This document shows positions 1 to 41,604 of a stretch of DNA of 41,604 nt, one piece after another (within the stretch, counting starts at the first letter, position 1; the number at the start of each line of letters is the position of its first letter). The notes beneath the pieces were generated by a model. It made no database searches. It was not told the DNA's origin and was given only the letters and a program-made list of their open reading frames with translations. The DNA is taken from positions 1 through 41,604 of the forward strand of contig DTSO01000022.1 of NCBI GenBank assembly GCA_012965315.1, read 5' to 3'. This DNA is from Phycisphaerales bacterium. Its GTDB lineage: Bacteria > Planctomycetota > Phycisphaerae > Phycisphaerales > SM1A02. The position numbers and the translations under genes are program-made.

Positions 1-774
1 TGCTTCGAGCAATTCATCTGCTGGCACTTCGTACCTTCCAGCCCCAGTTATATTTTCACTTAATAAATAAATAACATCCGGATGCAATCGCATCGCTGAC
101 TTAAGTGCAACGATTGGATTTGAACCACCTGCGGGAATAACCTTGTCACTCGTTTCAATCCAACGCATTGCCTTGTTAATGTTTTTTGCCGATGCAGATA
201 CAAGTTCACCTTTTGGCGGAACGGCGATTGCTTTCTTCTGTTGAAAAAACAAAATTCCAAATTCCTGTTTCGGATGCAATGTCCGCAACGAACGTTCTAG
301 TTCACCTAGTACCGTAGTCAGATGCAATAACATTGAACCAGATGCATCTACAACATACACAATTCGCTTAGCAGCAACAGCGTCAAGACCCATGAACTTA
401 ACTTCCGCTTCGGGTTTGCGAATCGCTTTTTCGGGAACTTCCCCCGTCGTTGCAATTGTATGCAACACCGCCAAGCCATCCTGAACACTTTCTAGTGAAT
501 CTTTTTTTACAGCAACTTCTACCGGCTCTTGTTCTACTTCTACTGGTTTTTCAGTTTCAGGTTTTGGTGGAAGAATCATTGGCAGTATTGCTTCCTCTAA
601 CACGGGTTGTTCGTGCCAAGTAGACGTTACTACTTGGGGTGGCTCCCCTTCATCACGAATAACCGACCATGTAATAAAAAACGCGATGAGTGCTACACCA
701 ATATGCACGCCGATAGAAAGTGTCCATGCAACTGGACCACTAATGTCATGTTTCTTGAGTTGGTTACTTTCCAT
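1..774 (-). CDS. VWA-domain protein with one N-terminal membrane segment (C-terminus cut by window edge)
   Basis: The frame is open from the ATG at 772-774 to base 1, giving 258 codons without a stop. Residues 1-12 are hydrophilic, about 13-37 form one hydrophobic segment (ISGPVAWTLSIGVHIGVALI region), then comes a Pro/Glu/Val-rich linker (about 60-105) as in TonB-like or VWA membrane proteins. A von Willebrand A fold follows: hydrophobic strand VYVVDASGSM carries the metal-site DxSxS motif, and GGSNP sits where the second metal-site loop is expected. The role is unknown; such proteins often act in envelope-bound binding or assembly. The upstream neighbour on the same strand is a DoxX-like gene, 65 bp away. 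Domain call is solid, function is not. Confidence 0.8.
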   Translation of the reverse strand, partial: MESNQLKKHDISGPVAWTLSIGVHIGVALIAFFITWSVIRDEGEPPQVVTSTWHEQPVLEEAILPMILPPKPETEKPVEVEQEPVEVAVKKDSLESVQDGLAVLHTIATTGEVPEKAIRKPEAEVKFMGLDAVAAKRIVYVVDASGSMLLHLTTVLGELERSLRTLHPKQEFGILFFQQKKAIAVPPKGELVSASAKNINKAMRWIETSDKVIPAGGSNPIVALKSAMRLHPDVIYLLSENITGAGRYEVPADELLEA

Positions 775-839
775 CTGTTGGCGTACAGATTACACGAGAA
801 TTCCCACGATTCGCTTTTGCATGGCTTTTTTTAATAAAA

Positions 840-1478
840 TTACTTTTCTTCAGCGACTGAGGATTTCGCATGCTTCGCATCGATTGACACACTTCCTGGA
901 CCTCCAAAAAGCAAACCAAGCGAAAGCGTGAACAGACCAGCGCCTGCAAAAAGTTGTATAAAACGATGCGAATCCAGTGGCCATTCAAAAGGATTCATCG
1001 AGAACATCCCATGCATAAGCCCTGCAATTATGTAAATAGCCATGCCGGTTGCTAAACAAATTGCAAGCGCGGCTAGTCGAGTAAACAAACCAACGAACAA
1101 TAAAACTCCAGCAACAAGTTGTGCAACTGCAGCTGTCCACGCAATGAAAACTCCCCAACCGCCTAAATTTGGCCATTTGTCATGGATAAGCCACACAATT
1201 CGATTAACTCCTCTTGTTGTGTCCGATCCTGCTTTTGTTGGTTTTGAGACTTCACTCTCGTCTGTTGCTTCTGAACCAACTAACTCGGTAGTATCGTTGA
1301 CCTCTGCAGTTACTACTTGGGTAACCACTTTTACCTGCATCGAACGGAGCCCGTCCGCCATCGCTGAATTGATTTCAATTTGACTGAAGCAATTCACCCA
1401 GCCCGATGTCAGCATTGCTGCTGCGATAACAATACGAGCGAGAAGTGGCATTATTGAAGTTGTTGCAAAGTTAGTCAT
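840..1478 (-). CDS. DoxX-like integral membrane protein with a long hydrophilic insertion
   Basis: A 212-residue membrane protein. The first helix is about residues 10-30 (PLLARIVIAAAMLTSGW), and three more follow at about 108-130, 133-155 and 172-193, the four-helix plan of the DoxX/DUF417 group. The second half (GVFIAWTAAVAQLVAGVLLF, then GLFTRLAALAIC) matches the DoxX pattern closely. Family members are usually about 130-160 residues; here about 60-70 extra residues rich in Thr, Val, Glu and Asp lie between helices 1 and 2. Function in this family is loosely tied to redox or quinone-linked processes. The gene is divergent from tRNA-Leu and is followed by the VWA gene, so the two may be co-transcribed. 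Confidence 0.75.
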   Translation of the reverse strand: MTNFATTSIMPLLARIVIAAAMLTSGWVNCFSQIEINSAMADGLRSMQVKVVTQVVTAEVNDTTELVGSEATDESEVSKPTKAGSDTTRGVNRIVWLIHDKWPNLGGWGVFIAWTAAVAQLVAGVLLFVGLFTRLAALAICLATGMAIYIIAGLMHGMFSMNPFEWPLDSHRFIQLFAGAGLFTLSLGLLFGGPGSVSIDAKHAKSSVAEEK

Positions 1479-1488
1479 AAAAAAGTCT

Positions 1489-1515
1489 TTGGGAAAGTGT
1501 GTTTCACCATATCAT
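1489..1515 (+). promoter_or_regulatory. Possible promoter of tRNA-Leu and DAHP synthase
   Basis: TTGGGA (1489-1494) and TATCAT (1510-1515) are separated by 15 bp, and TATCAT lies 19 bp before the mature tRNA end. The same short AT-rich block read on the other strand gives TATGAT (1511-1516), which could serve the divergent DoxX gene. Weak -35 and short spacer, so this is tentative. Confidence 0.3.
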
Positions 1516-1534
1516 ATCCGCTCTGCACTACCCA

Positions 1535-1618
1535 GCGGGCGTGGCGAAATTGGCAGACGCGCCAGATTTAGGTTCTGGTGGGGTAACACCCGTGGAGGTT
1601 CGAGTCCTCTCGCCCGCA
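1535..1618 (+). tRNA. tRNA-Leu (anticodon UAG)
   Basis: All arms can be folded by hand. Acceptor GCGGGCG (1535-1541) pairs with CGCCCGC (1611-1617), with discriminator A1618. D stem is GCG/CGC (1544-1546, 1558-1560). Anticodon stem CCAGA/TCTGG (1562-1566, 1574-1578) encloses loop TTTAGGT with anticodon TAG at 1569-1571. A long class II variable arm fills 1579-1593, as required for tRNA-Leu. T stem GGAGG/CCTCT holds loop TTCGAGT. The 3' CCA is not encoded (the next bases are TT). It lies only 20 bp before the DAHP synthase start, so both may be on one transcript. Confidence 0.97.
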
Positions 1619-1638
1619 TTTTCTTGGAATTCTTGACC

Positions 1639-2967
1639 ATGACACTTTGGAATCCAACATCTTGGCAAGACAAAAACACGGCACAACAGCCAAATTACGC
1701 AGATTCTGCCTCTCTTGCTGCTACTGTCGAACAACTGTCTTCGCTTCCACCTCTCGTGTCCTCATGGGAAATTGAAACGCTCAAATCTCAACTCGCTGAT
1801 GCCGCCAACGGCAAACGATTTTTATTGCAAGCGGGAGATTGTGCTGAGCGCTTTGCGGATTGCACCCCAGAAAGAATTACAGGGCAACTAAAAGTCCTTT
1901 TGCAAATGTCTCTGGTTCTCGTACATTCAACGAAGAATCGAGTCATTCGCGTTGGCAGACTTGCGGGCCAATATGCAAAACCACGTTCGAGCGATGTCGA
2001 AACAATCGACGGCGTAACGCTTCCAAGTTACCGAGGCGACTTAGTAAACGATATTGAATTTTCTGAAATTGCACGAACGCCAAACCCAAACAGATTACTT
2101 CGTGGTTTTGAACGTTCAGCAATGACCATTAATTTTGTTCGTGCACTCATCGATGGTGGGTTCGCCGATTTACATCACCCAGAATATTGGGACCTTAGTT
2201 TTGTTGAACACTCTCCAAAAGCGAGTGAATACCAATCAATCGTTGCTTCAATCGCAGAAAGTTTGCGCTTCATGGAAACGCTTGCTGGCGAATCTGTTGG
2301 TGCAATAAATCGTGTTGAATTTTTCACGAGCCACGAGGGATTACATTTACATTACGAACAAGCACAAACTCGCCAAGTCCCTCGGCGTGATGGTTGGTAC
2401 GACCTGTCGTGTCACTTCCCGTGGATTGGTGCGCGAACAACAACCGTTGATGGTGGCCATGTTGAATTTTTCAAAGGAATTGCAAATCCAATTGGAATTA
2501 AAATTGGAACACACGAAGTTGACGTCGAACAATTATTTGATATTCTTCACCCAGACAATGAACCCGGCCGAATAACGCTTATCCATAGATACGGTGCAGA
2601 TAAAATTAGTACTGAACTTCCAAAACTAATCGACGCTGTCAAAGCCACCGGAAAACAATGTTTGTTTATTAGCGACCCGATGCATGGAAACACGGAACGA
2701 ACAGAGTCGGGCATTAAAACAAGAAACTTCGATTCCATCCTTTCGGAACTTGAGCAATCGATTGATATTCACAAACAATCTGATTCGATCCTCGGTGGCG
2801 TGCATGTTGAAGTCTGCGGGCAAAATGTAACCGAATGCACCGGCGGAGCTCGTGGCTTAGATGAATCTGGGCTTGGCGACGCGTACGAATCACTCGTCGA
2901 CCCAAGATTAAACTACGAACAAGCGATTGAACTTGCAATGCTAATTGGCCAAAAACTTGGCAAATAA
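1639..2967 (+). CDS. aroG: Class II 3-deoxy-7-phosphoheptulonate (DAHP) synthase
   Basis: This enzyme joins phosphoenolpyruvate and erythrose 4-phosphate in the first step of the shikimate pathway, in the cytoplasm. The 442-residue product has the plant/mycobacterial class II signatures: QAGDCAERF (about residue 62), RVGRLAGQYAKPRS (about 110), the LPSYRGD loop, DPMHGNTE (about 345), GGVHVEVCGQNVTEC (about 390) and DPRLNYEQ near the end. The metal and substrate ligands (Cys in GDC, His in DPMHG, Glu in HVE, Asp in DPRLN) are present. The frame stays open upstream to 1489, but that would run through the tRNA, so the ATG at 1639 is the start; it has only a weak GGA ribosome site. Whether it has the allosteric aromatic-acid sites of the M. 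tuberculosis enzyme cannot be judged. It converges with the SulP gene. Confidence 0.93.
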   Translation: MTLWNPTSWQDKNTAQQPNYADSASLAATVEQLSSLPPLVSSWEIETLKSQLADAANGKRFLLQAGDCAERFADCTPERITGQLKVLLQMSLVLVHSTKNRVIRVGRLAGQYAKPRSSDVETIDGVTLPSYRGDLVNDIEFSEIARTPNPNRLLRGFERSAMTINFVRALIDGGFADLHHPEYWDLSFVEHSPKASEYQSIVASIAESLRFMETLAGESVGAINRVEFFTSHEGLHLHYEQAQTRQVPRRDGWYDLSCHFPWIGARTTTVDGGHVEFFKGIANPIGIKIGTHEVDVEQLFDILHPDNEPGRITLIHRYGADKISTELPKLIDAVKATGKQCLFISDPMHGNTERTESGIKTRNFDSILSELEQSIDIHKQSDSILGGVHVEVCGQNVTECTGGARGLDESGLGDAYESLVDPRLNYEQAIELAMLIGQKLGK

Positions 2968-2991
2968 ACTGCGCGCTCAACAAATTAATTT

Positions 2992-4548
2992 TTAGGCAAG
3001 TGCATCGTCTGCAACGTGGTAGTGCGGGTCTTCAATGACATTCGCTTCAACCATGTTCCCCGCCTTGCGAAGAAGTTTTTGGCAATCTTTGCTGAGGTGG
3101 CGAAGGTGTAATTTTTTCCCCAGTCGTACGTATCGTTCTGCAAGCGTATCAATTGCCTCAATCGCTGAGTGATCTGATACTCGAGTGTGTTGAAATTCAA
3201 TTACAACATCGTTGGGATCATTTTTTGGGTCAAACAAATCAAGGAAACTTTTTGTCGAGCCAAAAAAGAGCGGGCCATGCAGTGTATAAATTTTCGAACC
3301 TGACGCATCTATTTCGGTTGCAACGTGCATTACTTGTGCGTGTTTCCACGCAAATACAAGTGCAGACACAATAACACCTACAAAAACTGCCATAGCAAGA
3401 TCTGTATACACAGTTACTGCTGAAACTAAGACTATGACAAATGCATCCGAAAGCGGAACCTTTCGCAAGACGCGGAAGCTTGACCATTCAAACGTGCCGA
3501 GCACAACCATAAACATGACGCCAACTAATGCAGCAACCGGCACCATTTCGATTAAGCCAGAAGCAAACAAAACAAAGGCGAGCAAGACAAGAGCTGCGGT
3601 TATTCCTGATGTACGACCTCGTCCGCCTGAGTTTATGTTAATCATTGATTGACCAATCATTGCACAACCACCCATTGAACTAAAGAAACCACACGTCAAA
3701 TTTGCCGCGCCTTGCGCAATACATTCTTTATTTCCCCGACCGCGAGTGTCTGTCAATTCATCAACAAGTGTTAGCGTTAGCAACGATTCAATTAGACCAA
3801 CCGATGCAAGAATAACTGCGTATGGAAGGACAATAAAGAATGTTTCAAGCGTAAAGGGAACCATCGGAATTGAAAACGTTGGGAATCCTCCGTGAAGACT
3901 CGCTTCGGCATCGCCCGACATTGATCGCAAAAAATCAACAATCGTTGGTGCATCCAGACCAAGAAACAAGGATATAACAGTAATACCAACAATCGCTGCA
4001 AGAGAGGAGGGAATGACTTTCGTTATTTTCGGCAGGTAAAAAATCACCGCCATCGTCACGGCGATAAGCGCAAACATGGTGTACAACTGCGTCCCCTGCA
4101 TCCATTGCAAGACACCATCTGCGTCTGCAGTTTTGAATTGACCTAATTGCGCGAGGAAAATCACAATCGCCAATCCATTTACAAATCCAAGCATAACTGG
4201 GTGTGGAACCATCCTAATAAATTTACCCAAATGCAATACGCCGGCAACTACTTGTAACAAACCCATGAGTACGACAGCTGCAAACATATACTCGATTCCA
4301 TGTGTTGAAACGAGCGCCACGAGTACGACTGCTATTGCACCTGTTGCACCTGAAATCATGCCTGGCCTTCCACCAAAACACGCTGTGATAATCCCGACAA
4401 TAAAAGCGGCGTGTAACCCAACGATCGGGTCAACGCCAGCAACGAATGCAAACGCAACTGCTTCGGGAACAAGTGCCAAGGCAACCGTCAGACCTGAAAG
4501 GATGTCTGAACGGAGCCGTCTTTGTGGATTACTTTGAAGTTTAAACAT
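2992..4548 (-). CDS. SulP-family inorganic anion transporter with C-terminal STAS domain
   Basis: A 518-residue inner-membrane transporter. The N-terminal signature SGLTVALALVPEAVAFAFVAG (residues 19-39 region) is typical of SulP/SLC26 carriers, followed by a long run of hydrophobic helices to about residue 400. The STAS domain covers about residues 415-500 (VVIEFQHTRVSDHSAIEAID). Family members carry sulfate, bicarbonate or other anions; the substrate cannot be read from the sequence, and no carbonic anhydrase or sulfur gene lies next to it. It is divergent from the ketosynthase pair, with 64 bp between start codons. A TAGAAT hexamer 24 nt upstream of the ATG (plus-strand 4573-4578) is a possible -10 box. 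Confidence 0.9.
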   Translation of the reverse strand: MFKLQSNPQRRLRSDILSGLTVALALVPEAVAFAFVAGVDPIVGLHAAFIVGIITACFGGRPGMISGATGAIAVVLVALVSTHGIEYMFAAVVLMGLLQVVAGVLHLGKFIRMVPHPVMLGFVNGLAIVIFLAQLGQFKTADADGVLQWMQGTQLYTMFALIAVTMAVIFYLPKITKVIPSSLAAIVGITVISLFLGLDAPTIVDFLRSMSGDAEASLHGGFPTFSIPMVPFTLETFFIVLPYAVILASVGLIESLLTLTLVDELTDTRGRGNKECIAQGAANLTCGFFSSMGGCAMIGQSMININSGGRGRTSGITAALVLLAFVLFASGLIEMVPVAALVGVMFMVVLGTFEWSSFRVLRKVPLSDAFVIVLVSAVTVYTDLAMAVFVGVIVSALVFAWKHAQVMHVATEIDASGSKIYTLHGPLFFGSTKSFLDLFDPKNDPNDVVIEFQHTRVSDHSAIEAIDTLAERYVRLGKKLHLRHLSKDCQKLLRKAGNMVEANVIEDPHYHVADDALA

Positions 4549-4599
4549 AGAATTCTTAGTGCAAACTTGCCTATTCTACAGGAACAGAAGTTCATGCGG

Positions 4600-4605
4600 T
4601 ACAAT
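4600..4605 (+). promoter_or_regulatory. -10-like box TACAAT, 7 nt before the first ketosynthase start
   Basis: TACAAT ends 7 nt before the ATG at 4613, so initiation at the usual distance would begin at or near the A of the start codon. No clear -35 is seen. This supports 4613 rather than the in-frame ATG at 4559. Confidence 0.5.
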
Positions 4606-4612
4606 TCGCCCC

Positions 4613-5935
4613 ATGTCGTCGAAGGATGAGTCAATTGTAATTTCTGGAGTAGGATTAATCACCTGTTTTGGTGTCGGCATAGAACCACTTTGGGAAGCGA
4701 TGCTTGAAGGCCGTACAGGTTTACATCGAATCAAGCGATTCGACCCAGGCGGTTTTACGTGCCAAGTTGCGGGCGAACTCGACGAAGATTCGTTCAAAGT
4801 TAAAAAAATCGTTCCAAAAAGCCACCGAAAAGCGACAAAGGTTATGTGTAGAGATACCGAACTCGCCGTCGGCGCCGCTGCAGACGCAGTTCAAAGTGCT
4901 GGGTTAACTACCGCTGCAACCAGCGATGATCCTCCAACTATCGAACCAACAAGGGTTGGTTGTCATATCGGCGCGGGTTTAATTTCTGCAGAGTTAAATG
5001 AACTAAGCGGAGCACTTGTCACGAGCCAAAAAGAAAACGGTTCATTCGACCTTGCGCACTGGGGAAGAGAAGGCATGCAAAACTTGTCCCCTCTTTGGTT
5101 ATTGAAATATTTACCAAATATGCTTGCATGCCATGTCACCATTGTGCACAATTGCCAAGGACCAAGTAACACAATTACTTGTTGCGAAGCGTCAAGTGGT
5201 TTATCCGTTGCTGAATCACGACGAGTAATTCAAAGAGGCGACGCTGTTCTTTGTCTTTCCGGCGGGGCAGAAGATCGAGTCAATCCTCTTGCACTTTACC
5301 GACAGCATTGCACGGGCCGACTTACAAAAACTGACGGCACTGGTGACATGAAAACAGTTGTAAGTCCATACACAAATGATGCAACTGGCACCGTTGTAGG
5401 TGAAGGCGGCGGCATTTTAATTGTTGAATCTAGCACATCGTGCAACAACCGAAACGGAACACCGTGGTGTACTGTTGAAGGAATTGGTTGCCGACAATCG
5501 TTCGCAGACTCACCACTCGATGCAGATCCGCACGCGATAACTTCTGCTGTTAACAAAGCGCTAAACGAAGCTAACTGCAGTCCTAGCGACATTCAAGTTA
5601 TTATTCCACTTGGTTCTGGAATAAAACAAGTTGACAATGCTGAACGCGAAGGATTAGCAAATGTATTTGGAGAATCGCTTTCTTCAATTCCAACTATTAC
5701 AACCATTCCGTACACAGGAAATTGCATGGCGGGCAATGGCGCCATTTCCATCGGCGTTGCGGCAATGGCAATTAAAGAACAAAAAATTCCTGCGCGCCTT
5801 GGTGGTACAGAAACTCCGGGCATACAAGCAGAGCGTTGTTCTCAAACTGAACTTGCCATCAACAAAGTTCTCTTAATTACACCGAGCGAAGGTGGCCAAT
5901 GTGTCGCACTCGTTCTTGGGAGAATCAACGCATGA
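4613..5935 (+). CDS. Ketosynthase-fold protein lacking the catalytic residues (chain-length-factor-like)
   Basis: A 440-residue protein with the thiolase/FabF fold (start IVISGVGLITCFGVGIEPLW; GPSNTITCCEASSG; SGGAEDRVNPL; GEGGGILIVE). Lined up without gaps against the FabF block GPSxxxxTACxSG, the nucleophile position holds Glu (TCCEAS). The HGTST motif is replaced by PLGSGI (His to Leu), and KSMTGH is replaced by IPYTGN (Lys to Ile, His to Asn). All residues needed for condensation are therefore missing, as in the chain length factor (KS-beta) of type II polyketide synthases, where Cys is usually Gln. Its stop overlaps the start of an intact ketosynthase (ATGA at 5932-5935), so the two are probably made in equal amounts and may form a heterodimer. 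No acyl carrier protein or ketoreductase is adjacent. Product unknown. Confidence 0.85.
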   Translation: MSSKDESIVISGVGLITCFGVGIEPLWEAMLEGRTGLHRIKRFDPGGFTCQVAGELDEDSFKVKKIVPKSHRKATKVMCRDTELAVGAAADAVQSAGLTTAATSDDPPTIEPTRVGCHIGAGLISAELNELSGALVTSQKENGSFDLAHWGREGMQNLSPLWLLKYLPNMLACHVTIVHNCQGPSNTITCCEASSGLSVAESRRVIQRGDAVLCLSGGAEDRVNPLALYRQHCTGRLTKTDGTGDMKTVVSPYTNDATGTVVGEGGGILIVESSTSCNNRNGTPWCTVEGIGCRQSFADSPLDADPHAITSAVNKALNEANCSPSDIQVIIPLGSGIKQVDNAEREGLANVFGESLSSIPTITTIPYTGNCMAGNGAISIGVAAMAIKEQKIPARLGGTETPGIQAERCSQTELAINKVLLITPSEGGQCVALVLGRINA

Positions 5936-7248
5936 CACGAGTAGTAATTACAGGCATGGGTTGGATTACTCCCCTTGGCAATGACTTAGATACTGTTTGG
6001 AAGCGAATGTGCAATAGCGAATCTGCCATTGCAACAATCGACCGATTTGACGCTTCAAGTTTTCCAACTACATTTGCTGGACAAGTTAGAACATTCGATT
6101 GGAAGCAGTACGTCAAAGACGCGTCGGCTCACCGAGCACCTGCGATGAATTCACAATTTGCGCTTGGTGCATCGCGCCAAGCGTGGGACCAGTCTGGTCT
6201 TGGGAATTTTGAAGATTTAAATTTAGACCGAGTCGGCATTTATCTTGGAGCTGGTGAAGGTGTTCTTGATTTTTCGGCCCACTCGTTGATTGATACGCAT
6301 TCCTGGGATGTCAAGGACGGCAAAATTAACCCTGTCGAATGGGCGAATTACGCATCGGAAAACTTAAACGAATGGGGTGAAGTTGAGCAAGAACCAAACA
6401 TGCCTCTCTGGCACGTTGCAAAAGAGTACGGTTTGCAGGGACCTTCTTTTAACTGCCTCACTGCTTGCGCAGCAAGTACCCAAGCCATTGGCGAAGCAGT
6501 TAGTGTATTACAAAGTGGTGACGCCGACGTAATGCTTAGCGGTGGCACGCACACGATGTTGCACGCGCTTGGAATTACTGGCTTCAATCGATTAACTGCC
6601 CTTTCCACTTTTGATGGCGACCCAAAGAAAGCATCGCGCCCCTTTTCAAAAGACCGTGGCGGTTTCGTCATGGGCGAGGGGTCTGGCATGTTAGTTTTAG
6701 AAACGTTAGAGCACGCGCTTGCGCGAGGCGCGACACCGTTGGCAGAAATTGTTGGATTTGGTTCAAGCGCTGATGCGTACAGAATTACTGATTTACATCC
6801 TGAAGGTCGGGGACCTGCGGCTGCAATTCGCAACGCACTCGAGCAAGCTGGCATCGATCCAACCTCTTTAATTGATGGCAAACCGCCAGTGCAATACATC
6901 TCTGCACATGGCACGAGTACACAAGAAAATGATTCCATCGAAACGAAGGCCATCAAACTTGTCTTTGGTGAAAATGCACCAAATGTTCCTGTCAGTTCAA
7001 TTAAGTCAATGATGGGGCACTTAATTGCAGCAGCAGGTTCAGTCGAACTCATCACATGCGTGATGTCAATTCAAACTAATATGCTGGTTCCGACAATCAA
7101 TTTAGACAATCCTGACCCTGACCTTGATTTAGATTATGTACCCAACATTGCACGCAAAGCACAAGTTGATTGTTGCGTTAGCAACTCATTTGGTTTTGGT
7201 GGTCAGAACAATACGCTTGTAATTAAGCGATTCGTTCAAGAAAATTAG
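5932..7248 (+). CDS. Beta-ketoacyl-ACP synthase, FabF type (catalytically intact partner)
   Basis: A 438-residue condensing enzyme of the KAS II/FabF family. It begins MTRVVITGMGWITPLG and has the nucleophile in LTACAAST (about residue 181), ISAHGTSTQENDSIE (first His), SSIKSMMGHLIAAAGSVE (Lys and second His) and a C-terminal NSFGFGGQN loop. It should elongate an acyl chain using malonyl-ACP. The start at 5932 overlaps the stop of the degenerate ketosynthase in ATGA. The protein has about 20 more residues than E. coli FabF, mostly near residues 95-150. It could be the fatty-acid FabF, but the pairing with a catalytically dead paralogue argues for a specialised lipid or polyketide. It ends 4 bp into the convergent Fe-S carrier gene. 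Confidence 0.92.
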   Translation: MTRVVITGMGWITPLGNDLDTVWKRMCNSESAIATIDRFDASSFPTTFAGQVRTFDWKQYVKDASAHRAPAMNSQFALGASRQAWDQSGLGNFEDLNLDRVGIYLGAGEGVLDFSAHSLIDTHSWDVKDGKINPVEWANYASENLNEWGEVEQEPNMPLWHVAKEYGLQGPSFNCLTACAASTQAIGEAVSVLQSGDADVMLSGGTHTMLHALGITGFNRLTALSTFDGDPKKASRPFSKDRGGFVMGEGSGMLVLETLEHALARGATPLAEIVGFGSSADAYRITDLHPEGRGPAAAIRNALEQAGIDPTSLIDGKPPVQYISAHGTSTQENDSIETKAIKLVFGENAPNVPVSSIKSMMGHLIAAAGSVELITCVMSIQTNMLVPTINLDNPDPDLDLDYVPNIARKAQVDCCVSNSFGFGGQNNTLVIKRFVQEN

Positions 7249-7601
7249 GCGTTAAAACTGCTACCACACCCACAAGTGTTGGTGGCGTTTGGATTCTCAA
7301 AAACAAATCCTCGACCCATTACTTCATCTTTAAAATCAACGGTTGTGCCATTGAGGTAAAGGTAACTTTTAGGGTCGCAAATTACATGGACAGTTTGTGG
7401 ATTGCCTTCAATTTCAAAGTCGTAATCCCACTGTTCATCACCGTCTTTTTTAGACTCAGTAAGATCTAAAATGTAACTGAAACCAGAACAACCGCCACCC
7501 TTCACGCCAACTCGAAGATGCGTTGTTTCGCAATCTAACTCTTGCTGGCTCATGATGTTGTTGATTTCTCTTGCTGCTGATTCTGTAACGATAACTGCCA
7601 T
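7245..7601 (-). CDS. A-type iron-sulfur cluster carrier (IscA/ErpA/HesB family)
   Basis: A 118-residue protein with the three conserved cysteines of A-type carriers: GGGCSGFSY (about residue 38) and NTCGCGSSF near the C-terminus. Members accept or deliver Fe-S clusters to apo-enzymes; RimO and LipA-type proteins are typical clients, and rimO lies nearby. The start at 7601 is chosen because the family begins here (MAVIVTESAA) and a good Shine-Dalgarno CAGGAG sits 8 nt upstream (plus-strand 7610-7615). A TATAAT read on the minus strand (7636-7641) is a likely -10, giving a short ordinary leader. The stop codon overlaps that of the convergent ketosynthase. IscA and ErpA cannot be told apart here. 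Confidence 0.92.
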   Translation of the reverse strand: MAVIVTESAAREINNIMSQQELDCETTHLRVGVKGGGCSGFSYILDLTESKKDGDEQWDYDFEIEGNPQTVHVICDPKSYLYLNGTTVDFKDEVMGRGFVFENPNATNTCGCGSSFNA

Positions 7602-7609
7602 AGGTAAAA

Positions 7610-7641
7610 CTCCTGAAAAAATATTCCAATACGACATTATA
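7610..7641 (-). promoter_or_regulatory. -10 box TATAAT and Shine-Dalgarno of the Fe-S carrier gene
   Basis: On the minus strand TATAAT occupies 7641-7636 and CAGGAG occupies 7615-7610, 8 nt before the ATG at 7601. This gene therefore has a normal leader, in contrast to the short-distance promoters seen elsewhere in the window. Confidence 0.6.
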
Positions 7642-7707
7642 ACAAGCAAGAGGCTCTAGTCCACCTCTACATGGTACAAATTTGCCAGGTACTGGTGGAC
7701 CAGACCG

Positions 7708-7713
7708 TATACT
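7708..7713 (+). promoter_or_regulatory. -10-like box TATACT, 7 nt before panC
   Basis: TATACT is followed by 7 nt and the ATG at 7721. A TTGCCA (7682-7687) upstream resembles a -35 but the 20 bp spacer is long. The box lies inside the in-frame extension that begins at 7682, which argues for the 7721 start. Confidence 0.5.
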
Positions 7714-7720
7714 GCACCAA

Positions 7721-8509
7721 ATGAAGGTTGTTACAGAAACTGCGGAATTAAACACCTATTTCGGTTGTGCGTTCGTGCCTACCATGGGAGCGCTACACAA
7801 TGGGCATTTATCACTAATCACGGAAGCAAAACAATCTAACAAGCCAGTCGTGGTAAGTATATTTGTTAATCCTGAACAATTTACTCCAGACGAAGACTTG
7901 GACAAATACCCAAGAAACCTTGAACAAGATTGTGCTTTTGCAGAAAGTGTTGGCGCAGACGTTGTATTCGCTCCGAGCGTTAAGACGATGTATCCAAATG
8001 TACCCGAAACAATAGAACTTCCACTGGCAGCAACAAAACCACTTCTTGAAGATGGGTGTAGACCGTCTCACTTTCGCGGTGTTTGCATCGCCGTTGCGCG
8101 GTTGTTTGATCTTGTACAACCATCGTTAACTGTGTTTGGACTTAAAGATTATCAACAGTTTCTTGTCATCAAGCAACTCATAGACCAAGAGGGCGACCGC
8201 TGGAAACATTTACAAATAAGTGGTGCTGAAATTATTCGTGACGAGGATAATCTTGCAATGAGTAGCCGGAATGTTTACCTAACAACTGACCAACGATCGC
8301 AAGCACTTGGTTTACACAAAGCAATTCGATGCACGACCGAAGAAGCGATGGCCGATATTTTAGATGACCACGGACTTGAAGTTGAGTACGCGGTCATTCG
8401 AGACAGTGGCACATTGCTAGCACCTGTTGATGGACAAACAACACGAGCACTTATCGCCGTTCGACTTGGACATATTCGTTTAATTGATAATGGGATAGTT
8501 AACCAATGA
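7721..8509 (+). CDS. panC: Pantothenate synthetase
   Basis: PanC condenses pantoate and beta-alanine using ATP, the last step of pantothenate (coenzyme A precursor) synthesis. The 262-residue product has the N-terminal VPTMGALHNGHLSLI with the HIGH-type HNGH motif, VVSIFVNPEQF, the LxDYQQ-type segment FGLKDYQQFLVIKQL, and MSSRNVYL corresponding to the KMSKS-like loop. The N-terminus is a little shorter than usual, but MKVVTETAELNTYFG aligns with the normal beginning, and a -10-like box sits just upstream. It overlaps nadD by ATGA (8506-8509), so these two cofactor genes are coupled at the head of a five-gene run. Confidence 0.95.
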   Translation: MKVVTETAELNTYFGCAFVPTMGALHNGHLSLITEAKQSNKPVVVSIFVNPEQFTPDEDLDKYPRNLEQDCAFAESVGADVVFAPSVKTMYPNVPETIELPLAATKPLLEDGCRPSHFRGVCIAVARLFDLVQPSLTVFGLKDYQQFLVIKQLIDQEGDRWKHLQISGAEIIRDEDNLAMSSRNVYLTTDQRSQALGLHKAIRCTTEEAMADILDDHGLEVEYAVIRDSGTLLAPVDGQTTRALIAVRLGHIRLIDNGIVNQ

Positions 8510-9054
8510 AACGTGTCCTTTTATATGGTGGTTCGTTTGACCCACCTCACCGTGGGCATGTTGACGTTCCGCATCAAGCAATGCAACACCTTGCATTCGA
8601 TGAAGTGTTGTTTGTTCCCGCCTTTCGCTCTCCACTCAAAGATTCAACGCCAACCAAACAGCACCATCGGCTTGCAATGCTAGAACTAGCACTGGAACAA
8701 TGTGATTGGGCTTCTATTTCTTCTATCGAACTCGACAGAGGTGGAACGAGTTACACGATTGATACCATAGAAGCTCTGTGTGATTCGTATGCTGAACTAC
8801 GATTATTAATCGGCTCTGACCAGTGGGCGCAATTTTCGAAGTGGAACCGTTGGGAAGACATCGTGAAACTTGCAAACCCCGCAATCATGCCAAGGGCTGG
8901 ATTTGAAATAAATGATGCAAATCTGTTGCCAATTGACACCCTTTCTGCAACTTCAACTGATATTAGAGCGATGCGCAACCGTGGCGAATCCATTGATGCA
9001 CTTGTTCACCCCCGAGTTGCTCAATATATCGCACAGAACAAGCTATATATGTAA
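8506..9054 (+). CDS. nadD: Nicotinate-nucleotide adenylyltransferase
   Basis: NadD transfers AMP from ATP to nicotinate mononucleotide, making deamido-NAD for NAD synthesis. The 182-residue product starts with LLYGGSFDPPHRGHVDVPHQA, containing the GxFDPxHxGH nucleotide-binding motif, and has SFTI-like SYTIDTIEAL (about residue 82), IGSDQWAQFSKWNRWEDI (about 103), and the C-terminal ISSTxIR equivalent SATSTDIRAMRNRGE. Length is slightly below the usual 190-210. The start codon is shared with the panC stop region (ATGA). The stop codon lies inside the -10-like box of rimO. Confidence 0.93.
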   Translation: MKRVLLYGGSFDPPHRGHVDVPHQAMQHLAFDEVLFVPAFRSPLKDSTPTKQHHRLAMLELALEQCDWASISSIELDRGGTSYTIDTIEALCDSYAELRLLIGSDQWAQFSKWNRWEDIVKLANPAIMPRAGFEINDANLLPIDTLSATSTDIRAMRNRGESIDALVHPRVAQYIAQNKLYM

Positions 9055-9057
9055 AAT
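9052..9057 (+). promoter_or_regulatory. -10-like box TAAAAT, 8 nt before rimO
   Basis: TAAAAT begins at the nadD stop codon and ends 8 nt before the rimO ATG at 9066. It may give rimO its own nearly leaderless transcript in addition to read-through from panC-nadD. Confidence 0.4.
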
Positions 9058-9065
9058 AGTGGTCT

Positions 9066-10526
9066 ATGACCACCGCAACAATTACACGAATTGGATTTGT
9101 CTCACTTGGTTGCCCAAAGAACCTTGTGGACAGCGAACAGATGCTCGCCACCTTGGTGGATGCGGGCTATGAACTTGTTGCTGACCACAACGAAGCGGAT
9201 GCCATCATCATTAACACATGTGGTTTTCTCGAAGCTTCAAAAGATGAATCTGTTGAAGTAATTAACGAAGCCGTTGCATTAAAAGAATCTTCAAATGTGA
9301 AACGCGTCATCGCAGCCGGATGTCTCGTACAACGGTACCGAGCTAACTTGCTCGAATGGTGTCCTGGTATTGACGCGTTAATTGGCGTGTTCGATCGAGA
9401 CCACATCGTTGACGCAATGCAAGATGACAACGAAAAAGAAAAAGCACCACAGTGGATTGAAGCAAACGCGTTGCTCGCTGCAAGAGCGCGTGGCATCAAA
9501 GATGCTTCCGGTTATTTTGAAGATGATTCAAACCGAATTCAATTAACACCCCGCCATTGGGCATACCTTAGAATTAGTGAAGGATGCAATCAAAATTGTT
9601 CATTCTGCACTATCCCTTCTATCCGTGGGAAAATGCGTTCGAAACCTGTGGATAAAATTGTATCGGAAGCTAAAAAACTACTTGCCTCTGGAGTTTTTGA
9701 GCTAAATTTAATTGGTCAAGACACAACAAGTTTTGGATACGACATCGAGTACGAAGCTGGACTAGTCGGATTGCTCGAAGCACTTAACGAGACTGTTGCT
9801 ACCGCGGGCGGCGGTTGGATTCGGCTCATGTATGCATACCCAACTTTCTTTACACAAGAAATGATTGATGCAATGGCACGATTGCCGCACGTCCTTCCTT
9901 ACATTGACATTCCACTTCAACACGCAAGCGATGCGATGCTTGGAGCAATGCGAAGAAATGTTTCTGCAGAAGTACAGTCCAACTTACTAGACGACATTCG
10001 AACAACTATTCCAAATGTCGGCATTCGAACGACAATGATTACTGGTTTTCCTGGTGAGACAGAAGAAGACCACCAACAATTACTCGCTTTCATTCGAAAA
10101 CATTCATTTGAAGCAATGGGTGTTTTCCAATACTCAAAAGAAGAGGGGACGGTTGCTGGAACAATGGAAAACGACGAATCGCTCCGTGTGCCTGACGAAG
10201 TAAAACAACAACGCGAAGAAGAACTCATGCTTGCGCAGCAAGAAATTGCTTTTGCGCGAGCGGAATCCGCAGCTTCCAACGGAGAGCAGCACGAAATTCT
10301 TATCGACTCGTACCTTGGGGAAACGGGCGAAGGCGAAATTCATCTGTATCAATGTCGAACGAAACAACAGGCACCCGATGTTGACGCGTGCACCATTTTG
10401 ATGGCTGAAAATAAACAGATAATCGGTTCATTAATTCGTTGCACTATTACAGATAGCGACGGCTACGACTTAATTGCACGACCAACAGAAGAGTTAGAAA
10501 AGATTGTATCGCTCCCATTGCGGTAA
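9066..10526 (+). CDS. rimO: Ribosomal protein uS12 methylthiotransferase RimO
   Basis: RimO adds a methylthio group to an aspartate of ribosomal protein S12. The 486-residue protein has the UPF0004 domain first (IGFVSLGCPKNLVDSEQML, INTCGFL, AAGCLVQRY: three cysteines for the auxiliary cluster). The radical SAM domain has ISEGCNQNCSFCTIPSIRG with CxxxCxxC (about residue 178), and a C-terminal TRAM domain begins near residue 410. The phrase CPKNLVDSE and the IGQDTTSFGYD segment separate RimO from MiaB. It is about 45 residues longer than E. coli RimO, mainly through an Asp/Glu/Lys-rich linker at about residues 118-155. It lies 11 bp after nadD and 19 bp before lepA. Confidence 0.95.
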   Translation: MTTATITRIGFVSLGCPKNLVDSEQMLATLVDAGYELVADHNEADAIIINTCGFLEASKDESVEVINEAVALKESSNVKRVIAAGCLVQRYRANLLEWCPGIDALIGVFDRDHIVDAMQDDNEKEKAPQWIEANALLAARARGIKDASGYFEDDSNRIQLTPRHWAYLRISEGCNQNCSFCTIPSIRGKMRSKPVDKIVSEAKKLLASGVFELNLIGQDTTSFGYDIEYEAGLVGLLEALNETVATAGGGWIRLMYAYPTFFTQEMIDAMARLPHVLPYIDIPLQHASDAMLGAMRRNVSAEVQSNLLDDIRTTIPNVGIRTTMITGFPGETEEDHQQLLAFIRKHSFEAMGVFQYSKEEGTVAGTMENDESLRVPDEVKQQREEELMLAQQEIAFARAESAASNGEQHEILIDSYLGETGEGEIHLYQCRTKQQAPDVDACTILMAENKQIIGSLIRCTITDSDGYDLIARPTEELEKIVSLPLR

Positions 10527-10545
10527 ACTACTCCATTCCCCTCTT

Positions 10546-12351
10546 ATGTTAATTAGAAACTTTTCAATCATCGCACACATTGACCACGGTAAAAGCACGC
10601 TTGCCGATAGGTTATTGCAAGCCACAAAAGCTGTAAGTGAACGCGAAGCCAAAGCTCAATTACTTGACTCGATGGATTTAGAACGTGAACGCGGCATTAC
10701 TATTAAAGCGTCCGCGGTAACTGTTCATCACGCCTATAAAGGCGAAGATTACCAACTGAATTTTATTGACACGCCTGGCCATGTTGATTTTACCTACGAA
10801 GTTTCTCGCGCCTTAACAGCTTGCGAAGGTGCCCTAATCGTTGTTGACTCTTCACAGGGTGTAGAAGCCCAAACTGTTGCAAACGCATATTTAGCAATTT
10901 CAAATGATTTAGAACTTATTCCAGTTGTAAATAAAATTGATTTGCCTTCTGCAGATCCTGAAAAAGTTGCAATGGAAATTGAACAAATACTTGGCTTACC
11001 TGCAGAGGATTGCATCAATTGTTCTGCAAAAACAGGCGAAGGAATTGAGGAACTACTTGATGCTATCTGCGAAAAGTTGCCTCCGCCGAAGCCCTCTGTA
11101 ATTAAAGAAACGCGCGCACTAATTTTTGACTCTCATTACGACGACTACCGCGGTGTCATTGTTTACTTTCGTATATTTGACGGCTCACTCACCAAGGGCG
11201 ACAGAATTCGAATGATGGGAACAGATCGCACTTTCACCATTACGGAACTTGGGCGCTATACACCGCAGCCTGTCCAATCAAATACTATTGGGACGAGTGA
11301 AGTTGGCTACATGGTCGCTGCGATTAAAACGCTTGATGATGTTCGCATTGGTGACACGATTACACTCGATGCACACCCAGCTGAAGAAGCGTTGCCGGGG
11401 TATGAAGAACCAAAGCAAATGGTGTTCTGTGATTTTTATCCCGCATCAAGTGAAAGTGGAAGCAAGAAGACTGAATTTGAAACATTACGGGAAGCGGTTG
11501 AAAAATTACGTCTTAACGATTCAAGTTTTACTTTTGAAACACAACACAGTGAAGCGCTCGGCTTCGGTTTCCGTTGTGGTTTCCTTGGTCTATTGCACAT
11601 GGAAATTGTGCAAGAACGACTTGAACGCGAAGGCGGTGCAGAAATTGTCCAGACGGCTCCAACCGTTAATTATCAAATTGAATTAATCGACGGAGCAATT
11701 ATTGACATTCATAATCCGGCGGACTTGCCAGACCCATCACAAATTAAATACATTCGTGAACCAATTGTAAAAGTTGAAATCATTTGTCCGGATGAATCCA
11801 TCGGCGATCTCATGCGTTTATGCGAAGGCAGAAGAGGCATTTTTAAAGGTCAGCGATTTGTATCCGAAGGTCGGCAAATGCTTGACTACGAGTTGCCGTT
11901 GGCTGAAATTATCTATGACTTCTATGACAAACTAAAATCAATTACACGTGGGTACGGGACCATGGATTATGAAATCATCGAGTTCCGTGCGGACAGGCTC
12001 GTAAAAGTTTCCATTCTTGTGAATGGAACTCCAGTAGAAGCGTTAAGCGTTATATGCCACAAAGATAAAGCGGAAGTGCGAACGCGAGCAATTTTATTAA
12101 AATTACGCAAACAAATTGACCGACATCAATTTGAAATTGCACTTCAAGCAGCAATTGGCGGGAAAATTATCGCTCGAGAAACAATCAAGGGTTTCCGAAA
12201 GAACGTAACTGCAAAGTGTTATGGTGGAGATATTTCCCGAAAAAGAAAATTGCTTGAGAAACAAAAGAAGGGCAAGCGTCGTATGAAAGCCGTTGGCAAT
12301 GTTCATATTCCTCAGTCTGCATTTTTATCAGTTCTAGAACAAGGAGATTAA
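10546..12351 (+). CDS. lepA: Translation elongation factor 4 (LepA), GTPase
   Basis: LepA is a ribosome-binding GTPase that acts on stalled or mistranslocated ribosomes. The 601-residue product has G1 AHIDHGKST (about residue 10), the RGITIKA switch I region, DTPGHVDF (G3), NKIDLP (G4) and a SAKTG G5 loop. EF-G-like domains follow, then the LepA-specific C-terminal domain (KGKRRMKAVGNVHIPQSAF). Length matches the family. The frame is open back to 10504, but the start at 10546 (MLIRNFSIIAHID) matches other LepA proteins. No strong Shine-Dalgarno precedes it; the 19 bp after rimO suggest co-transcription. Confidence 0.97.
   Translation: MLIRNFSIIAHIDHGKSTLADRLLQATKAVSEREAKAQLLDSMDLERERGITIKASAVTVHHAYKGEDYQLNFIDTPGHVDFTYEVSRALTACEGALIVVDSSQGVEAQTVANAYLAISNDLELIPVVNKIDLPSADPEKVAMEIEQILGLPAEDCINCSAKTGEGIEELLDAICEKLPPPKPSVIKETRALIFDSHYDDYRGVIVYFRIFDGSLTKGDRIRMMGTDRTFTITELGRYTPQPVQSNTIGTSEVGYMVAAIKTLDDVRIGDTITLDAHPAEEALPGYEEPKQMVFCDFYPASSESGSKKTEFETLREAVEKLRLNDSSFTFETQHSEALGFGFRCGFLGLLHMEIVQERLEREGGAEIVQTAPTVNYQIELIDGAIIDIHNPADLPDPSQIKYIREPIVKVEIICPDESIGDLMRLCEGRRGIFKGQRFVSEGRQMLDYELPLAEIIYDFYDKLKSITRGYGTMDYEIIEFRADRLVKVSILVNGTPVEALSVICHKDKAEVRTRAILLKLRKQIDRHQFEIALQAAIGGKIIARETIKGFRKNVTAKCYGGDISRKRKLLEKQKKGKRRMKAVGNVHIPQSAFLSVLEQGD
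12341..12346 (+). promoter_or_regulatory. Shine-Dalgarno site of the OmpH-like gene
   Basis: AAGGAG overlaps the last codons of lepA and lies 11 nt before the ATG at 12358. It is one of the few strong ribosome sites in the window and fits an internal operon gene. Confidence 0.65.
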
Positions 12352-12357
12352 CCTAAC

Positions 12358-13050
12358 ATGAATAATCGAATAACACAACTTTGGATTGGTGCCCTGCTTT
12401 TTGCGGGTGTTATTACCACTTCGCTCATAAGCAACGACGACACTGGGATACTTGGCCCTGTTGACTCGCTTGTTCTTTCAGGTTCAAACGGTGACGTAAC
12501 TATTAAAAATAGCGATGGCCGAATGTCGTGGGGTAAAGAAAAAACCAGCACAATTTGGTCTATTGGTTTTATGGAAACCGGCAAAGCACTTAAAGTATTA
12601 CTCAAGGCTGACCACTTCAAGGAAGCACGAGAAGACTTAAACGCTGAAATCGAAGACAACATTTCAGGAACTCGCGGAGCTCTAGACGACTTGACTAAAG
12701 AAGCACAAACACTCACGCCCAGCGACCCGAACTTTGGCGAAATGCGACAACGATGGCAAGTGCTCTACGACGAGTTTACTCAGATGCAACAACTTGCAGC
12801 TGAAGCACGAGGTGCGCTTTATTCTGAACAAATGCAAGAATCCTACAAAGAAATAGTTGAGGCAGTAAATGTAGTTGCAGAACGACTTAGCGTCGACATG
12901 GTCCTTCGGTTTATTCCACCAGATGATGAATTTGAACAGGGTAATCCCGACTCAATCATCATGCAAATTCGTTTACGAAGTGCACTTCGTGCGCCAGAAG
13001 GTTTAGATATTACTGATGAGGTTCTCGCTGAACTTGGGATTGACGAGTAA
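12358..13050 (+). CDS. Putative exported OmpH/Skp-like protein
   Basis: A 230-residue protein. The first about 24 residues (NNRITQLWIGALLFAGVITTSLI) form a signal peptide or membrane anchor. Residues about 75-165 are charged and predicted to be helical and coiled coil (FKEAREDLNAEIEDN, then QRWQVLYDEFTQMQQLAAEA). The stretch YKEIVEAVNVVAERLSVDMVLRF resembles the C-terminal part of OmpH/Skp periplasmic chaperones (AIxxVAxxxGxDxVL). That assignment is by pattern only. A clear Shine-Dalgarno AAGGAG (12341-12346) lies inside the end of lepA, 11 nt before the ATG. Its 3' end overlaps the convergent lipB by 41 bp. Confidence 0.65.
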   Translation: MNNRITQLWIGALLFAGVITTSLISNDDTGILGPVDSLVLSGSNGDVTIKNSDGRMSWGKEKTSTIWSIGFMETGKALKVLLKADHFKEAREDLNAEIEDNISGTRGALDDLTKEAQTLTPSDPNFGEMRQRWQVLYDEFTQMQQLAAEARGALYSEQMQESYKEIVEAVNVVAERLSVDMVLRFIPPDDEFEQGNPDSIIMQIRLRSALRAPEGLDITDEVLAELGIDE

Positions 13051-13699
13051 TTGCAACTCGGAAACTTTCAGATACAACCCCTTTAACTTCTTTCATGCTC
13101 GGGCAACTATCTCCCAGAAGTAGTTGCATGGAAGTTATGTTTCTGCCAGCAAGACCGCAAGGGACAATTAAATTGAAGTGTTCCATGTTCGGATTCACGT
13201 TCAGCGCAAATCCATGCATCGAAACCCAACGGGAAACACGCACGCCCATTGCGCAAATCTTTGCGTCGCCTACCCAAACTCCCGTCGCGCAAGAATCACG
13301 ATGCGCTTCAATTCCAAAATTACCAAGAACTTCGATGATAGTAGATTCTAAAAAACGCATGTAACTGTGAATTCGAAGTGACAACGCATTCAAATCACAA
13401 ATTGGATAGCCAACGAGTTGCCCAGTGCCGTGATATGTAATATCTCCGCCCCGGTCAGTCGCGCAAACCTCAACCCCCGCTTTTTTAAGTTGCGATTCAG
13501 TAGCGAGCAGATGTTCTTTGGAGCCGGCCCTCTTACTCATCGTGATTACTGCTGGTTCGTGTTCTAATAAAAGCAAATGAAATGGCGTTGGGGTCGATTC
13601 TCTATTTTTAATCACAATCTTCTGCAAAGCTCGTTGTTTCTCCAACGCTCGCATGTATGGAATTTTCCCAAGATCTTGAATATTAAGTTGGCACGACAT
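13010..13699 (-). CDS. lipB: Octanoyl-[ACP]:protein N-octanoyltransferase
   Basis: LipB moves an octanoyl group from acyl carrier protein to lipoyl domains of 2-oxoacid dehydrogenases and GcvH. The 229-residue product has LLLEHEPAVITMSKR (about residue 42), RGGDITYHGTGQLVGYPICDL (about 83), and GVWVGDAKICAMGVRVSRWVSMHGFALNVN (about 135), where the Lys of AKI and the HGFALNV segment are family hallmarks. The nucleophilic cysteine is in the IVPCGLAGRNITSM segment. The start at 13699 (MSCQLNIQDLG) is preferred over 13741 because the family begins there; TATCAT lies 13 nt upstream of it. The last 41 bp overlap the convergent OmpH-like gene. No lipA is in the window. Confidence 0.94.
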   Translation of the reverse strand: MSCQLNIQDLGKIPYMRALEKQRALQKIVIKNRESTPTPFHLLLLEHEPAVITMSKRAGSKEHLLATESQLKKAGVEVCATDRGGDITYHGTGQLVGYPICDLNALSLRIHSYMRFLESTIIEVLGNFGIEAHRDSCATGVWVGDAKICAMGVRVSRWVSMHGFALNVNPNMEHFNLIVPCGLAGRNITSMQLLLGDSCPSMKEVKGVVSESFRVAITRQSQVQREPHQ

Positions 13700-13779
13700 C
13701 GTTATTCTTGAGATGATACCCGTACTGTGCTCGAGATTCACCCAACTTTACAATTCATGCCAAGGATTTACTTTTTCGA

Positions 13780-14577
13780 ATGAACAATTTAGAATTTTTT
13801 GTATTAGGAAGTGGATCCTCTGGGAACTGTAGTTTGCTGCGAGTTAACGGCAATTGGGTCATGATTGACTGTGGTTTTTCAATGAAACAAACTAAAGAGC
13901 GGATGCGTACGCATGGCGTACAACTTGAACAGATTCAAGATGTTGTCTTGACGCACCTCGACCGTGATCATTTCAATCCGGTTTGGTGTCGTTCATTTTT
14001 ACTGCGAGGAATTCGTGTCCATATACACGAAAGCCATGTACCAAGGGCTATCCGCGCTGGGCTTGATGCATCGTGTATCTGCGCCTTCAAAAATCAACTG
14101 GAATTGCATGGTGCGGATGTTGAAGCGGTGCATTTTGCACATGATGTTCTCGGCACCATTGGATTTATATTTAACACTAGCTCAACGAGATTTGGTTTCG
14201 CAACCGATCTTGGAAGGGTGCCACAAAACTTGCTTGACCGTTTTGTAAATCTTGATGGAATCGCCCTTGAGTCGAATTATGACTCAACAATGCAAGAAAT
14301 GAGTAACCGCCCCGAATCTTTAAAATCCAGAATCATGGATGGTGAGGGACATCTCTCAAATGAACAGTCTCTCGCTGCAATCTGCCATATTGCTTCTAAG
14401 TCTGACCTGCAGCATATTGTGCTTTTACACCTTTCTAGGCAGTGCAATTCTCCTCAGATTATTCGGGATTTATACCAAGACAATCTTGCCCATCTTTACA
14501 AATCTGTAACAATAACCTGCCAAGACCGGTGTTCTCGTCTGCTCTCAATAGCAAATAATGTGGAATCAACTGCGTAA
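13780..14577 (+). CDS. YycJ-like metallo-beta-lactamase-fold hydrolase with altered metal motif
   Basis: A 265-residue protein beginning LEFFVLGSGSSGNCSLLRV, the typical YycJ/WalJ start, with later LESNYD and GHLSNEQSLAAI segments and the C-terminal LLHLSRQCNSP motif. Relatives are DNA or RNA exonuclease-like hydrolases, and Gram-positive YycJ has been linked to DNA repair. The first metal motif, normally THxHxDH, reads THLDRDH: the second His is Asp (codon GAC). The other ligands (FAHD, FATDLG, LLHLS) are present, so activity may persist with changed metal use. TACAAT (13749-13754) and AAGGA (13762-13766) may be its -10 and ribosome site. It is divergent from lipB, with 80 bp between starts. 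Confidence 0.83.
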   Translation: MNNLEFFVLGSGSSGNCSLLRVNGNWVMIDCGFSMKQTKERMRTHGVQLEQIQDVVLTHLDRDHFNPVWCRSFLLRGIRVHIHESHVPRAIRAGLDASCICAFKNQLELHGADVEAVHFAHDVLGTIGFIFNTSSTRFGFATDLGRVPQNLLDRFVNLDGIALESNYDSTMQEMSNRPESLKSRIMDGEGHLSNEQSLAAICHIASKSDLQHIVLLHLSRQCNSPQIIRDLYQDNLAHLYKSVTITCQDRCSRLLSIANNVESTA

Positions 14578-14675
14578 ACTCTTTATTTGCAACAGGTTGC
14601 GTAATTAGAATGTTGGCTTATATTTCACGAAAAATCAATTGAAAAATGCCTCTCAATGCCGATATGTAGGTTGCT

Positions 14676-17066
14676 ATGGGAACAACTGCAATACGAACAC
14701 AGGGTCGGCGCTTAAAAGGGCCTTCATCATTAACCTCCGCCGATCTTAAATTAAGGATTTTGTGGATTTCCAGTGCTGCAATTGCACTTTTGGTGGCCGT
14801 TGCACTTCTATCTTTTGATGTTGGAGACGCACCCTCGCACGTTGTCGCAACGCATAACGACCCCATTTCGAACTGGTGCGGAGCTGTTGGAGCGTGGACT
14901 GCCTATTGGACATACCACGTACTTGGCTTTGGCATCTGGGTTCTCATTGTTGGCCTGAGTTGCTGGGTCACACTCGTTTTTCGCGGAAGAGAAATAACAC
15001 ACACTTCAATTCGTGCTCTTGGCTTTCTCATTATGGCAATTGCAATTTCTTGCTTCCATGACTTATTGTTTCCAAACATCGGATCACTTGCAGGAGCAAA
15101 GGCGGGATTGATTGCAAAAACTATTGTGACTCAATTGACCACGTCCTTTAGCAACTTTGGTGCTTTCATCATTGTCCTTGTAGCATTTTCCATAGGCCTC
15201 GTTGTCGGTGCAGAAAAAATAGCATTCTCAATTCCACACTTCATCTGGAATGCCATTTTACGAACAACAAAAATACGCGCACCGAAATTTGCAGTGCCTA
15301 CATTGCCATTTATTCGATTCGAACGCGGCGCTGTTCTTGAACAAGATGTAGAAGTAGAAGAAGAAGAGTGGGAAGAAGAATATGCAGAAGATGAATACGA
15401 AGATGACGAGTACGAAGATGACGAGGAAGAATATGAAGACGAAAAAGAACCTCGGAAACGATTAACTGCAGCCGAACTGAAGAAGAAAATGGCGAAACTT
15501 CCAGTGCGTGTTGCTTCTAATGGAAAAACTGCAAAAGATTCTGACATTCAACGGCCAGATAATTTCGAAGGGTATATTTTCCCATCCCTAGATTTGCTTG
15601 AAGATCCAAAAGAAAGTTTTGGCGATTCAATAGAAGAACTCGTTCGCCAACAAGCCGTTGAACTCGAAGAAACATTACAAATGTACGGCATCGATGGCGA
15701 AGTGGCGGGCATCGAAGCTGGACCGACCATCACTCTGTATTCCATCGAACTTGCACCTGGAACAAAAGTTTCAAGCATCAATGGAGTAGCCAGTGATATC
15801 GCGCGAAGTTTAGGTGCTCCAAACATTCGTATTGTTCCAAACACAGCCGGTCGAAAAACCGTCGGCATCGAAGTTCCAAATCTCAAACGCGAAACTGTGT
15901 GCATCAAAGAGTTGATGAGCAGTAAAAAAACTGACAAAATGAAACTTCCGATGTTTCTTGGCAAAGACGCTTCTGGCGAACCAATGGTAGAAGATTTAAC
16001 AAAAATGCCACACATGCTTGTAGCAGGGACAACCGGCTCTGGCAAAAGTGTTTGCATCAACTCGATTATTGCCGGTTGGATGTATACCAAACGGCCTGAT
16101 GAACTTAAACTAATTTTGGTCGATCCAAAGATGGTTGAACTTAGCCAGTTCTCAGATATTCCCCACCTTGCTTGCCCAGTTGTTACTGAAATGAACCGTG
16201 CCGCAGCAATTCTAGAGTGGGCAGTTGCAAGAATGGAAGAGCGATATCAAATTTTCCGCAAACTTGGCGTACGCGATTTAGTTGGATACAACGAATTAAC
16301 AGAAGACGAAATTTACAATATTTACGACCCGCAAACTGAAGAGGAAAGGGCGCGGATCCCTGTAAAACTTCCGTATATTGTTTTCATCATTGATGAACTT
16401 GCAGACTTAATGATGACTGCCAAAGATGTTGAACAATCAATCGTACGAATTGCTCAAAAGGCTAGAGCGGTCGGTATTCACTTAATCCTTGCTACCCAAC
16501 GTCCAGAGGCGAAAGTTGTCACCGGTCTGATTAAATCAAATATGCCTTGTCGTGTTGCATTTAAAGTTAACAGTGGGATGGACAGCCGTATTGTTTTGGA
16601 CACAAAAGGTGCTGAATTACTTCTTGGTAACGGCGACATGCTCTACATCTCGCCTGGATCAACAACTGCAAACCGTTCACAAGGAACATTTGTTTCTCCA
16701 AAAGAAATTCGCTCTGTTGTTAAACACTTGAAAGAAGTTGCTGCACCTAACTTTGAACGAAGCTTAATTCAGATTAAACCAAACGGGAACTCAACTGTAG
16801 ACGCTTCTGGCGAAACACTAGAACGAGACGATTTGTTTGATGACGCAGTACGAATCATGATTGAATCTGGCAGAGGCTCTGTGTCGCTTCTTCAAAGGCG
16901 CATGGGAATTGGATACGGAAGAGCGTCTCGCCTCGTTGATCAAATGGCTGTTGCTGGCATTGTTGGTGAACACAAGGGCTCGGTTGCCCGTGAAATCCTA
17001 ATTTCACTCGAAGATTGGGATGAAATGCAACATCTTGAAGCAGAAGACGAACCGGGCTTGGAATAA
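14676..17066 (+). CDS. ftsK: DNA translocase FtsK
   Basis: FtsK pumps chromosomal DNA through the closing septum and links division to dimer resolution. The 796-residue protein has an N-terminal membrane domain with about four helices (residues 28-200). An extremely acidic linker at about 222-262 is almost only Glu, Asp and Tyr. The motor follows, with Walker A AGTTGSGKSVC (about 450) and Walker B IVFIIDELADL, and RIAQKARAVGIHLILATQRP is the FtsK/SpoIIIE hallmark. A C-terminal gamma winged helix (LFDDAVRIMI to SRLVDQMAVAGIVG) reads the orienting sequence motifs. The gene stands alone between the YycJ-like gene and a strong terminator. Confidence 0.96.
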   Translation: MGTTAIRTQGRRLKGPSSLTSADLKLRILWISSAAIALLVAVALLSFDVGDAPSHVVATHNDPISNWCGAVGAWTAYWTYHVLGFGIWVLIVGLSCWVTLVFRGREITHTSIRALGFLIMAIAISCFHDLLFPNIGSLAGAKAGLIAKTIVTQLTTSFSNFGAFIIVLVAFSIGLVVGAEKIAFSIPHFIWNAILRTTKIRAPKFAVPTLPFIRFERGAVLEQDVEVEEEEWEEEYAEDEYEDDEYEDDEEEYEDEKEPRKRLTAAELKKKMAKLPVRVASNGKTAKDSDIQRPDNFEGYIFPSLDLLEDPKESFGDSIEELVRQQAVELEETLQMYGIDGEVAGIEAGPTITLYSIELAPGTKVSSINGVASDIARSLGAPNIRIVPNTAGRKTVGIEVPNLKRETVCIKELMSSKKTDKMKLPMFLGKDASGEPMVEDLTKMPHMLVAGTTGSGKSVCINSIIAGWMYTKRPDELKLILVDPKMVELSQFSDIPHLACPVVTEMNRAAAILEWAVARMEERYQIFRKLGVRDLVGYNELTEDEIYNIYDPQTEEERARIPVKLPYIVFIIDELADLMMTAKDVEQSIVRIAQKARAVGIHLILATQRPEAKVVTGLIKSNMPCRVAFKVNSGMDSRIVLDTKGAELLLGNGDMLYISPGSTTANRSQGTFVSPKEIRSVVKHLKEVAAPNFERSLIQIKPNGNSTVDASGETLERDDLFDDAVRIMIESGRGSVSLLQRRMGIGYGRASRLVDQMAVAGIVGEHKGSVAREILISLEDWDEMQHLEAEDEPGLE

Positions 17067-17107
17067 ATTCAAGTTCAATGACCAATTTGTCTGCTATAGG
17101 ACTATTG

Positions 17108-17142
17108 CTCGGCGGTTACTTCAAGTAACCGCCGAGTTTTTT
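17108..17142 (+). terminator. Rho-independent terminator after ftsK
   Basis: A near-perfect inverted repeat: CTCGGCGGTTAC (17108-17119) pairs with GTAACCGCCGAG, with the loop around TTCAA, and is followed by six T at 17137-17142. It ends the ftsK transcript and insulates the carboxylase gene that starts 26 bp later. Confidence 0.92.
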
Positions 17143-17154
17143 ACTTGACTCTGA

Positions 17155-17160
17155 TATCCT
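17155..17160 (+). promoter_or_regulatory. -10-like box TATCCT, 7 nt before the carboxylase gene
   Basis: TATCCT is followed by 7 nt and the ATG at 17168. The nearby TTGACT (17145-17150) is too close to be its -35. With the terminator ending at 17142, this is the only place for a promoter of the carboxylase/SDR pair. Confidence 0.45.
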
Positions 17161-17167
17161 TCACAGT

Positions 17168-18802
17168 ATGAGTGAACTCTCCCAATTGAAACAAGCAGCG
17201 CAAACGCTACTCCAAGTAACAGAACAAATTAAACTTGGAGGTGGCGAAAGAGGTATAGAACGCCAGCATCGTCATGGTCGATTAACCGCCCGCGAACGAA
17301 TCGAAATTCTCGCTGATAAGGGCTCACCACAATTTGAATGCGGTCTATTTTATGCGCACAACATGTACCAAGAATATGGCGGTGCACCATCAGCAGGAGT
17401 TGTAACAACGATTGCACATGTTGGCGGAAAACAGTGCATGATTATTGCGAACGATGCGACAGTAAAAGCTGGCGCCTTTTTCCCAATGACTTGCAAGAAA
17501 ATTATTCGAGCACAAACAATCGCCGAACGAGCACGACTTCCACTTTTGTATCTTGTAGATTCTGCAGGTGTTTTTCTCCCACTGCAAGAAGATGTCTTCC
17601 CGGATACCGATGACTTTGGAAGAATATTTAGAAACAATGCAGTATTTTCTGCAAAAGGCATTTCTCAAATCGCTGCCATAATGGGCAACTGCGTTGCGGG
17701 CGGCGGTTACTTACCAGTACTTTGCGACACTCTCTTAATGACAAAAGGAAGCGGGCTTTACCTAGCGGGACCAGCTCTTGTCAAAGCGGCCATCGGTCAA
17801 GAAGTTGGCAATGAAGAACTTGGCGGCGCAGAAATGCATGCAGAAATTTCTGGGACTATTGATTTTTTAGAAGCAGATGATGAGGCGTGTATCAAGCGAC
17901 TCCAAGCACTCGTGCACAGTGACATGTCCGTTCTGCCAGTTGCGGAGCCACCCTATGAAATTGTTGCGTCAGCGAAGAAAGCTAAAGACATCGATTTGAT
18001 TTTCCGGTGTGCTTCTCATGAACAATATAATATGAACGAACTTTTATCTTGCATTGTCGATGATGAAAGTTACAACGAGTACAAATCAGAATATGGACAA
18101 TCAATGGTATGCGCGTACACACGCATCGGTGGTTGGCCTTGTGGCATTGTTGCAAACCAACGGTGCATGACCGAAAAGAAAATGCCTGGCGGTAAGGCGG
18201 GGCCCTCTACTTCTGCAAACATGCCTGCTGTTATTTATACAGAATCAGCAGACAAAGCCGCGCGTTTTATTATGGATTGCAACCAAAAGAGAATCCCGAT
18301 CATTTTTGTAAATGATACAACTGGATTTATGGTTGGTCGTGACAGTGAACAAGCGGGCATCATTCGTTCCGGCGCAAAAATGGTCAACGCGATGAGTAAT
18401 TGCATCGTTCCAAAAATTAGTTTAATTGTTGGAAGCAGTTACGGTGCTGGGCATTATGCAATGTGTGGCCGCGCTTTCGACCCATTCTTAACAATTGCTT
18501 GGCCAAATGCAAAATACGCTGTCATGGGCGGTGCCGCCGCTGCGAATACGCTATTGCAAATTGATCTTGCGGCAAGAAAGCGCCGCGGTGAAAAAGTTGA
18601 TCCAGAAGAAAGCAAACAATTACTAGATGCAATTAGTGCTAGTTACAACGAACAACAAGATATTTTTTACGGCGCAGCAAGGGGTTGGGTAGACAGATTG
18701 ATTAACCCAGATGAAACACGCGAAGAATTAATTCACGCTCTTTCAATCGCATCTACTTTTGAAATTGCAAAAGAATATAAAACCGGCATTTTACAAACAT
18801 GA
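17168..18802 (+). CDS. Acyl-CoA carboxylase carboxyltransferase (beta) subunit, methylcrotonyl-CoA carboxylase-like
   Basis: A 544-residue carboxyltransferase that would pass CO2 from carboxybiotin to an acyl-CoA. It has ARERIEILADKGSPQFE, the N-terminal crotonase-like half (VDSAGVFLPLQEDVFPD, GNCVAGGGYLPVL, GNEELGGAEMHAEISGTIDF) and the C-terminal half (GFMVGRDSEQAGIIRSGAKM, GSSYGAGHYAMCGRAFDP, WPNAKYAVMGG). The spacing and the phrase FGRIFRNNAVFSAKGISQIA fit the methylcrotonyl/geranyl-CoA group better than propionyl-CoA carboxylase; this is by pattern only. The biotin carboxylase/carrier alpha subunit is not in the window. The stop overlaps the SDR start (ATGA, 18799-18802). Confidence 0.9.
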   Translation: MSELSQLKQAAQTLLQVTEQIKLGGGERGIERQHRHGRLTARERIEILADKGSPQFECGLFYAHNMYQEYGGAPSAGVVTTIAHVGGKQCMIIANDATVKAGAFFPMTCKKIIRAQTIAERARLPLLYLVDSAGVFLPLQEDVFPDTDDFGRIFRNNAVFSAKGISQIAAIMGNCVAGGGYLPVLCDTLLMTKGSGLYLAGPALVKAAIGQEVGNEELGGAEMHAEISGTIDFLEADDEACIKRLQALVHSDMSVLPVAEPPYEIVASAKKAKDIDLIFRCASHEQYNMNELLSCIVDDESYNEYKSEYGQSMVCAYTRIGGWPCGIVANQRCMTEKKMPGGKAGPSTSANMPAVIYTESADKAARFIMDCNQKRIPIIFVNDTTGFMVGRDSEQAGIIRSGAKMVNAMSNCIVPKISLIVGSSYGAGHYAMCGRAFDPFLTIAWPNAKYAVMGGAAAANTLLQIDLAARKRRGEKVDPEESKQLLDAISASYNEQQDIFYGAARGWVDRLINPDETREELIHALSIASTFEIAKEYKTGILQT

Positions 18803-19578
18803 AAGTTTCCCTTGAGGGGAAGTCGATTCTAATTACAGGCGCTAGCAGCGGCATCGGCGCTGCAACAGCGCGTGCGTGTGTTAATGCTGGAATGAAGTGT
18901 ACTATCTCTGCACGAAGAGAAGACCAATTGAAAACTCTTGCGACGGACCTTGGCGAATTGTGTACGTATATTGTCGGAGATGTTACCGAGCAGGGCTTTA
19001 ACCAACACCTTCTTGACGAAGCTGGTGATGTGTACGCACTCTTTGCAAATGCTGGTCACGGTCTTGATCAAAAAATGCTTGATTACAATCCAAACCAAGT
19101 CAAACACTTGTTTGAATTAAATCTATTTTCTGCAATTGAACTTGCATCGCTTGCTGCAAATCAAATGGCGAAGATCAAAAGTGGACATATCATTTTTTGC
19201 ACGAGTTGCCTTTCAAAATTTACGACGCCCAGCCACGGTGCGTATAGCGCAAGTAAGTCAGCACTTGAAGCAATCGCAAAATCGTTACGAATGGAAGTTA
19301 AAGGTGACGGCATTTACGTAAGCACTGTCCACCCGATAGGAACAAAAACAGAATTCTTCGACGAAAGCGCAAAACGAAGTGGCAAAAAAACGTCTGACTT
19401 TGCCACTCAAACCCCTTCATGGCTGATGCAATCGCCCGATAAAGTAGCTAACGCAGTCGTCCGTTGTTTACAAAAACCAAAGACTGAGGTTTGGACAAGC
19501 ATAACGATGCGATTGATAAGCACCGCTTTTGGGGCATTTCCAAGAATCGCAGCTGCAGTTATTAGCAGAGTTTCGTAA
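18799..19578 (+). CDS. Short-chain dehydrogenase/reductase (classical SDR)
   Basis: A 259-residue NAD(P)-dependent oxidoreductase. It has TGASSGIGAATARA (cofactor site, residues 14-27), ANAGHG in place of NNAG (about 83), and the catalytic Ser and YxxxK: FCTSCLSKF with Ser 13 residues before Tyr of AYSASKSALEAIAKSL. The SARRE segment after strand 2 suggests NADP(H) preference because an Arg follows the acidic position. Substrate unknown. Translational coupling to the carboxylase beta subunit points to acyl-CoA or acyl-lipid metabolism. The tail (SITMRLISTAFGAFPRIAAAVI) is hydrophobic and may touch the membrane. Confidence 0.9.
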   Translation: MKVSLEGKSILITGASSGIGAATARACVNAGMKCTISARREDQLKTLATDLGELCTYIVGDVTEQGFNQHLLDEAGDVYALFANAGHGLDQKMLDYNPNQVKHLFELNLFSAIELASLAANQMAKIKSGHIIFCTSCLSKFTTPSHGAYSASKSALEAIAKSLRMEVKGDGIYVSTVHPIGTKTEFFDESAKRSGKKTSDFATQTPSWLMQSPDKVANAVVRCLQKPKTEVWTSITMRLISTAFGAFPRIAAAVISRVS

Positions 19579-19621
19579 TGTACTTACTGTTTTGTAGTTG
19601 GCTACTTACTACCTAAACCGA

Positions 19622-20374
19622 TTAATCATCTGACCAAGGTCGAATGTCAATTGACCACTCTTTAGGATTTGGCGTTTCAATATTTAATAATTTTTTGTCG
19701 TCATCACTTAACGCATCAACCTGCACATTACTAAGGCGGCTAACCCGTTTCGTCCCGTCGTCCTCAACCGTGCACACGCCAACTGGCAACCAATTGGATG
19801 GGTCATAATATAAATCGATGTATTCCCATTCGCCTTCCGTTTTAGGAACAAGGTGCAAGCCGACAATAGCATCATCTAATTTTGACAATGGCCCCTCGTT
19901 TGGCTTAGCAATCAGCGTCACTGTATATTTTGAGAGAACAGACTCTTTTGTTTGTCCTATGGGCAAGGGGATTGGCCCGTTTCCAAGTTCAAATGGATCT
20001 ATATCTTCGGATTCTGGCGCAACAAGTTCACGCTTGATGAATTGTTTATTGTCGTGATCAACCTCTGCCATCCACCGACCTGAAAAGATGTAGTGCTTTA
20101 GTTTTTTTTCTCGCCTTTGACCAATAATTAGTGTGTCAAACAAAATTGCTGCTTCGCGAGTTTTAGAATCAGTTTTGCGAAACAATACTCTACCAGTTCT
20201 AATTTCCCGACGGTTTAATATTGGATCTGTTCTTGTGTAAGAAACCGTTGCAGTCAGTGAAGCGACATCTGCTTTTTCAATGTTGTCGAGAATTTCATCT
20301 ACAGAATTAGATTGCGCAGGAATACATGATGAAACTAACGCAAGCAAAAAACCAATTGCGAGTTGAATTAACAC
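19622..20374 (-). CDS. LolA-like exported lipoprotein
   Basis: A 250-residue product from the GTG at 20374, which overlaps the stop of the HD gene by 7 bp. The frame is open to 20449, but only the GTG start gives a signal peptide (LIQLAIGFLLALVSSC) ending in a lipobox VSSC. The mature part has DEILDNIEKADVASLTATVSYTRTDP, resembling outer-membrane lipoprotein carrier (LolA/LppX-like) folds that bind acyl chains, then many beta-strand-like segments with DLYYDPSNWLPVGV. Being itself a lipoprotein is unlike classical soluble LolA. The family assignment is by fold pattern and moderate. It is the last gene of the ispF run and converges with the SDR. Confidence 0.65.
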   Translation of the reverse strand: MLIQLAIGFLLALVSSCIPAQSNSVDEILDNIEKADVASLTATVSYTRTDPILNRREIRTGRVLFRKTDSKTREAAILFDTLIIGQRREKKLKHYIFSGRWMAEVDHDNKQFIKRELVAPESEDIDPFELGNGPIPLPIGQTKESVLSKYTVTLIAKPNEGPLSKLDDAIVGLHLVPKTEGEWEYIDLYYDPSNWLPVGVCTVEDDGTKRVSRLSNVQVDALSDDDKKLLNIETPNPKEWSIDIRPWSDD

Positions 20375-20871
20375 GATGTCATCTCTCGCATTAATTCGAG
20401 TAGTTTTTCGCGCGCACCCTGAAGTTGTGTATCGTCTTTTGTTAAGCAAAGAACACGCTCTGCTCGCACGATATATTTATCGCGAGCATTAGTTGGCGAG
20501 TCTGTAAAGTTATCGTAAACATCAGCAAGTTTAATCAATCTGCCCTGCCACGGTCCATTTGCAAGTTGTTCGTCGTACGCAACCTCTCGGCACTCTTCTT
20601 CCATGCGCATATCTTTTGTCATAACTGCAACATAATCTGCAACAGTTTTACCGAATTGTTCAAGCAATTCATCGTAGTCAACCGCACAGTCTTCGATAGT
20701 GTCATGCAGCAATGCGCCCGCCAATATTTCTGGTTCATCAAAACCAAAGATAAGACTTACGGTCATTGCAACCCTAAAACAATGTGAAACATAGGGTCGC
20801 TTATCGTGACGGGTTTGGTTGCGATGTGCTTGTGCCGCAAACGCTGCTGCATTTTGCCAAAGTGCTTTCAT
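20368..20871 (-). CDS. HD-domain phosphohydrolase, small (p)ppGpp-hydrolase-like
   Basis: A 167-residue protein consisting of one HD domain. FAAQAHRNQTRHDKRPYVSHCFRVA gives the first His motif, ALLHDTIEDC is the HDxxED signature, and KLADVYDNFTD is the final metal-binding Asp segment. This pattern is that of RelA/SpoT hydrolase domains and of MESH1-type small alarmone hydrolases; no synthetase or ACT/TGS domain is present. Likely reaction: removal of the 3' pyrophosphate of (p)ppGpp or a related nucleotide. The start at 20871 overlaps the ispF stop in ATGA; upstream in-frame codons are part of ispF sequence read in another frame. Confidence 0.85.
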   Translation of the reverse strand: MKALWQNAAAFAAQAHRNQTRHDKRPYVSHCFRVAMTVSLIFGFDEPEILAGALLHDTIEDCAVDYDELLEQFGKTVADYVAVMTKDMRMEEECREVAYDEQLANGPWQGRLIKLADVYDNFTDSPTNARDKYIVRAERVLCLTKDDTQLQGAREKLLELMREMTSC

Positions 20872-21350
20872 TCGTGCTTTCCTCTTTGTACCAACGCAAC
20901 AGCGTGCACTTCGATTGCACACTCTTTACTTGTGCCTTCGAATGTTTTTCCGTTGATATTTACAGGTGCACCAATTAGTGATTGAAGGGTTGCGCAAATT
21001 TGCTCTCTGAACGGAGAAATTTTTGGTGCGTCGCAGATAACGGTGATATCGATGTTCCCGATTACCCACCCGCTTTCAATTGATCGCATGACCGCTTCGT
21101 TTAAGAATTCTGCTGAGTTTCTGTTTTCATTTTCAGAAATAGTATTTGGGAATAATGTGCCTAAATCTGGTGCGCCAATCGCTGAGAGGATTGCGTCGGT
21201 TACCGCGTGCATCACCGCATCACCATCGCTGTGTGCGATTGGTCCAACCGAAGAATCAAATAAAACGCCTCCTATGACCATTTTTTTGCCTCCTTCGGCT
21301 GGCGTGCCTAATCGGTGCAGGTCATATCCGTGTCCAACTCTAATATCCAT
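20868..21350 (-). CDS. ispF: 2-C-methyl-D-erythritol 2,4-cyclodiphosphate synthase
   Basis: IspF closes the cyclodiphosphate ring in the MEP pathway to isoprenoids. The 160-residue product has RVGHGYDLHRLG (zinc ligands Asp and His, residue 6 onward), GPIAHSDGDAVMHAVTDAILSAIGAPDLGTLFPNT (third zinc ligand His and the active-site loop), NIDITVICDAPKISPFR, and CAIEVHAVALV at the C-terminus. The start at 21350 is preferred over 21491 because MDIRVGHG matches the family and a TACAAT box lies 6 nt before it. It heads a three-gene run with the HD hydrolase and the LolA-like lipoprotein. Confidence 0.96.
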   Translation of the reverse strand: MDIRVGHGYDLHRLGTPAEGGKKMVIGGVLFDSSVGPIAHSDGDAVMHAVTDAILSAIGAPDLGTLFPNTISENENRNSAEFLNEAVMRSIESGWVIGNIDITVICDAPKISPFREQICATLQSLIGAPVNINGKTFEGTSKECAIEVHAVALVQRGKHE

Positions 21351-21356
21351 TTGAGT

Positions 21357-21362
21357 ATTGTA
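21357..21362 (-). promoter_or_regulatory. -10-like box TACAAT, 6 nt before ispF
   Basis: On the minus strand TACAAT is followed by 6 nt and the ATG at 21350. It lies in the short divergent region shared with the lipoprotein gene. Confidence 0.5.
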
Positions 21363-21390
21363 CTCCCCTGAATCGAAATGCCGATGTAAC

Positions 21391-21903
21391 ATGACAACTA
21401 TGCGACATATCAAAAGCACAATATTAATCGTGATTGCAGGTTTTCTACCAAGTTGCCAAATGTATACGCCAGGCGGGAATCCATTTACCAATGGCCCAGA
21501 CAGTGCGGCGACCTACCAATCGTCTGAGGAATTTCCAAAAACGGTTACGTTAATCGACACTCGAAGTGGCGAACGTTTATTCGTCATGGAAGTACCGGTT
21601 GGCAAGAAACTCGTTATTGATTTCGTGACGGATTCCGGCGACAATACGGTATTAACCCCTGATTTGATGTCCTGGGAAGTGTTTTCTAGTAATGTGGCAT
21701 ACGGCCCACTTTCCAATTCAATGACCGTACCGAACAGATGGTCACGCCGAATTGATGTCACCATGCGTGATTCTAGCGAATATGCAAACCCAATCGTCGA
21801 TCGGCCTTTACGGGTTGATGAAGTAAACGATCAACCAGATTGGTGGACTGCAGAAGGCGGTAAGATGGATACCTCCAGCCCTTCGAACGGATACGACCCG
21901 TAA
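21391..21903 (+). CDS. Putative small exported lipoprotein, function unknown
   Basis: A 170-residue protein with a short basic start, a hydrophobic core (STILIVIAGFLP) and Cys in a lipobox-like LPSC (the Pro is unusual). The mature part begins with Gly/Asn/Pro-rich residues and contains VTLIDTRSGERLFVMEVPVGKKLVIDFV and a C-terminal WWTAEGGKMDTSSPSNGYDP. I recognise no family with confidence. Another ATG at 21400 would also serve, and a TAACAT (21387-21392) lies 7 nt before it, the distance seen at other genes here. It is divergent from ispF and precedes the acyl-CoA mutase by 71 bp. Confidence 0.65.
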   Translation: MTTMRHIKSTILIVIAGFLPSCQMYTPGGNPFTNGPDSAATYQSSEEFPKTVTLIDTRSGERLFVMEVPVGKKLVIDFVTDSGDNTVLTPDLMSWEVFSSNVAYGPLSNSMTVPNRWSRRIDVTMRDSSEYANPIVDRPLRVDEVNDQPDWWTAEGGKMDTSSPSNGYDP

Positions 21904-21908
21904 TTCCA

Positions 21909-21925
21909 TTTGGGACTGTCCCAAA
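21909..21925. repeat. Perfect 7-bp inverted repeat with 3-nt loop
   Basis: TTTGGGA (21909-21915) and TCCCAAA (21919-21925) flank CTG. It lies 6 bp after the lipoprotein stop and 37 bp before the -10-like box of the mutase gene. No T run follows, so it is a poor terminator; it could be an operator or a transcript-end hairpin. Confidence 0.6.
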
Positions 21926-21962
21926 GCATGCAAAGCGTGATGACTGATGGTGGCTAGTTGGT

Positions 21963-21968
21963 TACAAT
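21963..21968 (+). promoter_or_regulatory. -10-like box TACAAT, 6 nt before the acyl-CoA mutase
   Basis: TACAAT is followed by 6 nt and the ATG at 21975. Initiation at normal distance would start at the start codon, leaving no leader for a riboswitch. Confidence 0.5.
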
Positions 21969-21974
21969 GAGGCA

Positions 21975-23588
21975 ATGACCACGGTACAAAAACATGACGC
22001 AGATGCTGTATCGCTTTCTGGATACATCATTGACCCACTCTATAACCCTAAAAATGGCGATATTGACCCAAATGTCGGCTTACCAGGGCAATTCCCGTAC
22101 ACCAGAGGTGTCCACGAAACTATGTATAGGTCGCGTCTCTGGACGATGCGCCAGTTTGCTGGCTTTGGTTCAGCCGATGATACCAACGCCCGTTTTAAAT
22201 ATTTACTTGAAAATGCAAAAGGTGGAAAAACCAACACGGGTCTTTCAACTGCTTTTGACCTTCCTACACTCATGGGACGAGACAGTACCGACCCCTTATC
22301 AGCTGGTGAAGTTGGCCGTTGCGGTGTTGCTATTGACACCATTGACGATATGCACCGTTTGTACGCAGACATTCCAATCGACAAAGTAACAGTCAGCCAA
22401 ACAATCAACGGTCCGGCTTGTGTCATTTGGGCGATGTATCTTGCGATGGCAACAGAGCGTGGTATAGATTGGAACTCGTTAGGCGGAACATTGCAAAACG
22501 ATATTCTCAAAGAATTTCACAGCCAAAACGAATTCATCTATCCACCAGAAGCATCTGTAAAACTAGTCGTCGACACGATTGAATTTGCAACAAATAAAAC
22601 TAAAAAATGGAATAGTATTTCCATTAGTGGTTACCACATCCGTGAAGCTGGCTCGACTGCAACGCAGGAATTAGCATTTACACTTCGGGATGGGATGGAA
22701 TATGTTGAAGCATGCATGAAGCGCGGTCTTGACGTAGATACGTTTGCTCCTCGACTTTCATTCTTCTTCAACAGCCACAATGAATTCTTTGAAGAAATTT
22801 GCAAACTTCGTGCTGCAAGAAGAATTTGGGCGCACGCTATGCGTGACCGATTTAGTTCAAAAAATGAACGTTCGTGGCTAATGCGAACCCATGTTCAAAC
22901 CGCTGGTTGTTCGTTAACTGAACAACAACCTCTTAATAATATTGTCCGCGTTGCTTACCAAGCAATGGCTGGAGTTCTTGGAGGTTGCCAAAGTTTACAT
23001 ACTGATTCAATGGATGAAACGCTTGGCCTTCCAACTGAAACTGCTGTTCGAGTTGCACTTCGTACGCAACAAATTCTTGCGCATGAAACTGGCGTTCACC
23101 GAACTGTAGATCCACTCGCAGGAAGTTATTTTGTCGAGTCACTCACTGACCAAATGGAATCCGATGCAAACAAACTCATCGCAGAGATAGACGATCTTGG
23201 TGGTGTTGTGCAAGGAATCCACAAGGGATATTTCAGACGTTCAATTGCTGAAGCATCTTATCGGTTTGGACAAGAATTGGAAGCCGGCGACCGAATCATT
23301 GTTGGTGTGAATGCATACCCTGATGGAAATGACGACGCACAAGTAAACCTGTTGCAAATTCCACACTCGGTTGAAACTATTCAGTGCGAACTTCTCAATG
23401 ATTTCTTGAAAACGCGAGATGACGATGCAGCGATGGCGGCACTTGACACCATTCGTGAAACTGCTCGCAGCGATCAAAACATAATGACCAGTTTGGTTGA
23501 AGCGTCACTAGCGCGGTGCACACTTGGCGAAATGGTACAGGCAATGGCTGATGTATTTGGTCGTTATGGAGGCGGACCTGAGTGGTAA
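21975..23588 (+). CDS. B12-dependent acyl-CoA mutase large subunit, isobutyryl-CoA mutase-like
   Basis: A 537-residue TIM-barrel subunit of the methylmalonyl-CoA mutase superfamily, which rearranges acyl-CoA carbon skeletons by radical chemistry. It has FPYTRGVHETMYRSRLWTMRQFAGFGS, TGLSTAFDLPTLMGRDS, KEFHSQNEFIYPPE and SISISGYHIREAGSTA with the catalytic His. The C-terminal cobalamin-binding domain (DxHxxG) is absent, so a separate small subunit must exist; none is in the window. Two substrate-binding residues read Phe (RQFAG) and Gln (HSQNE), where methylmalonyl-CoA mutase has Tyr and Arg; Phe and Gln are the known isobutyryl-CoA mutase pair. It is followed at once by hisS and a futalosine-hydrolase-like gene. 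Confidence 0.92.
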   Translation: MTTVQKHDADAVSLSGYIIDPLYNPKNGDIDPNVGLPGQFPYTRGVHETMYRSRLWTMRQFAGFGSADDTNARFKYLLENAKGGKTNTGLSTAFDLPTLMGRDSTDPLSAGEVGRCGVAIDTIDDMHRLYADIPIDKVTVSQTINGPACVIWAMYLAMATERGIDWNSLGGTLQNDILKEFHSQNEFIYPPEASVKLVVDTIEFATNKTKKWNSISISGYHIREAGSTATQELAFTLRDGMEYVEACMKRGLDVDTFAPRLSFFFNSHNEFFEEICKLRAARRIWAHAMRDRFSSKNERSWLMRTHVQTAGCSLTEQQPLNNIVRVAYQAMAGVLGGCQSLHTDSMDETLGLPTETAVRVALRTQQILAHETGVHRTVDPLAGSYFVESLTDQMESDANKLIAEIDDLGGVVQGIHKGYFRRSIAEASYRFGQELEAGDRIIVGVNAYPDGNDDAQVNLLQIPHSVETIQCELLNDFLKTRDDDAAMAALDTIRETARSDQNIMTSLVEASLARCTLGEMVQAMADVFGRYGGGPEW

Positions 23589-23590
23589 AT

Positions 23591-24835
23591 ATGGCATACC
23601 AATCACCAAAAGGTACGCGAGATTTTTTCCCTCCGGATTTAGCTGCACTTCAACATGTTGAAGCGGCTTGGCGAAACGCATCAATCAACGCGGGCTTCGA
23701 TGAAATTGAAGGTCCAACTTTTGAACATTTAAATTTATACACTGTCAAAAGCGGCGACGGAATTGTAAACGAACTTTTCAGTTTCAAACGCGCAGGTGGT
23801 GATATTGATTATGCTCTTCGACCAGAATTTACTCCTACGCTCGCAAGAATGGCTGCAGCAAAAGGACGTTCACTCACACTTCCAACAAAATGGTTTGGCA
23901 TTCCCAGCCACTTCCGAGCTGAGAGACCACAACGAGGTCGCCTTCGTGAATTTAAACAGTGGAATGTTGACCTTCTCGGTGTTGATAATCCCTCTGCGGA
24001 TGCAGAAGTAATTGCAACTGCAATACGAGCGCTGGCAAATCTTGGATTAACACATGACGATGTTATTGTGCGAATAAGCCATCGTGATGTTGTTGTAAGC
24101 ATGTTGGAGAAAAGCGGTATTAGCACCGACAAAATGCAAATCGCATTAACGTTGCTTGACAAACGTGAAAAAATGGCGCCCGATGTCTTTGCGGGAAAAA
24201 TTAAAGAACACGGTTTCGACCTTGCTTCCTTTACGCAATTTGATGGCGAAACTGTTGTGGACCACGAAGAGTTAAATTCTTTACAAGAAGAATTGATTGC
24301 TTGGGGAATTTCAGAGTGGTGCAAATTTGACTTCAACATTGTTAGGGGCCTAGCGTATTACACAGGCATCGTTTTTGAAATTCACGAATCTTCTGGCAAC
24401 GAACGAGCAATCGCCGGCGGTGGAAGATACGACAAACTTATTGAAATGTTTGGCGGGCCATCAATGCCTGCCGTAGGTTTTGGGATGGGCGACGTCGTAC
24501 TTTCACTTGTCTTGCGCGACAAAGGATTACTTGGAGATGGTAGTGAATTCCTGCCACGACCAGACGTTTTTGTGATCAGTGCAGGTGGCGATGCGGATAA
24601 ACAACTTGCGCCAACTGTTGCGACTCTTCGTCAAGCAGGATTGCATGCAAGGATGACGTATCGCGCAACTCGAAATGTTGGCAAGTTGCTAACAGAAGCC
24701 GCAAAAACAAACACGCGATTCACTGTTATTCTCGGTGAAGAACTCGAACAAGGCAACGTGGTTATCAAAGACATGGATTCTGGCGACCAAAGTGAAATCG
24801 CTCTCTGCGATATAATTTCACACATAAAAAAGTAA
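23591..24835 (+). CDS. hisS: Histidyl-tRNA synthetase
   Basis: HisS charges tRNA-His. The 414-residue class II synthetase starts MAYQSPKGTRDFFPPD. It has motif 1 around EGPTFEHLNLYTVKSGDGIV, motif 2 GIPSHFRAERPQRGRLREFKQWNVDLLG, the histidine-specific RGLAYYTGIVFEIHE, motif 3 region AGGGRYDKLIEMFGG with VGFGMGDVVLSL, and a C-terminal anticodon-binding domain (PDVFVISAGGDADKQLAPTVATLRQAG). Length is close to the bacterial average. The ATG at 23591, 2 bp after the mutase stop, is chosen over a GTG at 23582 that lies inside the mutase gene. Close packing suggests one transcript with the mutase. Confidence 0.96.
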   Translation: MAYQSPKGTRDFFPPDLAALQHVEAAWRNASINAGFDEIEGPTFEHLNLYTVKSGDGIVNELFSFKRAGGDIDYALRPEFTPTLARMAAAKGRSLTLPTKWFGIPSHFRAERPQRGRLREFKQWNVDLLGVDNPSADAEVIATAIRALANLGLTHDDVIVRISHRDVVVSMLEKSGISTDKMQIALTLLDKREKMAPDVFAGKIKEHGFDLASFTQFDGETVVDHEELNSLQEELIAWGISEWCKFDFNIVRGLAYYTGIVFEIHESSGNERAIAGGGRYDKLIEMFGGPSMPAVGFGMGDVVLSLVLRDKGLLGDGSEFLPRPDVFVISAGGDADKQLAPTVATLRQAGLHARMTYRATRNVGKLLTEAAKTNTRFTVILGEELEQGNVVIKDMDSGDQSEIALCDIISHIKK

Positions 24836-24836
24836 C

Positions 24837-25475
24837 ATGGCACGCCGCATTCTCATCATCACTGCTGTGAAGGAAGAAGCAGACGCAATCGGAAAACCTG
24901 ATGGAACGTTAATTGTTGCGGGTGGAATAGGAAGAACAAATGCTGCGGCGGCAACAACTGCTGCAATTATGGTGGACGGCCCATTCCAATGGATAATAAG
25001 CGCAGGCATTGCTGGCGCACTTCCAAATGGCGGCGTGCAACCGGGCGATATTGTTGTTGCAAATAAATGTGTCTACGCTGAAGAGGGTCTGGAAACACCA
25101 AGCGGTTTTCAAAATATTGAAGAGATGGGCTTTTCCCTAGGTAACTTTGATGGCAATGAAGTACCCGTTGATGATTGGATGTTAAAACGACTGTCAAACA
25201 TCGGAACTGTTGCACCGATTGCAACAGTAGCGACTTGCAGTGGTACGAACAAACAAGCAGAATGTATCGCAACGAGAACTGGTTGCGTTTGTGAAGCGAT
25301 GGAAGGTGCTGCCGTTGTACACGCCGCACACAGGGTTGGCGCATCTGCTATTGAAATTCGTGCAATTTCAAATACAACTGGCGACCGCGACTCTCAACAA
25401 TGGGATATCAAACTTGCGCTCAGAAACCTTAACAAGGCAGTCAGTGATTCTATTCACGCCCTTTGGAGCGAATAG
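24837..25475 (+). CDS. mqnB: Probable futalosine hydrolase (MTA/SAH nucleosidase fold)
   Basis: A 212-residue nucleoside-hydrolase-fold protein. ILIITAVKEEADAI opens the fold. WIISAGIAGALPNGGVQPGDIVVAN is the phosphorylase-family core, and VCEAMEGAAVVHAAHRVGASAIEIRAISNTTGDRD carries the MEG motif and the final segment. The latter ends SN rather than the SD of methylthioadenosine nucleosidases, and the GDRDSQQWDI tail matches futalosine hydrolase (MqnB), which removes the base from futalosine in the alternative menaquinone pathway. It starts 1 bp after the hisS stop and its end overlaps a convergent unknown gene by 26 bp. Other mqn genes are not in the window. Confidence 0.75.
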   Translation: MARRILIITAVKEEADAIGKPDGTLIVAGGIGRTNAAAATTAAIMVDGPFQWIISAGIAGALPNGGVQPGDIVVANKCVYAEEGLETPSGFQNIEEMGFSLGNFDGNEVPVDDWMLKRLSNIGTVAPIATVATCSGTNKQAECIATRTGCVCEAMEGAAVVHAAHRVGASAIEIRAISNTTGDRDSQQWDIKLALRNLNKAVSDSIHALWSE

Positions 25476-27147
25476 ATTTAACTGATCTTGCGAGTTTTGT
25501 TTTGAATTCCTTTAGCATTTCGTTAAATGCTTGTTTCTGTTCCAAATCAAAGTCTGATAGGGATTTGGGCATCCATTCTTCAAGCACCGCCACAATAACT
25601 ATGTCATCATCTGGAATTCCAAGAGCATCAACGAGTGTCCTCCACGCAGAAGGGTTTTCTTCAGGAGCGCTAGTCTCCTTCGCAATAGTTAATGTCATCG
25701 CGAGCACATTTGCTTTTGGTGGATCCCACTTTTCATCAATCTCAAAATACTTTTTTAGTCGTTCTCGATCACTTCGAGCACTTCCATGAAGACCAAACGC
25801 ATCCGCAATCGGAATTTTTTCTATCGCATTTGAAATTTCGTGCCACTTGATCATATAAAATAATTTCCCTGCAATTATGGACGATGCAAAACGAGATTGC
25901 ATGCTCATGTGCCCAATGAACTCAGCAAGCGTTGCGATATCTTCTTGTGTCCCACGAGCGGCACAATCAAGGGCGAGCGAATAAAGAGGTGCAATCCACA
26001 TTGGGGTTGCTGGTGTTTCAGCAAGCGTAATTTGTGTTACTGGCATCGAGCATGCTTTGGCGAACAATAGAAGTGGTTCTTCCACTACTGTAAAATTGCC
26101 TTCCGAAATTGCTTTCTTTCTTTCTTTTGCATCAAGAGCGTTGTATGCACCCACTGCTTTTAAAAAATACGTCGCTGAATTTGGGTTACGAAGCATGTCT
26201 ATCTTGGTTCGAAGTACCTTTTTAAAATCAGAAACAAGTTTTTCGCCTGCAAATATGTTTTCCAGCAGTTTCTTTGCGGTGGGACACAAAGCAGTTGCTA
26301 AAAATCCCAGCTTCCCATCTTGCAGCTCCTTGTCTAATCGGTCTGCAGCTGCAAGTGCTGCGTCCTTGTCTTTTATTTGAAAAATCCTTTCCATTTCTCC
26401 AATCGCAGACGAATATCGTTCAATTTCTACATCCATATCTAAACTTGTTGTATCAATTGGCTGGCCTGTGATGGATTGGAAGATAGCAAAATCTGGGTTA
26501 TCCGTATTGTTCAGCCAATTGAGTATTAAATTTTTTTCATTTGAAATATTTTCTCGAGCCCCAAATGGGTCGAAATCTTCAAAATTATTTACGGAAGCAA
26601 GAATAGTTTCTACGTATTCCGCTTCAGTTGCTGAATCAATAATAGTCGTGTCGGTTGTCGCTAATTTGAAACTGGAGTGAGCGACTAAGGAACCAATAAG
26701 CAAATCAGATTCTGCACTATGTTGAGTAATTCCAAGCATGGCATTCATTTCTGTCAATGCCGCTGAAGTATTCCCGAGATCCAATTCGCCACGCATTGAA
26801 TAATGAAGCATTTTTTGCACCTCACGCAATTGCGAAAAGTGGGGTACAAGCAGGTCGAGACCTTGAGAGTATTCGAGTTGCCAATCACACTGTTCACTCG
26901 AAGCAATGGAGCGAGCCCTATCAATAAGCGGGGTTAATTGCACTCGAATCGCGTGCGATTCGTCGCTCCACTCTTCGTTTTCGTAATACAACATCTCAAA
27001 ACCATCTTCATGTTCTATATATGGGAAATCATACTTGCCAAACTCGACAAAAAATTCCCGCCACTCATCTGCAGCGTTTGGAGGTTCGGCAATACAAAAA
27101 CTTACTATACATGGAAGTATTGTTGCTAGTACCATGCCTAACATCAT
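25450..27147 (-). CDS. Large exported protein of unknown function
   Basis: About 565 residues; no family recognised. From the ATG at 27147 the N-terminus (MMLGMVLATILPCIVSFCIAEPP) looks like a signal peptide with a possible cleavage after the Ala of CIA. A TTG eight codons upstream (27171) is an alternative start, with TAACGT 6 nt before it. The remainder is rich in Ala, Glu, Asp and Leu, mostly helical, with repeated motifs of the type LDLGNTSAALTEMNAMLG and DAALAAADRLDKELQDG that suggest a solenoid-like helical fold, though I see no clean TPR consensus. It resembles poorly described periplasmic proteins of Planctomycetota. Neighbours (DUF456 divergent, mqnB convergent) give no functional hint. 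Confidence 0.75.
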   Translation of the reverse strand: MMLGMVLATILPCIVSFCIAEPPNAADEWREFFVEFGKYDFPYIEHEDGFEMLYYENEEWSDESHAIRVQLTPLIDRARSIASSEQCDWQLEYSQGLDLLVPHFSQLREVQKMLHYSMRGELDLGNTSAALTEMNAMLGITQHSAESDLLIGSLVAHSSFKLATTDTTIIDSATEAEYVETILASVNNFEDFDPFGARENISNEKNLILNWLNNTDNPDFAIFQSITGQPIDTTSLDMDVEIERYSSAIGEMERIFQIKDKDAALAAADRLDKELQDGKLGFLATALCPTAKKLLENIFAGEKLVSDFKKVLRTKIDMLRNPNSATYFLKAVGAYNALDAKERKKAISEGNFTVVEEPLLLFAKACSMPVTQITLAETPATPMWIAPLYSLALDCAARGTQEDIATLAEFIGHMSMQSRFASSIIAGKLFYMIKWHEISNAIEKIPIADAFGLHGSARSDRERLKKYFEIDEKWDPPKANVLAMTLTIAKETSAPEENPSAWRTLVDALGIPDDDIVIVAVLEEWMPKSLSDFDLEQKQAFNEMLKEFKTKLARSVKSIRSKGRE

Positions 27148-27182
27148 TGCAGAGAGTATCCCAATAAGCAAGTGAGAACGTT

Positions 27183-27719
27183 ATGGATTGGATTTCTATA
27201 GTAATACTAGTAATTTTTGCCTTGTACGCTTTAATCTGCGTGCTAATTACCCTTGTTGGTTTACCGGGCACGTGGTTGATGGTCGCGGGAGCGCTAGTGG
27301 TTATGTTGTGCAACCCTTTTTGGAGTGACAATTTAATTTGGAGTTGGTCCGCCATTGGCATCGCGCTCGGTCTTGCCGTCTGTGGTGAAATATTAGAGAC
27401 AGCTGCTGCTGGTCTTGGTGCAAAAGCTGGAGGCGGTACAAAACGTGGCATGGTTGGCGCAATTTTAGGAAGTATGATTGGTGCGTTCATTGCGACCTTT
27501 ACAATTCCTATACCCTTGATTGGCACGCTCATCGGTGCTGTATTTGGTGCATTTGCCGGTGCCCTCGTTGGCGAGCTATCGCACAAAGAACCAACAAACG
27601 CGGGTAGTCTTGCGAAGTCTGCTACTGGCGCAGCAATAGGAAGAGTGCTCGGCATTCTTGGAAAATCTGGGATTGCCGCAATTTGTTTTTGTGTGCTTTT
27701 GATTGCACCATTTTTCTAA
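27183..27719 (+). CDS. DUF456 family membrane protein
   Basis: A 178-residue membrane protein. Helices lie at about residues 4-27, 30-47, 55-75 and 93-130, with a final one at 158-177. LVGLPGTWLMVAGALV and GGGTKRGMVGAILGSMIGAFIATFTIPIPLIGTLIGAVFGAFAGALVGEL (Gly/Ala-rich hairpins) are characteristic of DUF456. Molecular role unknown. The start lies 11-35 bp from the divergent unknown gene, depending on that gene's start, so both promoters must lie inside the opposite coding region or overlap. The stop is 1 bp from the end of the convergent pilB gene. Confidence 0.88.
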   Translation: MDWISIVILVIFALYALICVLITLVGLPGTWLMVAGALVVMLCNPFWSDNLIWSWSAIGIALGLAVCGEILETAAAGLGAKAGGGTKRGMVGAILGSMIGAFIATFTIPIPLIGTLIGAVFGAFAGALVGELSHKEPTNAGSLAKSATGAAIGRVLGILGKSGIAAICFCVLLIAPFF

Positions 27720-27720
27720 A

Positions 27721-29448
27721 TCATGCAGTCAGTCGAAGTATTTCATCGAAGGTAGTCAAGCCATCAACAACTTTTGCGAATCCATCATGACGTAAATTTT
27801 TCATGCCTCGTTTCATAGCAAGATTTCTAAACGAAGTTATAGTTGGATTGCTCGCAATCGCATCGCGTAGTTCATCGTCCATGATTAGCAACTCATACAC
27901 ACCAAGACGACCACTGTAACCACTGCCTCGACAAGCGGAACAGCCAACTGCGTGCGGAACTAATTCACATTCGTAACCAGCGATAAGTTTGGACTCTTTT
28001 TTGGTTGGCGCTCGCATCGTTACACACTTTGAGCAAACACGACGAGCAAGTCGCTGTGCAAGAACACCGTTTACTGCAGAAGCAACAAGGAATGGCTCGA
28101 TGCCAATATTAATCAAACGTGTCAATGAACTTGGAGCGTCATTTGTATGCAGAGTTGAAAGTACAAGGTGCCCTGTCATCGCTGCTTGAATTGCAACACT
28201 TGCAGTTTCCATATCGCGAATTTCACCAAGTAAAACCACATCGGGATCTTGTCTTAAAAGAGCACGAAGTGCGCGTGAAAAAGTCATATCTATTTTGTCA
28301 TGTACTTGTATCTGTGTAATACCTGAGAGCTCGTACTCGACAGGATCTTCAACAGTTGAAATATTTAATCGCTTACGGTCCATCTGTTGAAGCGATGAAT
28401 ACAACGTAGTTGTTTTACCACAACCAGTTGGACCCGTGACAAGAATAATTCCGTGCGGTGAGGAAATTTCGTGTTTCCAAGATTCTAGCGCTTCAGAACG
28501 AAATCCAAGTTCATCCAGACCGATGCGGATGTTACGATCATCAAGCAACCGCATAACTACTTTCTCGCCTTTTGGAGTTGGAACAGTTGAAACGCGCAAG
28601 TCAATCGGACGGCCAAGAACAGTCGCTCGAATTCTGCCGTCTTGTGGAAGACGGCGTTCTGCGATATCAAGATTCGCCAATATTTTTATTCGGCTGACAA
28701 CTGGTCCGTGTAACTTTTTTGGTGCTTGCATTAATTCATGCAACACGCCATCGATTCGAAATCGTATACGTGAAACATCATCACTTGATTCAAAATGAAC
28801 GTCAGATGCATCTTCTCGAACTGCTCGTGTAATCATTTCACCAACTAACCGAACAACAGGTGATGATTCTTCATCTGAGGCCGCTTCTTCTAAATCAATT
28901 ACTCCATTTGTTTCTTCGATAGCATCTGAATATAAATCATCTTGTTGATCAACCGGGGCAGCTTGTTCGTTATAAATATCTTTCTCAAGTTGCTCAATAA
29001 TGCAAATGATTTCACTTTTGGTTGCCAGCATCTGCCCAACTTTTTGGCCTATTTCCAGTCGTACATCGTTCGTCAAAAACAATTCATCAACAGATGTTGA
29101 TGCGATGTACGTGTTGCCTTCAATGCAAATCGGCAACACAGTATGTTCCTTGCACCATCCCAAACCCAAACGTTCTAGCAACTCTGGAACGAGGTTCTCC
29201 ATACTAATTGTTGAAAAGAAAAGGTTCGAAATATCAGCGATTGCTTGTTGAACTGATACTTCATCAATACCTGCATCCATTAAAAGGGTGTCGATTGAAC
29301 GGTTTCGAGATTGACGCTGAAGTCGAGCAACAAGTTGTTGACCATCATCATCCAAGCATCCTCTCTCTACTAAAAGATTTACTAATTTTTTTGAGTGAGA
29401 TTCAACTGGTTGTATTTTTATTGAGTCAAGTGGTTTCATAGAATTCAT
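27721..29448 (-). CDS. pilB: Type IV pilus/type II secretion assembly ATPase (PilB/GspE)
   Basis: A 575-residue hexameric ATPase that powers pilus or pseudopilus extension at the inner membrane. The N-terminal MshEN-like domain (about residues 20-150) is followed by an acidic linker, then the motor. The motor has SDVHFESSDDVSRIRFRIDG, Walker A TGPTGCGKTTTLYSSL (about 340), the Asp box TVEDPVEYEL, Walker B DPDVVLLGEIRDMETA and the His box GHLVLSTLHTND. A four-cysteine zinc site is present (CSKC, later CSACRGSGY), the mark of PilB/GspE and not of retraction ATPase PilT. The start overlaps the preceding gene by 4 bp. PilB or GspE cannot be decided without knowing the pilin substrates. Confidence 0.93.
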   Translation of the reverse strand: MNSMKPLDSIKIQPVESHSKKLVNLLVERGCLDDDGQQLVARLQRQSRNRSIDTLLMDAGIDEVSVQQAIADISNLFFSTISMENLVPELLERLGLGWCKEHTVLPICIEGNTYIASTSVDELFLTNDVRLEIGQKVGQMLATKSEIICIIEQLEKDIYNEQAAPVDQQDDLYSDAIEETNGVIDLEEAASDEESSPVVRLVGEMITRAVREDASDVHFESSDDVSRIRFRIDGVLHELMQAPKKLHGPVVSRIKILANLDIAERRLPQDGRIRATVLGRPIDLRVSTVPTPKGEKVVMRLLDDRNIRIGLDELGFRSEALESWKHEISSPHGIILVTGPTGCGKTTTLYSSLQQMDRKRLNISTVEDPVEYELSGITQIQVHDKIDMTFSRALRALLRQDPDVVLLGEIRDMETASVAIQAAMTGHLVLSTLHTNDAPSSLTRLINIGIEPFLVASAVNGVLAQRLARRVCSKCVTMRAPTKKESKLIAGYECELVPHAVGCSACRGSGYSGRLGVYELLIMDDELRDAIASNPTITSFRNLAMKRGMKNLRHDGFAKVVDGLTTFDEILRLTA

Positions 29449-30050
29449 TCTCCGTTTGCCATTCGCATATCCCGCGAAATATAAATTGTTCGCTGCATTT
29501 CTTTACAGCTAGCCAATTCGATTATTGCATAGTCATTTCCTAATTCTTTAATTAGCACTACAATCTCACCGCCTCGAATTGGAACTTCATCTCCAATACG
29601 GTAAATTTCGCCATTAATATTCGCGAGCGGATTTCTTCCAGTCATTACTGATCGTAAGTGCAATTGAGACACAGCATAATTAGCTTCTGCAATATTATTT
29701 TGCAATGTCATATCTTCAGCGATTAACTGTGTTTGTTGTTCCTTCTCAAATCCAAATACATACGAACTTTCTAACTCTTTTTGCCAAGCCATTGGATTTA
29801 CAGATTGTTGAGTAATAAATAATTCCGAATCATTTGTCCACTCAATTAATTTTGATGCCGTCTGTTTCACAGAATCTTCACTGTACACTTGCTCCATCAA
29901 AACACCCGCATCGTAATTGTCCGCTGATGCAGCAGCTGGTACTAACACTCGCATCAATGAAAGTTCGATAATTACAACGACTGTTGCCGCGCCAACAAAG
30001 ACTGTGGCGGCATCGTATTCGTGAATTAGACGCTCAAGTAGTTTTATCAT
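29445..30050 (-). CDS. PilP/GspC-like inner-membrane protein
   Basis: A 201-residue protein with one hydrophobic segment near residues 15-38 (ATVFVGAATVVVIIELSLMRVLV), a helical middle part, and a C-terminal beta-rich module. NINGEIYRIGDEVPIRGGEIVVLIKELGNDYAIIEL has the pattern of the HR/PilP domain of GspC and PilP (x-YxxGDxI...VxxI...VxL). Classical PilP is a lipoprotein, whereas this has a membrane helix, more like GspC. Position between pilO and pilB, with 4-bp ATGA overlaps on both sides, supports a role in aligning inner and outer membrane parts. Assignment is from pattern and position. Confidence 0.65.
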   Translation of the reverse strand: MIKLLERLIHEYDAATVFVGAATVVVIIELSLMRVLVPAAASADNYDAGVLMEQVYSEDSVKQTASKLIEWTNDSELFITQQSVNPMAWQKELESSYVFGFEKEQQTQLIAEDMTLQNNIAEANYAVSQLHLRSVMTGRNPLANINGEIYRIGDEVPIRGGEIVVLIKELGNDYAIIELASCKEMQRTIYISRDMRMANGE

Positions 30051-30580
30051 TTTTCTTCGCCTTCTCCAAATACGAGGTTTACAACAATACGCGCTTCAAC
30101 GTTTTTGTCATCAACCCTGTGAATTGAAATACGATCGATTCTTGTCAACCGTTGCATTTGTTCTAGGTGTTGAACTAATTTATAAACGCTTAAAAATTTG
30201 CCACTTACATTGAAGTCGACTGGGAGAATTTTATATCTACCTTCTTCACGCTCGCCTGCTGTTGTGACGGACTTTACTATGAGACCAAAATCAAGCGCCG
30301 CTTCAGAAGCATATTCAAGCCACTGCTCAGCGTTGTGGGATGAAGGTATTCGATCAAATGCTTTTTTGTTTGCAATAGAAAGAGACTTTGAAAGATCTTT
30401 CATTTCGCGATATTGCGAGTTCACTTCGTCGTAATTAATTAGTTTGTTGGTTCGATCTTTAATTTCGTTCGCAGCACCGTGCACGGCATTGTTCATCGGT
30501 CGATATGCAATCGCCCAAGCTGAAACCGGTACGGCAATAAGCAACATAACTAAAGCTAAATATCGAGTTGGAACATTCAT
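30047..30580 (-). CDS. pilO: PilO-like pilus assembly protein
   Basis: A 177-residue protein with one N-terminal membrane helix (YLALVMLLIAVPVSAWAIAY, residues 7-26), a coiled-coil stretch (about 35-75), and a ferredoxin-like C-terminal domain. The segment KILPVDFNVSGKFLSVYKLVQHLEQMQRLTRIDRI is the typical PilO strand-helix pattern (VxFxxxGxYxxxxxFLxxLExxxRixxI). PilO pairs with PilN in the periplasm. It overlaps pilN and the PilP-like gene by 4 bp at each end. Confidence 0.82.
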   Translation of the reverse strand: MNVPTRYLALVMLLIAVPVSAWAIAYRPMNNAVHGAANEIKDRTNKLINYDEVNSQYREMKDLSKSLSIANKKAFDRIPSSHNAEQWLEYASEAALDFGLIVKSVTTAGEREEGRYKILPVDFNVSGKFLSVYKLVQHLEQMQRLTRIDRISIHRVDDKNVEARIVVNLVFGEGEEK

Positions 30581-31179
30581 TCTAAACCCTCCATTGCTAC
30601 TTGTTTCTTTTCTCCCACTTCCATTTGAATTGAGAAATTGCGACTGTGGCCATCTGCATCAAGTTGTGCATACATCAACGAAACATTTATGAAATGTGGC
30701 GATGATGCTAATTGATCTATATATGAAGAAATGCTTGAATCGTTGGGAGCAACTCCAAGAACCATTACTGTCTCAGAGAAAATGACTTCTTCATTTTCGC
30801 CAGTTCGCTTTCTCGTTTCTAAACGCAAATCATCAAGACGACTGCCCGCTGGTAAACTTTGGGTGAGTTGCCACAACAAAAGTGAGCGAGGAATGCTATT
30901 TGCTAAACTTTTGATTTCATCAGTTTCATCAACTGCATCTTGTATTTCTTTCTGAACTCTAACATATGAATTTACTCGACCCTTTGCATCATCCCAACGA
31001 GACGCAACACTTTCGCGATCTTTTAGAATGCCTCTCCAGCCAGTTAAAGTTGTCGCGAATGCTGCGGCTGTTGCAATTGATACAACCGCAACTAATAAAA
31101 TGCCAATGCGAATTACGCGCTTGTCCGCTCGTTGCGTTTGCCATGCTTGTGGAATGAAATCATCAAATGGGTGCTTCAT
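30577..31179 (-). CDS. pilN: PilN-like pilus assembly protein
   Basis: A 200-residue inner-membrane protein. A short cytoplasmic tail (MKHPFDDFIPQAWQTQRADKR), which in the family binds PilM, precedes a helix at about residues 24-45 (GILLVAVVSIATAAAFATTL), a coiled coil, and an alpha/beta domain with LLLWQLTQSLPAGSRLDDLRLE, matching PilN (LxxLxxxLPxGxxLxxL). The start at 31179 is set by ATGA overlap with the pilM stop; the longer frame to 31323 runs through pilM. The cytoplasmic tail is longer than the family's usual short INLLPW-type tail and that motif is absent. Confidence 0.82.
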   Translation of the reverse strand: MKHPFDDFIPQAWQTQRADKRVIRIGILLVAVVSIATAAAFATTLTGWRGILKDRESVASRWDDAKGRVNSYVRVQKEIQDAVDETDEIKSLANSIPRSLLLWQLTQSLPAGSRLDDLRLETRKRTGENEEVIFSETVMVLGVAPNDSSISSYIDQLASSPHFINVSLMYAQLDADGHSRNFSIQMEVGEKKQVAMEGLE

Positions 31180-32192
31180 GCTGCTTTCTCCGAGTAACGC
31201 ATACAAATGCCAGCAACTGTTGTCCACGCTGGACCTGCTGCATAATCTTCTGCGCCATCTATCCATGCTGAAGGGTCGGCAATGAAACCTGCGATTCCTA
31301 GACTTGAAGCAATTGCTGCACATCTTTCGGTATTGCCTGCTCCGACACCAGTAAAAATAACGCGGTCTACTGCGCGATCAGGAAACAACGCATCATGATG
31401 TCGCAAGCAACTTGCAAGTTCACTTTCAAGAAGTTTTTCGATAGAACCACCACCAACTTGCATTCCTTGCAATCCGCGCGGTTCGTTTTCGTTGCGACGT
31501 TCGCTTTCGTTGTTAAGCGATGTAATTGGAGTAAGCGAAGGAGTCGCTTCCCATTTTGCTTCGGGCTTTTCTGCGTTTATTTCAGTATCAAGACGGTGTG
31601 CAAAAACGCAGTTCGCGCCATGGGCAATCATTACGATTGAAGATACTTCGTCCATATCGATGAGGAGTGAAGTAATTTTTTCATCGCCGTCTCTGCGATA
31701 TAAACTATCAAATGCGCGCAAGGATGCGTACAGTGGAACTGTTACAGAAACCACCTCGCCTCCTGCAGACTCAATAGAATCAAATGCCTGCCGTACAACT
31801 TCCCGCTCAATCCCAACGCAAAGTATTTCTTGTTTTGGGTTTCCAGAACCGCCGGTAGTCGTTACGCATAATTTACGTATTTCAGAATCACCCCAACGAA
31901 GATCGTGTTTCACAAGTCGTTCTCGTAATTCTAGGTCATCCATTCCAAGCGGAACTCTAATGTGTTGTACTAGTACACTTTCACATCCGATGCTTGCAAC
32001 GCAACGTTTCCCTTTAAAAGAATTCAAGGCTATTCCGATTGCATTTTTATCTAATACTGGCACTTCAACCGCACTGTGTAATGAGCGCGCTTTAGTACCT
32101 TTTATCTGCATCATACGAACCATGTCGCTGCCAAAATGCACTGCGATTGGTTGAGGTGAAAGACTGCGTGTTAGCCATTGAGGTAATCCCAT
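31176..32192 (-). CDS. pilM: PilM-like actin-fold pilus assembly ATPase
   Basis: A 338-residue cytoplasmic protein of the actin/FtsA fold. It starts with IAVHFGSDMVRMMQIKG (phosphate-1-like loop, degenerate), then the VLVQHIRVPLGMDDLELRERLVKHDL segment of PilM proteins, a second half with SLLIDMDEVSSIVMI (phosphate-2), and IFTGVGAGNTERCAAIASSLGI at the adenosine motif. PilM docks on the cytoplasmic tail of PilN. An Asn/Glu-rich insertion near residues 220-245 is unusual. It heads a chain pilM-pilN-pilO-pilP-like-pilB, every junction being a 4-bp overlap. It lies about 100 bp after lepB. Confidence 0.82.
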   Translation of the reverse strand: MGLPQWLTRSLSPQPIAVHFGSDMVRMMQIKGTKARSLHSAVEVPVLDKNAIGIALNSFKGKRCVASIGCESVLVQHIRVPLGMDDLELRERLVKHDLRWGDSEIRKLCVTTTGGSGNPKQEILCVGIEREVVRQAFDSIESAGGEVVSVTVPLYASLRAFDSLYRRDGDEKITSLLIDMDEVSSIVMIAHGANCVFAHRLDTEINAEKPEAKWEATPSLTPITSLNNESERRNENEPRGLQGMQVGGGSIEKLLESELASCLRHHDALFPDRAVDRVIFTGVGAGNTERCAAIASSLGIAGFIADPSAWIDGAEDYAAGPAWTTVAGICMRYSEKAA

Positions 32193-32293
32193 GAGAGATT
32201 AGGTCGGCTTATGCTGTGCTGTTCTGCACAACAAAGCCGGTCGAGAGTTCCGACTGCGCAGGTTAGTCGCGTTATTCAACCGTTTATGAGGGC

Positions 32294-33850
32294 TTATCTA
32301 ATAAAACGGATTCGGCCGAAGTCTGGAATCACCGGTATTGTGTCAAGTTTAAGCGCAGCTGGCCAATACACACTCCACGCTTTACCAATGAGTAATTTGC
32401 GATGTACTACAAATGGTGCGTCGTCAAATTGAGTTGCGACAAACTCATCTGGATTGCCCCATAACCGGCCATCAAGAGAATAGGCGCTGTTGTCACCCGC
32501 CATCATGAACTGATCTTTTCCAAGAACAGCCAACTTGTCTGGGTGTGTCCCAAATGCTGGAGTTCCTGCTTTAACAAGAGATTCGTTGCCGCTGGCTGTC
32601 GGATTTTTCGTTGCAATAGAAGGCAAGCGTGAACTTCGATAATACAAATCGTGATCAACTTGCAACCGAGTAATTGCTAGTGGCGATCCATCAAATTGCA
32701 ACGTCAGTTTTGCATCCCTACCACTTCTTGTTACAACATCTTCAATTGGAACACTGTCCACAACATTCGTTGCAAAACGCAATCGCTCTTCGGGACTGAA
32801 ATTGTATGGAAGCGTACCAATTCGTTCGCCATCGATATATAACGACATCATTTGATCTGCATGCCATAATTCAACACGGGTTGGTGTGTTATTTTCAAAA
32901 CAAGTACAATCAAATTCGACTTTTTCGACAAGTTCACCGCTCAAAGTTCGCATTGCTAACGAACTTGTATCGTTTGATAACAACCATTGAAATTGATGCC
33001 CAATCGCTTGAAGTGTAAAACTCGCAGTAATATTATCTGACTCGGGTGTAATTGTTGCCGACACTCGAATATCTGAAACTGGCTCTTGTCGAATCTTCGG
33101 CATGAGCATGTTGTAGGATGACCAATCATCGATGTGTATTTTATTTTGATCCCAAACAAGTGTACTTGGCTCGGAAGTTTTGCATACCCATATCCGGTTT
33201 TCATAACTCCACACATCTTGCGGTTTACCTGTCCAAGGTGGACCGTGCCAAGGCCGTGACAACGCTAGCATATCTGTTGGAATTGCATCACTATCTGAAA
33301 CTCGCATCCAGAGAGCTCGTTGAACATGTTCTGGTTTTCTCTGAATCGTAAAAGCATCGTCCCCGCTTTTTGCAAAAATATCTCCGTCTGCAATCCATAG
33401 CGTCTCGCCCGGGAGACCAATAAGACGCTTTATGTAATTTGCCGAAAGACCCTGCGTATCCGTTGGGTTTTTAAAAACAACTACGTCAAATCTGTCTGGT
33501 CCAAAAAATGGGAATAGCGTTTTAAGAACAACCACTCGGTCGCCAGCCCTTGGCTCTATCTTTTTTGCTTCTGACATGGAAAGTGGAATATTCCTGCCAA
33601 GAAGAGGGTCGGAAAATTTATCCGGTGATACAGAACGCCTTGGATCAAAACCAACTGGAAAATCTTGCCCAGTCTGATCGCTGTGTTTAAGTAAATGTTG
33701 CCCGAGTAGCGTGGGTGCCATTGAACCCGTCGGAATAACGAAACCCTCTACAACAAAACCTCGAAAAACCATTGCAAGCACAAATGCAACGATTAATGAT
33801 TGCAATGTTTCAATTACTCCGGATTGACATTTTCTTTCGTTTGTTGTCAT
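32294..33850 (-). CDS. lepB: Signal peptidase I with large internal insertion
   Basis: LepB cleaves signal peptides on the outer face of the inner membrane. The 518-residue protein has one membrane helix (about 12-34), the nucleophile in IPTGSMAPTL (Ser43), and GDRVVVLK with FDVVVFKNP. The general base is in NYIKRLIGLPGE (Lys141), and the C-terminal box E is QFMMAGDNSAYSLDGRLWG (about 460). Between Lys141 and box E sit about 290 extra residues with beta-strand-like character (for example VELWHADQMMSLYIDGERIGTLP), reminiscent of a concanavalin/LamG-type sandwich. Usual bacterial enzymes are 180-320 residues. It starts 3 bp after ricT ends, so the two are co-transcribed, and the pil genes follow. 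Confidence 0.92.
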   Translation of the reverse strand: MTTNERKCQSGVIETLQSLIVAFVLAMVFRGFVVEGFVIPTGSMAPTLLGQHLLKHSDQTGQDFPVGFDPRRSVSPDKFSDPLLGRNIPLSMSEAKKIEPRAGDRVVVLKTLFPFFGPDRFDVVVFKNPTDTQGLSANYIKRLIGLPGETLWIADGDIFAKSGDDAFTIQRKPEHVQRALWMRVSDSDAIPTDMLALSRPWHGPPWTGKPQDVWSYENRIWVCKTSEPSTLVWDQNKIHIDDWSSYNMLMPKIRQEPVSDIRVSATITPESDNITASFTLQAIGHQFQWLLSNDTSSLAMRTLSGELVEKVEFDCTCFENNTPTRVELWHADQMMSLYIDGERIGTLPYNFSPEERLRFATNVVDSVPIEDVVTRSGRDAKLTLQFDGSPLAITRLQVDHDLYYRSSRLPSIATKNPTASGNESLVKAGTPAFGTHPDKLAVLGKDQFMMAGDNSAYSLDGRLWGNPDEFVATQFDDAPFVVHRKLLIGKAWSVYWPAALKLDTIPVIPDFGRIRFIR

Positions 33851-33853
33851 GCA

Positions 33854-35059
33854 TTATGTCTTATCGGGGTTTTCGCTGTTGTTTCTTTTACGGGAACGCC
33901 TTCGTCTTCGCCTCTTTTTCTTTGTTCTTGAAGGGGCCGCATCACCTTCAACATTTTCGTCTTGTTTTTGACCCTTAGGCTCGTCCTTATTGGTATTTTT
34001 GGAACTATTTTTTCTGCGATTATTTTTTGGTTTAGCTTCTTTGTGAACGACAACTTCTTCCCAAGGGCGTGGGCATGTCTCTGGATCGAGTAATTCTTCA
34101 ATCGGCACGGCGATTCTTCTTTTGTCGTGCTCAAGCTCGACCATAACTAACTGCGTTAAAATTTTGCCATCGATAACTATCCCGGGACCTTCAGCTGTGC
34201 CAACTCGAGTTTTCTTGTGCGGTAAGTTTTTCTTTAACTCGCGATACGTTTGGTCTTCATACCGAAGACAACACATCAATCGACCACAGCGACCTGAAAT
34301 CTTTTTCGGATCTAACGTTTGTTTTTGTTGCTTTGCAGTCCGCATTGAAACTGGAGAAAGCACTTTCAAGAAACCTTTGCAACAACAATGTTGTCCGCAT
34401 TTTTCATAGTCTGCAACTAAACGTGATTCATCACGGGCACCGACTTGCCGCATTTCAATTCGTGTTGAATATTTTGATGCCAAGTCAGAAACTATTTTTC
34501 TAAAATCAACTCTGTCTTCACTTAGATAATAAAAAGTTAAAAGTTCTTCACCAAGAATTGGCTCAACATCAACAATTTTCATTGAGAGGCGGTGTTCTTC
34601 GACTAAAAGCCGAGCACTTCGTGTTTGTTCATCAATCGTACTGCGAAGCATGGCCATTCGGCTTAAATCATCTGCTGTTGCAATTCTGAGAACACGACCA
34701 TTTGTATGAAACGGGAAGTTCTTTCCGCCAGAGTTTTCTATGTACTCAAGCATCTCTTTTCGGCTGATAGATTTGCCGCACCCAGAGTTTGAACATGTTG
34801 TTGTCAACATTTCTACTAATTCGGTACCTCGATGCGTTCGTGCAACAAGTTTAGAGCCGCAACCGGCTTTGATACCACCTGCTTGTTTATATTCGCCGAT
34901 TAATTTAAGTGCACCAAACTTAACCACTATGGTTTCAGGCGCTTCTAATTTATCGAGTTGTTCTTCAAGTGTTAATGCATCTCGTCTTGATGGATCTGCA
35001 TCTTCCTCAAAAACTGGTAATGGGACTATTTGCATAGAACTAGGGTTAGAGCTTGACAT
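33854..35059 (-). CDS. ricT: PSP1-domain protein, RicT/YaaT-like, with a basic tail
   Basis: A 401-residue protein. The PSP1 core has LTFYYLSEDRVDFRKIVSDLASKYSTRIEMRQVGARDESR, then KCGQHCCCKGFLK and KISGRCGRLMCCLRYE, the cysteine clusters that hold iron-sulfur in the RicAFT complex of Bacillus. There RicT affects RNA processing and development; the role in other phyla is less clear. The N-terminal 60 residues differ from Bacillus RicT. The C-terminus carries an about 60-residue extension ending in a run of Lys/Arg, probably nucleic-acid binding. RicA and RicF are not present. It lies between der and lepB, and TAGATT sits 8 nt before its start. Confidence 0.85.
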   Translation of the reverse strand: MSSSNPSSMQIVPLPVFEEDADPSRRDALTLEEQLDKLEAPETIVVKFGALKLIGEYKQAGGIKAGCGSKLVARTHRGTELVEMLTTTCSNSGCGKSISRKEMLEYIENSGGKNFPFHTNGRVLRIATADDLSRMAMLRSTIDEQTRSARLLVEEHRLSMKIVDVEPILGEELLTFYYLSEDRVDFRKIVSDLASKYSTRIEMRQVGARDESRLVADYEKCGQHCCCKGFLKVLSPVSMRTAKQQKQTLDPKKISGRCGRLMCCLRYEDQTYRELKKNLPHKKTRVGTAEGPGIVIDGKILTQLVMVELEHDKRRIAVPIEELLDPETCPRPWEEVVVHKEAKPKNNRRKNSSKNTNKDEPKGQKQDENVEGDAAPSRTKKKRRRRRRSRKRNNSENPDKT

Positions 35060-35067
35060 AAGGAATC

Positions 35068-35073
35068 AATCTA
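35068..35073 (-). promoter_or_regulatory. -10-like box TAGATT, 8 nt before ricT
   Basis: On the minus strand TAGATT is followed by 8 nt and the ATG at 35059, in the 58 bp after der. It is a weaker match to the -10 consensus than the others. Confidence 0.35.
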
Positions 35074-35117
35074 TTTTTATCGCGTTATTTCACAACAAGC
35101 AGCGTAAGAGCCGTTGC

Positions 35118-36629
35118 TTATTGGTTTTCAATGTCGTCAGGAAGATTTTTAGCTCCATCATCCGCCTGACCAGAAGATGGGTTTGAACGCGATAGCTCTG
35201 AGATTGTATCGTCTTTTTGACCATGTTTTAGTTCATGTAACGATTTTCGTTTCCGTTTTGTGAATAACAATCGAATTGGAATTTCGCTAAAGGGAAGTTC
35301 TTCGCGGAGTCTGTTCATTAAGTACCGCTCGTACTGCCCTTCAAACATTGAAGGCTCGTTGACTACCATTGCAATTGTCGGTGGTTTTACCGCAATTTGA
35401 GAAACATACAGCAATTTTGCAATGGTTCCAAGTCTTGAAGACGGACCTCTGTCTTGCAAAATCTTTTTAATAATTGCATTTAGTTTGCCAGTTGTTTCTC
35501 TGTGTTCAGATTGTGATTTTAGGTTAAATGCCATTGTCACAGCATCATTAATCCCCTTGCCTTCCACCGCACTAATGAACACAATTGGTGCAAAATCTAA
35601 ACCTCGTAGTTCTTTGGTTAAATAATCTAGATAATCTTCTGGGCTAACTGAATCATCTACTAAATCCCATTTGTTAACAACGATAACCGTTGGCTTAAAC
35701 TGCCTCTGCAATTCCATAGCCAGTTTTTTATCCACTTGCGAAATGCGGTCCGTTGCGTCAACTAACAACAGCGTAACGTCAGCACGTCGAATAGATTGAA
35801 TCATTCTTCGATAGGCGTAATATTCGATGTCGTCTGCGAAACTTTTTTGCTTTCGAACTCCAGCTGTGTCGATTGCCGTAAACGATTTTCCGTCTATTTC
35901 AAACTGCACATCGACAGAATCGCGAGTTGTCCCTGCTATTTCAGAAACGATAACGCGATTTTCTCCCGCCAACGCATTTGTCAAAGATGATTTCCCTGCA
36001 TTACGTTTGCCAATGATTGCGAGTTTCATATCTGGGTCGTCTGCGCGTTCGCCGGTTAGGCCTTCGAGACGTCCCCACAAAATATCGGTGAAATATCGTA
36101 TCCCATGACCGCTTGTAGATGAGATGCAAATTGCTTCACCCAGACCTAGCGCTGCTGCTTCATGACCATGTGCTTCCCAAGAACGAGAATCCACTTTATT
36201 TGCAACTACGAGTATTCGATCGCCAACACCCGATTTACGTAACATTTCTGCAACCGTTTCATCAAGGTGGGTAATGCCAGATTGTGCGTCGACGACATAA
36301 ATAATAATGTCCGACTTATGCATCGCCTCTTTAATTTGAAATTCAATGTCCTCAGTCAGATCTCGAAGATCTTTGCCGGCATCGTCAATATGATTTCCGT
36401 CGACTACATACACTCCCCAGCCACCCGTATCGTGTATTTCAGCAATTCGAGATTCAGTACCCTTTGCTGTCCTAGATGGCGGCTCAATTTCAATAACCGC
36501 GCTCACGCGGTCTCTTGTGACCCCAGGTGTTGGGTCAACAATAGATACCCGCCGCCTTGCGAGGCGGTTTAATAAACTGGATTTGCCGACATTTGGCCTT
36601 CCAACAATGGCTACTCTAGGTAAAGACAT
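35118..36629 (-). CDS. der: GTPase Der (EngA), ribosome assembly
   Basis: Der is an essential two-GTPase-domain factor for 50S assembly. The 503-residue product has domain 1 with GRPNVGKSS, DPTPGVTRD, DTGGWG and NKVD. Domain 2 has GKRNAGKSS, SEIAGTTRD, DTAGVRKQ and NKWD, and the C-terminal KH-like domain (PPTIAMVVNEP, RYLMNRLREELPFSEIPIRLLF) follows. A charged tail of about 40 residues ends the protein. The start at 36629 (MSLPRVAIVGRPNVG) is preferred over 36677 because TACAAT lies 7 nt before it and the family starts there. It is divergent from gmk, with 64 bp between the start codons. Confidence 0.97.
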   Translation of the reverse strand: MSLPRVAIVGRPNVGKSSLLNRLARRRVSIVDPTPGVTRDRVSAVIEIEPPSRTAKGTESRIAEIHDTGGWGVYVVDGNHIDDAGKDLRDLTEDIEFQIKEAMHKSDIIIYVVDAQSGITHLDETVAEMLRKSGVGDRILVVANKVDSRSWEAHGHEAAALGLGEAICISSTSGHGIRYFTDILWGRLEGLTGERADDPDMKLAIIGKRNAGKSSLTNALAGENRVIVSEIAGTTRDSVDVQFEIDGKSFTAIDTAGVRKQKSFADDIEYYAYRRMIQSIRRADVTLLLVDATDRISQVDKKLAMELQRQFKPTVIVVNKWDLVDDSVSPEDYLDYLTKELRGLDFAPIVFISAVEGKGINDAVTMAFNLKSQSEHRETTGKLNAIIKKILQDRGPSSRLGTIAKLLYVSQIAVKPPTIAMVVNEPSMFEGQYERYLMNRLREELPFSEIPIRLLFTKRKRKSLHELKHGQKDDTISELSRSNPSSGQADDGAKNLPDDIENQ

Positions 36630-36636
36630 TCCGCCT

Positions 36637-36642
36637 ATTGTA
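36637..36642 (-). promoter_or_regulatory. -10-like box TACAAT, 7 nt before der
   Basis: On the minus strand TACAAT is followed by 7 nt and the ATG at 36629. It sits 39 bp from the TATAAT box of gmk on the other strand. Confidence 0.55.
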
Positions 36643-36681
36643 CCAACAACCAAGCAAGCCCTGTAGATTGCTTGCATTCGA

Positions 36682-36687
36682 TATAAT
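36682..36687 (+). promoter_or_regulatory. -10 box TATAAT, 6 nt before gmk
   Basis: A perfect TATAAT is followed by only 6 nt and the ATG at 36694, leaving essentially no leader and no room for a Shine-Dalgarno site. This is the clearest example of the short-distance arrangement. Confidence 0.6.
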
Positions 36688-36693
36688 CGCCTT

Positions 36694-37290
36694 ATGGCAA
36701 GTCAAGAGCAAGGATTATTAGTGGTAATTTCAGGCCCTTCAGGGGTTGGGAAGACAACAATCGTCCATCGAGTACGAGAAGCCTTTGATGCTGTCTTTAG
36801 CGTTTCGGCGACGACGAGACCTAAAAGCGAAAAAGAAATTGACGGGACAGACTATTTTTTCATTACAAATGAAGAATTCCAAAAAAAAATCGATGCTGAT
36901 TCTTTTTTAGAACATGCTGAAGTATTTGGTTGCCACAAATACGGCACGCTTCGCAATCAAGTGAATGAAGTCCTACGTGCTGGCCGTGTCATCCTACTTG
37001 ACATTGATGTTCAGGGCGGAATGCAAATTAGGGACAACATGAAAGAGTCCATTCGTATTTTTATTCTTCCCCCAAGCGAGGAAGAATTATTACGTCGCCT
37101 TGAAGCGAGAGGCAGGGAAGATCGCGATTCTATTCAACGAAGATTCCGTGAAGCACAACAAGAAATAAAACTTTCTCAACAAAGTGGTGCTTACGAATAT
37201 TTCATAACGAACGACAATTTAAAACTTGCAGTTGAAGAAACAATTGCAATTATTAAAAATTCTCGCAACGAAGCCGCCAGTTCTTCATGA
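36694..37290 (+). CDS. gmk: Guanylate kinase
   Basis: Gmk phosphorylates GMP to GDP with ATP. The 198-residue product has the P-loop ISGPSGVGKTTIVHRV (residues 11-26), the GMP-binding SVSATTRPKSEKEIDGTDYFFI, the segment LEHAEVFGCHKYGTLRNQV, RVILLDIDVQGGMQIR (Walker B-like), and the lid region RRLEARGREDRDSIQRR. Length is typical. A perfect TATAAT lies 6 nt before the start. The stop overlaps the start of an unknown gene in ATGA (37287-37290). No rpoZ or dfp gene follows, unlike many bacteria. Confidence 0.96.
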   Translation: MASQEQGLLVVISGPSGVGKTTIVHRVREAFDAVFSVSATTRPKSEKEIDGTDYFFITNEEFQKKIDADSFLEHAEVFGCHKYGTLRNQVNEVLRAGRVILLDIDVQGGMQIRDNMKESIRIFILPPSEEELLRRLEARGREDRDSIQRRFREAQQEIKLSQQSGAYEYFITNDNLKLAVEETIAIIKNSRNEAASSS

Positions 37291-38924
37291 GTTTTTGTTG
37301 TTCGACAGTTGTAATCAGCATTGCACAGTTCACTTCAACCGTTCCGGTTGAAAGTATTACTGCAAATTATTCTTCTCCAATTATTCCACGAAATGGCGTG
37401 TTAATGGTGCAGTTAATTTCTGAAATACTTGGCGATAATTGGCCATCCGTTATTGACGTAACCATGGAAGATGGCGAAATCATACAAGGGCACGTTGCGT
37501 GGATTGAATTAAAAAATGACAACACTTCCTGGGCAAACACACCTTTTGACATTAGACCCATTTCGCTCAGTGATGATACTTCCAATATCAATCCTAAGGA
37601 TATTTCTACAGGACCGGTTCTACTTGTTGATCTTCAAAACAAAACTGAAGGGATCATCCGTTTCGGTGGAGATGTGATTGATCCAGTCTGGGTGGACCTT
37701 CCTAGTGAACTTCCAAAACTCGACCTCACTGAGATTGACACATCAAAAACTATGTTGGTGTCTTCTGCTGACGATATGCCACAATGGACACCGCTTGAAT
37801 ATTGGAGGTGGGTACTCATTGCATCTCGCAAAGGAATCCAACCACCGCCGCTTCCTTCGGTAAACGAAGTCAGCCGACTTGCTGCATTGCAAGGAGAGCA
37901 ATTATGGAGGATTGGCTTCGACAGACTCGCAAAAAGCAGTCGTGGTGTTGCATCAGAATGTAGAGATTTACTGACTAAAACTGCAAACGACAGCGGACAT
38001 GAATTTGCTTGTTGGACTATGCACTCGGATTCTTTGCAACGGCTGCTTTCAATTATTCTCGATTCAAAAGCTTCTTCAAGGCAACTAGCAATGCGAGCGT
38101 TGAATTGGTGTTCAGAACAACAAGTTTATATGCACTGGCTAGAAAAAGTATATGGAGATGAAATCAAACTTGCTATCGCAAATCCTACGCATGAACTTGG
38201 GTTAATCGCACTGAAATGGAGAGAAGGAAACGATATTCCACTTGTCACCGAACTGCCAACAAAAACAACTACGCGAGTAGTGCACGATAGGATTCATACA
38301 ATGGATCTCTCTGTATTTGGTCCAACTACGATTGATTCACAAATTGAATGGCTAGATATGCAAATTGGAAATCGGGCGCTATCTATACCAATTGTTCCAG
38401 ACTCTATAACAGCCCTCCCGCCGAGTGTACAACTGCAAACGTTACACCCGGTTTGGAATTTACAAACAATACACACGCAAGTGCCTGCAATTGTTTCAAA
38501 TAAAAATAAAACGACCGTACAACTTCGTAAACTTCTAAACAAATGGGAACTCTTTATTACGTGCAATGGTCTTCCAAATGAAAACACGGTTGGCATCGAG
38601 GGAATAACTCTCTTCCACCCAAGCACTGGTGGAGAATTATTTATCCCACCCCAAGGCGACGTGGTCATTTTAAATATTCCACTCGATACAAACGTGTTTC
38701 AATCGACATCGAGCACAAGTTGGACTGCTCGAATTGAACTTCCTGTTGCATGGATTGCAAATGAAACTTTTGCATTTTCTATTTTACGTACACATGGCGA
38801 TTCAAGCCATATTGAAACTGGACCATTGCCCTGTGTTCCATGGAATTTACAACCATCATCAATTGTTGTAAACCTATCTGAGTGGGATGATGTAAAACGA
38901 TTCCCAACACATCCAGATAAATAA
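37287..38924 (+). CDS. Unknown protein, possibly exported, coupled to gmk
   Basis: A 545-residue protein with no family I can name. A short hydrophobic start (SFCCSTVVISIAQF) could be a weak signal peptide. The first 170 residues look beta-rich (VMLVQLISEILGDNWPSVIDVTMEDGEIIQGHVAWIELKNDN). Residues about 165-300 are helical and contain LEYWRWVLIASRKG and a SWCSEQQVYMHWLEKVYGDEIKLA-like stretch; the C-terminal half is again beta-rich. The start codon overlaps the gmk stop (ATGA), so expression is coupled to guanylate kinase. It ends 9 bp from the convergent barrel protein gene. Codon use looks like the neighbours, so it is probably a lineage-specific gene and not a recent arrival. Confidence 0.8.
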   Translation: MSFCCSTVVISIAQFTSTVPVESITANYSSPIIPRNGVLMVQLISEILGDNWPSVIDVTMEDGEIIQGHVAWIELKNDNTSWANTPFDIRPISLSDDTSNINPKDISTGPVLLVDLQNKTEGIIRFGGDVIDPVWVDLPSELPKLDLTEIDTSKTMLVSSADDMPQWTPLEYWRWVLIASRKGIQPPPLPSVNEVSRLAALQGEQLWRIGFDRLAKSSRGVASECRDLLTKTANDSGHEFACWTMHSDSLQRLLSIILDSKASSRQLAMRALNWCSEQQVYMHWLEKVYGDEIKLAIANPTHELGLIALKWREGNDIPLVTELPTKTTTRVVHDRIHTMDLSVFGPTTIDSQIEWLDMQIGNRALSIPIVPDSITALPPSVQLQTLHPVWNLQTIHTQVPAIVSNKNKTTVQLRKLLNKWELFITCNGLPNENTVGIEGITLFHPSTGGELFIPPQGDVVILNIPLDTNVFQSTSSTSWTARIELPVAWIANETFAFSILRTHGDSSHIETGPLPCVPWNLQPSSIVVNLSEWDDVKRFPTHPDK

Positions 38925-38933
38925 CGGTAATAC

Positions 38934-39812
38934 TTAGAACTTAATCTTCCCAAAGATGCCGAATGCACCGGCAGGGTCATAATCTTCTGAAAGAACTTGA
39001 AGACTCGCTTGGTTTGTTATTTCGAGAGACCCGCCGTACACAATGCCACCGAAAATTGTTACGTCAAATGTTGGGGAGGCGTGGTACGTTGCTCTAAAAG
39101 TTAATGGAACCGAGCTCGCTTCCCCTGCGCCATTTGGTGCAAAGCCAGAGCTGTCAAGTTTAAACCGACTATAACTATAGGAAACACCCGCGCCGAGTGT
39201 CCAATCTTTTCGAGGAGTCCAAACAAGTTCCAAGCCTGTACGACTTCCAAAACGAGTTGAGATATCACTGGTTAATCGTAAATCATCCGACAATTTCCAT
39301 TCAACAACAAAGATAGGGAACACTCGAGCATCATCTAAAACTTGGTCGAGCACCCCAAGGCCAATACCAAGCGTTAAATCTGAAGAATAAGAATGAATAA
39401 CTCCAACCGTACCGCCTAGCACTGTGCTGTGCGATGCTGAATCTTCGTAACTTGCCCTTACGAGCCCGCCAACAAACCACTGGGTTTTCTCGTTGTACTC
39501 ATGGAACCAAGTAGCAGATGCATCGATTGTTTCGATTGAACTCCACGGATCAATAAGACCCATACCGGTTGTGCCTGAAAAATCCCAATTATCACGTTGG
39601 TATTGGAAGTGCCACTTTAGGTCATCGCTGTCAGACATTGGTGTATCAAATCGTAATTCGAAGCCAGATTGTGTAACGCCAACTTCACCACCGTTTTCTA
39701 TAGACGCATCAAACTGATGCGCATAATGTAAGTCAAGGGTGAACTTTTGCACTTGTTGTGGTGCGTCGGTCTGTGCTAACAGAACGCAAATTGTTGCTGC
39801 GATTTGAAACAT
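38934..39812 (-). CDS. Outer-membrane beta-barrel protein (DUF6268-like)
   Basis: A 292-residue protein with a short signal peptide (FQIAATICVLLAQT). The rest is a run of alternating amphipathic strands (LKWHFQYQRDNWDFSG, TQWFVGGLVRASYED, SSDLTLGIGLGVLDQVL, FPIFVVEWKLSDDLRLTSDIS, DWTLGAGVSYSYSRFKLD, RATYHASPTFDVTIFGGI), ending in KIKF with the C-terminal aromatic residue expected for barrel insertion. The overall pattern is like DUF6268 barrels, but the family name is a guess. It begins 10 bp after moxR ends, so the pair probably form one transcript. Confidence 0.8.
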   Translation of the reverse strand: MFQIAATICVLLAQTDAPQQVQKFTLDLHYAHQFDASIENGGEVGVTQSGFELRFDTPMSDSDDLKWHFQYQRDNWDFSGTTGMGLIDPWSSIETIDASATWFHEYNEKTQWFVGGLVRASYEDSASHSTVLGGTVGVIHSYSSDLTLGIGLGVLDQVLDDARVFPIFVVEWKLSDDLRLTSDISTRFGSRTGLELVWTPRKDWTLGAGVSYSYSRFKLDSSGFAPNGAGEASSVPLTFRATYHASPTFDVTIFGGIVYGGSLEITNQASLQVLSEDYDPAGAFGIFGKIKF

Positions 39813-39822
39813 GTTTTAATTC

Positions 39823-40821
39823 TCAAGTTGCTGTTGGTAAGGTTTCGATTAAGCTCGTCAAAATATCGTCGCAAGAAACGGCTTCCGCTTCTGCTTCAAA
39901 GTTCAAAATACATCTATGTCGCAGTGCAGGCAGAACAACTTTTCGAATGTCCTCAATTGAAACTTCTGTTCTACGTTCTAACAGAGCATTGACTTTGCCC
40001 GCGAGCACCAATGTCTGCGCAGCTCTTGGCGAAGCGCCAAACCGTAAAAACGATTTTACTTGCGGTGTTGCGAGTTGCTCGTCAGGGTGCGTTGCGAGAA
40101 CTATTCGGACTGCGTAATCCTGAACTTCGTTTGAGATTTCAACTTCCCGAACCACATTTTGATATGCGATAATTTTTTCTGTATCTAGAACACGGTGAAC
40201 ATCTGGCGTCTTACCACTCGTCGTTTTGTCGATAATTTCCATCAATTGACTTCGGCCAGAATAACCTACATGCAACTTAAAGAAAAACCTATCGAGTTGC
40301 GCTTCTGGCAATTGGTAGGTTCCCTCTTGTTCAATTGGATTTTGAGTTGCCATTACAAAAAATGGTTTCTTTAGCAAGTGTGTTTCCCCGCCAACTGTAA
40401 CTGTGCGCTCCTGCATTGCCTCCAATAGCGCAGATTGGGTTTTTGGTGTTGCACGATTTATTTCATCTGCAAGAACCATTTGTGCAAACAATGGACCCTT
40501 GCGAAATTCGAATTCGCGACCCTTTTCAGATTCAACAACAACCGTTGTGCCTGTAATGTCTGCTGGCATTAAGTCGGGAGTGAATTGAATTCGAGAAAAA
40601 TCTAAATCTAATGCATCGCTTAATGTTCTAATTAATAATGTTTTTCCAAGGCCTGGAACACCTTCGAGTAGTGCGTGACCTCCTGCAAACAAGCAGACTA
40701 GCACACCCTCGACAATTTCTTCGTGCCCGACAACCGCTTTGGCAATTTCAGTGCGCAACTTTGCATAGTCTTCGCTAAACGTATCTACTGCGGTATCGAG
40801 TGCTAGTGATTCTGTTGGCAT
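39823..40821 (-). CDS. MoxR-family AAA+ ATPase
   Basis: A 332-residue AAA_3 ATPase, a chaperone-like remodeller that usually works with VWA-domain and DUF58 proteins. It has Walker A LLEGVPGLGKTLLIRTL (about residue 54), Walker B MVLADEINRATPKTQSALLEAMQE, sensor FFVMATQNPIEQEGTYQLPEAQLDRFFFK, and the C-terminal lid with LRFGASPRAAQTLVLAGK. All are intact. The usual DUF58, transglutaminase and VWA partners are not adjacent; instead a barrel protein gene follows. The gene lies after the nusG terminator and has TATCGT 6 nt before its start. Confidence 0.94.
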   Translation of the reverse strand: MPTESLALDTAVDTFSEDYAKLRTEIAKAVVGHEEIVEGVLVCLFAGGHALLEGVPGLGKTLLIRTLSDALDLDFSRIQFTPDLMPADITGTTVVVESEKGREFEFRKGPLFAQMVLADEINRATPKTQSALLEAMQERTVTVGGETHLLKKPFFVMATQNPIEQEGTYQLPEAQLDRFFFKLHVGYSGRSQLMEIIDKTTSGKTPDVHRVLDTEKIIAYQNVVREVEISNEVQDYAVRIVLATHPDEQLATPQVKSFLRFGASPRAAQTLVLAGKVNALLERRTEVSIEDIRKVVLPALRHRCILNFEAEAEAVSCDDILTSLIETLPTAT

Positions 40822-40827
40822 GTGTGC

Positions 40828-40833
40828 ACGATA
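40828..40833 (-). promoter_or_regulatory. -10-like box TATCGT, 6 nt before moxR
   Basis: On the minus strand TATCGT is followed by 6 nt and the ATG at 40821. It lies immediately downstream of the nusG terminator, so moxR needs its own promoter here. Confidence 0.4.
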
Positions 40834-40847
40834 CCATCAAACCAAAC

Positions 40848-40878
40848 AAAAAACCCACGCTTCATGCATGGGCTTTTT
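40848..40878 (-). terminator. Rho-independent terminator after nusG
   Basis: On the minus strand CCCATGC (40872-40866) pairs with GCGTGGG (40860-40854) through one G-U pair around a 5-nt loop, followed by six T (40853-40848) and preceded by an A run. On the plus strand the G-U becomes an A-C mismatch, so it favours the minus strand. It ends nusG and separates it from moxR. Confidence 0.85.
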
Positions 40879-40898
40879 GATAGTTTTATACTGTTATG

Positions 40899-41604
40899 TT
40901 ATTCCGCTTTTTCGATCATCCAATATTCAATATCGATTTGTGTTTGTCGACCAAACACTGTAGAAAGAACTCGAACTACACCCTTCTCTGGGAATATTTC
41001 GTCAACTGTACCTTCGTATCCCATGAATGGACCATCTTTAATATTGACATGATCACCCTTGGCAAATTCAAGTTTGACTTCAGTGACTTCCTCAGGTGCC
41101 TGTGAGTCATACAACATTTTGTCGACTTCTTCGTCAGACATTGGAGTTGGCTTACCGGCCGTGCCAACAAAATCGCCAACCCCGGTTGTTTCTTTAATGA
41201 TGAAGAAAACATCTTGGGAAATGCGTGCGTCGACAAGTTTCATTTCAACAAAAATGTACCCAGGGTACAACTTTGTTTCTGTGATTTTCACTTTTTTATT
41301 TTTTGAAAGCGTCTTGGTCTTTTCAGTTGGAACCATGATGCGGCCAATGAGGCCTTGCACGCCTTCGATTTGCACTTTCTTTTCTAAAGCGTTTCGTACA
41401 AAATCTTCTTTGTTCGACGCAACGCGAAGTACAAACCAATTCATGCCTTCTTGTGTTTGAGGAAGCTCTTCATTGCTGGGCTCTTCGGTTTCTTGAGCAT
41501 CCTCAGCAATCAAATCAGTAGTAGTTTCAGAAACAGTTTCAGTGCTAACTTCTGGAGTTACTTCTGGAGTCGCTTCTGGAGTCGCTTCTGAAGTCGCTTC
41601 TGGA
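40899..41604 (-). CDS. nusG: Transcription termination/antitermination protein NusG with repetitive acidic N-terminal extension (5' end beyond window)
   Basis: NusG binds RNA polymerase and links it to Rho or the ribosome. The NGN domain runs from GMNWFVLRVASNKEDFVRNALEKK (with LYPGYIFVEM, a family hallmark), and the KOW domain is FAKGDHVNIKDGPFMGYEGTVDEIF to FGRQTQIDIEY. Upstream of MNWF the frame stays open to the window edge, adding at least 53 residues rich in Glu, Thr, Pro and Val (EATPEATPEVTPEVS). No ATG occurs in this part; a TTG at 41513 or the ATG at 41444 are other possible starts. The regular repeat and lack of stops suggest real coding. A terminator follows, and the usual rplK is not downstream. 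Confidence 0.9.
   Translation of the reverse strand, partial: PEATSEATPEATPEVTPEVSTETVSETTTDLIAEDAQETEEPSNEELPQTQEGMNWFVLRVASNKEDFVRNALEKKVQIEGVQGLIGRIMVPTEKTKTLSKNKKVKITETKLYPGYIFVEMKLVDARISQDVFFIIKETTGVGDFVGTAGKPTPMSDEEVDKMLYDSQAPEEVTEVKLEFAKGDHVNIKDGPFMGYEGTVDEIFPEKGVVRVLSTVFGRQTQIDIEYWMIEKAE
41553..41604 (-). repeat. 12-bp tandem repeat in the 5' part of nusG
   Basis: Four consecutive 12-bp units lie at 41553-41564, 41565-41576, 41577-41588 and 41589-41600, and a fifth begins at 41601. On the plus strand the unit is TGGAGTCGCTTC with one or two changes. In the nusG frame each unit encodes Glu-Ala/Val-Thr-Pro/Ser. The array may continue beyond the window. Confidence 0.9.

Follow-up and report, generated by a model that had tools for sequence, protein, structure and literature searches.

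An acidic, partly repeat-built N-terminal tail on the housekeeping NusG of Phycisphaerales: anatomy, distribution and possible role

The nusG locus at the contig end

The window analysed here is an entire contig of 41,604 nucleotides from the 1.91-Mb assembly (1,910,099 bases) of a marine bacterium of the order Phycisphaerales, and it breaks off within the gene nusG. This gene lies on the minus strand at 40899..41603, is 5'-truncated by the contig end and retains 234 visible codons. Its product scores 148.8 bits against the TIGR00922 equivalog model (cut-off 135.7), and both the NGN domain (PF02357; 41112..41444, minus strand) and the KOW motif (PF00467; 40968..41060, minus strand) exceed their profile cut-offs, giving the domain set of a housekeeping NusG. 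The specialised paralogues RfaH, LoaP and UpxY were rejected, as their scores of 52.8, 75.9 and 52.1 bits fall below the corresponding cut-offs of 144.5, 125 and 100. A genome search returned a single NusG match, so that this Phycisphaerales-type bacterium has one ordinary housekeeping NusG, encoded here.

An acidic low-complexity N-terminal extension immediately precedes the NGN domain (41445..41603, minus strand), with 53 visible residues of which 16 are D/E and none K/R. The sequence-only reading had counted at least 53 residues before the NGN domain, and this count was borne out by 53 codons of open minus-strand frame 5' of the ATG of the MNWF segment (A at 41444), the frame running on to the contig end. 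Two repeat arrays were detected within the extension by Tandem Repeats Finder, including a 12-bp tandem array of EATP-type units that touches the contig end (41549..41604, minus strand) and a weaker 12-bp array of 2.4 copies (41515..41543, minus strand). The contig break at 41604 thus falls inside the repeat.

DNA past position 41604 was sought in the same assembly using the secE-nusG stretch of the nearest relative, L032 (Phycisphaerae bacterium isolate SI073_bin101; 96% amino acid identity, complete gene), and was not found, so the true start of the window copy and the secE side of the gene are not visible. The start was therefore read in relatives. In L032, the gene order is EF-Tu, a small 50S-protein-like ORF, a tRNA-like stretch, secE, nusG and a MoxR-type ATPase gene; SecE, like the MoxR-type ATPase of the window, was scored with profiles, and the names of the EF-Tu, small ORF and tRNA features are putative, being a reading of the sequence. 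The L032 nusG begins with an ATG 15 nt past the secE stop and carries an extension of 60 residues. The earlier suggestion that the extension is the tail of an N-terminal fusion, for instance SecE-NusG, owed its appeal to the start of nusG lying outside the window, and it can be given practically no weight, since secE has its own stop upstream of nusG both in L032 and in other relatives, followed by a new ATG, which leaves no continuous frame. An artefact of sequencing in the repeat is likewise unlikely, because L032 has a comparable repeat within a complete gene.

In the window (39823-40899) and at the loci of this order, nusG is not beside ribosomal-protein genes, and in the genus a MoxR-type ATPase gene comes after it. 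Of the ribosomal-protein genes, rplK/rplA adjoins it in none of the 60 order loci with enough flank, and in 41 of 45 loci outside the order (tblastn). In several assemblies (G009, G007, G012, G031) the contig starts some 530-700 bases away from nusG on one side, a break that may fall among the EF-Tu and tRNA genes. In two other genomes the KOW end of NusG is matched a further time just downstream of nusG (G112:C3:657916-658083 and G024:C23:153159-153326), which look as if they were a separate or second KOW gene segment.

Translation and distribution of the extension

Comparison of the window with L032 over the 53 extension codons reveals nine synonymous and six non-synonymous changes (dN/dS ~0.18). 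Five of the six non-synonymous changes fall in the 19 repeat codons, and the remaining 34 codons have a dN/dS of 0.04, calculated from few changes, next to ~0.06 for the core. Pairing with the anti-Shine-Dalgarno sequence, calculated for 63 genes, has a median of -5.2 at the N-terminal ATG, 0 at the internal Met and -1.5 at random extension codons. Judged by the dominance of synonymous changes, together with the strong Shine-Dalgarno pairing at the N-terminal ATG and its absence at the internal Met, the extension is coding. The same evidence speaks against an untranslated upstream frame with NusG beginning at MNWF. That start is recommended by the retention of the internal Met in 62 of 65 genomes and by its use as initiator in extension-less relatives, but the Met is replaced by F in three genomes, and initiation there after a close upstream stop finds no support in a frame that is open and in relatives whose Shine-Dalgarno signal sits at the N-terminal ATG. 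We regard it as very improbable. As a matter of anatomy alone, an acidic, coding N-terminal tail on NusG can be proposed with high confidence from these comparisons.

The order was represented, besides the window's genome, by 65 genomes, of which 59 come from 60 relatives (G020 having no match) and six from the search of the class Phycisphaerae. An ATG-initiated extension of 28-170 aa is found in 63 of the 65; in L017 and L055 an extension is possible only with a GTG or TTG start, and all 65 genomes examined have room for one. Of these 63 tails, 61 carry a net acidic charge and two do not, the charge statistics omitting L017 and L055, which have no ATG start. The joint to the NGN domain follows a P-x4-G-M pattern, with P at -6 in 60/63, G at -1 in 63/63 and W at +2 in 63. 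Past this joint the core is almost invariant, and neither the sequence nor the length of the tail is conserved. An extended NusG had been presented as an oddity, an emphasis that does not survive these counts, as the tail is the rule in the order and a long NusG N-terminus is known in Mycobacterium tuberculosis (238-aa chain). A basic motif of ~30 residues ending in a GVAT-like sequence was also observed in the tails of 13 of 25 family members from other genera (L019, L026, L027, L043 and others); 11 of the 13 exceed all 100 shuffles in a leave-one-out profile test, and none was seen in the window's genus.

Outside the order, NusG matches were obtained in 118 of 126 class genomes, with eight lacking a match; 58 of these loci were read, and in the remaining 60 the open frame does not exceed 210 codons. 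An initial impression from the six best outside-order matches, that tails are absent there, was abandoned after 52 further loci were read: 22 of the 118 genomes have an extension of at least 40 aa, and all 22 extensions are net acidic. Family f19 alone spans tails of 0, 13-21 and 76-87 residues. A search of the phylum (199 genomes) covered open frames only. In a tree of 122 rows, built from NusG alone by a quick method and leaving out L072 with its truncated core, the order forms one group with support of 99, and no fewer than nine state changes are required to explain where tails are present. By this reconstruction the long tail has apparently been gained or lost repeatedly outside the order. 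Most of the class does without a long tail, so NusG as such can evidently function without one. In class members lacking the extension, the start coincides with the equivalent of the internal Met (MQWFVL), which suggests that the tail originated by recruitment of an upstream start: the start codon would have shifted upstream, the old initiator remaining as the internal Met, and translation in the window's organism would begin at an ATG just downstream of secE, beyond the contig end.

Tandem repeats and tail length

The main array of the window comprises 4.7 copies of its 12-bp unit with 90% matches, and the self-match observed in the 53-codon stretch was never reached in 300 codon shuffles (p 0.0033, the floor of the test). 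The array therefore exceeds what a composition of E, T, P and A would give, and the description of the extension as built on EATP-type 12-bp repeats stands, at least for part of its length. The tandem self-match reaches the same floor in 12 of 64 tails, where ~0.2 would be expected by codon shuffling, and duplicated units of other sizes occur elsewhere (24 bp in L003, 9 bp in L045 and 60 bp in L027). Tail lengths in the genus range from 36 to 87 aa, while the core of each of its 12 members measures 181 aa; outside the genus the core measures 181-189 aa, the truncated copy of L072 excepted.

The earlier proposal that the repeats could change length by slippage, and the comparison of repeat number among relatives that it called for, gave a divided answer. 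The duplications in 12 of 64 tails make slippage a plausible source of tail-length change, in keeping with the spread of lengths within the genus, but alignment of the window with L032 reveals no length difference across the visible 53 residues. Overall, the pattern speaks for recurrent growth through repeats, part of the tail length being gained by in-frame tandem duplication.

Possible role of the acidic tail

We propose that the extension forms a disordered, strongly acidic tail directly before the NGN domain. An AlphaFold model obtained from seven sequences (mean pLDDT 33.5) is uninformative, so the prediction of disorder is made from composition. The tail would be a charged, flexible arm, placed where NGN and the upstream DNA lie in the elongation complex, that weakens non-specific nucleic-acid contacts or engages basic partners; its composition would then matter, and its exact sequence and length would not. 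Such a tail is probably a weak electrostatic modulator. Taken as a whole, a disordered acidic tail on a housekeeping NusG serving as an electrostatic arm is a reading that we moderately favour; its functional component considered separately, namely an electrostatic function, is put forward tentatively. We think that the electrostatic arm is the most likely explanation, with a neutral tail next in rank.

A neutral tail would be grown by slippage, translated and tolerated, with no role beyond staying soluble. Its range of 28-170 aa beside an almost invariant core, the tandem duplications in 12 of 64 tails and the patchy occurrence of long tails across the rest of the class all speak for this reading. 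Against this stand the low dN/dS of the 34 non-repeat codons between close species (few changes), the presence of the tail in all 65 order members, counting GTG or TTG starts for two of them, and the retention of its acidic sign in 61 of 63. Moreover, acidic tails are not a general habit of this proteome as sampled: among 253 non-overlapping ORFs of the window's genome (281,902 of 1,910,099 bases, a 15% sample), NusG is the only one with such an acidic 40-mer. Against the electrostatic arm, the net charge of the core does not shift with the presence of a tail among class members (p 0.60, L072 left out), revealing no compensation. A neutral tail appears less likely than the electrostatic arm, which is the preferred reading.

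Long acidic N-termini also occur on the NusG of Streptomyces. The NusG of M. tuberculosis (PDB 8e74, 8eos) is likewise a housekeeping protein, with 48 residues before the NGN domain that are net acidic (11 D/E, 3 K/R); unlike the tail described here, these residues lack E/T/P tandem repeats, and they belong to another phylum. A phmmer alignment to 8e74_Z extends from query position 43 and chain position 29, within the low-complexity stretch, and makes no convincing case for homology of the two tails. In comparison with ordinary bacterial NusG as modelled by TIGR00922, NGN and KOW are common to both, and no part of the extension is covered by the model.

In position the tail also resembles eukaryotic Spt5N, which according to excerpts of PMC8886531 is acidic, mostly unstructured and located directly before NGN, as are the 53 residues with their 16 D/E and no K/R. 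There the acidic tail before NGN is described as binding histones and called unique to eukaryotic Spt5. The histone-binding motif is a feature of Spt5N; the Phycisphaerales tail is likened to it by acidity and position. Excerpts of the reviews PMC7819879 and PMC6391919 count an acidic N-terminal region among the traits of eukaryotic Spt5, and a bacterial tail is mentioned neither there nor in excerpts of PMC10990936, on NusG of M. tuberculosis. In our literature search on NusG N-terminal extensions, acidic tails and repeats, with subscription papers largely outside its scope, the Phycisphaerales tail was unnamed. Bacterial acidic NusG tails nevertheless exist, against the eukaryote-only view expressed in PMC8886531.

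A more specific version of this likeness holds that bacteria independently evolved Spt5N-like arms, and that the NusG tails of Phycisphaerae pair by charge with Lys-rich tails of an HU paralogue, holding basic nucleoid proteins during the passage of RNA polymerase. The window's genome does encode a second HU-family protein with a Lys/Arg-rich N-terminal tail (L140:4601-4969, on G000:C7; net +11), the net charge of this tail has a median of +9 in 51 order members and reaches +30 in G018, and histone binding by Spt5N (excerpts of PMC8886531) offers a precedent. Outside the order, the median HU tail charge is 4.5 in genomes with a NusG tail of at least 40 aa versus 2.0 in those with less than 13 aa (10 versus 16 genomes, uncorrected p 0.0008). 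However, the charges are uncorrelated among the 51 order members for which an HU sequence was taken (rho -0.17, p 0.23). The HU comparison as a whole omits G047 (no ATG), G176 and G188 (both lacking a NusG match), G110 (its HU gene lies at the edge of a contig) and G039. Outside the order, 12 of 22 long-tailed genomes have no strong match to the HU paralogue, its presence is unlinked to a long NusG tail (10/22 versus 25/96, p 0.12), and only three to eight supported independent pairs are available for a sign test (median p 1). This combined reading is improbable, and we treat the NusG-tail/HU pairing as a lead without phylogenetic support. If it were true, the elongation complex would pass basic nucleoid proteins along, as Spt5N does with histones.

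An acidic arm before the NGN domain was found in every order member read, recurs in the class and is also present on the M. tuberculosis NusG. The graded tails of family f19 provide a natural test set for the role of an acidic arm beside NGN. Should the tails turn out to be neutral, a core gene would still be shown to tolerate repeat-driven length change.
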